From Chloroflexota bacterium (GTDB lineage Bacteria > Chloroflexota > UBA11872): a stretch of 48,203 nt of DNA. Where the stretch lies: assembly GCA_028873795.1 (NCBI GenBank), contig JAPPNP010000064.1:1-48203 (forward strand). Reading direction: 5' to 3'. Below the pieces are notes generated by a model. The model was not told the origin of the DNA. It saw only the letters and a list, made by a program, of their open reading frames with translations, and ran no database searches. The position numbers were made by a program, and so were the translations under genes. How positions within the stretch are numbered: position 1 is the first letter of the stretch; each line of letters opens with the position of its first letter. Positions 1-48,203 of this stretch are shown here, one piece after another.

Positions 1-238
1 GCCGCAGCACCGCCTGCTCGATCGCCGGCGGGGTGCGCGCCGGACTGTGGTGCGGGCGCCGCGAGCGGTCCGCCAAGCCCGCGACGCCCTCAGTCTCGTA
101 GCGATGCAGCCACTTGTAGCCGGTGGGGGCCGAGATCCCAAAGCGCTGACACAGCTCCCGCCGGTTCGCCCCCGGCTGGCTGGCCAATCCCACAAACTCG
201 GCCCGCACCTCACTCACCTGTCGCTCCGCAAACGGCAC
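1..238 (-). CDS. IS481-family transposase, N-terminal part
   Basis: About 79 codons of a transposase are visible; the rest lies beyond the left edge. The protein begins at a GTG (238-236) behind AGGAGG about 8 bases upstream, and starts MPFAERQVSEVRAEFV. A helix-turn-helix follows: RRELCQRFGIS, then GYKWLHRY and GLADRSRRPHHSP. This is the standard N-terminal DNA-binding part of IS481 transposases. The RNase H-like catalytic DDE domain should follow but is not in the window. An ATG two bases upstream is out of frame and is not the start. Confidence 0.85.
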   Translation of the reverse strand, partial: MPFAERQVSEVRAEFVGLASQPGANRRELCQRFGISAPTGYKWLHRYETEGVAGLADRSRRPHHSPARTPPAIEQAVLR

Positions 239-267
239 ATCCCGGTCCTCCTACACACGGCTCCGAT

Positions 268-308
268 GTGTAAACCATGTCCCCGAACGGGTGTAAACCA
301 TGTCTCCG
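268..308 (-). repeat. Tandem subterminal repeats of the IS481-type element
   Basis: Two 18-base direct repeats, GTGTAAACCATGTCCCCG (268-285) and GTGTAAACCATGTCTCCG (291-308), differ at one base and sit 23 bases apart between the IS terminus and the transposase start. On the transposase strand they read CGGAGACATGGTTTACAC. Many IS481-type ends carry a similar CGGAGACATGG sequence. They are probably transposase-binding sites and could also affect transposase transcription; that role is inferred. Confidence 0.6.
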
Positions 309-350
309 GTCTGCACACTTCCAGGGGGAAGGAGGCCGAAGTTGGACTTT

Positions 351-1448
351 CTAGGTGCGGTCGACGAGCCGCAGCCAGCACAGGTCGACGAAACCCGAGG
401 CGTCGGCTGCGGGATGCAGAACGCAGGCGAGGTTCCGGCCGTCGATGGAGACGATATCGGGATAGCCGCAGCGCACGCCGTCCGCCTCGGGCGGCGGCCC
501 GTCGCCGGGCGCGGCCAGCCAGCCCACGCGTTGCCAGGCCTCGCCGGAGTCCTCGCTGACGCTGCACGCCACGCCCGATCGATTGCCGCGCTCGTCGCGA
601 TAGGCGCAGAGCACCGCGCCGGACCGGAGGCGATGCAGCTTGATGTTGGCCCCGGCGAAGTCGGTCGGGCGTGGCGGGCTCCAGGTTTGGCCCTCGTCGG
701 CCGAATGCGCGAAAACGCTGGGGTGGCCGCCGAATACCCGCGCCACGGCGAGGAACCGGCCGTCTGACAGCCGCACGACGTCCATGTCGCCGAAGCCGAG
801 CCGCGGATGCTCGGCGACGAGCACCGGCGGGGACAACGTGGCGCCCAGATCGTCGGTGAACGTGACGCCGGCACGCCAGCCGACGTCGCGTCCAGTGGTG
901 CCGATGACTGCGAGCAGGTGGCGGCCGTCGGCCAGTCGATGCGGGTTGCTCGCGCCGTAGAGCTCGGTCCACCCCGGAAACAGGCGAAGCTCCGCGCCGA
1001 TGGGCGACCACGTCTCACCGCCGTCAGTCGACGCACGGGTCGCCATGTGCCAACCGGTGCACGGTTCGTCGCCCGGCAGCGTCGGGTCAATCTGCAACCG
1101 GCCGAGGGCGAGCAACAGGCGCGCGTCACCGAAGGGCATGAGCCCGCCCATATTGAGGCAGTCCCAGCCGGCTTTCGCGTAGACCGCTTCGGGTGCGGTC
1201 CATGTGGCCCCGTCGTCATCGGAGCGCGCGACCATCAGCACGCCGTTGTTGAGCCTCCGGGTTCCCTGGATGCGGCTGAAGCTGAGCACGAGCCGACCGC
1301 CCGGCAACCGCGCCAGGCTGGCCATGTGATGGATGTGCGGCTCGTTGGCGGTGAGGAGTCTTCGCGTGTCCCGCACGCCGATTGGCGCGTCGGCGGGAAG
1401 GTCAGGGTCGCCGGAAGGCACTGGCGCTGGCCTGGTTAGGCGCATCAC
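351..1448 (-). CDS. Sialidase-like BNR-repeat beta-propeller protein
   Basis: A 365-residue protein of the sialidase/neuraminidase fold. Four Asp-box motifs of the S-x-D-x-G-x-T-W type are visible: SDDDGATW, STDGGETW, SADEGQTW and SEDSGEAW, spaced as in a six-bladed propeller. No signal peptide is evident, so it looks cytoplasmic. True sialidases have an arginine triad and a Tyr/Glu pair, and these cannot be assigned with certainty here. The activity could be exo-sialidase or another glycan hydrolase. The start is taken as GTG followed directly by ATG (1448/1445); neither has a clear ribosome-binding site. It is followed in the same direction by the insertion sequence end. Confidence 0.75.
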   Translation of the reverse strand: MMRLTRPAPVPSGDPDLPADAPIGVRDTRRLLTANEPHIHHMASLARLPGGRLVLSFSRIQGTRRLNNGVLMVARSDDDGATWTAPEAVYAKAGWDCLNMGGLMPFGDARLLLALGRLQIDPTLPGDEPCTGWHMATRASTDGGETWSPIGAELRLFPGWTELYGASNPHRLADGRHLLAVIGTTGRDVGWRAGVTFTDDLGATLSPPVLVAEHPRLGFGDMDVVRLSDGRFLAVARVFGGHPSVFAHSADEGQTWSPPRPTDFAGANIKLHRLRSGAVLCAYRDERGNRSGVACSVSEDSGEAWQRVGWLAAPGDGPPPEADGVRCGYPDIVSIDGRNLACVLHPAADASGFVDLCWLRLVDRT

Positions 1449-1482
1449 CAGCGATCATAGGTCACGTCGCGGATGCTGACCG

Positions 1483-1911
1483 CTAGCCCAGAGTCTGCAC
1501 GCGCAGCGGCTCAAATCGTCCAAAGTCGCGGTCGTTGGTAAGCACGGTGTCGATTCCGTGCTCGAAGCACAACGCAGCAATCTGGGCGTCGAAAACCACG
1601 TTGCCGCGCGTGTCGGCTTGGCGAGCTGTTTCCACCAACAGTTCGAGAAATCCTGGGCCGGGCCGGACAAGTTCGCAGCTCGGAGCGGCTGCAACATTGG
1701 TGACAAATGCGGCTGCGTCGGAAACGGAAGACGGCGGATTGAACACGCGACGATGAGTCACGACTCGCATGAACTCTGTGACGCAGAATACTGGCAAACC
1801 CCAACGCTCCGGCCCTTGGGCCAGCGCGGCCAGCCTCGATGCTGCCTCGACATGCCATGAAGTCTCGCCGCGATGGGCGTAGATCAGCACATTGGAGTCA
1901 ACAGCGATCAA
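1483..1911 (-). CDS. vapC: VapC-family PIN-domain toxin ribonuclease
   Basis: A 142-residue PIN domain covering the whole protein. Acidic metal-binding residues are D5 (in AVDSNVLIYAH), E46 (in CVTEFMRV), D108 (in VVFDAQIAA) and D127/D129 (in TNDRDFGRF). The spacing is that of active VapC toxins, which are Mg-dependent endoribonucleases cutting tRNA or rRNA. The length is typical. The ATG overlaps the last four bases of the upstream antitoxin gene, so the two are translationally coupled. The full set of acidic residues suggests an active nuclease. Confidence 0.9.
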   Translation of the reverse strand: MIAVDSNVLIYAHRGETSWHVEAASRLAALAQGPERWGLPVFCVTEFMRVVTHRRVFNPPSSVSDAAAFVTNVAAAPSCELVRPGPGFLELLVETARQADTRGNVVFDAQIAALCFEHGIDTVLTNDRDFGRFEPLRVQTLG

Positions 1912-2144
1912 GTGCGGTCGATCACGTCGTAGAGGGCATCCCGGTCGGCGATGTCGACGTTGGGTGGCGCGTGTCCGGTCACGGTCACCAGCTTCAGCCG
2001 GAACGGCGGCTTGGCGCCCTTCACCCCGGCGAGCCGCGCACGGAGGGCATCCTCGACGAATCGGGTGAGCGTAATTCCGTCCCGTGCCGCCCGTCGTTTG
2101 GCCTGTTGCAGCACTCGGTCGTTCAGATTAAGGGTGGTCTTCAT
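1908..2144 (-). CDS. vapB: VapB-type ribbon-helix-helix antitoxin
   Basis: A 78-residue antitoxin. The N-terminal half, MKTTLNLNDRVLQQAKRRAA, then GITLTRFVEDALRARL, is a ribbon-helix-helix DNA-binding domain. The C-terminal half (about 42-78) should wrap the toxin and block its acidic site. The start at 2144 gives the usual family length; an in-frame ATG eight codons upstream is possible, but neither has a good ribosome-binding site. It precedes vapC with a 4-base overlap. A palindrome just upstream is a likely autoregulatory operator. Confidence 0.88.
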   Translation of the reverse strand: MKTTLNLNDRVLQQAKRRAARDGITLTRFVEDALRARLAGVKGAKPPFRLKLVTVTGHAPPNVDIADRDALYDVIDRT

Positions 2145-2166
2145 CGCAAATCCGCGATCGGGAGGC

Positions 2167-2183
2167 ATATGGCTGAACCATAT
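2167..2183 (-). promoter_or_regulatory. Palindrome, candidate vapBC operator
   Basis: A perfect 6-base inverted repeat around a 5-base spacer, ATATGG-CTGAA-CCATAT, centred about 31 bases upstream of the vapB start. It is AT-rich against a GC-rich background. VapB antitoxins usually repress their own promoter through such sites, so autoregulation is a reasonable inference. The rest of the roughly 200-base space before proV shows no other clear signal. Confidence 0.5.
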
Positions 2184-2342
2184 CATTTGGGCATCGACCG
2201 CAGGCGCCCCCCGCGCGGGTCGGCGCCGCTTGCGCTCCCGCGGATGGGGCGAGGAGGCAACGCCGGCAGTACCGCGCGGCGCGCCTGATGCACGCGCATG
2301 CGAAGATGCAGGGCGCCGCAGGTTTGAAGGCACTTGCCCCCA

Positions 2343-3536
2343 ATGGCTGCGCAAGACCCGCAAATCGTCGTCGATGGCCTGTGGAAGGTCTTTGGCGCTC
2401 GGCCCGACCGCGTATTTCAGCCCGAGCATGCCTCCAAGAGCCGTGCGGAGCTTCAGGATGAACTGGGCCTGGTCACCGGGCTTCGGGACGTGTCGTTCTC
2501 GGTGGACAAGGGCATGGTCTTCGTGGTCATGGGGCTTTCCGGCAGCGGCAAGTCGACGCTGGTGCGCTGCCTCATCCGGCTTATCGACGCGACTCGCGGA
2601 AAGGTCCATTTCGACGGCGAGGACATTCTCGGCTACTCGCAGGCGCAGCTAATCGACTTTCGGCGGCGCAAGATCGCCATGGTCTTTCAGCACTACGGGC
2701 TGCTGCCGCACCGGAGCGTCATGGACAACGTGGCCGTCGGCCTCGAGATTCGGGGCATCGACAAGCCAACCCGCTATCGCATGGCGGCCGAGACCATCGA
2801 AACCGTCGGCCTCAAGGGGTGGGAGAGCTACCGACCGCACGAAATGAGCGGCGGCATGCAGCAGCGCGTGGGTTTGGCGCGTGCGTTGGCGGTCGATCCG
2901 GACGTGCTGCTGATGGACGAGCCATTCAGCGGACTCGATCCCCTCATCCGCCGCGAAATGCAGGACGAGCTGGTGTCGTTGCAGACCGAATTACACAAGA
3001 CCATCGTGTTCATCACCCACGACCTCGACGAGGCCCTCAAGCTTGGCGACCGCGTCGCGATCATGCGCGACGGTGAGATCGTGCAGCAGGGGTCGCCGGA
3101 GGAGATCGTCACCCTGCCCAGCGACGACTATGTGACCGACTTCGTGCAGGATGTCTCGCGGGCGAAGGTGGTGCACGCCAGGGCGATCATGGATGAGCCC
3201 GACGTCGTCATCTACGAGCGACAGGGGCCCCGCGCGGCGCTGCACGCCATGCAGCAGCACAAGCTCGACGCCGTGTTCTTGATTAGCCGCAACTTCACGC
3301 TGCGCGGCATCCTCACGAGTGATCAGGCGACCGCGCTAGCCGCGCAAGGGGCCACCTCGCTCCACGGCGCGCCGGTCGATTCCGCCGTGACGACGTCTCC
3401 CGAGACATTCGTTGCCGACGTCATCCCGATTGCCGCACAGACGGAACACGCGGTGGCCGTCGTGAGCGACAACGGCAGCCTGCTGGGCGAGATTCGCCGG
3501 GACGTGCTGCTGGCCGCCGTGGCCGAAGCTGGCTAG
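2343..3536 (+). CDS. proV: Glycine betaine/proline ABC importer, ATP-binding subunit
   Basis: The ATPase of an osmoprotectant importer (ProV/OpuAA class). It has Walker [10 protein letters not shown] with K70, Q-loop [10 protein letters not shown], signature [15 protein letters not shown], Walker [13 protein letters not shown] and H-loop FITHDLDEA. The N-terminal stretch before the nucleotide-binding core and the C-terminal tandem CBS region (about 275-397) are hallmarks of this subfamily; CBS domains sense ionic strength in OpuA. The ATG at 2343 is chosen; a TTG three codons upstream is also in frame. GAAGG lies about 12 bases before the ATG, so the choice is not firm. It is the first gene of a proVWX operon, 10 bases before proW. 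Confidence 0.93.
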
Positions 3537-3546
3537 AAGGCTCCGC

Positions 3547-4611
3547 ATGGATCGACCCAACGCCGAGGCGCCAGGCGGCGCGCACCGGCGGTTCGCCGGC
3601 CGCATTGGGGCGCTGCCGCGCTATGTCCGCTGGCTGTCCGGCGCCGTGGTCGTCGTCATCGTGCTCATCGTCTGCCTGGGCGTTTGGGGCTCGGAGATGG
3701 GATTCCCAACCACGGTGTCGACCTCAGACGTCGCGACGTCGGGGGGCGGCGTGACGACGCTCAAGCGGACCGTGCGCGAGGTGACCGGCACGGCCATCGA
3801 TGACGCCGTGGATTGGCTCAACGTGGAGGCCGGTTGGCTGTTCGACAGCCTCAGTTCCGCCGTGGATGTGGCCCTGGTGCGCATCGAGGATGCGCTGAGC
3901 TGGCTGCCGTGGCCCGCGGTGATTCTCGGTCTGGCGCTGGTGTCGTTCGCCATCGGGCGCTGGCGGATGCTGGCCTTCACCGTGCTGGCGCTGCTGTTCA
4001 TCGGGTTCATGGACCTCTGGGAAAACACCATCGACACGGTGGCGCTGATGATCGTGGCAGTCGCGGTGGCCGTGTTCATTGGCCTGCCGGTGGGCGTGCT
4101 GGCGTCCCGCAGCCGGATTGCCGACAACATCTTGCGGCCCATCCTCGACGCCATGCAGACCATGCCCAGCTTCGTCTACCTGCTGCCGGGCATCCTGTTC
4201 TTCGGGTTGGGGAAGCCCGCCGGCATCTTCGCCACGATCATCTACGCGGTTCCGCCGTTGATTCGGCTCACGAACCTTGGAATTCGGCAGGTGTCGCCGG
4301 AGACGATCGAGGCCGTCCGCTCGTTCGGGGCGTCTCCCCTGCAGATCCTGGCCAAGGTGCAGATTCCGATGGCCCTGCCCACCATCATGGCCGGCGTCAA
4401 TCAAACGACCTTGATGGCCCTGGGCATGGTGACCATCGCCAGCATGGTGGCCGCCGGCGGCCTGGGCGACGACGTGCTCCGCGCGCTGCAAAAGAACCAG
4501 CCGGGCAACGGGCTCATCGCCGGGCTCGCCATCGTGTTCCTGGCCATCATCTTCGACCGGTTCACCCAGGCCGTCTCCCGCGGCCGGCACGAGATTCGCC
4601 GCGCCGGGTAG
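3547..4611 (+). CDS. proW: Glycine betaine/proline ABC importer, permease subunit
   Basis: The membrane subunit, 354 residues. A first membrane helix (about 31-48) is followed by a soluble segment of about 70 residues rich in Val, Thr and Ser, then a block of helices from about residue 118 onward. The cytoplasmic coupling motif is clear: EAVRSFGASPLQILAKVQIP, the EAA loop that docks onto ProV. IMPSFVYLLPG-type sequence (here TMPSFVYLLPGILFFGLG) is characteristic of OpuAB/ProW. A possible AAGG lies 8 bases before the ATG. Translation very probably follows proV on one mRNA. Confidence 0.93.
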   Translation: MDRPNAEAPGGAHRRFAGRIGALPRYVRWLSGAVVVVIVLIVCLGVWGSEMGFPTTVSTSDVATSGGGVTTLKRTVREVTGTAIDDAVDWLNVEAGWLFDSLSSAVDVALVRIEDALSWLPWPAVILGLALVSFAIGRWRMLAFTVLALLFIGFMDLWENTIDTVALMIVAVAVAVFIGLPVGVLASRSRIADNILRPILDAMQTMPSFVYLLPGILFFGLGKPAGIFATIIYAVPPLIRLTNLGIRQVSPETIEAVRSFGASPLQILAKVQIPMALPTIMAGVNQTTLMALGMVTIASMVAAGGLGDDVLRALQKNQPGNGLIAGLAIVFLAIIFDRFTQAVSRGRHEIRRAG

Positions 4612-4697
4612 CCGCCGGCGCTCGCGCAGCGCCGTACCGCGAGCTAAGGTGCTAGGGCGAGTTGATTCGGGCCAACAGTAATGGAGAGGGGCCACGC

Positions 4698-5732
4698 ATG
4701 ATGACTCGATACTTGAGATTGGCGCTTGTTTTTGCGCTGCTTGCCGTGATGGGCTTCGCCGCTTGCGGGGAAGCGGAGGAGGCGGCCGAAGAGCCACCGC
4801 CGACGCTGATCTTCAGCGACCTGAACTGGGACAGCGCGCAGCTGCAAAACCGGATCGCGCAGTACATCGTGGAGAAGGGCTACGGCTACCCCACCGACGT
4901 CGTCTTCGGCAGCACGCTGCCGTTGTTCCAGGGCCTGCGGAACGGAGACAGCCACATCACACTCGAAATCTGGCTGCCCAACCAGGATGAGGCCTGGGAC
5001 GAGGCCATCGCCAACGGCGAGGTGGTGTCGGTCGGCAAGAGTCTCGGCAACGACTGGCAGTCCGGATTTGTGATTCCGGCCTATCTCCAAGAGCAATACC
5101 CCGAACTCGACAACGTCGAGGATCTGAAGGACGAGCAGTTCAAGCAGATCTTCGCGACGGCGGCCAGTGGCGGCCGGGCGCGGTTGGTGTCATGCGTGAT
5201 TGGCTGGGCCTGCGAGGAGAACGTGGCGGCCCAGATCGAGGCCTACGGTCTTTCCGAGCACGTCGAGGTCATCAACCCCGGTGACGGCGCCGCGCTGAAC
5301 GCCGATCTCTATGGCGCCTACGAGCGAGGCGAGCCGTGGCTTGGGTACCAATGGGGCACCAACGAGCCGGCCCTGGTGCTGGACGTGGTTCGTCTCGAGG
5401 AGCCGCCCTACAGCAACGAATGTTGGGCGACCACCAAGGCATGCGGTTTTGAAGACGCGACCATCCTCATCGCGGTGCATCCCGACTTGCTGACCAGCGC
5501 ACCGGACGTCGTCCAGATGCTGCGGGCGTGGGATCTCAACATCGAGGTGTACAAGCCGATCGCCCAGTGGCTGCTCGACAATCCCGACGCCAGCACCAAC
5601 GACGCGGCGATCTGGTGGCTGAAGAGCAACCCGGACATCTGGGAAGGCTGGGTGACGCCGGAGGCCGCCGAGGCCATTCACGCCGCGCTCGACGCCGACG
5701 AGATTCCGGACGGCTGGCCGACGGCCTCCTAA
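4698..5732 (+). CDS. proX: Glycine betaine-binding lipoprotein
   Basis: The extracytoplasmic binding component, 344 residues. It opens with a lipoprotein signal peptide (MMTRYLRLALVFALL) ending in a GFAAC lipobox, so it is anchored to the membrane by a lipidated Cys. The mature protein has the ProX/OpuAC look: LNWDSAQLQNRIAQYIVE near the start, then TLPLFQGLRNGD and EIWLPNQ, with many Trp residues that usually form the aromatic box for quaternary ammonium ligands. The ATG at 4698 has GGAGAGG 8 bases upstream; a more distal in-frame start would spoil the signal peptide. Betaine is the probable ligand; choline or proline betaine cannot be excluded. Confidence 0.92.
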   Translation: MMTRYLRLALVFALLAVMGFAACGEAEEAAEEPPPTLIFSDLNWDSAQLQNRIAQYIVEKGYGYPTDVVFGSTLPLFQGLRNGDSHITLEIWLPNQDEAWDEAIANGEVVSVGKSLGNDWQSGFVIPAYLQEQYPELDNVEDLKDEQFKQIFATAASGGRARLVSCVIGWACEENVAAQIEAYGLSEHVEVINPGDGAALNADLYGAYERGEPWLGYQWGTNEPALVLDVVRLEEPPYSNECWATTKACGFEDATILIAVHPDLLTSAPDVVQMLRAWDLNIEVYKPIAQWLLDNPDASTNDAAIWWLKSNPDIWEGWVTPEAAEAIHAALDADEIPDGWPTAS

Positions 5733-5743
5733 GCGAACGTCGG

Positions 5744-5785
5744 GAGACGGTGGCGGCGGTGCTTCTACGCCGTCGCCGCCGTCTC
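5744..5785. terminator. Bidirectional terminator-like hairpin between convergent genes
   Basis: Two 18-base arms (5744-5761 and 5768-5785) pair along their whole length, with three G-U wobbles, around the 6-base loop CTTCTA. It begins 12 bases after the proX stop and covers the last codons and stop of the convergent gene. There is no T-tract on either strand, so it may act as a roadblock or mRNA 3'-end stabiliser rather than a classical intrinsic terminator. Confidence 0.6.
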
Positions 5786-7387
5786 GATCCGGAACGAGTA
5801 CAGCTGCGCGTCGCGCAGGATGAAGCGCAGGCGCCGGTGCGGGAGTCGGTGGGTATAGACCTCGCCGCCTTCCGAGGGGACGTCGACGGGGAGTCTTGGG
5901 TCGCCGTCCCACGCCACCGTGTGCTCGATGGCGTCGCCGGTGAAGACGTCGCAACGGTCGCGGCTGCAGCCGGCGAGGACGCGGTCGTGCACGTCCAAGG
6001 CCTCGACCCTGACGTAGCCCTCGGGGCCGCAGGCGGCGTTGATGACGAGCCGGTCGCCGGGCGCGACCCACGGCTGCGTGAGGATCATGCCCTCGCGCAT
6101 GCGGTCGGCGTCGAGTGAGACAAAGCCAAACTTCCGCAGCCTCGCAAGGCCGAGACCGAAGCCCACCAGGCTCATGTCCCAGGCCTCCGGGGCGTCCAGT
6201 CCCTCCTGCTGGCCGTGGAACCACCAGTCGTGATGGGACGTGGACCCGCCGTGATACACCAGCCACTCCGGCCCCTCCACGTCGGGAAAACGCGGCAGGC
6301 TGCTGTAGAACTGGTTCCATGAGCCTGCCGGTCCCAATGGCAGCCAGGCCTGCCCGGGGAATAGCCGATGCCAATGGCGACCGTCCCGGCTGTGCACGAG
6401 CTGCACGTCGAGCGTGTTTTCGACCATATGGAACACCTGCACAAAGCCGATCCACTGGCCTCCGAGCCACATGGCGCTCATGCTGTAGAACGAGTCGTCG
6501 ATGTTGTCGAGCACGGGGTCCGGGGCCAGGATCAGCCGCGGTTGGCTCCAGTGCACGTAGTCGCGACTCTCGGAGAGGTAAATCCGGCGACGCCCGCGGC
6601 GATTCGCCGCGCCGGCGGACGCGTCCCACGTCGGATGGCCGCCCAGCTCGGTGGCGTGAAGCGGACGGGAGCGCGGCGGCAGGCTCATCCAGGGATGCCG
6701 CGTGAAGAGCAGGTAGGCGCCGGTGCCGGGATCAAATGCGGGCTGGGCCGAATCGCCGATGCGGGTGCCGCTGCGGCCCACGGTTGGACGCTCGTCGGCG
6801 ACGGTCCAGCGAATGCCGTCGGGTGAGGTGCCCAGACGTACGTGCGCGCCGGGTTCGTCGGTGGCCACGGCATATCCCGGCGGCACCATGACGTGGAATC
6901 CCTTGTAGCGCCGGCTGGGATCCTGCTCGAGCGGGTCGTCGAAAACCGAGAGGCCCCAGACGCTGCCGTAGGTCTCGCTGCCCAGAATGATGTTGGTGTC
7001 GTGGCCGTCCTCGTGGACAAGGCCGAGCGGCGGCTTGACCCACTCGAAGCCGTCGTCCGAGTAGGCGTAGCAGACGCGCAGGCGACCGTTGGCCCAGTCG
7101 ATGAACGCCCCGCCGTGGCGCGCCAGACGCTCGCGATTCACGTAGAGATCGGTGTAGGTGCAGTGGAGCCGATCGGACTGCGGGTCTCGCCACAAGCTCC
7201 AGTCCACACTGGAGAAGTAGGTCACGTGTTCCCAGGGACGGTCCCGCTGGATGAAGGGGCTTCCGTCGACGCTGGCGGGTCGATGCAGGCGGCGCGTGAC
7301 GTGCTGCACCTCTTCGATCATGCCGTCGTCGAAGAAGTACTGGGGCGCGTCGCCGATGACCAGTTGGGTGGCGTCGAGCTGGCTCAC
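5765..7387 (-). CDS. Predicted glycoside hydrolase-like beta-propeller protein
   Basis: A 540-residue protein with repeated W/Y-rich blades, e.g. YSDDGFEWVKPPLG, GTSPDGIRWT and HSRDGRHWHRLFPG, interspersed with acidic motifs, as in five-bladed GH32/GH43/GH68-type propellers. I cannot assign a family or identify catalytic acids with certainty. No secretion signal is visible. The GTG at 7387 is chosen because GGAGGA stands 4 bases upstream; the frame remains open for about 100 more codons upstream, but that part is low-complexity and Arg-rich, as expected of untranslated sequence. A sugar-related role would match other carbohydrate genes in the window. Confidence 0.6.
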   Translation of the reverse strand: MSQLDATQLVIGDAPQYFFDDGMIEEVQHVTRRLHRPASVDGSPFIQRDRPWEHVTYFSSVDWSLWRDPQSDRLHCTYTDLYVNRERLARHGGAFIDWANGRLRVCYAYSDDGFEWVKPPLGLVHEDGHDTNIILGSETYGSVWGLSVFDDPLEQDPSRRYKGFHVMVPPGYAVATDEPGAHVRLGTSPDGIRWTVADERPTVGRSGTRIGDSAQPAFDPGTGAYLLFTRHPWMSLPPRSRPLHATELGGHPTWDASAGAANRRGRRRIYLSESRDYVHWSQPRLILAPDPVLDNIDDSFYSMSAMWLGGQWIGFVQVFHMVENTLDVQLVHSRDGRHWHRLFPGQAWLPLGPAGSWNQFYSSLPRFPDVEGPEWLVYHGGSTSHHDWWFHGQQEGLDAPEAWDMSLVGFGLGLARLRKFGFVSLDADRMREGMILTQPWVAPGDRLVINAACGPEGYVRVEALDVHDRVLAGCSRDRCDVFTGDAIEHTVAWDGDPRLPVDVPSEGGEVYTHRLPHRRLRFILRDAQLYSFRIETAATA

Positions 7388-7613
7388 GATTCCTCCACGC
7401 GCGGCCTCGCCCCACCGCGATGCGCGGGGGTCGGCAGCGATTGCGAGGCGCCGTTCGAGCGGGCCAATTGCATGGCGGGATGATGCCTGCTTACGGGGAG
7501 CGGTGCCATAGCGCGTGCCGCGGTCCACCGCCAATGCGTCTGGTCGACGGAGTGACGTGCGGCAGGCGTCGTTGCAAGATACCGACAGCCGCTCGAGCCG
7601 AGATCCGCGCGAC

Positions 7614-8729
7614 GTGAAACACGACGAACCGCGATCCAGGGCGCGACGCGTGGTCGCATCGCGGCCGCCATCCAGTCCGGCCACCGCCAAATCCGCGAGC
7701 CTCGCGCGGTTCTACTGGCGGCGCCGACTGATTCCGGGCTTGCTCTTCTTGGTGGCGGTTTCGGCTGTTGGAGTGGTCGGATTCATCGTGATCGAGGAGA
7801 TGGCGCTGGTGGACGCCCTCTACATGGTTGTCATCACCCTCAGCACCGTGGGCTTCGCGGAGGTGCACACGCTGTCCACGGCAGGGCGCGTGTTCACGTC
7901 GGTGTTGATCGTGGCCGGCGTCGGTACACTCGCCTGGACGGCGGCGAACTATATCGAGTATCTCGCCGAAGGCCATCTGGGTGCACACTTTGCGCGCCGC
8001 CGACGCGCGAGGCTCCTTTCGCACATGCAGGGTCACTACATCGTCGGATCCTATGGCCGCGTCGGCGCGCGCATTGCTCAAGAGCTGCGCAACGACGGCT
8101 GCGACGTCGTGGTGATCGATGTCGACCCGGCGCAGGTTCAGACCGCCGCGGATTATGGTCTGGTGAGCATTGCCGATCGCGCTTCGTCGGATGCGGCGCT
8201 CACCGAGGCGGGCATCGAGCGCGCCGCCGCCTTCATTGTCGCCACCGACGACGACGCCGAAAACGTCTACGCGGTGCTGGCGGCTCGCGTGCTGGCGCCG
8301 AACGTGCCGGTCATCGCGCGCGCCGCATCGGATGAGGCGGTGCGGCGGTTGCAATCGGCTGGCGCCGCGCGCGTGTTTTCGCCGCCCATCGAGGGCGCGT
8401 TGAGCATGGTGGACTTCGTCCGGCGGCCCAACGTGCGAGATGTGCTCGACCAGCTGCTCGATCCCCACTCGCCTGGCCTGGACATCCGCGAAATGACCGT
8501 TCCGGGCGGCTCCGGGCTGATTGGCGAAACCGTAGACGCCCTGTCGCTTCAGGAGTTTGGGGTATCGATGTTGGCCCTTGTCCGGCAGGGACGCACGGAG
8601 ATGGCTCCGGCGACGGACTGTGTGCTCGAGGCCGGTGATGTGTTCGTGGTGGTGGGCGTTCCGGAAGAGCTGCAGCGCCTGTCCGAGCATCATGAGCTGC
8701 TCGGCGAGCAGCCCGGGCCCTCCGAGTAG
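7614..8729 (+). CDS. Two-helix potassium channel with RCK/TrkA regulatory domains
   Basis: A 371-residue channel of the MthK type. An N-terminal basic stretch leads to membrane helix 1 (LIPGLLFLVAVSAVGVVGF), a pore loop with filter TLSTVGFAE, then helix 2. A Rossmann-type RCK_N domain follows (HYIVGSYGRVGARIAQEL, then DVDPAQ), and an RCK_C domain (about 290-360) with DVFVVVG. The filter reads GFA where GYG or GFG is usual. The GTG at 7614 is a guess: the frame is open from a GTG at 7515, but those 33 residues look non-coding and neither site has a strong ribosome-binding site. The space between this gene and the divergent one shows no clear signals. Confidence 0.85.
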   Translation: MKHDEPRSRARRVVASRPPSSPATAKSASLARFYWRRRLIPGLLFLVAVSAVGVVGFIVIEEMALVDALYMVVITLSTVGFAEVHTLSTAGRVFTSVLIVAGVGTLAWTAANYIEYLAEGHLGAHFARRRRARLLSHMQGHYIVGSYGRVGARIAQELRNDGCDVVVIDVDPAQVQTAADYGLVSIADRASSDAALTEAGIERAAAFIVATDDDAENVYAVLAARVLAPNVPVIARAASDEAVRRLQSAGAARVFSPPIEGALSMVDFVRRPNVRDVLDQLLDPHSPGLDIREMTVPGGSGLIGETVDALSLQEFGVSMLALVRQGRTEMAPATDCVLEAGDVFVVVGVPEELQRLSEHHELLGEQPGPSE

Positions 8730-8789
8730 CCAAAGAGCTCGAGACAGGTTTCACCGAGCGGTGGCGCGATTGGTGGAAGCCGCGCTCGC

Positions 8790-8804
8790 GCGTGCGGCAG
8801 AATG
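8790..8804 (+). promoter_or_regulatory. Conserved upstream element, cyclophilin copy 1
   Basis: GTGCGGCAGAATG, present before all six cyclophilin genes at nearly the same distance. CAGAAT resembles the TAGAAT box seen 8 bases before tRNA-Ala, so it probably is a -10 hexamer giving a leader of about 30 bases. No convincing -35 was found. Here the T of CAGAAT is 38 bases before the ATG. Confidence 0.5.
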
Positions 8805-8841
8805 GTTGGCAGAACGTGATGCGGTCGGGGAGAAGATCGTG

Positions 8842-9462
8842 ATGCGGCAAGCGGTACTCGTCGGGCTGGCTGCCCTGATGCTCATGATTGTGGCGGCGTG
8901 CGGCGAGCCCGAGCCGGAAGGCCCGCCGGTCTACGACGCCTACCCGGAGATGGAGATCGATCCGCTCCGGCCCTATAGCGTCACCTTCACCACCAGCGTC
9001 GGACGCATCAGCTTCGTCCTCAATCCCGAAGAGGCGCCGCTGGCCGTCAACAGCTTCATTTTCCTCGCCAATAGCGGCTATTACGACGGCGTGGCGTTTC
9101 ATCGGGTAGTCCCCGGCGTGCTCGCCGAGACGGGCGACGCCACGGGCACGGGCACGGGCAACCCGGGCTACACCTTCGAGGTCGAGCCACCGCAGCGGCC
9201 CTATGTGCGCGGTGGCATTGCCCTGGCCAATGACGGAACGCCGAATTCCAATGGATCGCGCTTCTTCTTCATCCTCGGCGACCTGGCGGGAAGCGCTGAG
9301 GCGCCGCATGAGTACACGGTCTTTGGCCATTACAAGGAAGACCACGCGCCGTCCTTGGCCACGCTCGACAAGATCGAAGCGGCCCAGGAAGAAGTCACGA
9401 TCCTGTCGCTGAAGGCCACGGAAGGCTGCCTGCCGAGCTGGGGCGGCTACGGCCCGTGCTAG
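8842..9462 (+). CDS. Cyclophilin-type peptidyl-prolyl isomerase lipoprotein, copy 1
   Basis: A 206-residue lipoprotein: signal peptide with lipobox VAAC (lipidated C20), a short acidic Pro-rich linker (EPEPEGPP), then a cyclophilin domain (about 37-190). Cyclophilin marks are FHRVVPG with the catalytic Arg at R88, TGTGNPGYTFEVE, RGGIALANDGTPNSNGS and FFFILGD. The residue matching Gln63 of human cyclophilin A is E96, and Phe60 is V93. The C-terminus has a Cys pair (EGCLPSWGGYGPC) that could form a disulfide outside the membrane. GGGGAGAAG lies about 6 bases before the ATG; a GTG directly upstream is also possible. First of six tandem copies. Confidence 0.9.
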   Translation: MRQAVLVGLAALMLMIVAACGEPEPEGPPVYDAYPEMEIDPLRPYSVTFTTSVGRISFVLNPEEAPLAVNSFIFLANSGYYDGVAFHRVVPGVLAETGDATGTGTGNPGYTFEVEPPQRPYVRGGIALANDGTPNSNGSRFFFILGDLAGSAEAPHEYTVFGHYKEDHAPSLATLDKIEAAQEEVTILSLKATEGCLPSWGGYGPC

Positions 9463-9610
9463 GACCGATTGGGGGCGGGCAGGTGAGCTGAGCCGCGATG
9501 GGCCGCGCGGCTGCGGATGATGGATCCCGGGCCATATGGAGAAATTCGAAAGATCCGGTCGGAAGGCGGATGGTCGTTGGAGTCCCGCCAGCTCCCAGGT
9601 TCAGTGAGGG

Positions 9611-9640
9611 GTGGATTCCCGCCTTCGCGGGAATGACGGA
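9611..9640. repeat. Short dispersed palindromic repeat, copy 1
   Basis: A 30-base element holding the hairpin ATTCCCGC-CTTC-GCGGGAAT (9615-9634). A second copy, differing at one base, is at 26061-26090. Similar hairpins occur as short intergenic repeats in many bacteria. This one lies in the gap between cyclophilin copies 1 and 2. Confidence 0.7.
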
Positions 9641-9698
9641 GGGTTACGCAAAGGTCTCCGTGCGGAGGGCTCGCTCGGTCTAGCAGGTTCCATGGCAA

Positions 9699-9711
9699 GT
9701 GCGGCAGAATG
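9699..9711 (+). promoter_or_regulatory. Conserved upstream element, cyclophilin copy 2
   Basis: GTGCGGCAGAATG, 38 bases before the ATG. It is preceded by CTCGGTCTAGCAGGT, which is also found before copy 4. Confidence 0.5.
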
Positions 9712-9748
9712 CTTGGCACACCGAGGGGCTGACGGTGAGGAGGGCATG

Positions 9749-10369
9749 ATGCGGCGAGTGACACTCCTTGGGCTGGTTGCCCTCATGCTCATCGCGGTGG
9801 CGGCGTGCGGCGAGGCGGAGCCGGAAGGGCCGCCGGTCTATGAGGCCTACCCACCGATGGGGATTGATCCGCTCCGGTCCTACAGCGTCGTCTTCACCAC
9901 CAGCGTCGGACGCCTCACCTTCCAGCTGCTTCCGGAAGAGGTGCCGCTGGCGGTCAACAGCTTCATTTTCTTGGCACGGGAGGGTTACTTCGACGGCGTG
10001 GCGTTTCATCGCATCGTCCCGGGAGTGCTGGCTGAATCCGGCGACGCGACGGGCACGGGCACCGGCAACCCGGGCTACACCTTCGAGGTGGAGCCGACGC
10101 AGCGGCCCTATGAACGCGGTGGCATCGCCCTGGCTAACGATGGGACGCCGAACTCCAACGGCTCACGGTTCTTCTTCATCCTCGGCGATCTCGCCGGAAG
10201 CGCCGAGGCGCCGCACGAGTACACGATCTTCGGCAGTCTGAAGCCGAATCACCCGCCGTCCGTAGCGACGCTCGGCAAGATCGAGGCCGCCCAGGAAGAG
10301 GTCATCATCCGGTCGCTGCAGGTCACCGAGGGATGTCTGCCGAGCCGGGGCAACTACGGGGCATGCTAG
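9749..10369 (+). CDS. Cyclophilin-type peptidyl-prolyl isomerase lipoprotein, copy 2
   Basis: 206 residues, same layout as copy 1: MRRVTLLGLVALMLIAVAAC lipoprotein signal, linker EAEPEGPP, cyclophilin fold, C-terminal Cys pair (EGCLPSRGNYGAC). Differences include FHRIVPGVLAESGD at the active site, AREGYFDG and the loop FGSLKPNHPP. GAGGAGGG ends 4 bases before this ATG; the ATG one codon earlier would be only one base away, so 9749 is preferred. The 286-base gap before it contains the short palindromic repeat and the conserved upstream element, suggesting its own transcript. Confidence 0.9.
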   Translation: MRRVTLLGLVALMLIAVAACGEAEPEGPPVYEAYPPMGIDPLRSYSVVFTTSVGRLTFQLLPEEVPLAVNSFIFLAREGYFDGVAFHRIVPGVLAESGDATGTGTGNPGYTFEVEPTQRPYERGGIALANDGTPNSNGSRFFFILGDLAGSAEAPHEYTIFGSLKPNHPPSVATLGKIEAAQEEVIIRSLQVTEGCLPSRGNYGAC

Positions 10370-10525
10370 GGCCGACTTCGGCCAACGCGTAGCTCGCTTC
10401 ATGGGTGCAGGCGCCATCCGAATGGGCGCGTGGCGCCGGCGAGTCGAGCCGATGGGCCGGGCGCTGCGGATGACGCGTCCTCGACCCGCATGGCGGATGC
10501 GGTACGTTCATCATGCCCCTGTCAG

Positions 10526-10538
10526 GTGCGGCAGAATG
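10526..10538 (+). promoter_or_regulatory. Conserved upstream element, cyclophilin copy 3
   Basis: GTGCGGCAGAATG, 37 bases before the ATG. Its upstream flank (TCATGCCCCTGTCAG) differs from the other copies, so the 13-base core is the conserved part. Confidence 0.5.
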
Positions 10539-10574
10539 GTAGGCGGACCCAGGGGCTGACAGGAGAAGCGCAGG

Positions 10575-11195
10575 ATGCGGCGAGTGACACTTCTTGGGCT
10601 GGTGGCCCTGATGCTCTTCGTCGTGACGGCGTGCGGCGAGGCGGAGCCGGAGGGGCCGCCGGTCTTCGAGGCCTACCCATCGATGGAAATCGATCTGCGC
10701 CGGTCCTACAGCGTCATCTTCACCACCAGCGTCGGACGCCTTACCTTCCAGCTGCTGCCGGAAGAGGCGCCGCTGGCGGTCAACAGCTTCATCTTCCTCG
10801 CCAACGAGGGCTACTACGACGGCGTCGCGTTTCATCGGGTAGTCCCCGGCGTGCTCGCTGAGACGGGCGACGCCACCGGAACGGGCACCGGCAATCCGGG
10901 CTACACCTTCGAGGTGGAGCAGCCGCAGCGGCCCTATGAACGTGGCGGCATCGCCCTGGCCAACGACGGGACGCCGAACTCCAACGGCTCGCGCTTCTTC
11001 TTCATCCTGGGCGACCTCGCGGGAAGCGCCGAGGCGCCGCACGCGTACACCGTCTTCGGCCATCTGAAGCCGGATCACGCGCCGTCGGTGGCCACGCTCG
11101 ACAAGATCGAGGCGGCGCAGGAAGAGGTCATCATCGTGTCGGTGAAGGCGACGGAGGGCTGCCTGCCGAGCGGCGGTCCCTTCCAGTGCTCGTGA
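10575..11195 (+). CDS. Cyclophilin-type peptidyl-prolyl isomerase lipoprotein, copy 3
   Basis: 206 residues with lipobox VTAC, the EAEPEGPP linker and a cyclophilin domain: FHRVVPGVLAETGD, TGTGNPGYTFEVEQPQRPY and FFFILGD. It is closest to copies 2 and 4. The C-terminus is EGCLPSGGPFQCS, with the Cys pair kept. GGAGAAGCGCAGG precedes the ATG. The domain is about the size of a minimal bacterial cyclophilin, and the lipid anchor places it on the outside of the cytoplasmic membrane. Confidence 0.9.
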   Translation: MRRVTLLGLVALMLFVVTACGEAEPEGPPVFEAYPSMEIDLRRSYSVIFTTSVGRLTFQLLPEEAPLAVNSFIFLANEGYYDGVAFHRVVPGVLAETGDATGTGTGNPGYTFEVEQPQRPYERGGIALANDGTPNSNGSRFFFILGDLAGSAEAPHAYTVFGHLKPDHAPSVATLDKIEAAQEEVIIVSVKATEGCLPSGGPFQCS

Positions 11196-11248
11196 CGGGT
11201 CCTAGACCCAGATTCGGGGCGCGCTCGGTCTAGCAGGTCCCATGGCAG

Positions 11249-11261
11249 GTGCGGCAGAATG
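11249..11261 (+). promoter_or_regulatory. Conserved upstream element, cyclophilin copy 4
   Basis: GTGCGGCAGAATG, 39 bases before the ATG. The 24 bases before it match those of copy 2 almost exactly. Confidence 0.5.
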
Positions 11262-11299
11262 TCGGGGCGGAGCCGGGGCCTGACGCGAAGGAGAGCGTG

Positions 11300-11920
11300 A
11301 TGCGCCGAGCGATAGCGGTTAGCCTGGCTGCCCTAGCTCTTGTGGCCGCCGTGGCCTGCGGTGAGGCGGAGCCGGAAGGACCTCCGGTCTACGACGCCTA
11401 CCCACCGATGACGATCGATCCGCTCCGCTCCTACAGCGTCATTTTCACGACCAGCGTCGGACGCATCAGCTTCGTGCTTTATCCGGAAGAGGCGCCGCTG
11501 GCGGTCAACAGCTTCCTTTTCCTCGCCAACGAGGGCTACTTTGACGGCGTCGCGTTTCATCGGGTGGTCCCCGGCGTGCTTGCCGAAACGGGAGACGCCA
11601 CCGGAACGGGTACCGGCAATCCCGGCTACACCTTCGAGGTGGAGCCGCCGCAGCGGCCCTATGAACGCGGCGGTATCGCCCTGGCCAACGACGGCAGGCC
11701 AAACTCCAACGGCTCGCGGTTTTTCTTCATCCTGGGCGACCTCGCGGGAAGTGCCGAGGCGCCGCACGAGTACACGGTCTTCGGCCATCTGAAGCCGAAT
11801 CACGCGCCGTCGGTGACCACGCTCGAGAAGATCGAGGCGGCGCAAGAAGAGGTCACCATCCTGTCGCTGAAGGCGACAGAGGGCTGCCTGCCGAGCGGCG
11901 GTCCCTACCAGTGCTCATGA
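11300..11920 (+). CDS. Cyclophilin-type peptidyl-prolyl isomerase lipoprotein, copy 4
   Basis: 206 residues. Lipoprotein signal MRRAIAVSLAALALVAAVAC, linker EAEPEGPP, cyclophilin motifs FHRVVPGVLAETGD and RGGIALANDGRPNSNGS, and C-terminal EGCLPSGGPYQCS. The signal peptide differs more from copies 2 and 3 than the catalytic domain does. AAGGAG lies 6 bases before the ATG; an open frame of 17 codons upstream includes the conserved -10-like element and is not coding. Its 3' end and downstream flank match the remnant after copy 5. Confidence 0.9.
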   Translation: MRRAIAVSLAALALVAAVACGEAEPEGPPVYDAYPPMTIDPLRSYSVIFTTSVGRISFVLYPEEAPLAVNSFLFLANEGYFDGVAFHRVVPGVLAETGDATGTGTGNPGYTFEVEPPQRPYERGGIALANDGRPNSNGSRFFFILGDLAGSAEAPHEYTVFGHLKPNHAPSVTTLEKIEAAQEEVTILSLKATEGCLPSGGPYQCS

Positions 11921-11973
11921 CGGATCCTGGACCCGCCGAAGGGTCGCGCGAGGTCTAGGAGGCCCCATGGCAC

Positions 11974-11986
11974 GTGCCGCAGAATG
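11974..11986 (+). promoter_or_regulatory. Conserved upstream element, cyclophilin copy 5
   Basis: GTGCCGCAGAATG, one mismatch to the others, 38 bases before the ATG. Confidence 0.45.
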
Positions 11987-12023
11987 CTGCCCGGGCCCAG
12001 GTGCCGACGGGCGAAAGGGCGCC

Positions 12024-12626
12024 ATGCGGCGAGCGGTGATGGTCGGACTAGCGGCCTTGATCGTGGTCGTCGTTGCGGCGTGCGGCGAGCCGGAGCCAGA
12101 AGGGCCTCCGGTCTACGACGTTTACCCGCCGATGGAGGAGCTCCGGGGCTACAGCGTCTCCTTCGCCACCAGCGTCGGGCGCATCCGATTCGCGATGTTG
12201 CCGCAGGAAGCTCGGCTGGCGGTCAACAGCTTCATCTTCCTGATCAACGAGGGCTACTACGACGGCCTGGCGTTTCACCGGGTTGTTCCCGGCCTGCTCG
12301 CCGAATCGGGCGACGTGACGGGCACGGGCACCGGCAACGCGGGCTACACCTTCGAGATCGAGCCGCCGCAGCGGCCCTACGCGCGCGGGCAGATTGCCCT
12401 GGCCAACGACGGGACGCCGAACTCCAACGGCTCGCGCTTCTTCTTCATCCTCGGCGATCTGGCCGGAAGCGCCGAGGCGCCGCACGAGTACACGATCATC
12501 GGCCATATCAGGGAAACCGATGCGGTGTCTCAGGCGACGTTGGACAAGATCGAGGCCGCGGAGGAAGAGGTCACCATCCGGTCGACGGTAGCGACGCCTC
12601 AGGGCCGGCCTTGGACTGGTGCGTGA
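12024..12626 (+). CDS. Cyclophilin-type peptidyl-prolyl isomerase lipoprotein, copy 5, altered C-terminus
   Basis: 200 residues with lipobox VAAC and linker EPEPEGPP. It belongs with copy 6 in a second subgroup: INEGYYDGLAFHRVVPGL, TGTGNAGYTFEIEPPQRPY, HEYTIIGHIRE. The linker region before the domain is shorter (YPPMEELRGYS). The C-terminus departs from all the others: after TIRSTVAT it reads PQGRPWTGA and stops, losing the Cys pair. The stop overlaps an 18-base direct repeat of the gene's own sequence (12561-12578 and 12625-12642), so a 64-base duplication or recombination has shifted the frame. The core fold should be intact. Confidence 0.85.
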   Translation: MRRAVMVGLAALIVVVVAACGEPEPEGPPVYDVYPPMEELRGYSVSFATSVGRIRFAMLPQEARLAVNSFIFLINEGYYDGLAFHRVVPGLLAESGDVTGTGTGNAGYTFEIEPPQRPYARGQIALANDGTPNSNGSRFFFILGDLAGSAEAPHEYTIIGHIRETDAVSQATLDKIEAAEEEVTIRSTVATPQGRPWTGA

Positions 12627-12693
12627 GGAAGAGGTCACCATCGTGTCGCTGAAGGCGACGGAGGGCTGCCTGGCGAGCGGCGGTCCCTACTAA
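12625..12693 (+). pseudogene. Orphan 3' end of a cyclophilin lipoprotein gene
   Basis: Read from 12625, 22 codons encode EEVTIVSLKATEGCLASGGPY and then TAA. This matches the C-terminus of copy 4 (EEVTILSLKATEGCLPSGGPY). The following bases, ATGCTCATGACG and CTCCTGGACCC, continue to match the flank of copy 4. It has no start and sits directly after the stop of copy 5, so it is the tail of a former copy left by recombination. Confidence 0.75.
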
Positions 12694-12755
12694 TGCTCAT
12701 GACGACTCCTGGACCCACATGGGGGGCACGCGAGGTCTAGCCGGTTTCAGGGCAG

Positions 12756-12768
12756 GTGCGGCAGAATG
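12756..12768 (+). promoter_or_regulatory. Conserved upstream element, cyclophilin copy 6
   Basis: GTGCGGCAGAATG, 38 bases before the ATG, with GAGGTCTAG further upstream as in copy 5. Confidence 0.5.
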
Positions 12769-12805
12769 TCGGGTGGGCCCAGGTGCCGATGGGGGGAAGG
12801 GCGCC

Positions 12806-13426
12806 ATGCGGCGAGCGGTGATGGTCGGACTAGCTGCCTTGATCCTGGTCGTCGTTGCGGCGTGCGGCGAATCGGAGCCGGAAGGGCCTCCGGTCTACGA
12901 CGCCTACCCGCCGATGGAGGTTGAAGATCAGCGGGGCTATAGCGTCACCTTCACCACGAGCGTCGGGCGCATCCGATTCGTGATGTTGCCGCAGGAAGCA
13001 CTGCTGGCGGTCAACAGCTTCATCTTCCTGATCAACGAGGGCTACTACGACGGCCTCGCGTTTCATCGAGTGGTCCCCGGCCTGTTCGCCGAATCGGGCG
13101 ACGCGACGGGCACGGGCACCGGCAACGCGGGCTACACCTTTGAAATCGAGCCACCGCAGCGGCCCTACGCGCGCGGACTGATTGCCCTGGCCAACGACGG
13201 CACGCCGAACTCCAACGGATCGCGGTTCTTCTTCATCCTGGGCGATCTGGCCGGAAGCGCCGAGGCGCCGCACGAATACACGATCTTCGGCTATGTCAGG
13301 GAAAACCATGCGGTGTCGTGGGCGACGTTGGACAAGATCGAGGCCGCGGAGGAAGAGGTCACCATCCTGTCGACGGTCGCGACGGAAGGCTGCCTGCCAG
13401 CCTGGATGGGCTTCGGCCGGTGTTGA
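12806..13426 (+). CDS. Cyclophilin-type peptidyl-prolyl isomerase lipoprotein, copy 6
   Basis: 206 residues, the closest relative of copy 5 over signal peptide (MRRAVMVGLAALILVVVAAC) and catalytic domain (FHRVVPGLFAESGD, GNAGYTFEIE), but with an intact C-terminus (EGCLPAWMGFGRC). The linker is ESEPEGPP. The loop FGYVRENHAVSW is specific to it. A strong GGGGGGAAGGG lies just upstream of the ATG. It is the last of the array and is convergent with tRNA-Ala 47 bases downstream. Confidence 0.9.
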   Translation: MRRAVMVGLAALILVVVAACGESEPEGPPVYDAYPPMEVEDQRGYSVTFTTSVGRIRFVMLPQEALLAVNSFIFLINEGYYDGLAFHRVVPGLFAESGDATGTGTGNAGYTFEIEPPQRPYARGLIALANDGTPNSNGSRFFFILGDLAGSAEAPHEYTIFGYVRENHAVSWATLDKIEAAEEEVTILSTVATEGCLPAWMGFGRC

Positions 13427-13473
13427 CGCCGATGCGCCGCACGTGCGGCGCCGGCGGCCGTCACCAGGTTCGG

Positions 13474-13546
13474 TGGAGATGGGGGGACTCGAACCCCCAA
13501 CCCCTGCCTTGCAAAGGCAGTGCTCTACCAATTGAGCCACATCCCC
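13474..13546 (-). tRNA. tRNA-Ala (anticodon TGC)
   Basis: Complete cloverleaf on the minus strand: acceptor GGGGATG pairs with CATCTCC (one G-U), D-arm GGCTCAATTGGTAGAGC, anticodon stem-loop CTGCC-TTTGCAA-GGCAG with anticodon TGC, and T-loop GGTTCGAGTCC. CCA is not fully encoded (ACCG follows). No rRNA gene is adjacent. Confidence 0.95.
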
Positions 13547-13554
13547 GTGGCCGC

Positions 13555-13560
13555 ATTCTA
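13555..13560 (-). promoter_or_regulatory. -10 box of tRNA-Ala
   Basis: TAGAAT on the minus strand, 8 bases before the mature 5' end of tRNA-Ala. The distance fits a -10 hexamer with a very short 5' leader. No good -35 is visible at 16-18 bases. Confidence 0.55.
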
Positions 13561-13590
13561 GGCTAGGGCCGTGGAGGTGAGGGGCTCTGA

Positions 13591-13596
13591 TACCAT
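13591..13596 (+). promoter_or_regulatory. -10 box of tRNA-Ile
   Basis: TACCAT, 13 bases before the mature 5' end of tRNA-Ile. The same hexamer occurs at 14213 before the STAS gene and at 46428 before the M81 peptidase gene. Confidence 0.5.
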
Positions 13597-13609
13597 CCCC
13601 GAGGGCTCT

Positions 13610-13686
13610 GGGCTCTTAGCTCAGTCGGTTAGAGCGCGCCTCTGATAAGGGCGAGGTCCGTGGTTCGAATCCACGAGGGCCCACCA
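13610..13686 (+). tRNA. tRNA-Ile (anticodon GAT), CCA encoded
   Basis: Full cloverleaf: acceptor GGGCTCT pairs with AGGGCCC (one T-G), D-arm AGCTCAGTCGGTTAGAGC, anticodon stem-loop CGCCT-CTGATAA-GGGCG with anticodon GAT, T-arm CCGTGGTTCGAATCCACGA... ending in A then CCA. It is divergent from tRNA-Ala with a 63-base space, and the next gene starts 23 bases downstream. Confidence 0.95.
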
Positions 13687-13709
13687 ATCACCAGCCAGAA
13701 GGAGCCGCG

Positions 13710-14153
13710 ATGTCCGGCGTGAAGCCGATCCCCGACGGCTATACCGCCGTCACGCCGTACCTGGTGGTGGAGAACGCCGGTGAACTGCTCGATTTCCTGG
13801 CGCGAGCGTTCGGTGCGGTCGAGCGCACGCAGCTCGAAATGCCCGGGGGCGGCATCGGCCATGCCGAGGTGGAGATCGATGGCGCGGTGCTCATGCTTTC
13901 GGACGCCGCCCCGCCCGATTTCCCGGCCGCCAGCACCAAACTTCACCTTTACGTCGAGGACGTGGACGGCGCCTATGCCCAGGCGGTGAGGGCCGGGGCG
14001 ACCTCGGTGGCCGAGCCCGCCGACCAGTTCTACGGCGACCGCGCCGCCCGGATTGTCGATCCCTGCGGCAACCACTGGACCATTGCCAGCCACGTCGAGG
14101 ATGTTGACATGGACGAGGTCATGCGGCGTATCGCGGCCATGGAGCAGCCGTAG
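13710..14153 (+). CDS. VOC-superfamily (PhnB/glyoxalase-like) protein
   Basis: A 147-residue protein with two beta-alpha-beta-beta-beta repeats of the vicinal oxygen chelate fold. It begins with the PhnB-like pattern VTPYLVVENAGELLDFLARAFGA and contains GHAEVEIDGAVLMLSD, KLHLYVEDVD and a final DPCGNHWTIA strand. Family members include glyoxalases, dioxygenases and antibiotic-binding proteins; the substrate cannot be told from sequence. AAGGAG lies 8 bases before the ATG. Being 23 bases after tRNA-Ile, it may be co-transcribed with it. Confidence 0.85.
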   Translation: MSGVKPIPDGYTAVTPYLVVENAGELLDFLARAFGAVERTQLEMPGGGIGHAEVEIDGAVLMLSDAAPPDFPAASTKLHLYVEDVDGAYAQAVRAGATSVAEPADQFYGDRAARIVDPCGNHWTIASHVEDVDMDEVMRRIAAMEQP

Positions 14154-14459
14154 CCCGCTCTCGTGGTCTGGGCGATCTGGTGCAGGATGCTCGAAACGAA
14201 TGTGCGAAGTGCTACCATCCGCGCAAGCTGGAAAGGCAGCGTCTTTGCGGAGGTTGGAGAAGCGCAGACGATTGTTCTCCGGCGGACCCAGGCTGATCGG
14301 ACGGGCATTTCGGTCGATCGCGAGGCCAATGTCAGGCTCGGCACGGCGAATGCGTGACGGCAGCTTGGGGAGAAGGGGACTACCTCGATGGACGCGGACA
14401 CCCAGTGGAAAGGGTCGCGGCGGACACTCTTCCAGGCCACCCGGATAGGATCAGAGGGA
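14154..14459 (+). other. Intergenic region before the STAS gene
   Basis: No gene is seen here. It holds a TACCAT box (14213-14218), identical to the likely -10 of tRNA-Ile, which would give a leader of 170-240 bases. Near its end AGAAGGGG (14371-14378) precedes an in-frame ATG at 14388, a possible alternative start of the STAS protein. Confidence 0.4.
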
Positions 14460-14798
14460 ATGAACACGAAGTGGGAATCGCATGACGGCGCCATTGTTGC
14501 CACGGTCGACGGCCGCGTCGACGGTGCCAATGCCCATGAGTTTCAGGAAGCACTGGAAGCCGTGATCAAGGCGAGCGAAAGTGCCGTGATCCTCGATTTC
14601 GAGCAGCTTTCCTACATCAGCAGTGCCGGTCTCCGGGTGGTCTTGCTGGCCGCGAAGGAGCTCCGCAAGCAAAGCAAGCAGTTCGCCGTCTGCTCGCTGG
14701 CGGGTTCAATCCTCGAGGTATTCAAGATCAGTGGGTTCGATCAGATCATCCCCGTTCATTCGACGCAGGCCGAGGCAATCGCCGCAGTCAACGCCTGA
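14460..14798 (+). CDS. STAS-domain anti-sigma factor antagonist (RsbV/SpoIIAA-like)
   Basis: A 112-residue single STAS domain. The signature LDFEQLSYISSAGLRVVLLA carries the conserved serine pair; one of these is phosphorylated by an RsbW-type kinase and dephosphorylated by a PP2C phosphatase in the partner-switch mechanism. In its unphosphorylated form such a protein binds the kinase and releases the kinase's target. The ATG at 14460 (AGAGGGA upstream) gives the compact family length; ATG 14388, with AGAAGGGG at good spacing, would add 24 residues of no clear fold. The next gene, 77 bases downstream, encodes the matching phosphatase. Confidence 0.9.
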   Translation: MNTKWESHDGAIVATVDGRVDGANAHEFQEALEAVIKASESAVILDFEQLSYISSAGLRVVLLAAKELRKQSKQFAVCSLAGSILEVFKISGFDQIIPVHSTQAEAIAAVNA

Positions 14799-14875
14799 TT
14801 GGTCCCCGCGCTTGTCCGGGCGCGTTCATCCAGGGCCGCATGGGTAGTGCAAGGTAGTCAGAACGGCATTTGGGC

Positions 14876-16045
14876 ATGACGGATCGGCCATGCAAAATCC
14901 TCGTCGTTGACGACGAGCCGGATCTCGAGCCACTCGTGATGCAGCGCATGCGCCGCAGCATCCGGCGCGGCAAATACGAGTTCGTCTTCGCCCACAACGG
15001 CGTGGAGGCGCTCGAGCGGCTGAACGAGGACGAGGACATCGACATGGTCCTCTCCGACATCAACATGCCGCAGATGGACGGGCTGACGCTGCTGGACCAG
15101 ATTCCCAAGGTCAACCCCAACATTCGCTCGGTGATCATCTCCGCTTACGGCGACATGAAGAACATTCGCACGGCAATGAATCGCGGCGCGTTCGACTTTG
15201 TCACCAAGCCGGTCGACTTCAACGACTTGCAGGTGACGATCGATCGGACGCTGCAGCACATGAACGAGTGGCGCGCGGCCTTGGCGGCCCGCGACAAGCT
15301 GGTCTCGCTGCAAAACGAGCTCGACGTCGCGAGCAAGATGCAGCAATCCATCCTCCCGCGCGAATTCCCCAAACGCGACGACTACGAAGTCTTCGCCAAC
15401 ATGGCGCCGGCGCGAAACGTCGGCGGCGACTTTTACGACCTGCTGCAGTTGGACGACGGTCGAATCGGACTTGCCGTCGCCGACGTCTCGGACAAGGGCG
15501 TGCCGGCCGCGCTGTTCATGATGTCAACGCGGACGCTGCTGAAAGGCGCGGCCATTGGCCACGAAGGCCCGGGCGAGGTGCTGCGCGAAGTCAATGACCT
15601 GCTCAACGAGAGCAACGAGTCCGCGATGTTCGTGACGGTCCTCTACGGCGTGTACGACCCGGCGACTCGGGAATTCACCTATGCGAACGGCGGTCACAAC
15701 ACCCCGCTCGTGGTGCACGCGGACGGCAGCTCGACGGAGCTGCCGCTGACCGGCGGCGTCGCTCTGGGCGTGATGCCGGAGTTGCCGTACGACCAGGGGA
15801 CCGTGACCCTGGCCCACGACGACACGGTGGTGCTCTACACCGACGGCGTCACCGAGGCCATGAACGCGGAGGGCGAGGAATTCGGGGTCGACCGGCTCCA
15901 GGAGACTTTTGCCGCAAGTCCCCCGCAAGACGCCCAGCAGGCCAATCAGACCGTGTTCGAAGCCGTTCATGCATTCGCGGGCGAAACGCCGCAGTCGGAC
16001 GACGTCACCTGCCTGGTCTTCCGTCCACGCGAGGCGGCACTGTGA
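14876..16045 (+). CDS. Response regulator with PP2C (SpoIIE/RsbU-type) phosphatase output
   Basis: 389 residues. An N-terminal receiver domain (about 5-125) has the acidic pair D12/D13, phosphoacceptor D61 in LSDINMPQMDG, a conserved switch Ser (IISAYGD) and Lys in TKPVDF. A short coiled-coil (about 135-160) leads to the PP2C domain with APARNVGGDFYD, ADVSDKGVPAALFM, YANGGHN, LYTDGVTEAMN and SDDVTCLV, which supply the metal-binding Asp residues. Phosphorylation of D61 is expected to control removal of phosphate from the STAS partner. A TTG two codons upstream is possible; the ribosome-binding site is weak. It overlaps the kinase gene by 4 bases. Confidence 0.93.
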   Translation: MTDRPCKILVVDDEPDLEPLVMQRMRRSIRRGKYEFVFAHNGVEALERLNEDEDIDMVLSDINMPQMDGLTLLDQIPKVNPNIRSVIISAYGDMKNIRTAMNRGAFDFVTKPVDFNDLQVTIDRTLQHMNEWRAALAARDKLVSLQNELDVASKMQQSILPREFPKRDDYEVFANMAPARNVGGDFYDLLQLDDGRIGLAVADVSDKGVPAALFMMSTRTLLKGAAIGHEGPGEVLREVNDLLNESNESAMFVTVLYGVYDPATREFTYANGGHNTPLVVHADGSSTELPLTGGVALGVMPELPYDQGTVTLAHDDTVVLYTDGVTEAMNAEGEEFGVDRLQETFAASPPQDAQQANQTVFEAVHAFAGETPQSDDVTCLVFRPREAAL

Positions 16046-16455
16046 GCGCTCGGTTGTCACTCACGGTGAAGACGCAGGCCGACGAACTGGCGCGAATCAC
16101 CGCCGCCGTTGAAGACTTCGGCGAGCAGCAGGATTGGCCGCCGGATCTCGTCTTCCGCGTGAACCTGGCTCTCGAGGAGCTGGGCATGAATATCATGAAT
16201 CACGGCTATGACGCGGGGCTCCACGAGTTTGAAATCACGCTCATCTCGGAGGACGATTCGCTGACCATCGAGATCGTCGACGGCGGCCGTCCATTCGATC
16301 CGCTGCACGACGCGAAGCAACCCGACGTGGGCGCGGCCATTGAAGATCGACCGATTGGCGGTCTCGGCGTCTACTTTGTGCGCGAGATGATGGATGAGAT
16401 GCACTACAAGCGCGAGCGGGGAAAGAATCACTTGACGCTCGTCTCGCGACGATGA
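16042..16455 (+). CDS. RsbW/SpoIIAB-like serine kinase (anti-sigma factor)
   Basis: 137 residues of GHKL ATPase fold. The N-box is LALEELGMNIMNHGYD, the G1-like motif is EIVDGGRPFDPL, and the G2-like loop is PIGGLGVYFVREMMDEM. These are the ATP-binding elements of anti-sigma kinases that phosphorylate STAS antagonists. The GTG start overlaps the phosphatase stop (GTGA), so stoichiometric expression is likely. No sigma factor gene is nearby, so the final target may be encoded elsewhere or may not be a sigma factor. Confidence 0.9.
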   Translation: MSARLSLTVKTQADELARITAAVEDFGEQQDWPPDLVFRVNLALEELGMNIMNHGYDAGLHEFEITLISEDDSLTIEIVDGGRPFDPLHDAKQPDVGAAIEDRPIGGLGVYFVREMMDEMHYKRERGKNHLTLVSRR

Positions 16456-16509
16456 ACGAGGTTGTTGCGAGCGAATGCTGCGCGGCTGAATGCCACTGGG
16501 CGCAGCCGA

Positions 16510-16515
16510 TAGAAT
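16510..16515 (+). promoter_or_regulatory. Candidate -10 box, binding-protein/kinase pair
   Basis: TAGAAT in the 286-base gap between the RsbW-like gene and the periplasmic binding protein, identical to the box before tRNA-Ala. If used, the transcript would have a leader of about 220 bases. No other gene or clear structure is seen in the gap. Confidence 0.35.
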
Positions 16516-16741
16516 CACCGGGTTCACTCTTCTGATTCAGGGTGATGTTGATCGCGAGTTCTGCTGAGTTCCTGTTCGTGGCGGCTGGGTTTCAATGCCG
16601 GGATGCCTCGCCGAGAATGGCAGAGCCGACGTGGGGCATAGCCGCGCGGCGCCGGCGATCGCTCGATCCCCCACCTTTGCCGGGTATTCGACGGCGGTGG
16701 GACTGCTCAGGCCGACGACAGCGCCTGTGGAGGGCTGACGC

Positions 16742-18013
16742 TTGGTGAGGGCGTGGACGCTCGGAATCGCTCGTGTGGGAGCTGCGGCGCTTCTGGTCGC
16801 CGCCGTTGTCGCGGGCTGCGACCCTGATGCTGCCGAGGGCGACGCGCAAACGCCAACAAGCGCGGCTGGCCCGGAGAACGGGCAAACGCCCATGGTCGAG
16901 CCGGCTGGGGAATCCGGCGTCTCGGACGACCGCATCCTCTTTGGCCAATCGGCGGCGTTTCGCGGGCCGGCGCAGGAACTGGGACTGAACATGCGGCTCG
17001 GCATATTGGCCGCGTTTCAAGAAGCGAATGAGCAGGGCGGCGTTCATGGCCGCCGGATCGATCTGACCTGGCTGGACGATTCCTACGAGCCCGAAGCGGC
17101 CGCCACGAACACGCTCGATCTCATCAATGAGCAAGAGGTCTTCGCGCTCATCGGCGCGGTCGGCACGCCGACGTCCCGCTCGGCGACCCCGGTGGCCAAG
17201 GCCGCCGGCGTGCCCTATATCGGCCCCTTCACCGGGGCTGAATTCCTGCGCGACGCGACCACCCTGGACAACGTGATCAACATGCGCGCGTCCTATTACC
17301 AGGAAACCGAGGAAATGGTGAATCGCCTCACCACGGACCTGGGGGTGACGCGCATCGCCGTGCTCTACCAGGACGACTCGTATGGCCTGGCCGGATTCAA
17401 CGGGGTACGGCTGGCGCTGGAACGCCGCGGCATGGAGATGGCCGCTCTCGGCATCTACACGCGCAACACCACCGCCGTGAAGCGGGCGTTGCTCGATCTG
17501 CGCCAGGGCGATCCCGAAGCCGTGATCATCATCGGGGCCTATCAGCCGGTCGCCGCCATGATCGCCTGGGGCCGGCAGACCGGATTCGATCCGATCTTCA
17601 TGACCGTCTCGTTCGTCGGCAGCAACGCGCTGGCCGAAGAGCTTGGGGAGGGCGGCGTCGGCGTCTTCGTCACCCAGGTCGTGCCCTTCCCAACCGACGA
17701 TTCCCTGCCGGTGGTCAGGGCCTATCACCGTGCGCTCGCGAACCATGATCCGAACGCCATTCCCGGATTCGTCTCCTTCGAGGGCTATCTGGCGGGACGG
17801 CTGGCAATTGCGGGGCTCGAGCGCTGCGGCCGCGAGGTGAGTCGCGCCTGCCTGTTCGAGAGCTTTCGCAGCGCCGAGCCCTACGACATCGAGGGATTTC
17901 GCCTGCACTACGGCGCCGGTGACAATCAGGGCTCCGACCAGGTGTTTCTGACGGTCCTCGGTCCCGACGCGAACTATCACCCGGCCGCGACGCTGCGGGA
18001 CGTGCCCGGATGA
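16742..18013 (+). CDS. Periplasmic binding lipoprotein (Leu/Ile/Val-binding type), probable ligand sensor
   Basis: 423 residues. A lipoprotein signal ends in VVAGC (Cys26), followed by a Thr/Pro/Glu-rich linker to about residue 60 and then a type I periplasmic binding fold: ILFGQSAAFRGPAQELGLNMRLGI, EANEQGGVHGRRIDL and DDSYEPEAAATN. Such proteins bind amino acids or small amides. There is no ABC permease or ATPase gene nearby; instead the stop codon overlaps a histidine kinase start (ATGA). This suggests a sensing role, as with TorT for TorS. GGAGGG lies 7 bases before the TTG used here; the GTG directly after it is also possible. Confidence 0.9.
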   Translation: MVRAWTLGIARVGAAALLVAAVVAGCDPDAAEGDAQTPTSAAGPENGQTPMVEPAGESGVSDDRILFGQSAAFRGPAQELGLNMRLGILAAFQEANEQGGVHGRRIDLTWLDDSYEPEAAATNTLDLINEQEVFALIGAVGTPTSRSATPVAKAAGVPYIGPFTGAEFLRDATTLDNVINMRASYYQETEEMVNRLTTDLGVTRIAVLYQDDSYGLAGFNGVRLALERRGMEMAALGIYTRNTTAVKRALLDLRQGDPEAVIIIGAYQPVAAMIAWGRQTGFDPIFMTVSFVGSNALAEELGEGGVGVFVTQVVPFPTDDSLPVVRAYHRALANHDPNAIPGFVSFEGYLAGRLAIAGLERCGREVSRACLFESFRSAEPYDIEGFRLHYGAGDNQGSDQVFLTVLGPDANYHPAATLRDVPG

Positions 18014-20205
18014 CCGCGTGGATCCAGCGCCGACTGGCCAGCCGCTATCGGATTTCCACCCAGTTGCTTCTCGGGATCTGGGGCGCCGTTGCGCTCACGG
18101 TCGCGGCGGGATTGGTCGGTTGGTTCTCCTTCAACCGCGTGGGTGACGAGCAGAGCCGCGTCAACGAAGGCAGCGTGCCGGAGCTGGCCGCCGCGTTCGG
18201 CGTCGCCGACTACAGCAGCACGCTCGTCGCCGCCGCCCCGCGACTGACCACGGCTCCCACGCTCGAAGACGTCGCCCGGGTCGCCATCAGCATCGATGAG
18301 GCCTATGCCGCGCTCGAGGCGCAGCTGGCGGTGCTCGAGCGCGGCGCGGCCGAAGACGAGCGAGTCCAGCGCATCCGCGCTCACGCCGATTCGCTGATCG
18401 CCAACATCGAGGCGATCGAGGCGGATATGGCGTACTTCTTTGACCTCACCGAGCGCAGCGCGGCCCTGCGCCTGGAGCTTGCCGATCTGCGCTTCCGCCT
18501 GGACAGCGTTGTCATTCCGGCGATCGACGACCAGTTCTTCTACGCCATGACGGGCTATCGCACCCTCGGCGAACCGCCCGCGCCGCGCAACGAGCACTTT
18601 TCGGAAACCGAGTTCAGCAGCTATCGACGCCTGGCCGAGATGCAGGCCGATGCCAGCATCGCCGAGCAGCTGCTCGCCTCCGCCTCGATCCTGTCGGAGC
18701 CCGCGCTGCTGGAAGCATTGCGCGAGCGATTCGAGGCCGCGGCCCGCCGCATTCAGCGCAACCTGGCGGCGCTCGAATCGGACGAGTTGCGCGCCGAAGT
18801 CGCTCCGGTATTCGACCTGTTGCTCAATCTCGGCATCGGCGACGAGACGGGATTCGATCTGCTGGCCACGGAGCTCGAGTTGGTCGCGCGGCAGCGCGAC
18901 TTGCTGGCGAGCAACCAGGAGATCACCGTGGACCTGATCGCGGAAGTCAACAGCCTGGTCAGCGCGGCGCAAGCCAGCGTTGAGGAGGCCACCGGCGCCT
19001 CAACGCAGGCGATCTTCACCGGCCGCGTGCTGCTGCTTGCGATTAGCGCCGTCAGTGTCACCGGCGCTGTTCTCATCGCGTGGCTCTTCGTGGGTCGCTT
19101 CATCTCCAGCCGGCTGCAGCGGCTCTCGGACTGGATGCGTCGCCTGGCCGGCGGCGACCTGGAAACCACGGTGGAGCTGAGCGGTCGTGATGAGATCGCC
19201 GAGATGGCCGCCGCCCTCGAGGTCTTCCGGCAACACGCGCTGGAAATCCAGCGGCTGAACCTGGTTGAAAAGCTGGCCAACGAGCTCCAGAGCAAGAACG
19301 ATCAGCTTGAGACTGCGCTCGGCGACCTGCAGCGTGCGCAGGACCAGATTGTCTCGCAGCAAAAGCTGGCGGCTCTTGGTGAGTTGACGGCCGGCGTGGC
19401 CCACGAGATCAAGAATCCGCTGAACTTCGTCAAGAACTTCTCCGAGGTGTCCGAGGAGCTCATCGATGAGTTGAAAGAGGTCCTCGACGAAGAAGCCGAG
19501 AGCATCAGCGAGGACCAGCGCGAATACATTGATGAAATCGCCGGTGACCTCACCGACAACCTTGGGCGCATCCGCTCTCACGGCGACCGCGCCAACCACA
19601 TCGTCCACGACATGCTGATGATGGGCCGGGGCTCAGGCGATCGGCAGTCCACGGATATAAATCGGCTGCTCGACGAGCACGCGAGGCTGGCCTATCACAG
19701 CGCGCGGGCGACCGATACCGAATTCCAGCTCGACTTGAAACAGGACATGGATCCGGAGGTCGGCGAGCTCGAGGTCGTGCCGCAGGACCTGGGCCGTGTC
19801 TTCCTCAACATGGTGAGCAACGCCTGCTACGCCACCGACGAGAAACGCCGCAGCGGCGCGGACGCCGACGGCGAGCGCTACTTCCCCACGCTGTGGCTCG
19901 CGACCCGGCGCGGCGCGGAGCACATCGAGGTCCGGATCAAGGACAACGGCATGGGGATGCCGGACGACATCATCGACAAGATCTTCAACCCGTTCTTTAC
20001 CACCAAGCCCACCGACCAGGGCACCGGGCTCGGGCTCGCCATATCCAGCGACATCGTGCGGCAGCACGGCGGCAACATCCGGGTCGAATCCGAGCCGGGC
20101 GAGGGCACCGAGATGATCATCGAGCTGCCGCTGGAGCCGCCGGCCGCGGCTCTGGCCGGGGCGGGCGATGGAGACGGCGCCGCGACGGAGGCGACGTCGC
20201 TATAG
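18010..20205 (+). CDS. Membrane sensor histidine kinase with large helical sensor domain
   Basis: 731 residues. Membrane helices at about 19-41 and 338-361 flank a roughly 295-residue extracytoplasmic region that is Ala/Glu/Leu-rich and looks all-helical, as in TorS. A HAMP domain (about 361-415) and a coiled-coil lead to the H-box GELTAGVAHEIKNPLNFV with H465. The ATPase domain has N-box NMVSNACYAT, G1 KDNGMGMP, F-box FNPFFTTKP and G2 GTGLGLAIS. No receiver is fused. The gene overlaps the binding protein by 4 bases. The nearest receiver is the PP2C regulator upstream (D61), a plausible phosphate acceptor. The last 25 residues are Ala/Gly-rich with no known role. Confidence 0.92.
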   Translation: MTAWIQRRLASRYRISTQLLLGIWGAVALTVAAGLVGWFSFNRVGDEQSRVNEGSVPELAAAFGVADYSSTLVAAAPRLTTAPTLEDVARVAISIDEAYAALEAQLAVLERGAAEDERVQRIRAHADSLIANIEAIEADMAYFFDLTERSAALRLELADLRFRLDSVVIPAIDDQFFYAMTGYRTLGEPPAPRNEHFSETEFSSYRRLAEMQADASIAEQLLASASILSEPALLEALRERFEAAARRIQRNLAALESDELRAEVAPVFDLLLNLGIGDETGFDLLATELELVARQRDLLASNQEITVDLIAEVNSLVSAAQASVEEATGASTQAIFTGRVLLLAISAVSVTGAVLIAWLFVGRFISSRLQRLSDWMRRLAGGDLETTVELSGRDEIAEMAAALEVFRQHALEIQRLNLVEKLANELQSKNDQLETALGDLQRAQDQIVSQQKLAALGELTAGVAHEIKNPLNFVKNFSEVSEELIDELKEVLDEEAESISEDQREYIDEIAGDLTDNLGRIRSHGDRANHIVHDMLMMGRGSGDRQSTDINRLLDEHARLAYHSARATDTEFQLDLKQDMDPEVGELEVVPQDLGRVFLNMVSNACYATDEKRRSGADADGERYFPTLWLATRRGAEHIEVRIKDNGMGMPDDIIDKIFNPFFTTKPTDQGTGLGLAISSDIVRQHGGNIRVESEPGEGTEMIIELPLEPPAAALAGAGDGDGAATEATSL

Positions 20206-20311
20206 GCCCGCCGACGAGCGCCGGACGCTCCCGGACGGTCGGCGGCGACGCCGGCCCCCAATCGCCCGGCCACGTCCGGTGCGTACGCGGGCCAAGGGGG
20301 GAGGGGAGGCC

Positions 20312-21001
20312 TTGACCTCGCGAGCACACTTCAGCGACGACCTGTTCGAGTTCTTGCACGAGCTGCAACTCAACAACAATCGGGAGTGGTTTCAGTCGAA
20401 CAAGCTGCGATATCAGGCTGTGGTCCTCGAACCGATGATGGACTTCGTGGCGGATTTTGGTGGTCGCCTGCCGAGCATCAGCGAGCGATTCGTGGCCGAT
20501 CCGCGCGCCCACGGCGGCTCGATATTCCGCATCTACCGCGACGTTCGCTTTTCGAAAGACAAGAGCCCGTACAAAACCCACGCCGCGATGCACTTCCGCC
20601 ACGAAACGGGCCGCAAGGTTCACGGCCCGGGTTTCTATCTGCACCTGGCGCCGGGCGAGGTATATGCCGGCGTGGGCATTTGGCATCCGGCTTCGGAGAC
20701 CCTGGCGAAGATTCGGGACGCCATCGTGGCCCACCCGTCCGCATGGACGCAGGCGATCTCCAACAAGGAATTCGCGGAGGCGTTTGCGCTGGAGGGTGAT
20801 TCGCTCAAGCGGCCGCCCCGGGGCTACGACGCGGACCATCCGCTCATCGACGACCTGAAGCGCAAGGATTTCGTGGCGGCGATGGAGTTCACGCAAGAGG
20901 ACGCCACGTCGCCCGAATTCATCGACATGTATGCGGACGCGTGCCGCCGGGCCTCGCCGCTGATGCGATTTCTGACCGCGGCCGTCGGCCTGGCCTGGTA
21001 A
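20312..21001 (+). CDS. DUF2461 family protein
   Basis: 229 residues matching the DUF2461/TIGR02453 family: FSDDLFEFLHELQLNNNREW near the start, IFRIYRDVRFSKDKSPYKTH in the middle, then GPGFYLHLAPGEVYAGVGIW. These are the family's hallmark blocks; function is unknown. The TTG at 20312 is chosen because GAGGGGAGG lies 2 bases upstream; the frame is open for 48 codons before it, but those encode almost only Arg and Pro. It follows the histidine kinase by 106 bases and precedes the ATP-grasp gene by 110. Confidence 0.88.
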   Translation: MTSRAHFSDDLFEFLHELQLNNNREWFQSNKLRYQAVVLEPMMDFVADFGGRLPSISERFVADPRAHGGSIFRIYRDVRFSKDKSPYKTHAAMHFRHETGRKVHGPGFYLHLAPGEVYAGVGIWHPASETLAKIRDAIVAHPSAWTQAISNKEFAEAFALEGDSLKRPPRGYDADHPLIDDLKRKDFVAAMEFTQEDATSPEFIDMYADACRRASPLMRFLTAAVGLAW

Positions 21002-21111
21002 GCGCGGCGCCCCGAGCGCCGGCCGCGCGCCTAGTGGCAAGATTGAGGCGCGGTATTCGGTTCGCGGCGCACGCGGTGCGGATGCGCCGCGCGGACGGCT
21101 GAGGCGCCATC

Positions 21112-22545
21112 GTGGATTTCGACACCTACGAGCTCGACCCTAGGGTCTACGACGAGATGCTCTTGCCCGACGGCGCGCCACGGGAGCACTGCCGGCCGCT
21201 GGTTGAGGCGCTGCGCCGCATGTCGTCCGAGGAACTGAGCGGCGTCCAAGAACGCGCCACCCGGTCGTTTTCGCATGAGGGCATTTCGTTCACGGTCTAC
21301 GGCGAGGCCGAGGCCCAGGAGCGAATCATTCCGATCGATTGCCTGCCTCGGCTGCTCTCCGGCGCCGACTGGAAGCTGATCGAAGCCGGGCTCACGCAGC
21401 GGCTCAATGCGCTCAATCTCTTTCTGGAGGACATCTACAACGAAGCCCGCATCGTCGCGGACGGCGTGATCCCGACGGACCTGATCCGAGGATGTCCGCA
21501 GTTCCGAATCGACATGCGCGGCTTTTCCCCGCCGCACGGCGTGTGGGTGGCGATCTGCGGCACCGATATCGTGCGCACCAACGACGGTTTTCTCGTGCTG
21601 GAGGACAACCTGCGGGTGCCGTCGGGCGTGTCCTACATGATTGCGAACCGGAAGGTGATCAAGGCCGGCCTGCGCCGCATCTACCGCGCCGCGCGGGTGC
21701 GTGAGGTGGAGCACTATGGGCGCCTCCTCCAAGCCACGCTGCGCGAGCTGGCGCCGGCCGGTCGGTCCGATCCTTGCATTGCCCTCCTGACGCCCGGCGT
21801 CTACAACGCCGCCTTCTACGAGCACATGTTCCTCGCCGGCGAGATCGGGGCGGAGCTGGTGGAAGGCCGCGACCTGGTGGTGAACGACGGCGTGGTCTAC
21901 ATGCGCACGACGGCCGGGCTGCGTCGCGTGGACGTGATCTATCGGCGCATCGACGATGACTTCCTCGATCCCCTGGTCTTTCGGCCGGATTCGCTGCTTG
22001 GCGTGCCCGGGCTGCTGCACGCCTGCCGGCGAGGCAACGTTTCGGTGGTGAACGCCCCCGGCACGGGCGTTGCCGATGACAAGAGCGTCTACGCCTACGT
22101 GCCGGACATGATTCGCTACTACCTGAGCGAAGATCCGATCCTGGCGAACGTCGAAACGCACCTCTGCCGCCGCCCGGAAGGCCTCGAGTACACGCTGGAC
22201 AACCTGGAGAGGCTGGTGGTCAAGCGCGTGGGGGGATCCGGGGGCTACGGCATGCTGGTGGGGCCCCACGCGACGCCCGCGGAGCGCGCGGCATACGCCG
22301 ACGAGGTGCGGGCGAACCCCGCGGACTTCATCGCCCAACCGACGCTGGCGCTATCGCGTTCACCGTGTCTCATCGAGGGGCGCTTCGAGCCGCGGCACGT
22401 GGACTTGCGGCCCTTCGTCCTCCGTGGCCGGCAAACGCGCATGGTCCCGGGGGCCTTTTGCCGCGTGGCGCTGCGTCGGGGAAGCCTGGTGGTGAACTCC
22501 AGCCAGGGCGGCGGCGGCAAGGACCTCTGGGTCCTCAACGACTGA
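21112..22545 (+). CDS. Circularly permuted ATP-grasp protein
   Basis: 477 residues of the circularly permuted ATP-grasp type 2 family (DUF404/DUF407). Blocks seen: YDEMLLPDGAPREHCRPL, PIDCLPRLLSGADW, ALNLFLEDIYNEARIV, LVLEDNLRVPSGVSYM, YVPDMIRYYLSEDPIL, LVVKRVGGSGGYGMLVGP and FIAQPTLALSRSPC. The family is predicted to ligate peptides or amino groups with ATP and is usually encoded next to alpha-E and transglutaminase-like genes; both are present downstream, after the ammonium transporter. GTG start; GAGG lies about 10 bases upstream. The substrate is unknown. Confidence 0.92.
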   Translation: MDFDTYELDPRVYDEMLLPDGAPREHCRPLVEALRRMSSEELSGVQERATRSFSHEGISFTVYGEAEAQERIIPIDCLPRLLSGADWKLIEAGLTQRLNALNLFLEDIYNEARIVADGVIPTDLIRGCPQFRIDMRGFSPPHGVWVAICGTDIVRTNDGFLVLEDNLRVPSGVSYMIANRKVIKAGLRRIYRAARVREVEHYGRLLQATLRELAPAGRSDPCIALLTPGVYNAAFYEHMFLAGEIGAELVEGRDLVVNDGVVYMRTTAGLRRVDVIYRRIDDDFLDPLVFRPDSLLGVPGLLHACRRGNVSVVNAPGTGVADDKSVYAYVPDMIRYYLSEDPILANVETHLCRRPEGLEYTLDNLERLVVKRVGGSGGYGMLVGPHATPAERAAYADEVRANPADFIAQPTLALSRSPCLIEGRFEPRHVDLRPFVLRGRQTRMVPGAFCRVALRRGSLVVNSSQGGGGKDLWVLND

Positions 22546-22639
22546 GGAAACCGAGGTCCCGACCGGGCGGCGGCGTTAGCCATTCTTGGTAGCAATAATT
22601 ACACTCGCCTCGCCAGCCGTCCCTCGCCGAAGGACCGCC

Positions 22640-24022
22640 ATGCGTGCTGCCGTGAGCTCCCTCGTCCGACCGTATCCGGGACGCCTTGTCCTCATCCTGC
22701 TGTTGGCGCTTGCCATCCCGCTGCTGATCCCGAATGTGGCGCGCGCCGCAGTGTCGGAAGAGGCGACGTTCGTCTTCAACACGTTCGCGTTCCTGATTTG
22801 GGGAGCGCTGGTGATGTTCATGTGCGCGGGCTTCACCATGCTCGAATCCGGGTCGGTACGCACCAAGAACGCCTCGATGATCTGCCTCAAGAACATCGGC
22901 ATCTATTCCATCGCCGGACTCGCATACTTCATCGTCGGCTACAACCTGATGTACGTGGACGTCGGCTCGGTGATCGGTTCGTTCACGTTCCTCTACGGAC
23001 CGTCGAGCGCCGAGCTTGACTTGCTCGGCGGCGATGACGGCGCGGTTTCCAGCGTCGTTGCCAACGGCTACTCGTCCATGTCCGACTGGTTCTTCCAGAT
23101 GGTGTTCGTGGCGACCGCTGCTTCAATCGTGTCGGGCGCGTTGGCCGAACGGGTCAAGATGTGGTCGTTCTTTCTGTTCACGCTGCTGCTGACGGCCTTC
23201 ATTTACCCCATCGTGGGCGCGTGGACGTGGGGCGGCGGTTGGCTGTCCGAGATGGGATTTCAGGACTTCGCCGGTTCCACCATCGTCCACAGCGTGGGCG
23301 GCTGGGCGGCCCTGGCCGGGATCCTGGTCGTGGGGCCGCGGCTGGGCAAGTTCCGCAAGGACGGCACCGCCCGCGCGACTCCGCCCTCGAACATTCTGAT
23401 CGTGACGCTGGGCGTGTTCATCCTCTGGCTCGGGTGGTTCGGGTTCAACGGCGGCTCGCAGCTGGCCTTGGGCAGCGCCTTCGACGCCGTGGCTATGAGC
23501 CACGTGCTGGTGAACACCAACCTGGCGGCGGCGGCGGGCGTCGTGGCCGCGATCGCGATCTCACGCTCGGTCATGGGGCGGACGGACCTTTTCGTCGGTC
23601 TCAACGGCGCCATTGCCGGTCTGGTTTCGATCACCGCGGGCCCTGATATCGTTGAGCACTACTGGGCCATCATCATCGGCGCCATTGGCGCGGTTCTGTG
23701 CACCCTCGGGCTCAAGCTGCTGGAAAAGCTGAAGCTGGACGATGTGGTCGGGGCCGTTCCCGCCCACCTCTTCGCCGGTATTTGGGGAACCCTGGCCGCG
23801 GCGATTGTCGGCGGCGCCATGTTCCACGTGCAGCTGATCGGCGTGCTGGCCGTGGCCGCCTTCGTGTTTGTGGTCTCCTACCTCGTGTGGCGCCTTATCG
23901 ACCTGACGATCAGCGCCCGCGTATCGCGCCAGGTCGAGCAACTGGGCCAGGACGCCGGGGAGCTGGGAATCGAGGCTTACCCCGAATTCGTCCTCATGCC
24001 GGAGGAGTTCGACGAAGACTAG
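22640..24022 (+). CDS. amt: Ammonium transporter
   Basis: 460 residues. An N-terminal cleaved-type signal helix (about 10-35, ending ARAAVSEE) and roughly eleven membrane helices. Amt hallmarks: GFTMLESGSVRTKN, DFAGSTIVHSVGG with the first pore histidine, WFGFNGGSQLAL, and GAVPAHLFAGIWGTLAA with the second. The C-terminal tail is cytoplasmic and acidic (VLMPEEFDED). GAAGGA lies 6 bases before the ATG; an in-frame GTG 18 codons upstream would spoil the signal helix. No glnK/PII gene is adjacent, which is unusual. It lies between ATP-grasp and alpha-E genes, all on one strand. An AT-rich patch near 22590 may hold a promoter. Confidence 0.93.
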   Translation: MRAAVSSLVRPYPGRLVLILLLALAIPLLIPNVARAAVSEEATFVFNTFAFLIWGALVMFMCAGFTMLESGSVRTKNASMICLKNIGIYSIAGLAYFIVGYNLMYVDVGSVIGSFTFLYGPSSAELDLLGGDDGAVSSVVANGYSSMSDWFFQMVFVATAASIVSGALAERVKMWSFFLFTLLLTAFIYPIVGAWTWGGGWLSEMGFQDFAGSTIVHSVGGWAALAGILVVGPRLGKFRKDGTARATPPSNILIVTLGVFILWLGWFGFNGGSQLALGSAFDAVAMSHVLVNTNLAAAAGVVAAIAISRSVMGRTDLFVGLNGAIAGLVSITAGPDIVEHYWAIIIGAIGAVLCTLGLKLLEKLKLDDVVGAVPAHLFAGIWGTLAAAIVGGAMFHVQLIGVLAVAAFVFVVSYLVWRLIDLTISARVSRQVEQLGQDAGELGIEAYPEFVLMPEEFDED

Positions 24023-24032
24023 ACCGGTTGGA

Positions 24033-24057
24033 CGCCCGCCGCTCGCGGCGGCGGGCG
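24033..24057 (+). terminator. GC-rich hairpin after the ammonium transporter gene
   Basis: Perfect 10-base arms CGCCCGCCGC and GCGGCGGGCG around TCGCG, 10 bases after the amt stop. No T-tract follows, so it may attenuate rather than end transcription into the alpha-E gene. Confidence 0.5.
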
Positions 24058-24104
24058 CCGGCCGGCCGCGGCGTGACCGTCGCGAGTAGTCGGGCCTAAG
24101 TCGC

Positions 24105-25073
24105 ATGCTGGTGCGGAGCGCTCAGGGTCTCTACTGGATGAGCCGCTACCTGGAGCGCGCCCGGCGGCTCTGCCGGCTGCTGCAGTTGCAGACGGAGTCC
24201 CTGGTCGACCGGCCCGCTCGCGAGATTCACTTCGGCTGGAGCCGGATCTATGCGAGCGTCAATCGAAATCCGCCGGCTGGGCGCATCGAGCTGCTCGGCA
24301 GCGACGACTACACCCTGGCCGACTCCTACACGCTGGCCGGCGACCTGACGTTCGAACGCTCCAATCCCGACTCGGTGTGGAGCTGTTTCGACCAGGGGCG
24401 GGAAAACGCCCGTCAGATTCGTCAATCCATCAGCACGCCGATGTGGACCCAATTGAACCTGGCCTACCTGCGCCTCCAGGCGTTGGAGATGCCGGATATC
24501 TGGGCGATCTCACCCGAGAGCTTCTATGCCGACACGGTGGCGCAGATCGACACCTTCGTGGGAGTGGCGGCCGCCACGATGTACCGGGGCGAAGGCTGGC
24601 GCTTCATGCAACTCGGGCGATTCATCGAGCGGGCGCAACTGCTTGCCGCCGTGCTCGTGGCGCAGCTCACCGCGGAGCAGGAGGTCGAAGAGGCTTCAGA
24701 TGCGGATTGGACCGGCTTGCTGCGCCTCTGCCACGCGGTCGAGGTCTACAACCGCCGCTTCAGCGTGGCGGTGCAGCCGCGCCAGGTGCTGGACCTGCTG
24801 GTCACCGACCCGCGTCTGCCGGACTCGCTGGGCCGATCGATTGACCGGGCCGGGGAGGAGATCGAGGCGATCGGCCCGGGTCCCGACCCGGACTCCAGCG
24901 GCGCGCTGCAACGCCTGGCCGGTCGAATCGGCGGCGTCGTTCACTACCAATGGCCCGATCATGACGACTGCCACGCGCTCCTCGACCAGGTGCGCACCCA
25001 CTGCTATGAGCTTCACGATCGGGTGGCGACCGCGTACTTCGACTATGCGATCGAAGACGCCCCCGCGAACTGA
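24105..25073 (+). CDS. Alpha-E domain protein (DUF403)
   Basis: 322 residues, all-helical. The start (LVRSAQGLYWMSRYLERARRL) and the motifs SIDRAGEEIEAIG, MWTQLNLAYLRL and GWRFMQLGRFIERAQLL are typical of the alpha-E family, whose members carry a conserved Glu-rich helical core. Function is unknown, but it almost always accompanies circularly permuted ATP-grasp and transglutaminase proteins. No strong ribosome-binding site is seen at the ATG. The stop codon overlaps the next ATG by one base (TGATG). Confidence 0.92.
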   Translation: MLVRSAQGLYWMSRYLERARRLCRLLQLQTESLVDRPAREIHFGWSRIYASVNRNPPAGRIELLGSDDYTLADSYTLAGDLTFERSNPDSVWSCFDQGRENARQIRQSISTPMWTQLNLAYLRLQALEMPDIWAISPESFYADTVAQIDTFVGVAAATMYRGEGWRFMQLGRFIERAQLLAAVLVAQLTAEQEVEEASDADWTGLLRLCHAVEVYNRRFSVAVQPRQVLDLLVTDPRLPDSLGRSIDRAGEEIEAIGPGPDPDSSGALQRLAGRIGGVVHYQWPDHDDCHALLDQVRTHCYELHDRVATAYFDYAIEDAPAN

Positions 25074-25936
25074 TGGACGGCGCGTCGTTCGCGATCGAGC
25101 ACGTCACTCGCTACCACTATTCGTCGCCCGTCATTGGCTGCGTGATGTCGCTGTGCCTCAAGCCGTGCGACGACGCCGGCCAGCGGCTGCTGGAATTCGA
25201 CATCGACACCGACCCTCCAGCTCCGGTGAACGAGGAGCGGGACAGCTTTGCCAACACGAAGCACGTGCTCAACGTCCATCGGGACCATGAATCCCTCGCC
25301 ATCACCGCTCGCTCGCGCGTCGATTCGGCGCCGCCGGCCACGCTGCCGGAATCGCTGGGTGCGAGCGCCTGGGACGAGATTCGTCAATGGCGAGACTCGT
25401 TCACGCTCTGGGACTTCACCCGGCCCAGCGCGCTGACCGAGCCCTCGCCGGCGCTTGCGGCCCTCACGGCTCGACTCGGCATCGAGCCGGCAGGCGATCC
25501 GCTGCACGCCGTGCAACGGCTCTCGAACACCCTCTACCGCAGCTTCGACTATGTGCCGGGCAGCACGACCGCGGTTTCGCCGGTCGACCACATCCTGGAA
25601 ACCGGCCGCGGAGTCTGCCAGGACTACGCCCACGCCATGATTGCCATTGCGCGCTCCTGGGGGGTGCCGACGCGCTATGTGTCCGGCTACCTCTACGAGC
25701 CCGAACCGGACGGGGCCGCGCACTCCGCCAGCCACGCCTGGGTCGAGTGCCTGCTGCCCGATCTGGGCTGGGTCGGATTCGACGCGACCAACGACAGTCT
25801 CGCCGGTCCGGACCACATCCGGCTGGCGGTTGGGCGGGACTATCGCGACGTGGCCCCGACCAGCGGCATCTTTCGCGGCGGCGGCGAGAGCCGCATCGAG
25901 GTCGAGGTGCGGGTCCGTCCCCATCAGCCAGGCTGA
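25073..25936 (+). CDS. Transglutaminase-like cysteine peptidase
   Basis: 287 residues. An N-terminal beta domain with FAIEHVTRYHYSSPV (bacterial transglutaminase N-terminal region) is followed by a papain-like transglutaminase core with C182 in GRGVCQDYAHAMI, H221 in SHAWVECLLPDLGW and D237 in FDATND, the complete catalytic triad. No signal peptide, so it acts in the cytoplasm. In the ATP-grasp/alpha-E context such proteins are predicted to hydrolyse or transfer peptides. It overlaps the alpha-E gene by one base and is the last gene of the unit. Confidence 0.93.
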   Translation: MDGASFAIEHVTRYHYSSPVIGCVMSLCLKPCDDAGQRLLEFDIDTDPPAPVNEERDSFANTKHVLNVHRDHESLAITARSRVDSAPPATLPESLGASAWDEIRQWRDSFTLWDFTRPSALTEPSPALAALTARLGIEPAGDPLHAVQRLSNTLYRSFDYVPGSTTAVSPVDHILETGRGVCQDYAHAMIAIARSWGVPTRYVSGYLYEPEPDGAAHSASHAWVECLLPDLGWVGFDATNDSLAGPDHIRLAVGRDYRDVAPTSGIFRGGGESRIEVEVRVRPHQPG

Positions 25937-26060
25937 CCGGCGCCGCAGGGGAAAGGCGCGCAGGACCGGGAAGTGGGTTGTCATGGAGTGCGAGTGCGGC
26001 ACGGCGACCGGCAAAGGAGTGATGTACGAGGCTCGTGGTTCGGTCGGAGGAGGATTGGGG

Positions 26061-26090
26061 GTGGATTCCCGCCTCCGCGGGAATGACGGA
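26061..26090. repeat. Short dispersed palindromic repeat, copy 2
   Basis: Same 30-base element as at 9611, with C for T in the loop (ATTCCCGC-CTCC-GCGGGAAT). It lies between the transglutaminase gene and uvrD and could act as a terminator-like hairpin between the two units. Confidence 0.7.
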
Positions 26091-26136
26091 CCAACGTGAC
26101 CCTCCGCCTGCGATCGGGGTGACGGCGCTCGGCTCG

Positions 26137-26142
26137 TAGAAT
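26137..26142 (+). promoter_or_regulatory. -10 box of uvrD, possibly leaderless
   Basis: TAGAAT ends only 5 bases before the ATG at 26148. If it is the -10 box, transcription would start at or next to the start codon. There is no ribosome-binding site in front of the ATG, which fits a leaderless mRNA. Confidence 0.45.
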
Positions 26143-26147
26143 TGGAC

Positions 26148-28373
26148 ATGCAGCGGGGGTCCCAATCCGACGAGCGCTCGGCGCACGACGATCGGTCGAC
26201 TGACGGATTGAATCCGCAGCAACGGACGGCGGTCGAGCACCTCATGGGGCCGCTGCTCGTCTTTGCCGGCGCCGGCACGGGCAAGACGCGCGTCATCACG
26301 CATCGCGTGGCCAAGCTAATCGAGCACGGCGTGGCCCCGTGGCACATCCTCGCCGTTACCTTCACCAACAAGGCGGCGAATGAGATGCGCGAGCGCATCA
26401 TCCAATTGGTGGGACCCGCGGCAGGCGGGGTCAACGTCGGCACGTTCCACAGCCAGAGTCTGCGGATCCTGCGTCGCGACTTTCATCGCATCGGCTGGGA
26501 GTCGGATTTTTCGATCTACGACGCCACGGACCAGCTCCGGGCGGTGAAGCAGGCCATGACGGACTTGGAAATGCCGCTGACGACGATCAGCCCGCAGGCC
26601 GTGCGGAACGAGATTTCCCGGGCAAAGGACGAGCTGGCGACGCCGCATGAATACGCGGAGCGCGCCGAGGGGTTCTTCCAGGAAACCACGGCGACCATTT
26701 ATCACCGCTACCAGCGGATATTGCGGGATGCGCAGGCGGTCGACTTCGGCGACATGATTGCCTACGCCGTGCGCATCCTGCGGGAGTCGCCCGAGGCGCG
26801 AGCGGCCTACCACGACCGGTTCCGCTTCATCCTGGTCGACGAATACCAGGACACGAACCGCGCGCAGTACTACATCATCCGCGAGCTTGCCGCCGGTCAC
26901 GGCAACGTGTGCGTGGTGGGCGACGACGACCAGAGCATCTACTCGTGGCGTGGGGCCGACATTCGCAACATCCTGGAATTCGAGCAGCAATTCCCCGCCG
27001 CGTCGGTGGTGCGGCTGGAGCGCAACTATCGCTCGACGAAGCGGATTCTCGAGGCCGCGAACGAGGTGATCTCGAAGCTCGACCGGCGCGCTCCCAAGAC
27101 GCTGTGGACGGATCGGGACGACGGCGATGCGCTGGGCATCATCGAAGCCCTGGACGAGGAAGACGAGGCGCGCCAAGTCCTCGAGGTCGTTCGCAAGCTG
27201 GGCGCGGATCACGAGGTGGCGCGGCGGGACATCGCGATCATGTACCGCACGAACGCGCAGTCGCGGGCGTTCGAGGAGCTTTTCGTGCGGCTGGGCGTGC
27301 CCTACCAGCTCGTCGGCGCAACGGAGTTCTACAACCGCAAGGAGGTGCGCGACGTTTTGGCGTATCTGCGCGCGGTTGCCAATCCGCGCGATCTGCTCAG
27401 CTTCGAGCGCATCGCCAATGTGCCGCGGCGCGGGATCGGCGCCACCACATTGAAGCATCTCCGCACGTGGGCGGAGCAAACGGGGATGGCCCCGGGTGAG
27501 CTGGTGCGCTGGCTGTCGCAGCAGGCCGAAACGCCCGATGCCGTGGAGGCGGATGTGCCGCTGGCCGGCCGCGCGCGCCGCGCGCTGACCGAGCTGGGCC
27601 GGGTGATGCGGAAGCTCGACTTGCTGGCCGCGGAGCTCCCGGTGGGGAGCCTGATCAATGCGGTCGTGCAGGAAACCGGATACGACGACGTGCTGGACAA
27701 CGATCCGGACCGCCCGGAAGAGCGCTGGGAGAACGTGGTGGAGCTGGCCGCCGCGGCAAGCAAGTACGACGAATTCGACGCCCGTGAGGGCTTGCAGCGC
27801 TTTCTATACGAGGCGGCGCTGGTTTCCGAAGTCGACAACCTGGCGGAGCAAACCGAAGCGATCACCATGCTCACCTACCACGCCGCGAAGGGGCTGGAAT
27901 TCGGCGTGGTTTTCATGACGGGTATGGAGGAGGAGCTGTTTCCCCATATCCGATCCCAAGACGACCCGGACCAGATGGAGGAAGAGCGGCGCCTCGCCTA
28001 CGTGGGCATCACCCGGGCCGAGGACCGGCTCTTCATGTCCTACGCGCGGTTTCGGTCTGGCTGGGGTACGCCGGTGCGCTTTCCGTCGCGGTTTCTCAAC
28101 GATATTCCGCCCGAGCATCTGGTGTATGAGCGGCGCTTGAGCGAGCAACCCGGCCTCCCAACCGTCGCGCCGGTGACATCCGAAGCCGAGTCGCGGACGC
28201 CGACGGAGCGTAGCTTTCGGGACGGCCAGAAGGTGCGCCATCGGGTCTTTGGCGATGGGCTGGTCGTGGCCGGCAAGATCACGCGCTTCGACGAAGAGGT
28301 GACGGTGATGTTCGAGACGGCGGGCCTCAAGCACCTGGCGGTCAACATGGCCAACCTGGAGGCTCTCAACTGA
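26148..28373 (+). CDS. uvrD: UvrD/PcrA-family superfamily 1 DNA helicase
   Basis: 741 residues. Motifs in order: LNPQQRTAVEH, Walker A AGAGTGKT (K46), TFTNKAANEMRERI, GTFHSQSLRILR, Walker B FILVDEYQDTNRAQ, VGDDDQSIYSWRGAD, LERNYRST, LTYHAAKGLEFGVVF and VGITRAEDRLFMSYA. This is a 3'-5' helicase of nucleotide excision/mismatch repair. The C-terminus has the Tudor-like PcrA tail (GQKVRHRVFGDGLVV). ATG 26148 is preferred; a TTG two codons upstream is in frame but overlaps the -10-like box. It is followed by the HAD gene with overlapping stop and start. Confidence 0.95.
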   Translation: MQRGSQSDERSAHDDRSTDGLNPQQRTAVEHLMGPLLVFAGAGTGKTRVITHRVAKLIEHGVAPWHILAVTFTNKAANEMRERIIQLVGPAAGGVNVGTFHSQSLRILRRDFHRIGWESDFSIYDATDQLRAVKQAMTDLEMPLTTISPQAVRNEISRAKDELATPHEYAERAEGFFQETTATIYHRYQRILRDAQAVDFGDMIAYAVRILRESPEARAAYHDRFRFILVDEYQDTNRAQYYIIRELAAGHGNVCVVGDDDQSIYSWRGADIRNILEFEQQFPAASVVRLERNYRSTKRILEAANEVISKLDRRAPKTLWTDRDDGDALGIIEALDEEDEARQVLEVVRKLGADHEVARRDIAIMYRTNAQSRAFEELFVRLGVPYQLVGATEFYNRKEVRDVLAYLRAVANPRDLLSFERIANVPRRGIGATTLKHLRTWAEQTGMAPGELVRWLSQQAETPDAVEADVPLAGRARRALTELGRVMRKLDLLAAELPVGSLINAVVQETGYDDVLDNDPDRPEERWENVVELAAAASKYDEFDAREGLQRFLYEAALVSEVDNLAEQTEAITMLTYHAAKGLEFGVVFMTGMEEELFPHIRSQDDPDQMEEERRLAYVGITRAEDRLFMSYARFRSGWGTPVRFPSRFLNDIPPEHLVYERRLSEQPGLPTVAPVTSEAESRTPTERSFRDGQKVRHRVFGDGLVVAGKITRFDEEVTVMFETAGLKHLAVNMANLEALN

Positions 28374-29044
28374 GCGGCGCCTACGCCGGTTGGTCGTTCA
28401 TCTTCGACTTCGACGGAACGGTGAGCCCGGCGGACATGGGCCACGTCATTTTCGACGCGCTGGCGAACCCGGAGTGGCGAGTCATCGACGACCGTTGGAT
28501 CCGGCGGGAGATCTCCACCAGCGTGCGGGCCCGCGCCCAATTCGATCTGGTGGATCCCGATCTCAGGGCCATGCACCGGCTCATCGACCGGCAGGCGGTC
28601 GATCCGGCATTCCCCGCGCTGGCGCGCGGCCTTCAGGGCGCCGGCGCCGAGGTGCGCATCGCCAGCGACGGCTTTGCGTTCTACATCAGCCGCATGCTGG
28701 CGGCAGCCGGTCTGGCCGATCTGCCCGTGGACTCGAATCGTCTCGAGGTGCGCCGCGGCGCCATCGTGCTCGACTTTCCGTACGAACAGGACGGCTGCGG
28801 GCACTGCGGTATGTGCAAGGCCCTGCCGGTGCGGCGGGCAAAGGCGCGCGGGCATCGCGCGGTTTACATCGGCGACGGTTACTCGGACCGATGCGCGGTC
28901 TCGGAAGCAGACGTAGTGTTCGCCAAGGACAGTCTGGAAGCTCACTGTCAGGCCAACGACATTCCTTACCATGCCTTCGCGAGTCTGTCCGACGTTCAGA
29001 CCTGGGTGAACCACCAAACGCCGATCGGCGAAAGCTGCCGCTGA
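28370..29044 (+). CDS. MtnX-like HAD phosphatase, probable CTG start
   Basis: 224 residues if read from CTG at 28370. The nucleophile motif FIFDFDGTV (D13, D15) lies before the first GTG/ATG in this frame (GTG 28421), so that start would remove the active site. GGAGG at 28358-28362 is 7 bases before CTG, whose last two bases are the first two of the uvrD stop codon (CTGA). Motif II/III: RIASDGFAFYIS; motif IV: YIGDGYSD. A Cys cluster, GCGHCGMCK, corresponds to the one in MtnX. It removes phosphate from a small molecule in MtnX-type proteins; here the target is unknown. Placement between a helicase and a ligase may suggest a DNA-linked role. Confidence 0.85.
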   Translation: MSGAYAGWSFIFDFDGTVSPADMGHVIFDALANPEWRVIDDRWIRREISTSVRARAQFDLVDPDLRAMHRLIDRQAVDPAFPALARGLQGAGAEVRIASDGFAFYISRMLAAAGLADLPVDSNRLEVRRGAIVLDFPYEQDGCGHCGMCKALPVRRAKARGHRAVYIGDGYSDRCAVSEADVVFAKDSLEAHCQANDIPYHAFASLSDVQTWVNHQTPIGESCR

Positions 29045-29045
29045 C

Positions 29046-30776
29046 GTGACCTTCCGCGAGCTTGCCGTCATCTTCGAGCGTCTCGACGAGATCTCCGCCC
29101 GCAACGCGATGATCGACATCCTGGCGGAGGTCTACGGCGCGGTTGGGCCGGAAGAAGCGGCGCAGTTGACCTACTTGATTCAGGGTCGATTGGTTCCCAA
29201 GTTCGTGGACCTCGAATTTGGCGTGGCCGGTCGGCTCATGATCGAGGCGCTGGCGCAGGCGTTCGACCGTGAGCCGGCGGACGTCGAGGCCGTGTCGCGC
29301 GAGACCGGCGACCTGGGCACGACGGCGGAACGGCTGACGGCTCATGAGGGGGCCGATCTCTCGGTGGGCGAGGTCTTCGAACGGCTACGGGAGGTGGCCG
29401 AGGCCGAAGGTCCGGGCTCGCAGGAACGCAAGGTGCAGGGCATCGCGGCCATCCTGCAGGAGCTGGACGCGCGCTCGAACCGCTACCTGCCCCGCATTCC
29501 GTTGGGCCGTCTGCGGCTGGGCGTGGGCGACCCCACGGTGATGGACGCGCTGTCGGTCGCCAAGGTCGGCGACAAATCGGAGCGCAAGGTGATCGAGCGC
29601 GCCTACAACCTCACCAGCGACCTGGGACTGGTCGCGCGCAACTATGTGGCCGAAGGTCGCGCCGCCATGGAGGCGGTCGCCGTGCGGGTGGGATATCCCG
29701 TGCGCATGGCCCAGGCCGAGCGCCTCTCCAGCGGGGCCGAGATCGTCGACAAGATCGGGCGCGCGGCCGTGGAGGCCAAGTACGACGGCTTTCGGGTGCA
29801 GATTCACCGCGACGGGTCGATGGTGCGCATCTACAGCCGCAACCTCGAAGACATGACGGGCATGTTTCCCGAGGTCACCGAAGCCGTGCTGGCGCAGGTG
29901 CGCGCCGAGCAGGCGATCTTCGAGGGCGAGGCGATGGGGATCGATCCCGACAGCGGCGAGTTTCTGCCCTTTCAGGTCACCATGTCGCGCAAGCGCAAGC
30001 ACGGGATCGAGGAAGCGGCGGCCAAGATGCCCTTGACCGTGCAGGCGTTCGACGTGCTCTACGACGGCGACGACGTGACCACGCTGTCATTCAGCGAGCG
30101 GCGGGAGCGGCTCCAGGCGCTGATCGGGCCCGGTGAGGGCATTGTGGTGTCCAAGGTGATCGAAACCGAGCTTCCAGCGCAAATTGACCAGTTCTTCGGC
30201 GTGCAGGTCGACGCGGGCCTCGAAGGCGTGCTGGCGAAACGGCTGGACGCTCCCTACGAGGCGGGCAAGCGCAACTTCAACTGGATCAAACTCAAGCGCA
30301 GCTACTCGGCGGCGCTGAACGACACCCTCGACTGCGTGCTGATCGGCTATTGGCGCGGTCGGGGCAAGCGCGCGGCCTGGGGCATCGGCGCGCTGCTGAG
30401 CGCGGTGTGGGACCCGGACAGCGAGAGCTACAAGACCATTGCGCGCATCGGCACCGGCTATTCGGATGAGGAGTGGGTGCGCATTCGGGAGATGCTCGAC
30501 GCGCACGCCGTGGACGAGCAACCGGCGTCGGTCGACTCGCACGTGACGCCGGACGTGTGGAGCGCGCCTACCTATGTCGTGGAGGTGCTGGCCGACGAGA
30601 TCACGCTCAGCCCCACGCACACCGCCGGACGGAGCGAGACCGAGCAGGGCATGGCGCTGCGCTTTCCGCGGGTGCTGAATTTCGTGCGCGAGGACAAGGA
30701 TCCCACCGACGCCACCACCGTTGCCGAAGCCAGGGCAATGTTCGAGCAGCAGACGGGGAAGGCCGGCGGGGGCTGA
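29046..30776 (+). CDS. lig: ATP-dependent DNA ligase, archaeal type
   Basis: 576 residues. An N-terminal DNA-binding domain (about 1-205) is followed by the adenylation domain with motif I EAKYDGFRVQIH (nucleophile K245), motif III RIYSRNLEDMT, IFEGEAMGID, QAFDVLYDGDDV and EGVLAKRLDAPY, then WIKLKRSY and an OB domain. This is the layout of archaeal/eukaryal replicative-type ligases, not the LigD or NAD-dependent form. Whether the genome also has NAD-dependent LigA cannot be seen. GTG start, one base after the HAD stop; the ribosome-binding site is weak, which fits translational coupling. Confidence 0.93.
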   Translation: MTFRELAVIFERLDEISARNAMIDILAEVYGAVGPEEAAQLTYLIQGRLVPKFVDLEFGVAGRLMIEALAQAFDREPADVEAVSRETGDLGTTAERLTAHEGADLSVGEVFERLREVAEAEGPGSQERKVQGIAAILQELDARSNRYLPRIPLGRLRLGVGDPTVMDALSVAKVGDKSERKVIERAYNLTSDLGLVARNYVAEGRAAMEAVAVRVGYPVRMAQAERLSSGAEIVDKIGRAAVEAKYDGFRVQIHRDGSMVRIYSRNLEDMTGMFPEVTEAVLAQVRAEQAIFEGEAMGIDPDSGEFLPFQVTMSRKRKHGIEEAAAKMPLTVQAFDVLYDGDDVTTLSFSERRERLQALIGPGEGIVVSKVIETELPAQIDQFFGVQVDAGLEGVLAKRLDAPYEAGKRNFNWIKLKRSYSAALNDTLDCVLIGYWRGRGKRAAWGIGALLSAVWDPDSESYKTIARIGTGYSDEEWVRIREMLDAHAVDEQPASVDSHVTPDVWSAPTYVVEVLADEITLSPTHTAGRSETEQGMALRFPRVLNFVREDKDPTDATTVAEARAMFEQQTGKAGGG

Positions 30777-30827
30777 GGGCGATTCGGCCCTTGCTGTTGA
30801 GTCCGAACGCTTTGTTGCACCGGGGTT

Positions 30828-30911
30828 GTCATTCCGAACGCAGTGAGGAATCTAGAGGCGTTATGCGTTCTCCCCTGCCCCTTAGATTCCTCGCCTGCGG
30901 CTCGGAATGAC
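30828..30911. repeat. Long palindromic repeat (MITE/REP-like), copy 1
   Basis: An imperfect inverted repeat about 84 bases long. The outer arms begin GTCATTCCGAACGCAG and end CGGAATGAC, and the inner parts are GAGGAATCTA and TTAGATTCCTC. The middle is variable. Near-identical copies are at 47989 and 48104. It lies between the ligase gene and a convergent VOC gene. Confidence 0.8.
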
Positions 30912-30945
30912 ATGGAAGGGGCGTTGTTTCTGTCTGACTCGCCGG

Positions 30946-31314
30946 TTACCTCTCCGCTGGCCGCTCCGGCTCGATCACGAGTGGGTGCTTGGGTTGGTAG
31001 ATGCCGATCCAGGCGTCGCCGGGCACTTCGATTCGCGTCGCGATGCCCCAGTCCTCCTCGTGGATCGGTTCGATCAGCTTGACGCCCTTGGCTTGCAGGC
31101 GGGCCACCGTGGCGTGAATGTCGTCGCAGAGCAGATGCAGCTCGTGGTCGCGGTCGCCGTCCTCCGGATGCAAGCCGACCTCGTTGGGCGGCAGCGCGAA
31201 GACGAGCCAGCCGTCGCCGGCGTTGACCCAGGGAAACTCGAGCACGTCGCGAAAGAAGGCCCGCGCGGCTTCGGCATCCTTGGTGAAGATCAGTGAATGG
31301 ACCCCAATGAACAT
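30946..31314 (-). CDS. VOC-superfamily glyoxalase-like protein
   Basis: 122 residues, a single VOC module pair: MFIGVHSLIFTKDAEAARAF, WLVFALPPNEVGLHPE, HELHLLCDDIHATVARLQAKG and GIATRIEVPGDAWIGIYQPKH. Family members bind divalent metals through His/Glu and act as lyases, dioxygenases or resistance proteins; substrate unknown. It is transcribed toward the ligase gene. No clear ribosome-binding site. Confidence 0.85.
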   Translation of the reverse strand: MFIGVHSLIFTKDAEAARAFFRDVLEFPWVNAGDGWLVFALPPNEVGLHPEDGDRDHELHLLCDDIHATVARLQAKGVKLIEPIHEEDWGIATRIEVPGDAWIGIYQPKHPLVIEPERPAER

Positions 31315-31432
31315 TCGTGTTTCTCCGAATCATCCGACCTGGCGTCCATCTTGCCCGACGGCTGAGTCCCTGTTGGCGCAGTCGATGTCCGGTTCAAGCT
31401 AGGCTGGATCCGCACGGGGGATGGAACGGCAG

Positions 31433-32197
31433 ATGTCTCTTTCCGACAGCTTGCGACTCGACGGCCGCCGTGCGTTGGTCACCGGCGCTAGCCGTGGGAT
31501 CGGGCGGGCGATCGCCGAGGCGTTCGCCGACGCGGGCGCGGACGTGGCGCTGGCCGCGAGAACCGTGTCCGACCTCGAGACGGTTGCCGCGGCAGTCGAG
31601 GCGCGCGGGCGGCGCGCGGTGGTGCTGCCGCTCGACGTGCGGGACGTGGCCGCCGTCGAGGAGTCTGTGGTCAAGGCCGGCGAGGCGCTTGGCGGGCTCG
31701 ACATCCTGGTGAACAACGCGGGCGTCTACTTCCACACCACCGTTGACGACTTGACGCCGGATCAGTTTCAGCTCGTGCTCGACGTGAACCTGCGCGCCGC
31801 CGTGTTCGCCATGCAGGCGGCGCGACCGTTGATGCAGGCGGGCGGCGGCGGAGTGGTGATCAACATCAGCTCGGTCGCCGCGGACAAGGGCGGCCCCAAC
31901 GTCTACGGCGCCAGCAAGGCGGCGCTGGAGAGCTTCACCCGCGGCGCCGATCGCGACTGGGCGACGGACAACATCCGCTGCGTGGCGATTGCGCCGGGGA
32001 TGATCGACACGGAGATGGAGGCCGAGTTCCTGGCCGACCCGGCGCGCATCGACCCGATCATCTCGACCACCGCCCGCCGCCGCGTGGCCCAGCCGGCCGA
32101 GGTGGCAGCCGCGGCCGTGTATCTGGCGTCGCAGGCGGCCGACTTCGTCAGCGGCACCGTGCTCGACGTCGACGGCGGCCGGAGCGCGAATTACTAG
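31433..32197 (+). CDS. SDR-family oxidoreductase
   Basis: 254 residues of a classical short-chain dehydrogenase: TGASRGIGRAIA (cofactor binding), NNAGVYF, ISSVAADKGGPNVYGASKAA with catalytic Ser-Tyr-x-x-x-Lys, and PGMIDTEM. Arg after the TGxxxGxG (AARTV in the second strand) leans toward NADP(H). An alternative ATG four codons upstream (31421) exists; neither has a strong ribosome-binding site. It is followed after 2 bases by a second SDR gene and these probably form one transcript. The substrate, probably a sugar or hydroxy acid, is not known. Confidence 0.9.
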   Translation: MSLSDSLRLDGRRALVTGASRGIGRAIAEAFADAGADVALAARTVSDLETVAAAVEARGRRAVVLPLDVRDVAAVEESVVKAGEALGGLDILVNNAGVYFHTTVDDLTPDQFQLVLDVNLRAAVFAMQAARPLMQAGGGGVVINISSVAADKGGPNVYGASKAALESFTRGADRDWATDNIRCVAIAPGMIDTEMEAEFLADPARIDPIISTTARRRVAQPAEVAAAAVYLASQAADFVSGTVLDVDGGRSANY

Positions 32198-32199
32198 CC

Positions 32200-32955
32200 A
32201 TGCGGGACGCCTTCTCGCTTGCCGGTCGCCGGGCGTTGATCACAGGCGCGAGCCGCGGAATCGGTCGCGGCATCGCCCTGGCGTTCGCCGAGGCCGGCGC
32301 CGACGTTACCGTTGCGGCGACCGATGCCAGGAAGCTTGACGACGTGGCCGCGGAGGCGCGGCGGCGTGGAGTTGCCGCACACGCGCTAGCCGTTGATCTC
32401 ACGGACGTTGATGCGGTGCTGGATATGGTCGACCAGGCTCATGCGGCGATGGGCGGGCTCGACGTGCTGGTCAACAACGCGGCCGTCCACGGGGGCGATG
32501 CCGCCAGCGACACTTCCGTTGAGGAATACGAGCGCCTCGTCAACGTTAACCTGCGGGCGCCCGTGTTCGCCGCGCAGCGGGCGGCGAAGTACATGCGGGC
32601 CGCGGGCGGGGGCGTGATCGTGAATATCAGCTCGACGGCCGCGGTCCGGGGTCTCGGTGTCTATGGCGCGGTGAAGGCCGGGCTCGAGTCGCTCACGGAG
32701 GGCCTGGCGCGATCCTGGGGGCCTGACGGCATTCGCGTGGTGGCGATTCAACCGGGACTCATAAGCACCGACGCGACGGCGTCCCTGGAGCAGGACCCCG
32801 AGCGGCTCGAACGCTTCCTGAGCCAAACGCACTTACGGCGCATCGGCCAACCACGCGACGTGGCGGGCGCGGCAGTCTTCCTGGCCTCGGACGCCGCCAG
32901 CTTCATCACGGGTGTCGTGCTCCCGGTTTCGGGTGGCCGGGTCTACAAGCTCTAG
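32200..32955 (+). CDS. SDR-family oxidoreductase, second of a tandem pair
   Basis: 251 residues. TGASRGIGRGIA, NNAAVHGGD, NISSTAAVRGLGVYGAVKAGL with the catalytic Ser-Tyr-Lys set, and IQPGLISTDAT. It resembles the preceding SDR over its whole length, especially around the cofactor site, so the pair is probably an old duplication. It starts 2 bases after the preceding stop codon. The C-terminus is GGRVYKL. The substrate is not known. Confidence 0.9.
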   Translation: MRDAFSLAGRRALITGASRGIGRGIALAFAEAGADVTVAATDARKLDDVAAEARRRGVAAHALAVDLTDVDAVLDMVDQAHAAMGGLDVLVNNAAVHGGDAASDTSVEEYERLVNVNLRAPVFAAQRAAKYMRAAGGGVIVNISSTAAVRGLGVYGAVKAGLESLTEGLARSWGPDGIRVVAIQPGLISTDATASLEQDPERLERFLSQTHLRRIGQPRDVAGAAVFLASDAASFITGVVLPVSGGRVYKL

Positions 32956-32968
32956 GCCGACCAACGCC

Positions 32969-32974
32969 TATAAT
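32969..32974 (+). promoter_or_regulatory. -10 box of the gatCAB operon
   Basis: A perfect TATAAT, 31 bases before the gatC ATG. No matching -35 hexamer at 16-18 bases. Confidence 0.5.
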
Positions 32975-33005
32975 TCGGCTCGGTTCGCCCTATCCCGAAA
33001 TCCCC

Positions 33006-33296
33006 ATGATTGACCGCGAGCAAGTGGTGCACGTCGCGGCCCTGGCGCGCCTGGCGCTGTCGGACGCCGAGATCGACCGCATGCAGGCCGACTTGCAGCA
33101 AATCCTGCAGGCGTTCGAGGCGCTCAACGCGCTCGACGTGTCCGACGTCGCGCCCACGGCGCAGGTGATTCCCCTGGCGACCGTGGAGCGGCCCGACACC
33201 ACCGAAGCGCCGCTCTCGCACGACGACGTGATGCGCAACGCCCCGCGCGTCGAGCGGGACCAGATTCGCGTTCCGGCCGTGCTGACGGAGGACTAG
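33006..33296 (+). CDS. gatC: Asp-tRNA(Asn)/Glu-tRNA(Gln) amidotransferase subunit C
   Basis: 96 residues, the usual size. VVHVAALARLALSDAEID and ALDVSDVAPTAQ are typical, and the C-terminus includes the conserved APLSHDDVMRNAPRVE. GatC clamps GatA to GatB. It is first in gatC-gatA-gatB, which amidates misacylated Glu-tRNA(Gln) and/or Asp-tRNA(Asn), so the organism probably lacks at least one direct charging enzyme. Confidence 0.93.
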   Translation: MIDREQVVHVAALARLALSDAEIDRMQADLQQILQAFEALNALDVSDVAPTAQVIPLATVERPDTTEAPLSHDDVMRNAPRVERDQIRVPAVLTED

Positions 33297-33335
33297 CCGG
33301 CGTGCCTAACGGGCCGGCGTGTGCGGGAGCCCTCG

Positions 33336-34805
33336 GTGTCTGACGATCTCTTTCGGCTCACCGTCACCGAGGCTTCGAGCGCGCTGGAGGCGGGAGATAT
33401 CTCGTCCGTCGATCTCACCGGCAGCGTGCTGGACCGCATTGACGCCGTCGACGCGCGCACCGGCGCCTTCCTGCTGGTTACCGCCGACGCGGCGATCGAC
33501 CAGGCGCGGGAGGCGGATGCTCGGCGCAAAACGGGCGACGCCAATCCGCTGCTGGGCATTCCGCTGGCGATCAAGGACGTGCTCTGCACCGACGGGGTCG
33601 CGACAACCTGTGCCTCACGCATCCTGGAAGGGTTCGTGCCGCCATACGACGCCACGGTCGTCGCGCGGCTCAAGGCTGCCGGGGCCGTGCTGGTCGGCAA
33701 GACCAACATGGATGAGTTCGCCATGGGTTCGTCGAACGAGAACTCCGGCTACCACCCGGTGCGCAATCCGTGGGACTTGTCGCGGGTGCCGGGAGGATCG
33801 AGTGGCGGATCGGCGGCGGCGGTCGCGGCGGATGAATGCCTGGCGGCGCTGGGCTCGGACACCGGCGGCAGCGTGCGACAACCCGCGGCGCTGTGCGGCT
33901 GCGTGGGACTGAAGCCCACCTACGGACGCGTGTCGCGCTTCGGGCTGGTGGCCTTCGCGTCATCGCTCGACCAGGTCGGTCCGCTGGCCAAATCGGTGCG
34001 CGACGCGGCGGTGCTGCTGTCGGCCATCTCCGGGCACGACTCGCGCGACGCCACGTCGCTGCCGGAGCCGGTGCCGGACTATGCCGCGATGCTTGACGGC
34101 TCCGTCGAAGGCCTGCGAATTGGAGTGGCGCCCGAGTACTTCGGGGAGGGCATCGACGCGGGCGTGAGCGCGGCGGTGCGCGAGGCGATTGGGGTGCTGG
34201 AGACCAACGGCGCCGAGCTTCGCGAGATCACGCTGCCGCACACCGAATACGCGCTGCCGGTCTACTACGTCATCGCCCCCTCGGAGGCCAGCGCCAACCT
34301 GGCCCGTTACAACGGCGTGAAGTACGGCCTTTCAGACCCGCAGGCGGTTGACGTGGACGAGATGATGGCCACGGTGCGCGCGCGAGGCTTTGGCGCCGAG
34401 GTCAAGCGACGCATCATGCTGGGGACGTTCGCGTTGTCGTCGGGCTACTACGACGCCTACTACCTGCGCGCCCAGAAGATTCGCACGCTGATCAAGCAGG
34501 ATTTCGACACGGCCTTCGAATCGGTGGACGTGATTGCCGCGCCGACCTCGCCCACGACGGCGTTCGACCTTGGCGGGCGCACCGCCGATCCGCTGGCGAT
34601 GTACCGGGCCGACGTGCTGACCCTGCCGGCGTCGCTAGCCGGCTTGGCGGCCGTCAGCGTGCCGTGCGGCTTCGTGGACGGATTGCCCGTGGGTCTGCAG
34701 CTCATCGCCCCGCCGCTGCACGAGGCGCGCCTGTTGCGGGCAGCCGACGCCTATGAGCGGCTCCGGCCGGCGTGGCCGGCGCCGCGGCAGGCGGTCGAGG
34801 CATGA
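33336..34805 (+). CDS. gatA: Asp-tRNA(Asn)/Glu-tRNA(Gln) amidotransferase subunit A
   Basis: 489 residues. Amidase signature [14 protein letters not shown] with catalytic cis-Ser and Ser nucleophile, and Lys80 in PLAIKDVL complete the Ser-Ser-Lys triad. It releases ammonia from glutamine. GTG 33336 is chosen: GGGAG is 6 bases upstream. A GTG five codons earlier is possible but has a poor ribosome-binding site. It overlaps gatB by 4 bases. Confidence 0.94.
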
Positions 34806-36268
34806 CGCTGGATTCCGGGTACCGCGTGGTCATCGGCCTCGAGACCCACGTGCAGCTCAAGACGGCCAGCAAGATGTTCTGTCGCACCAGCGCGGCCTAC
34901 GCCTCCGCGCCGCCGAACACGCTGGTGTGCCCGATCTGCCTGGGGATGCCCGGGGTGCTGCCCGTGATCAACGCCAAGGCGGTGGACCTGACGATCATGA
35001 CGGGCCTGGCCCTGCATAGCGAGATTCCGCCGCATGCGAAGTTCGACCGCAAGAACTATGCCTATCCAGACCTGATGAAGTGGTATCAGATTTCACAATA
35101 CGACCTGCCGCTCTGCGTCGGCGGCTGGCTGGAGATCAACGCGGACGGCGAGACGCGGCGTATCAACATCACCCGCGTCCACCTGGAAGAGGACACGGCC
35201 AAGCTCACCCACGTGGTGGGCGAAGACGGCCAGCCGGCGAGCTTGATCGACGTGAATCGCTCCGGCGTGCCGCTGATGGAGATCGTGAGCGAGCCGGACA
35301 TCACCAGCGCCGCCGAAGCGATGGCCTACGGTCTCAAGCTGCGCAACATCCTGCGCTGGCTGGGCGTCTCAACGGCCAACATGCAGGACGGCGCGCTGCG
35401 GATCGACGCCAACATTTCGGTGTGGCCGAGCGACGCGGAGATTGGCAACGCCAAGGTGGAAGTCAAGAACATGAACTCGTTCCGTGCGCTGGGCCAGGCG
35501 CTGGACTTCGAGATCGAACGCCAGATCGCGCTCTACGAACGCGGCGAGCGCCTGGTGCAGGAAACCCGCGGCTGGGATGAAACCGCGTCCCGCACCGTGC
35601 CCCAGCGCACGAAGGAATATGCCCACGACTATCGTTATTTCCCCGAGCCCGACTTGCCGCCGCTGATCATCACGCGGGAGCGCGTGGAAGGCCTGACGGC
35701 GAGAATGCCCGTGTTGCCGGATGCCGTGCGACAGCGGCTCGTGGGCGAGTTGGGCGTGGCGCCGACGGATGCTGATGAGCTGATCGAAGATCGCGATCTG
35801 ACCGCCTATACCCTCGACGTCGTCGAGCGCCACGGCGGGCCGGCGGCGGAGGTCGTGACGTGGGTGCTGCAGGACGTGCGGCGCTTGCTCAACGCGCGGG
35901 AGCTGGACTCGCATGACATGCCGATTGCCGCGGCATCGATGGCGCAGCTGCTGGATCTGCGGGCCAAGGGCGACCTCAGCAGCACCATGGCCGGCACGGT
36001 GCTCGAAGAGATGTTCGCCACCGGCAAGTCGCCGGACGAGATCGTGTCCGCCCGAGGTCGGCAGATCAGTGATACCGATGCGCTTGTCGAGATTGCCCGG
36101 GAGGTTATGGCCGCCAACCCCCAGGCGGTGGCGGACTACCATGCAGGCAAGGATCGCGCGATTCAGTTCTTGATGGGCCAGGTGATGCGTCGCACGCGCG
36201 GCCAGGCTAATCCGGGCAAGGTGACCGAGCTGCTTCGCGTTGAGCTGGCCGACGACGGCGGCGAATGA
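34802..36268 (+). CDS. gatB: Asp-tRNA(Asn)/Glu-tRNA(Gln) amidotransferase subunit B
   Basis: 488 residues. [16 protein letters not shown] at the start, the kinase-like cradle [49 protein letters not shown] and [13 protein letters not shown], followed by the helical and YqeY tail. It binds the misacylated tRNA and phosphorylates its carboxylate. The ATG overlaps the gatA TGA. The next gene starts 16 bases downstream and may share the transcript. Confidence 0.95.
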
Positions 36269-36284
36269 GGCGGGGACGGGCACG

Positions 36285-37553
36285 ATGAACTCGGCGGAAA
36301 CGACCAGTCCCGAACCCAACGCCTACGAAACGGCGCTGCGCCAATTCGACGAGGCAGCGGAGATTCTCGATCTGGACGCCGACGTGCGCGAGATTCTGCG
36401 CCGACCCAAGCGTGAGCTGGTCGTCAACTTTCCCGTGGAAATGGACGACGGCGGGACCCGCATGTTTCGCGGATATCGCGTCCACCACAACATCACGCGA
36501 GGACCCGCCAAGGGCGGCATCCGCTATCACCCCATGGCAGACCTCGACGAGGTGCGGGCGCTGGCCATGTGGATGACCTGGAAGTGCGCCGTGATGAATC
36601 TGCCCTATGGCGGCGCGAAGGGCGGCGTCGAGGTCGATCCGCACCGGCTCAGCCTGGCGGAGCTGGAGAACCTGACGCGACGGTATGCCAGCGAGATTTC
36701 CGTGCTGATCGGTCCGGAGTTCGATATCCCGGCGCCGGACATGGGCACCAACGCCCAGGTGATGGCCTGGATCATGGACACGATTTCCATGCACGCGGGC
36801 CACTCGATCCCCGCGGTGGTCACGGGCAAGCCGGTGGCGGTCGGCGGGTCGGAAGGACGGGCCTCGGCCACGTCTCGCGGGATGCTGGAAGTGACCCTTG
36901 GGATGTTGAAGCGTCAGGGGCGCGATCCGCAGGGCTTGCGGGTGGCGGTGCAGGGCGCGGGGAACGTGGGGATGGGCGCGGTGCGTCTATTCGATGAAGC
37001 CGGCTTCACCATCGTGGCCGTGAGCGACAGCGAGGGCGGCGCCATTCGCGAAACGGGGCTCGATGCCGCGGCCGTCGCGCGGCACGGCGCCGGCGGCGGA
37101 CTGATGAAAGATCTGCCGGACGCCGACCGGATCAGCAATCGCGAGTTGCTCGAACTTCCCGTGGACATCCTGGCGCCGGCGGCCATCGAGGGACAGCTGA
37201 CCTCCGCCAACGCCTCGCAGGTCAAGGCGGCGATGATCGTCGAGGGAGCGAACGGTCCGACGACGCCGGCGGCGGATGCCGAGTTTGCCGATCGCGGGAT
37301 CACCGTGATCCCGGACATCCTGGCCAACGCCGGCGGTGTGACGGTGTCCTATTTCGAGTGGGTGCAGGACCTGCAGCAGTTTTTCTGGACCGAAGACGAG
37401 ATCAACGCGCGGCTGGGCCGCCAAATGCGGGACGCGCTTGCCAGCGTCGCCGCTACCGCCGAGGAATCAGGCGTCACCTTGCGCCAGGCCGCGCATATGC
37501 TGGCCATCTCCCGCGTGGCCGAAGCCACGCGGCTGCGGGGCATCTACCCCTAG
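36285..37553 (+). CDS. gdhA: Glutamate dehydrogenase
   Basis: 422 residues, the size of the small hexameric enzyme. RVHHNITRGPAKGGIRYHP, WKCAVMNLPYGGAKGGVEVD (catalytic Lys), DIPAPDMGTNAQVMAW and the nucleotide-binding AVQGAGNVGMGAVRLF are seen. It interconverts glutamate with 2-oxoglutarate and ammonium. It follows gatB by 16 bases; both deal with glutamate/glutamine nitrogen. GGGGACGGG precedes the ATG. NAD or NADP preference cannot be decided by eye. Confidence 0.94.
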   Translation: MNSAETTSPEPNAYETALRQFDEAAEILDLDADVREILRRPKRELVVNFPVEMDDGGTRMFRGYRVHHNITRGPAKGGIRYHPMADLDEVRALAMWMTWKCAVMNLPYGGAKGGVEVDPHRLSLAELENLTRRYASEISVLIGPEFDIPAPDMGTNAQVMAWIMDTISMHAGHSIPAVVTGKPVAVGGSEGRASATSRGMLEVTLGMLKRQGRDPQGLRVAVQGAGNVGMGAVRLFDEAGFTIVAVSDSEGGAIRETGLDAAAVARHGAGGGLMKDLPDADRISNRELLELPVDILAPAAIEGQLTSANASQVKAAMIVEGANGPTTPAADAEFADRGITVIPDILANAGGVTVSYFEWVQDLQQFFWTEDEINARLGRQMRDALASVAATAEESGVTLRQAAHMLAISRVAEATRLRGIYP

Positions 37554-37569
37554 GGGCGCCGCGCCTGAG

Positions 37570-38100
37570 CTAGTTGGTTGCGCCGTCCCGCACGGCCTGC
37601 CATGAAAACGGGCGGCCATCGTCAAAAACCGCTCCGACGTCGGCAAACGCGTCGCGCCCTTCGTCGGCGGGGTTGTAGAGCTGCGTGGGCGAGTTGAGCA
37701 AGACGGCGGGCTTGTCGCCAGTCACCATGAAGCCGTGCTGGACGAGGCGGGGGATCAGGACGCAGTGTTGGGCATCGTCGCCCGCGATCTCGCCGAGCGG
37801 CAGCAAGTCGAGCGTTCCCCGCGTTGGCGACTCGGGCCGTCCGTCCCACAGGGCAAGTACGATCGAACCGGCCGCGACGATGAAGCGGTCTTCCTGGTGT
37901 CGGTGAACGTGCCACTCGTCTTCGTCGCGGGCCAGACCGGCCGGAGTGACCGAGTAATACGTTTGGGCGAACGCCCGCGTGTTCGCGTCGTAGATGTCGG
38001 GCCAATCGGTCCGAAGGATTTCGACAAGTGTTCCCGACTCGTCCCGATTGACACGCAGCGGCCGCGCCACGGCGTCACGTATTCGAAGCCGAAACCGCAC
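37570..38100 (-). CDS. dTDP-4-dehydrorhamnose 3,5-epimerase-like cupin
   Basis: 176 residues. TYYSVTPAGLARDEDEWHVH, HQEDRFIVAAGSIVLALWD and LIPRLVQHGFMVTGDKPAVL follow the pattern of RmlC-like sugar epimerases: the HxH histidine pair (WHVHRHQEDRF) and a GHGF-type HG. The GTG at 38100 is chosen: GAGGAG lies 4 bases upstream, while the open frame before it lacks family sequence. No other rhamnose synthesis genes are near. It is convergent with the glutamate dehydrogenase gene. Epimerase activity is inferred only from resemblance. Confidence 0.75.
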   Translation of the reverse strand: MRFRLRIRDAVARPLRVNRDESGTLVEILRTDWPDIYDANTRAFAQTYYSVTPAGLARDEDEWHVHRHQEDRFIVAAGSIVLALWDGRPESPTRGTLDLLPLGEIAGDDAQHCVLIPRLVQHGFMVTGDKPAVLLNSPTQLYNPADEGRDAFADVGAVFDDGRPFSWQAVRDGATN

Positions 38101-38163
38101 CGCGCTCCTCGTCTGCCATGCCTGGGCATTCAGTGTAGGCGAAGCCGGGCAGTCACGATGTAC

Positions 38164-38195
38164 TTGACATATGTAACGTGTGGGAGTGCTAGCAT
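38164..38195 (+). promoter_or_regulatory. Candidate promoter with ACATATGT palindrome
   Basis: TTGACA (38164-38169) and TGCTAGCAT (TGn plus TAGCAT, 38187-38195). The 20-base spacing is longer than usual, so the match is uncertain. The 8-base palindrome ACATATGT overlaps the -35 and could be a repressor site. It stands upstream of the small gene at 38228. Confidence 0.35.
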
Positions 38196-38227
38196 GCACA
38201 GGCGACGTTGGGACAGGTCAGGCACCG

Positions 38228-38572
38228 ATGCCTCGCACAAGTCCGAGCCCTGCGCGAATGTCGTATCAGCGGAGGCGGCGCGTACGGGATAGCGCCATGC
38301 GCATGGTGCGCACGATTGAGGCCGAGTATCCGGACCTGCGCGTCACCATCGACGTGGACTCCGTGGATGGTGAAGACGCCTTCGTCTGGATCGAGGTCCT
38401 GCGCGGACTGCGGCCTGCCAGTCTTGCCGCCTTCGTTGACCGATTGGCGCGACAGTGCGCCAGTCGAACCGGCTTCTGGATCGTGCCGCGGATCATCAGC
38501 ACGAGCGTGGAGCCCAAGCCGGAGATCCGACTTCGACCGCGGGTCAGCTCCGCCCGACCCTCTGTGACCTAG
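38228..38572 (+). CDS. Small hypothetical protein
   Basis: 114 residues, not recognised. The N-terminal part is very basic (ARMSYQRRRRVRD); the middle (RTIEAEYPDLRVTIDVDSVD, then GEDAFVWIEVLRGL) looks like alternating beta-strands and helices, and hydrophobic residues are well distributed, so it is probably coding. The ends are Arg/Ser/Pro-rich. Possible starts are 38228, 38258 and 38297; none has a good ribosome-binding site. It lies between two genes that read leftward and is the only rightward gene there. Confidence 0.5.
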   Translation: MPRTSPSPARMSYQRRRRVRDSAMRMVRTIEAEYPDLRVTIDVDSVDGEDAFVWIEVLRGLRPASLAAFVDRLARQCASRTGFWIVPRIISTSVEPKPEIRLRPRVSSARPSVT

Positions 38573-38575
38573 CGG

Positions 38576-39745
38576 CTATTCGCTCAGCTCGTCGATCGCG
38601 ACCCGCTTGCCGCTGGCGTGCGACTCATAGGCGGCATGCACGATCTCCACGGCGCGGCGTCCGACGTCACCCGGCGATGAGTTGCGGTCGGTGAGTCCGA
38701 GGGTCAGCTCGACCAGCTCGTGCGGGGGGCCGTCGCAGCGATAGGCGCCGTCGTCCTCGCCGACGGCCAACTCCTGGTTGTCGCCGTCATCCTGAAACAC
38801 GGCGAGCCGCGCGCGGTCGATGTCGTAGAGCAGCGCGCCCTCGCTGCCGAAAATGCGCAGATCGAGCTGAAATCGCGCGCCCACGGGGACCCCGGCGGTG
38901 CCCGATACGGACGCAATGGCGCCGCCGCGAAAATTCACCGTCAGGGCGTTGTGCAAATCGATCCGGGCGCCGCCGTCGGCCATGGCCGCGTAGACCGCCT
39001 CGGGTACCAGGTCGGTCAGCCAGGTGAGCAGACCGAGCGCATGGCTGAGCTGCGCCTGCCCGTAGCCACCGTGTGAGAGCTCGGGATCCGTGTAGTTGTC
39101 GAATTCCGGCGCGACGAGCGGCGGCTCGCCGAATCGAAAAGCGGTGCCCATGAAGAATTCCTTGGACGGCGACCCCATGTGACAGGCCACGTGCTGAACC
39201 GTTCCGATTACGCCGCTGTCCATCAACTGCTTGGCGCGGACGGTGAGCGGACGATGGTGCCAGCCATACGACACGAGCAGATGGCGCCCGGCATCGCGCG
39301 CCAGCGCGACGAGGCGGCGCGCGTCGGCGGCGCGGGTGCACATGGGCTTCTCCACGAGCACGTGACAGCCGGCGTTCAATGCGGCCGCGGCATGCGCGAA
39401 GTGGAGGCGATGCGGCGAGGCGACGACGACCGCGTCGAGGCCTTGGCCGAGGAGGTCGTCGACATCCGGCGTCGCATGCGTGAAGCCGAAATGCCGTTGC
39501 ACCCGCGCGAGCACGGCGGCATCCAGGCCGCACACGGCCACCATCTCGACATCGTTCCTGGCGGCCAGGAGCGGCATGTGATTGGTGGTGGCCCACCAGC
39601 CGGCCCCGATGAAGCCGAGCCGCGCCTTGCGGCTGGGATGCTGCGGCCGACGCGCCGCCTCCATGATCATCTCGTCGGAGAGAATGCCGACGTCCGTGCT
39701 GGAGGCCTCCGTATTCGATGCGTCCGCGCCGGTTGAAGCTGTCAT
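38576..39745 (-). CDS. Gfo/Idh/MocA-family oxidoreductase
   Basis: 389 residues. A 35-residue N-terminal tail with Ser/Thr/Ala precedes the Rossmann motif GFIGAGWWA, then VVVASPHRLHFAHAAAALNAG and the signature EKPMCT with its catalytic Lys. The C-terminal half has the beta-sheet domain typical of the family. It oxidises or reduces sugar or inositol derivatives using NAD(P). The ATG overlaps the stop of the aldo-keto reductase gene by 4 bases, so the two act together. Confidence 0.9.
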   Translation of the reverse strand: MTASTGADASNTEASSTDVGILSDEMIMEAARRPQHPSRKARLGFIGAGWWATTNHMPLLAARNDVEMVAVCGLDAAVLARVQRHFGFTHATPDVDDLLGQGLDAVVVASPHRLHFAHAAAALNAGCHVLVEKPMCTRAADARRLVALARDAGRHLLVSYGWHHRPLTVRAKQLMDSGVIGTVQHVACHMGSPSKEFFMGTAFRFGEPPLVAPEFDNYTDPELSHGGYGQAQLSHALGLLTWLTDLVPEAVYAAMADGGARIDLHNALTVNFRGGAIASVSGTAGVPVGARFQLDLRIFGSEGALLYDIDRARLAVFQDDGDNQELAVGEDDGAYRCDGPPHELVELTLGLTDRNSSPGDVGRRAVEIVHAAYESHASGKRVAIDELSE

Positions 39746-40566
39746 ACGCGGATGGCGTCCAGCATCTGCCGGTGATCCGCGGTGAGCGTCCAGCCGGCGG
39801 CGCCGCAGAGCTCGTCCACGCGCGCCGGCCGCTCCGTCTTGGGAATTGCCATCACGCGGTCGTGGTCCAGCAGCCAGCGGATCGCGACTTGCGCCGGGGT
39901 CTTGCCGGACGCCTCGGCGACTTGTCGGACGACCTCCGCATCGGATCCGGTCACGACGCGTCCCAGCGCCAGCGGCGCAAAGGCGATGACGGTGATGTCG
40001 TTGGCCTGGCAGTAGGGCAAGACCTCCGCTTCGATTCGTCGGTCGAGCACGCTGTAGGGCACTTGGTTCGAGACCAGCGGGGAGGTTTCCAGGGCGTCCT
40101 GGGCGTCCGCCATTTGCTGGACGCTGAAGTTGCTGACGCCGATGTAGCGAATCACGCCGTCGGCGACGAGTTGTTCCATGGCGCGCATGGTCTCGGTGAT
40201 GGGAATGGTCTCGCTGGGCGAGTGAATCTGGTAGAGATCGATGGCGTCGATTCCCAGCCGTTCGCGGCTGGCGAGGGCATGGGAAATCACGCAGTCGTAG
40301 CGCAGATTCTGCGCACTCACCTTGGTGGCCACGAACGCGGATGCGCCGGCTTCCCGCAGCTCGCGGCAAACGATGCGCTCGGCGGCGCCCGGCTCGTCGC
40401 CAACGGCGTTGTACGACTCGGCCGTGTCGATGAGGTTGGCGCCAAGCTCGATGGCGCGTCCGAGCACGCCCGGCTCGCCGTGGTAGCGAGCGGTGCCGAA
40501 CCCGATGCTCGGGATCATTTCGTCGGTGGGCCCGAGGGGGACGTATTCCATGCGAATCCTGCTCAT
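39742..40566 (-). CDS. Aldo-keto reductase
   Basis: 274 residues. A TIM barrel with the AKR catalytic set: Asp and Tyr in IDTAESYN, Lys in FVATKVS and His in LYQIHSPSETI. IGVSNFSVQQ and IPKTERPARVDEL (NADPH-binding end) are seen. It may reduce or oxidise a sugar, in step with the overlapping Gfo/Idh/MocA gene. The ATG at 40566 may be replaced by one five codons later. Substrate unknown. Confidence 0.9.
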   Translation of the reverse strand: MSRIRMEYVPLGPTDEMIPSIGFGTARYHGEPGVLGRAIELGANLIDTAESYNAVGDEPGAAERIVCRELREAGASAFVATKVSAQNLRYDCVISHALASRERLGIDAIDLYQIHSPSETIPITETMRAMEQLVADGVIRYIGVSNFSVQQMADAQDALETSPLVSNQVPYSVLDRRIEAEVLPYCQANDITVIAFAPLALGRVVTGSDAEVVRQVAEASGKTPAQVAIRWLLDHDRVMAIPKTERPARVDELCGAAGWTLTADHRQMLDAIRV

Positions 40567-40602
40567 TGCCGCAGCCGCCGAAGCCTAGTGTAAGGCCGCC
40601 CG

Positions 40603-42270
40603 CTACGGATCGACCGAATACACGTCGGAGTCGGGAAAGAAGTTGAACCAGCCGAACCAATAGGCGAGATGTCCCGGGAGGCGTTCGAGCCGCTCGCCGT
40701 CCGGCCCGAGCAACGCGTCTTCCGTGACCTGCCAGACGGCGCCGCTCTGGTCCACGACCGCTTGTGGATCGTCGCTGGCGGTGAACTCGAAGCTGCCGCC
40801 GTCGTAGGCGCGAACCTCGGCGCCCGCTTTCCAGATTGCCGGGGCGCCCAGCGACCGGTCGCGGCCCTCGCCCTTGAGGTCGCCGCGCGGCGCCACGATC
40901 ACCACACGCCGGCCCGCCAGCTCGTCATTCACGACCGCGCGCTCGGTCAACAGCTCCGTGGGATAGGCGCGTCGGACGCCGTTGATGGTGAGGCCAAAGA
41001 CTCGATCCTTGGTGCGCAGCTCCGGGCTGTCGAACGGCACCGGGAAGCGCGTCTCGGGGCTGGCGAAGTAGGCCCCGTAGGCAGCGCCGGGCGTGTATAC
41101 CCGCGCATATCCGGTTTCGATATCGAGCGCCAGCGTGTCGGGATGTTGCGCCGTCCAATCGGCCCACGTCGAGACGACGACGGGCAGGAGGTCCAGCCGG
41201 ATATCGCTCGTCGCCAGGGGCCCGAGCACCGGCTCGCCGCTCAACTGGTTCCACAACGATCTGGTATTGCGGTCGTACATCAGCTTGTTGCTACGCATGA
41301 GCAAGCCGGAGGTGCCAAACGTGAACACGGTGTCGTCGACCCGGCCGTCGAACAGCACCCCGGCGCCGCAGAGCGTGCAGTAGACCAGCGAGACGGGGAC
41401 GCCGCCGACCACGTCGTTGGCCAGCTCGTGCCAGTCCATGATTCGCAAGGGATACGCCCGGTGGTCGCCATTGATGGACACGCCGAACAGCAGGTCGTCG
41501 GGCTCGAGATAGTCGATGTCCGCCGCAGGGCGGAAGGCCGGATTTTCCAGGGGCGGGATGCCGTCCACCCGCACGCCGCCCCAGATCACCTCTTCGGCGC
41601 GAATCCTGCCCGGGTCGTCGCTTTGGAAGAACTGGGTCATGACGGGGTCGATGGCGCCCAGCAGCCAGCCCTTCCACTGCGCAAACCCCGGGGGCGCTTG
41701 CAGGTCGGACTTCGCGTACCACTCGGCCCATCCCGAGGTATAGATGAAGACCTGGCCGGTGAGCGCCTCGAGCGCGGCGGCGACGCCAGAGACGCCGGGG
41801 CCGGTGACCACGGCCATCTCATTGAAGCGAACCAACTCGATGAGCACCGCGACAAACCGCTCGTCACCGGAGGCCACGATCGCGTCGACGATTGCCGCGG
41901 TGCGGGACATGTTCCGACGCTGCAGCAGCCCAACGAGCAGCACCTCCACGTCGGCGTCGTCGAACGGCGGCTCGGGGATGGGGACCTCGGTGAGCGGTGT
42001 TGGCGCCGCTGTCACGCGCGGTCGCGTCGCGGTTTCCGGGGCGGGAGAGGCCGTCGGCGGAGTGGGCGCAGGCGTAACCTCTGGGGTTGGAGTTGCCGTG
42101 GGCGGCGCCGGGGGTGTGCTCGTCGGGGGCGGTGGGCTCTCCGGAGCGGCCGGGTCGTCGCCGCAGCCCGCCAGCGCCAGCGTCGCCGAAGCGCCCATGG
42201 CGCCCAGCAGCAGGCGCCGGCGACTGATCGGACGCCATGCCCGGGTTGGGTTGGAAATACGCGGCGGAAT
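40603..42270 (-). CDS. DUF3179 lipoprotein, start uncertain (ATT proposed)
   Basis: 555 residues from ATT at 42270, or 531 from ATG at 42198. The large C-terminal part is DUF3179: YPLRIMDWHELANDVVGGVP, SLVYCTLCGAGVLFDGRVDD with its CxxC, and NQLSGEPVLGPL. Before it is a Pro/Thr-rich linker. The ATG form begins MGASATLALAGC, which lacks the charged n-region. Upstream in the same frame are SRRRLLLGAM and then no ATG, GTG or TTG before a stop; ATT at 42270 has GAGGGGG 8 bases upstream. With it the signal would look Tat-like (ISRRRLLLGA) with lipobox LAGC. A frameshift could also explain this. Function unknown. Confidence 0.8.
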   Translation of the reverse strand: MPPRISNPTRAWRPISRRRLLLGAMGASATLALAGCGDDPAAPESPPPPTSTPPAPPTATPTPEVTPAPTPPTASPAPETATRPRVTAAPTPLTEVPIPEPPFDDADVEVLLVGLLQRRNMSRTAAIVDAIVASGDERFVAVLIELVRFNEMAVVTGPGVSGVAAALEALTGQVFIYTSGWAEWYAKSDLQAPPGFAQWKGWLLGAIDPVMTQFFQSDDPGRIRAEEVIWGGVRVDGIPPLENPAFRPAADIDYLEPDDLLFGVSINGDHRAYPLRIMDWHELANDVVGGVPVSLVYCTLCGAGVLFDGRVDDTVFTFGTSGLLMRSNKLMYDRNTRSLWNQLSGEPVLGPLATSDIRLDLLPVVVSTWADWTAQHPDTLALDIETGYARVYTPGAAYGAYFASPETRFPVPFDSPELRTKDRVFGLTINGVRRAYPTELLTERAVVNDELAGRRVVIVAPRGDLKGEGRDRSLGAPAIWKAGAEVRAYDGGSFEFTASDDPQAVVDQSGAVWQVTEDALLGPDGERLERLPGHLAYWFGWFNFFPDSDVYSVDP

Positions 42271-42412
42271 CTCTGGCGCCCCCTCGGTTGCAGCCGTGCC
42301 AATTGAAACTGACTACGTCGGGCAAGTCTGGACGGTTTCTCGGCTTGTGGCGAATTGGCGGGGTTTCCTGCGATGCTGGTCGCCGTTGCAGGCCAAGACT
42401 CCACGAACGCGC

Positions 42413-43285
42413 ATGCCCGATCCCGACATCATCGACGCCCACGTCCACGTCTGGAGTTCCGACACGGCGCGGTTTCCGTATGCGCCGGGATACGGGCCCG
42501 AGGATCTGTGGTTTCCAAGCTTCGACGGGGCGGAGCTCGTGGCGCGTGCGCAGCCGGCGGGCGTGGGCCGCTTCAATCTGGTGCAGATGACCTGGTACGG
42601 CCTCGATCACTCGTATATCGCGGACCTCATCCAGCGCGATCCGCGGCGCTTCGTGGGCACGGGGATCGTGCCCGCCATTTCGGATGTCGGCCTTCCCGAG
42701 CCCGACCGCGTGATGCAAGCGCTGGCCGAGCAGGGCATTCGGGCGTTTCGGGTGCGCGGCCAATCAACGCGCCCGGAAGTGCCCGGCGGCGGGCAATGGC
42801 TGGAGCACCGAGCGTTCCAGGCGATGTTTCGCATGTCGGCGGCCAAAGATCTGCCGCTGAGCTTCCTGTGCGGCGCCACTGACTTGCCGGAGATCGATCG
42901 GATGTGCGCCCGACACGGCGACGCGCCGGTGATCGTGGATCACCTGGCCCGGCTCGGACCGGCCACGGGGGCGACGGCGGAGGACGTGGATGCGCTCTGC
43001 GCGCTGGCCCGCCACCCGCGGACGATGGTGAAGGTGAGCGCCTTCGGCGCGCTGAGCCAAGACGGTCCGCCGTGCCTGGACATGCTGCCCATTGTTCGCC
43101 GGGTGCTGGACGCCTTCGGACCGGAGCGCTGCATGTGGGCGAGCGACAGCCCCCTGCAAACGGTCCCGCCGCACAGCTACGAGAGGTCGGTCGGCCTGCT
43201 GGCCGAGCACGCGGACTTCCTCAGCGAGGGCGACCTGGCCCTGCTGTTGCACGGCACGGCCGAGCGGGTCTTCTGGCCTGCGTAG
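42413..43285 (+). CDS. Amidohydrolase-2 family hydrolase, lactonase-like
   Basis: 290 residues, a COG3618-like metal-dependent TIM barrel: DAHVHVWSSD near the start (HxH), FNLVQMTWYG, GIRAFRVRGQST, VIVDHLARLGP and MWASDSPLQ with the last metal-binding Asp. The family includes fuconolactonase, rhamnonolactonase and pyrone-dicarboxylate lactonase. The first ATG at which family sequence begins is used; the ribosome-binding site is weak. It is followed by SDR, aldolase-like and dehydratase-like genes, which favours a sugar-acid lactone as substrate. Confidence 0.85.
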   Translation: MPDPDIIDAHVHVWSSDTARFPYAPGYGPEDLWFPSFDGAELVARAQPAGVGRFNLVQMTWYGLDHSYIADLIQRDPRRFVGTGIVPAISDVGLPEPDRVMQALAEQGIRAFRVRGQSTRPEVPGGGQWLEHRAFQAMFRMSAAKDLPLSFLCGATDLPEIDRMCARHGDAPVIVDHLARLGPATGATAEDVDALCALARHPRTMVKVSAFGALSQDGPPCLDMLPIVRRVLDAFGPERCMWASDSPLQTVPPHSYERSVGLLAEHADFLSEGDLALLLHGTAERVFWPA

Positions 43286-43346
43286 TCGCGGTTCGCGCCG
43301 CAGCCATGAGGCACAATCGCGCGAGGTAGTGGATTGGAGGCCAACC

Positions 43347-44093
43347 GTGGCAGGTGAATTTGACGGTCGTGTCGCCCTGGTTACGGGCGCTGCCCGCGGC
43401 ATGGGACGAGCGATAGCGGAGCTGTTGGCGGCGCGCGGCGCCCGGGTCGCCGTCAACGACTTGCACCCGGAGGCGACGGTCGCGACGGCCGAGGCCTGTG
43501 GCGCCGAATCGCTGGCGGTGCCCGGCGACGTGTCCGATCGTGACCGGGTGCGCGCCATCGTGTCCGAGGTGGACGACCACTACGGCCGGCTGGACGTGCT
43601 CGTCAACAACGCGGGCGTGGCCTTTCACCGCAAAATTGACGAAATCACCGACGAGGAGTGGTCGCTGGTATTCGCGGTGAACGTGCAGGCGGTGTTCACC
43701 TTCATCCAGGCCGCGATGGGCCCCATGTCCGCCAACGGCTACGGGCGCATCGTCAACTTCTCGTCGACGGCGGGCAAGAACGTCAGCACGGTGGCGGGCG
43801 CCCACTACACGGCATCCAAGGCGGCGGTGCTGGGCATCACGCGCGCGGCGGCCCTGGAGCTTGCGGCGCACGGCATCACGGTGAATGCGGTGTGCCCCGG
43901 GATGATCGACACGCAGATGATCAATGAGGCGTGGCCCCGGGAACGCATCGAAGCCTATATTCCCTCGATTCCGCTGCAGCGCCTTGGTCAGCCGTCGGAA
44001 GTCGCGGAGCTTGTGGCGTTCCTTGCGTCCGAGCGTGCCGGCTATATGACCGGCGCGGCGGTTGACATAACCGGCGGAGAGTTGATGGTATGA
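43347..44093 (+). CDS. SDR-family oxidoreductase, sugar dehydrogenase-like
   Basis: 248 residues. TGAARGMGRAIAELL, NNAGVAFHRK, FSSTAGKNVSTVAGAHYTAS with catalytic Ser/Tyr and Lys in SKAAV, and CPGMIDTQMI. The Asp in AVNDLHPEA after the second strand suggests NAD rather than NADP. The GTG at 43347 has GGAGG 6 bases upstream. It is 19 bases before the DHDPS-family gene. In a sugar-acid pathway it could oxidise the sugar or a 2-keto-3-deoxy acid. Confidence 0.9.
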   Translation: MAGEFDGRVALVTGAARGMGRAIAELLAARGARVAVNDLHPEATVATAEACGAESLAVPGDVSDRDRVRAIVSEVDDHYGRLDVLVNNAGVAFHRKIDEITDEEWSLVFAVNVQAVFTFIQAAMGPMSANGYGRIVNFSSTAGKNVSTVAGAHYTASKAAVLGITRAAALELAAHGITVNAVCPGMIDTQMINEAWPRERIEAYIPSIPLQRLGQPSEVAELVAFLASERAGYMTGAAVDITGGELMV

Positions 44094-44112
44094 GGACCGG
44101 CGGCGCGGCCAC

Positions 44113-45006
44113 TTGAGTCACTGGCGCGGTTCGGACGAAATCCAGGCCCGGCTGCGTGGGCCGGTGAACCCTCTGCCGACCAAGTTCACGCCCGACGGCG
44201 AGATCGATCCGGACGGCATGCGGGCCACGATCGACGTCTCGCTCGACGCCGGCGTCGAGGTCATCATGCTCACGTGGGGCGAGGGCCTGGTGTCGCTCCT
44301 CACCGACGACGAGGTCGCCGAGATTCACCGCATCGTGATCGACCACGTCGGACGGCGCGCCGTGACCATTGCCTGCGATGCGATGTGGGGGCTCAACAAG
44401 GCGCGCGAGTTCGCGGCGTACGTGGACGAGCTGGGGTTCGATCTCTACATGGCGCGTCCGGCCGAGTGGGCCCGGGGCACGCCGGAGTCGCTGGCGGATT
44501 GGTACTGCGGCGTGGCGCAGGAGACGCGCGTGATGTTCGTGGGCGACGTGCCGCTGCGCACCTGCGAGCTGGTCGAGGATGAGCCGAACCTCCTGGCGTT
44601 CAAGGAGGACATCGATCTCGCGTATGCCCACGAGGTGTTGATGCGCTGGGGCGACCGCTGGCCAATGACTGGCGGCGGGGGCATGAAGCGACACCATTTG
44701 CTGTGGCCGCACGGGTGCCGCTCGTGGCTGGACGTGTTCGTGCGCTCCTTTCCCGAGCCGGCGATGACCTATTGGGACGCGGTGCAACGGGGCGATATCA
44801 ACACGGCCTGGGCGACGATCGAGCGCTCCGAGTTGGCGATCGGGCCGCTGGTGGCAGCCTGCCGCGTCGGCGGCAACGGCTTCTTCGCCTCAATGGGCGA
44901 GGCGCACGGCGTGTCGCCGCGCTGGCGACGCTCCCCCGCGCCGAACCTCGCCGACGAGGAGATTGCAGAGCTGCGCGAGGCCTTGCTTGCGCTGAATCTG
45001 GCCTGA
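44113..45006 (+). CDS. Dihydrodipicolinate synthase-family aldolase/dehydratase
   Basis: 297 residues, DapA/NanA barrel. TKFTPDGEIDPDGMRATIDV at the start, LTWGEGLVSLLTDDE for the family's GTTGE motif, and the Schiff-base Lys164 in LLAFKEDID. The segment YNVPxR, which carries the catalytic Tyr in DHDPS, reads GDVPLR (G144-R149). So Lys is kept and Tyr is lost, which makes lysine synthesis unlikely. It may split or dehydrate a 2-keto-3-deoxy sugar acid, as its neighbours suggest, or bind without catalysing the typical step. TTG start; the ribosome-binding site is weak. Confidence 0.85.
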   Translation: MSHWRGSDEIQARLRGPVNPLPTKFTPDGEIDPDGMRATIDVSLDAGVEVIMLTWGEGLVSLLTDDEVAEIHRIVIDHVGRRAVTIACDAMWGLNKAREFAAYVDELGFDLYMARPAEWARGTPESLADWYCGVAQETRVMFVGDVPLRTCELVEDEPNLLAFKEDIDLAYAHEVLMRWGDRWPMTGGGGMKRHHLLWPHGCRSWLDVFVRSFPEPAMTYWDAVQRGDINTAWATIERSELAIGPLVAACRVGGNGFFASMGEAHGVSPRWRRSPAPNLADEEIAELREALLALNLA

Positions 45007-45155
45007 CGACTGACGCTGGACCGGCGTCACTCTGCGGTCGCCGATGTGGTCGGTGGTTTGACAGACTCACCACGAACGGCATTGCCCAGATCAACCCAAT
45101 TGAGCCGTTTCACCGCGCGAGCTAGGGTTCAAGGGTCGCCTCCCAGGCACGCACT

Positions 45156-46370
45156 ATGCGCATCACCGACATTCGCTCGCTGCTGCACCATCCGGCGCGG
45201 CTGACGCTGATCGAGGTTCACACGGACGCGGGAATCGTGGGGCTCGGATCCACCGGCTCCCCGCCGGGCATGATCGAGGCGATCATCGACGATCCCGGCG
45301 ACGGCCTGCGCCTGTTCGTGGTGGGACAGGATCCCACCGATCCGGAGGCGCTGTGGCAGCGCATGGCCGAGCGGTGGGCGGCGCAGCGCGGGCGCGCCGA
45401 TCGCGGCGGCCTCCAGGCCAACGCCATGGGGGCGATCGACATGGCGGTGTGGGATATCGCCGGCAAAGCTGCCGGTAAGCCGGTGCACGAGTTGCTCGGC
45501 GGGGCTCGTCGAGATCGCGTGCTGGCCTACGGGTCCGCGTCCACGATGTCATACGTCGCGAGTAAAAAGAGCTACGAGGGAGACCAGGGGCGATCGCTGC
45601 GGCAGAAGCCGCCGGAAGAAATCGCCCGCGAGTGCACCACGCTGCGCGAGCAGGGGTTCAAGGCCGTCAAGTACGGCTGGGGCAACGACTTCGGTGATGA
45701 CGGGATGGCCAAGCTCGCCGCCGCGCGTGAGGCGCTTGGCCCGGATACCCGGCTGAGCGTGGACTTCGGATGTCCGGCCTACTTCGACTCCACGTGGACC
45801 GCGGCGGACGCCATTGCCGCCGCTCGCAAGCTCGAGGCGTACGACGTCTACTTCTTCGAGGAGGCGTTGCACCCGTTGGACGTGGATGGCTTTGCCGAGG
45901 TGACCGCGGCGACATCGGTTCACATCGCCACCGGCGAGAGCCTGACCACCACAGAGGAGTTCGACCCGTTCATCCAGCAGCGCGCGCTCGACATCGTCCA
46001 GCCGGACGCGGCGCAGATGGGTATCACCCAAACGCTGCAGGTGGCCCGCGACGCGGAGGCGGCGGGAGTGATGTGCGTGCCGCACGGTCCGTGGACGGTG
46101 TTCACCGTGACGTGCCACACGCAAATCCTGAGCGTGGCGGGCCTGGAGCCGATGATCGAGTATCCGGCGCTGGTCAGCTATGGCGGCGAGGGCATGGTGC
46201 AACAGCGGGCCACGGCACTGGCCAGCTACGAGATCGTCGAATCGCCGCCGGAGCTGGTGGACGGGCACGTGGTGCTGCCGCAGGGGCCGGGCCTGGGCCT
46301 GGGCAACTTCGTGCCGGAGGCGGTGGAGCGGTACCAGGCGTTGATGGAAGAGGCGGCGTCGGCGTCTTGA
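45156..46370 (+). CDS. Mandelate racemase/enolase-superfamily sugar-acid dehydratase
   Basis: 404 residues, MR subgroup. An N-terminal capping domain (about 1-125) is followed by the barrel: Lys172 in GFKAVKYGWG, metal ligands D203 (LSVDFG), E235/E236 (FFEEA) and E261 (ATGESL), and the Asp284-His310 dyad (QPDAAQ, CVPHGP). The second Lys of the usual K-x-K is Gly174. These favour an acid-sugar dehydratase acting through Asp/His chemistry. It is separated by 149 bases from the aldolase gene and by 94 from the M81 gene. The sugar cannot be named from sequence. Confidence 0.9.
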   Translation: MRITDIRSLLHHPARLTLIEVHTDAGIVGLGSTGSPPGMIEAIIDDPGDGLRLFVVGQDPTDPEALWQRMAERWAAQRGRADRGGLQANAMGAIDMAVWDIAGKAAGKPVHELLGGARRDRVLAYGSASTMSYVASKKSYEGDQGRSLRQKPPEEIARECTTLREQGFKAVKYGWGNDFGDDGMAKLAAAREALGPDTRLSVDFGCPAYFDSTWTAADAIAAARKLEAYDVYFFEEALHPLDVDGFAEVTAATSVHIATGESLTTTEEFDPFIQQRALDIVQPDAAQMGITQTLQVARDAEAAGVMCVPHGPWTVFTVTCHTQILSVAGLEPMIEYPALVSYGGEGMVQQRATALASYEIVESPPELVDGHVVLPQGPGLGLGNFVPEAVERYQALMEEAASAS

Positions 46371-46427
46371 CCGCGCGGTAGTGATTGCGGCGCGCCTGGC
46401 TGAGGGGCCGGCCTTCGTCGGCTCGCG

Positions 46428-46433
46428 TACCAT
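46428..46433 (+). promoter_or_regulatory. Candidate -10 box of the M81 gene
   Basis: TACCAT, 31 bases before the ATG, identical to the likely -10 box of tRNA-Ile. Confidence 0.4.
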
Positions 46434-46464
46434 CGCACCCAATCATTGGCTGAGGTGAGACGCC

Positions 46465-47946
46465 ATGCGCATCGCCACCGGCACCATCGCCCACGAATCC
46501 AGCACCTTCACGCCGATTCCAACGCCCTACGAAGCGTTCTCCGAGGGATCGGCCCTCGGCATCGTCCGCGGCCAGGACATTCTCGAGGCGCACCGCGGCA
46601 CGAACCGCGAGCCCGCCGGGTATCTGGATAGCGCGGAGGAGCACGGGTTCGAGCTGGTGGGATTGCTGTGGACCGCGACCCAGCCGTCGGGTCCGATCGA
46701 GGCGTCGGCGTGGAGTCGGCTGAAGGGCGAAATGATCGAGCGCTTGCAGGCCGCCATGCCCGTCGATGGCGGGCTCTTCGACTTGCACGGCGCCATGGTC
46801 GCCGAGGGTGTGGAGGACGCCGAAGGCGATTTGCTGGAGGCCATCCGCGAGGTCATGGGACCCGATCGACCGATCTTCGTGACGCTGGATCTGCACTGCA
46901 ACATCACGCCGCAGATGGTCGAGATGGCCGACGTGATAATCCCGTGCGACAACTTTCCCCACACTGACCTGCGCGAGCGCGGGCGCGAGGCCGCCGACCT
47001 GATCGTGCGCACCCTGCGCGGTGAGATCCGTCCGACGATGAGCTGGACACAGCTGCCGCAGCTCTGGGTGGCCGGGCAGTTCACGGGGCTGGAGCCGTTC
47101 AAGACGATCATCGGGCGCGCTCACGAGCTGGAGGCCCAGCCGGGCATCCTCACGGCGTCGGTGGCGCCGGGGTTCACCTGGGCGGACATCGAGCACGCGG
47201 GCTCGTCGGTGATCGTCATCGCGGACGGTGACCAGGCGCTGGCCGACCGCGAGTCGCGCGCGCTCGGCGAGTGGGTGTTTGCCCAGCGCGAGCACTTCGA
47301 CGCCCACATGGTGAGCGTCGACGAGGCGTTGCGGGCGGCGCGCGACATGGACAGCTGGCCCGCGGTGATCTCGGACCCGCAGGACAACCCCGGCGCCGGA
47401 ACTCCCGGCGACTCCACCGGCATGCTGCGGGCGTTTCTGGACGCCGACCTGCAGAACGCGCTGCTGGCGTGCGTGTGGGATCCGGAGGTGGCGGCGGCGG
47501 CGACGGCGGCCGGGGTCGGGGCGGAGCTGACTGTGGACGTAGGCGGCAAATCCATCGCCACGCAGGGCGCGCCGGTATCCATGACGGCGACGGTTGAACA
47601 CCTGTGGGACGGCAAGTTCACCGTCGAGGGCCCGATGCATGCGGGAGTCCTCGAGGACTATGGGCCCACGGCCGTGCTGCGCCAGGGCGGCGTGTACGTG
47701 GCGGTGATGACCGAGCGAAGTCAGATTTATGACCTCGAGCCGATTCGCCAGATGGGATTCGATCCGGCCGCGCTGCGCTGGATTGGCCTCAAGTCCATCA
47801 ATCACTTTCGCGCGGCGTTCTCACGGGTCTCCGACAGCATCCACCGGGTCGAGTTCCCCAGTTGCCAGCCGCACGACGCGCGCAAGCTGCCGTTCAAGCG
47901 TTTGCGGAGGCCGATCTGGCCGCTGGACGAGGATGCGGCGCTGTAG
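46465..47946 (+). CDS. M81-family (MlrC, microcystinase C-like) metallopeptidase
   Basis: 493 residues. The N-terminal DUF1485 domain has IATGTIAHESSTFTPIPT, GGLFDLHGAMV, TLDLHCNITPQMV and IPCDNFPHTDLRERG, with the Glu/His residues proposed as zinc ligands. The C-terminal MlrC domain has DPQDNPGAGTPGDSTGMLRA. MlrC of sphingomonads cuts linear microcystin, but most relatives lie in sugar or amino-acid catabolic loci and their substrates are unknown. GCTGAGGTGAG precedes the ATG. It has its own candidate promoter. Confidence 0.9.
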   Translation: MRIATGTIAHESSTFTPIPTPYEAFSEGSALGIVRGQDILEAHRGTNREPAGYLDSAEEHGFELVGLLWTATQPSGPIEASAWSRLKGEMIERLQAAMPVDGGLFDLHGAMVAEGVEDAEGDLLEAIREVMGPDRPIFVTLDLHCNITPQMVEMADVIIPCDNFPHTDLRERGREAADLIVRTLRGEIRPTMSWTQLPQLWVAGQFTGLEPFKTIIGRAHELEAQPGILTASVAPGFTWADIEHAGSSVIVIADGDQALADRESRALGEWVFAQREHFDAHMVSVDEALRAARDMDSWPAVISDPQDNPGAGTPGDSTGMLRAFLDADLQNALLACVWDPEVAAAATAAGVGAELTVDVGGKSIATQGAPVSMTATVEHLWDGKFTVEGPMHAGVLEDYGPTAVLRQGGVYVAVMTERSQIYDLEPIRQMGFDPAALRWIGLKSINHFRAAFSRVSDSIHRVEFPSCQPHDARKLPFKRLRRPIWPLDEDAAL

Positions 47947-47988
47947 ACGGCGGGCGACGAATGGCGATTCTCGGCCGTATGCGGAAGT

Positions 47989-48073
47989 GTCATTCCGAAA
48001 CGAAGTGAGGAATCCAAGGACGCTGCGCCGGCTCCGATGCCCCTTAGATTCCTCGCCTGCGGCTCGGAATGAC
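47989..48073. repeat. Long palindromic repeat (MITE/REP-like), copy 2
   Basis: Same element as at 30828: GTCATTCCGAAACGAAG to CTCGGAATGAC. Its 5' flank CGTATGCGGAA is also present before the next copy, so the flank was duplicated with it. Confidence 0.8.
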
Positions 48074-48103
48074 AGTTTGCTTGGCATTCCCGTATGCGGA
48101 AAT

Positions 48104-48186
48104 GTCATTCCGAACGAAGTGAGGAATCTAAGGACGCTGTGCGTGCTCCCGGCCCCTTAGATTCCTCGCCTTCGGCTCGGAATGAC
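48104..48186. repeat. Long palindromic repeat (MITE/REP-like), copy 3
   Basis: Third copy, 115 bases after the second in the same orientation. Arms GTCATTCCGAACGAAG and TTCGGCTCGGAATGAC; the middle differs from the other two. Confidence 0.8.
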
Positions 48187-48203
48187 AGGAGGGGGCGGCT
48201 CGG

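Follow-up and report, generated by a model that had tools for sequence, protein, structure and literature searches.

We found that six tandem cyclophilin-domain lipoprotein genes, lying at 8842-13426 on the + strand of the window (the whole 48,203-nucleotide stretch of DNA that was analysed), encode proteins whose proline-binding pocket has been rebuilt in a way unlike that of any other cyclophilin examined. Because the working pocket is rebuilt, the proteins probably have a new, perhaps non-enzymatic, job. With a probability of roughly 0.6, we favor neofunctionalised surface cyclophilins whose isomerase activity is weak or altered and which act through the binding of client peptides. The original prediction had offered a non-enzymatic surface role as one option, and the rebuilt pocket lends new support to such a role or to that of an altered enzyme. 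Cyclophilins are highly conserved enzymes; a pocket rebuilt once and multiplied on the surface beside canonical copies would provide a natural test of catalytic versus binding residues, and the array bears on the poorly known role of extracytoplasmic cyclophilins in bacteria.

The gene coordinates and matches to PF00160 agree with the predicted row of five genes of 206 residues and one of 200. Copies 1 to 4 (types A to D; 8842-9462, 9749-10369, 10575-11195 and 11300-11920) and copy 6 (type E; 12806-13426) encode 206 aa each and copy 5 (type e; 12024-12626) 200 aa, all on the + strand, with copies 2 to 6 sharing 77-85% protein identity with copy 1. All six products start with a hydrophobic N-terminus followed by a lipobox-like (A/V)(A/T)CGE or similar sequence with an invariant Cys20, such that the lipoprotein signal (hydrophobic segment plus Cys20-Gly-Glu) is present in 6/6 copies, the signal peptide and lipidation being called by eye from the motif. 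In each, an EPEGPP linker then leads into a PF00160 domain, and five of the six products end in a tail with a Cys pair (CLPSWGGYGPC, CLPSRGNYGAC, CLPSGGPFQCS and CLPSGGPYQCS in copies 1 to 4, CLPAWMGFGRC in copy 6), which copy 5 has lost. This layout had been read correctly from the start, and the tree likewise recovered the proposed split between copies 1-4 and copies 5-6.

Membership in the cyclophilin family is clear, as PF00160 scored 83-94 bits for all six copies against a curated cut-off of 21.7, while the three copies tested against the NCBIfam equivalogs for E. coli-type PpiA/PpiB reached 26-51 bits, far below the cut-offs of 297-308. An AlphaFold2 model of copy 1 showed a cyclophilin beta-barrel with a pLDDT >90 over most of the domain and Z scores of about 20-23 against solved cyclophilins; CWC27 and PPIL2 were among the nearest structures, and a sequence comparison with the PDB gave 7l6z (S. 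pneumoniae) as the top match. The C-terminal tail was modeled at low confidence, so that the model lends no structural support to a disulphide loop there.

Upon mapping the pocket in human CypA numbering, we observed the changes F60V/L, M61L/F, Q63E and Q111R throughout the array and in two dispersed paralogue lineages (C24 and C64c). The residues F60, M61, Q63 and Q111 expected of an active isomerase are thus replaced by V/L, L/F, E and R in 36/36 proteins of this rebuilt clade, and the Phe-Met-x-Gln motif is absent from the six copies, which carry VLAE, LLAE or LFAE instead. In copy 1, the rebuilt codons on the + strand are those of V93-L94-A95-E96 (CypA F60-M61-C62-Q63; 9118-9129) and R140 (CypA Q111; 9259-9261). 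While E63 and R111 occur together in all 36 rebuilt-clade proteins, Q63 and Q111 occur together in all 20 close relatives and are kept in 72/72 cyclophilin loci examined outside the genus. A search for the matching DNA motif hit 6 of 400 genomes of the phylum, which are exactly the genus, and a reversed control hit none. The rebuilt clade is monophyletic (support 100/98), and its other fixed changes form a cluster on or next to positions 57, 60, 61, 98, 100, 114 and 121-124 of the pocket, the alignment of the 121-124 loop being uncertain because its length differs. The rebuilt pocket had gone unnoticed in the first reading of the sequence.

Published work on CypA and its relatives bears on what this pocket can do. 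Replacing R55, F60, Q63 or H126 of CypA by Ala destroys isomerase activity and leaves chaperone activity intact (PMC6068286), and simulations of CypA show a hydrogen bond between R55 and Q63 (PMC2643488). Isomerase-inactive human cyclophilins are thought to be still able to bind a proline substrate (PMC2911226), and streptococcal cyclophilins lacking Trp121 remain active (PMC11853100). It is possible, albeit rather doubtful, that the array proteins are ordinary active extracytoplasmic foldases, with pocket changes that retune substrate choice and tails that serve different envelope clients. In keeping with this, the catalytic R55 is present in 36/36 rebuilt-clade proteins, F113 is retained throughout the array, as is N102 with few exceptions at most, A101 is missing from only four array proteins, the array genes are under strong purifying selection, and the Lactococcus surface cyclophilin PpiA is both an isomerase and a chaperone (PMC3307742). 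However, two residues that CypA requires for isomerase activity, F60 and Q63, are replaced in every one of the 36 proteins, and four paralogues with a canonical pocket coexist in the genome of the window, which suggests a division of labor. Given the invariant R55 and the near-complete retention of A101, N102 and F113, residual isomerase activity in the array proteins is quite possible.

The array proved to be a genus-level feature, confined in our sample to one genus of uncultured Chloroflexota. It was present in 5/5 other genomes of the genus with 4-5 copies each, giving a copy number of 4-6 across the genus, and absent from all 13 genomes of the sister genus and from the rest of the phylum sample. 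Cyclophilin genes numbered 10-12 per genome in the genus versus 0-3 in 55 other Chloroflexota genomes, among them the 13 of the sister genus with 0-1 each. The concern that relatives might all carry such an array as an ordinary feature therefore holds within the genus and fails beyond it. An assembly artefact, the other concern raised at the outset, or a decaying sequence is very improbable. Copy 5, relaxed and tail-less and followed by a broken gene-4-like tail, would fit such an origin, but in six genomes every other copy is intact and evolves under purifying selection, the protein differences of 15-23% from copy 1 are too large for assembly duplicates, and two relatives (G001 and G005) share the same K+ channel gene 5' and the same tRNA-Ala/tRNA-Ile genes 3' of the array. 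Since five separately assembled genomes hold orthologues and selection acts at the codon level, the array is neither chance nor assembly error. We also considered whether the upstream K+ channel gene is a pseudogene in relatives and rejected this, as the stop codons precede the conserved start.

The copies are not interchangeable. The array comprises five ancient types, A-E, older than the species split, and every type has a conserved C-terminal tail of its own that contains a Cys pair; for 28/28 genes, the nearest neighbor of the tail was the same type in another species. An orthologue of type A was found in 6/6 genus genomes, and type D was not found in two of them (G004 and G005). Ortholog omega was 0.05-0.23, indicating strong purifying selection. 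The original prediction had left open whether selection was for dose or for diversity. An amplification of gene dose, which would supply one protein in quantity from copies that differ by drift, could draw on the nearly identical pocket surface of all types, on the tandem arrangement and on the recent local duplication that gave rise to copy 5. Yet it appears improbable: dose alone fits poorly with old orthologous types that keep type-specific tails, ortholog omega is low, copy number is steady at 4-6, and reshuffling between copies is mainly confined to their 5' ends. These sequence comparisons favor kept diversity over simple dose.

Copy 5 stands apart. With its long branch and lost Cys pair, it is a local, species-specific duplicate of type E under relaxed constraint, so that, while six genes are indeed there as predicted, the conserved set is five types rather than six. 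Its tail was lost via unequal crossover: positions 12628-12920 are an 87% copy of 11846-12138, the scar of this event, and a fossil type-D gene tail lies at 12628-12700 on the + strand, between copies 5 and 6.

The predicted separate upstream elements were found before each gene. The element TGCGGCAGAATG lies ~45 nt 5' of the ATG, on the + strand, at 8793-8804, 9700-9711, 10527-10538, 11250-11261 and 12757-12768 for copies 1-4 and 6, and with one change, as TGCCGCAGAATG, at 11975-11986 for copy 5. As a scan for sigma-70 promoters and terminators found none, the putative promoter role of TGCGGCAGAATG is argued from its position and conservation. We rejected a family-specific regulator site: the element also occurs 38 nt 5' of a gene starting MPDSTANFF..., which from its sequence we take to be obg, and most of its other copies in the genome look like chance. 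On these grounds, it is more likely to be a general element of core promoters.

We propose that an ancestral lipoprotein cyclophilin, surviving as the single canonical gene of the sister genus and as C75 in the present genome, was repeatedly duplicated, that the proline-binding pocket was rebuilt in one descendant lineage, and that this lineage then multiplied into the tandem types A-E and the dispersed C24 and C64c. Each array gene would probably be transcribed from its own promoter-like element, and its product exported and lipidated at Cys20, with the flexible EPEGPP linker tethering the protein to the outer side of the cytoplasmic membrane. In the pocket, the Gln63/Gln111 network may have given way to a pairing of E63 with R111, with the catalytic R55 or with both, which would leave prolyl isomerase activity weak or altered. 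The near-invariant pocket could then bind a shared class of peptides as a holdase or docking site, while a type-specific, probably disulphide-closed C-terminal loop could direct every paralogue to a separate partner or position. More tentatively, the array may be a surface display system built on an ex-isomerase cyclophilin scaffold, where a Glu63-Arg111 charge pair creates a fixed peptide site and Cys-closed loops address distinct partners, possibly a molecule of a host or neighbor. If true, an entire bacterial genus would have converted an enzyme family into a suite of binding proteins.

Several known systems resemble the array in part. Like the Gram-positive surface cyclophilins SlrA of S. 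pneumoniae and PpiA of L. lactis and S. pyogenes, it provides an exported cyclophilin domain; L. lactis PpiA is surface-exposed, its mutant showing no obvious phenotype (PMC3307742), and SlrA is extracellular (PMC11853100). SpnSlrA and SpyPpiA, however, are active isomerases with Phe, Met and Gln preserved at CypA positions 60, 61 and 63 (PMC11853100), whereas the array has these positions replaced and comprises 4-6 tandem paralogues. The mimiCYN proteins of the Mimivirus genus are likewise a genus-restricted lineage with altered catalytic residues, and a representative has no isomerase activity (PMC6068286). Yet these are viral, carry insertions and have nearly all 13 catalytic residues changed, whereas the array proteins keep R55 and others, show a focused change and are lipoprotein-like. 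The inactive human cyclophilins CWC27/SDCCAG10, PPIL2 and PPIL6 also have changed pocket residues on a preserved fold, but their substitutions differ from those seen here, and they are neither arrayed nor lipidated. The canonical lipoprotein cyclophilin found in the sister genus (G006-G018) and its relative C75 form the group adjoining the expanded family in the tree and share the lipoprotein layout of the array, but differ in being single genes with an F60-M61-Q63-Q111 pocket, without EPEGPP and without the C-terminal Cys pair.

We found all six cyclophilin-domain lipoprotein genes of the original prediction on the forward strand (+), at 8842-9462, 9749-10369, 10575-11195, 11300-11920, 12024-12626 and 12806-13426. 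Each encoded protein is predicted to be exported and combines a lipobox-like Cys20, an EPEGPP linker and a cyclophilin domain scoring far over the Pfam cut-off, and the further copies are 77-85% identical to copy 1. The C-terminal Cys pair ascribed to five of the six was confirmed, with copy 5 (200 aa) lacking it. A gene for a K+ channel with TrkA domains (7515-8729, +) lies 5' of the array, its called start being too early and a GTG at ~7614 probably the true one; tRNA-Ala, tRNA-Ile and a glyoxalase-like gene lie on the 3' side. Close downstream, genes for a STAS protein, a response regulator with SpoIIE phosphatase and an RsbW-like kinase (14388-16455, +) form a partner-switching module, and circularly permuted ATP-grasp, Alpha-E and transglutaminase genes follow at 21112-25933 (+), with an ammonium transporter gene (22586-24022) between the first of these and the other two.

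The window makes up one entire contig of an assembly of 89 contigs and 3.18 Mb, and the possibility raised earlier that the array is an assembly artefact was dispelled by its recurrence in each of the five remaining genus genomes (G001-G005, with 5, 5, 5, 4 and 4 copies, respectively). The array is thus genus-wide. The K+ channel gene adjoins it in G001, G004 and G005 (G002 and G003 gave no good match to the channel), and tRNA-Ile/tRNA-Ala flank it in G001, G003 and G005. By Pfam count, genomes of the genus hold 10-12 cyclophilin genes, compared to 0-1 in the sister genus (n=13) and 0-3 in other genomes of the phylum (n=42).

Copy 5 stands apart. The segment 12628-12920 duplicates 11846-12138 (87% match), a stretch running from the tail of gene 4 through the spacer into the head of gene 5, and 3' of copy 5 lies a broken tail resembling that of copy 4 (type D), differing in sequence from copy 5's own end. 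The repeat and broken tail most plausibly mark an unequal crossover by which an extra gene of type E, the type of copy 6, arose. Copy 5, a local duplicate, sits on a long branch (0.14, against 0.006 for copy 6) and shows an omega of ~0.27 relative to type E; it is a recent and relaxed addition. Hence, while six genes are indeed present, the conserved unit is one of five.

Upon alignment to human CypA, we observed a rebuilt pocket, with V/L60, L/F61, E63 and R111, in all 29 array proteins and in the lineages of two dispersed paralogues, C24 and C64c. At these positions, F, M, Q and Q persist in the other paralogues of the same genomes (C64a/b, C78 and C75) and in the gene of the sister genus. 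Q63E and Q111R are the only perfect switches with one residue per side (36/36 rebuilt versus 20/20 canonical proteins); F60 is kept in none of the 36, and further changes, fixed in most rebuilt members, lie in or beside the pocket at 57, 61, 98, 100, 114 and 121-124. In a tree of 56 proteins, the rebuilt clade was monophyletic (support 100/98). Both Q63 and Q111 were kept in 72 of 72 cyclophilin loci from diverse bacteria outside the genus, and a DNA pattern for PG[VL][LF]xE[ST]GDxTGxG matched, among 400 phylum genomes, in just the six that belong to the genus, the matches being the rebuilt-pocket genes themselves (the reversed control gave 0 matches); as array similarity was the criterion for retrieving the 72 loci and the pattern is a narrow one, rare rebuilt pockets outside the genus are possible. 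We conclude, with a probability of roughly 95%, that both the expansion and the pocket change are genus-specific. As side observations, the near-identical C64a/b genes form a second tandem cyclophilin lipoprotein pair (G000:C64:6396-7900, locus L122, in the genome of the window) whose tails likewise carry a Cys pair, such a pair occurs in each of the six genus genomes, and an open frame 3' of C24 (L121:3310-3906) looks MOSC-domain-like from its sequence.

In the same tree, most array copies cluster by type rather than by genome. Types A, B and E are well supported (copy 5 outermost within E) and type C weakly, while the four type D proteins form no single clade and are therefore assigned mainly by their tails. 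G001 and the window share the order A-B-C-D-E, the window with one additional copy; G002 and G003 have A-C-B-D-E, and G004 and G005 have A-B-C-E. Over the mature region (NG86), mean ortholog dN/dS was 0.05-0.23, and mean dS within genomes between paralogues (0.34-0.67, the copy 5-copy 6 pair excepted) was mostly higher than that between orthologs (means of 0.14-0.43), as would follow from duplication before speciation. In nearest-neighbour tests along the gene, the last 31 codons were closest to the same type in another species in 28 of 28 cases, versus only 16 of 28 for the upstream region and first 35 codons, indicating that recombination reshuffled the 5' ends and spared the tails. Residues distinguishing the types are found chiefly in the tail (199-206), with others in the N-terminal strand and at a handful of further positions; the pocket region is almost invariant across types.

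A 12-nt element, TGCGGCAGAATG, precedes the start by 40-49 nt in 29 of 29 array genes, each base identical in 28 or 29 of them amid varying flanks, and the element or its core GCGGCAGAAT also lies ahead of C24 and C64c. Because TGCGGCAGAAT is found as well 38 nt ahead of a likely obg GTPase gene (G000:C4:11096, locus L158), we regard the element as a probable core promoter motif of the genus rather than a special regulator site. Its presence ahead of each copy would fit separate transcription of each array gene from these candidate promoters.

An AlphaFold2 model of copy 1 gave a confident cyclophilin fold (pLDDT >90 over most of the domain, low in the signal peptide and tail) that superposed on solved cyclophilins with Z of 20-23, human PPIL2, PPIL3 and CWC27 and mycobacterial PpiA being among the closest. 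As the tail was modelled without confidence, a putative disulphide there is suggested by the conserved Cys pair alone. In CypA, R55 hydrogen-bonds to Q63 (PMC2643488), and Ala substitution of R55, F60, Q63 and H126 abolishes isomerase activity but keeps chaperone activity (PMC6068286); human cyclophilins with altered pockets lack isomerase activity and can still bind a proline substrate (PMC2911226). In our reading, E63 and R111 may form a charged network with R55 that weakens or retunes catalysis, and the domain may work chiefly through peptide binding. We consider weak or altered isomerase activity fairly probable, and a binding or holdase role about an even prospect. That the pocket hardly varies from type to type favours a single ligand class, and the tails, specific to each type, favour separate partners or positions. 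In the papers searched, we found no tandem array of surface cyclophilins that spans a bacterial genus and shares a Glu/Arg pocket; already known are surface cyclophilins as such, as well as the inactive cyclophilins of a virus genus and of the spliceosome.
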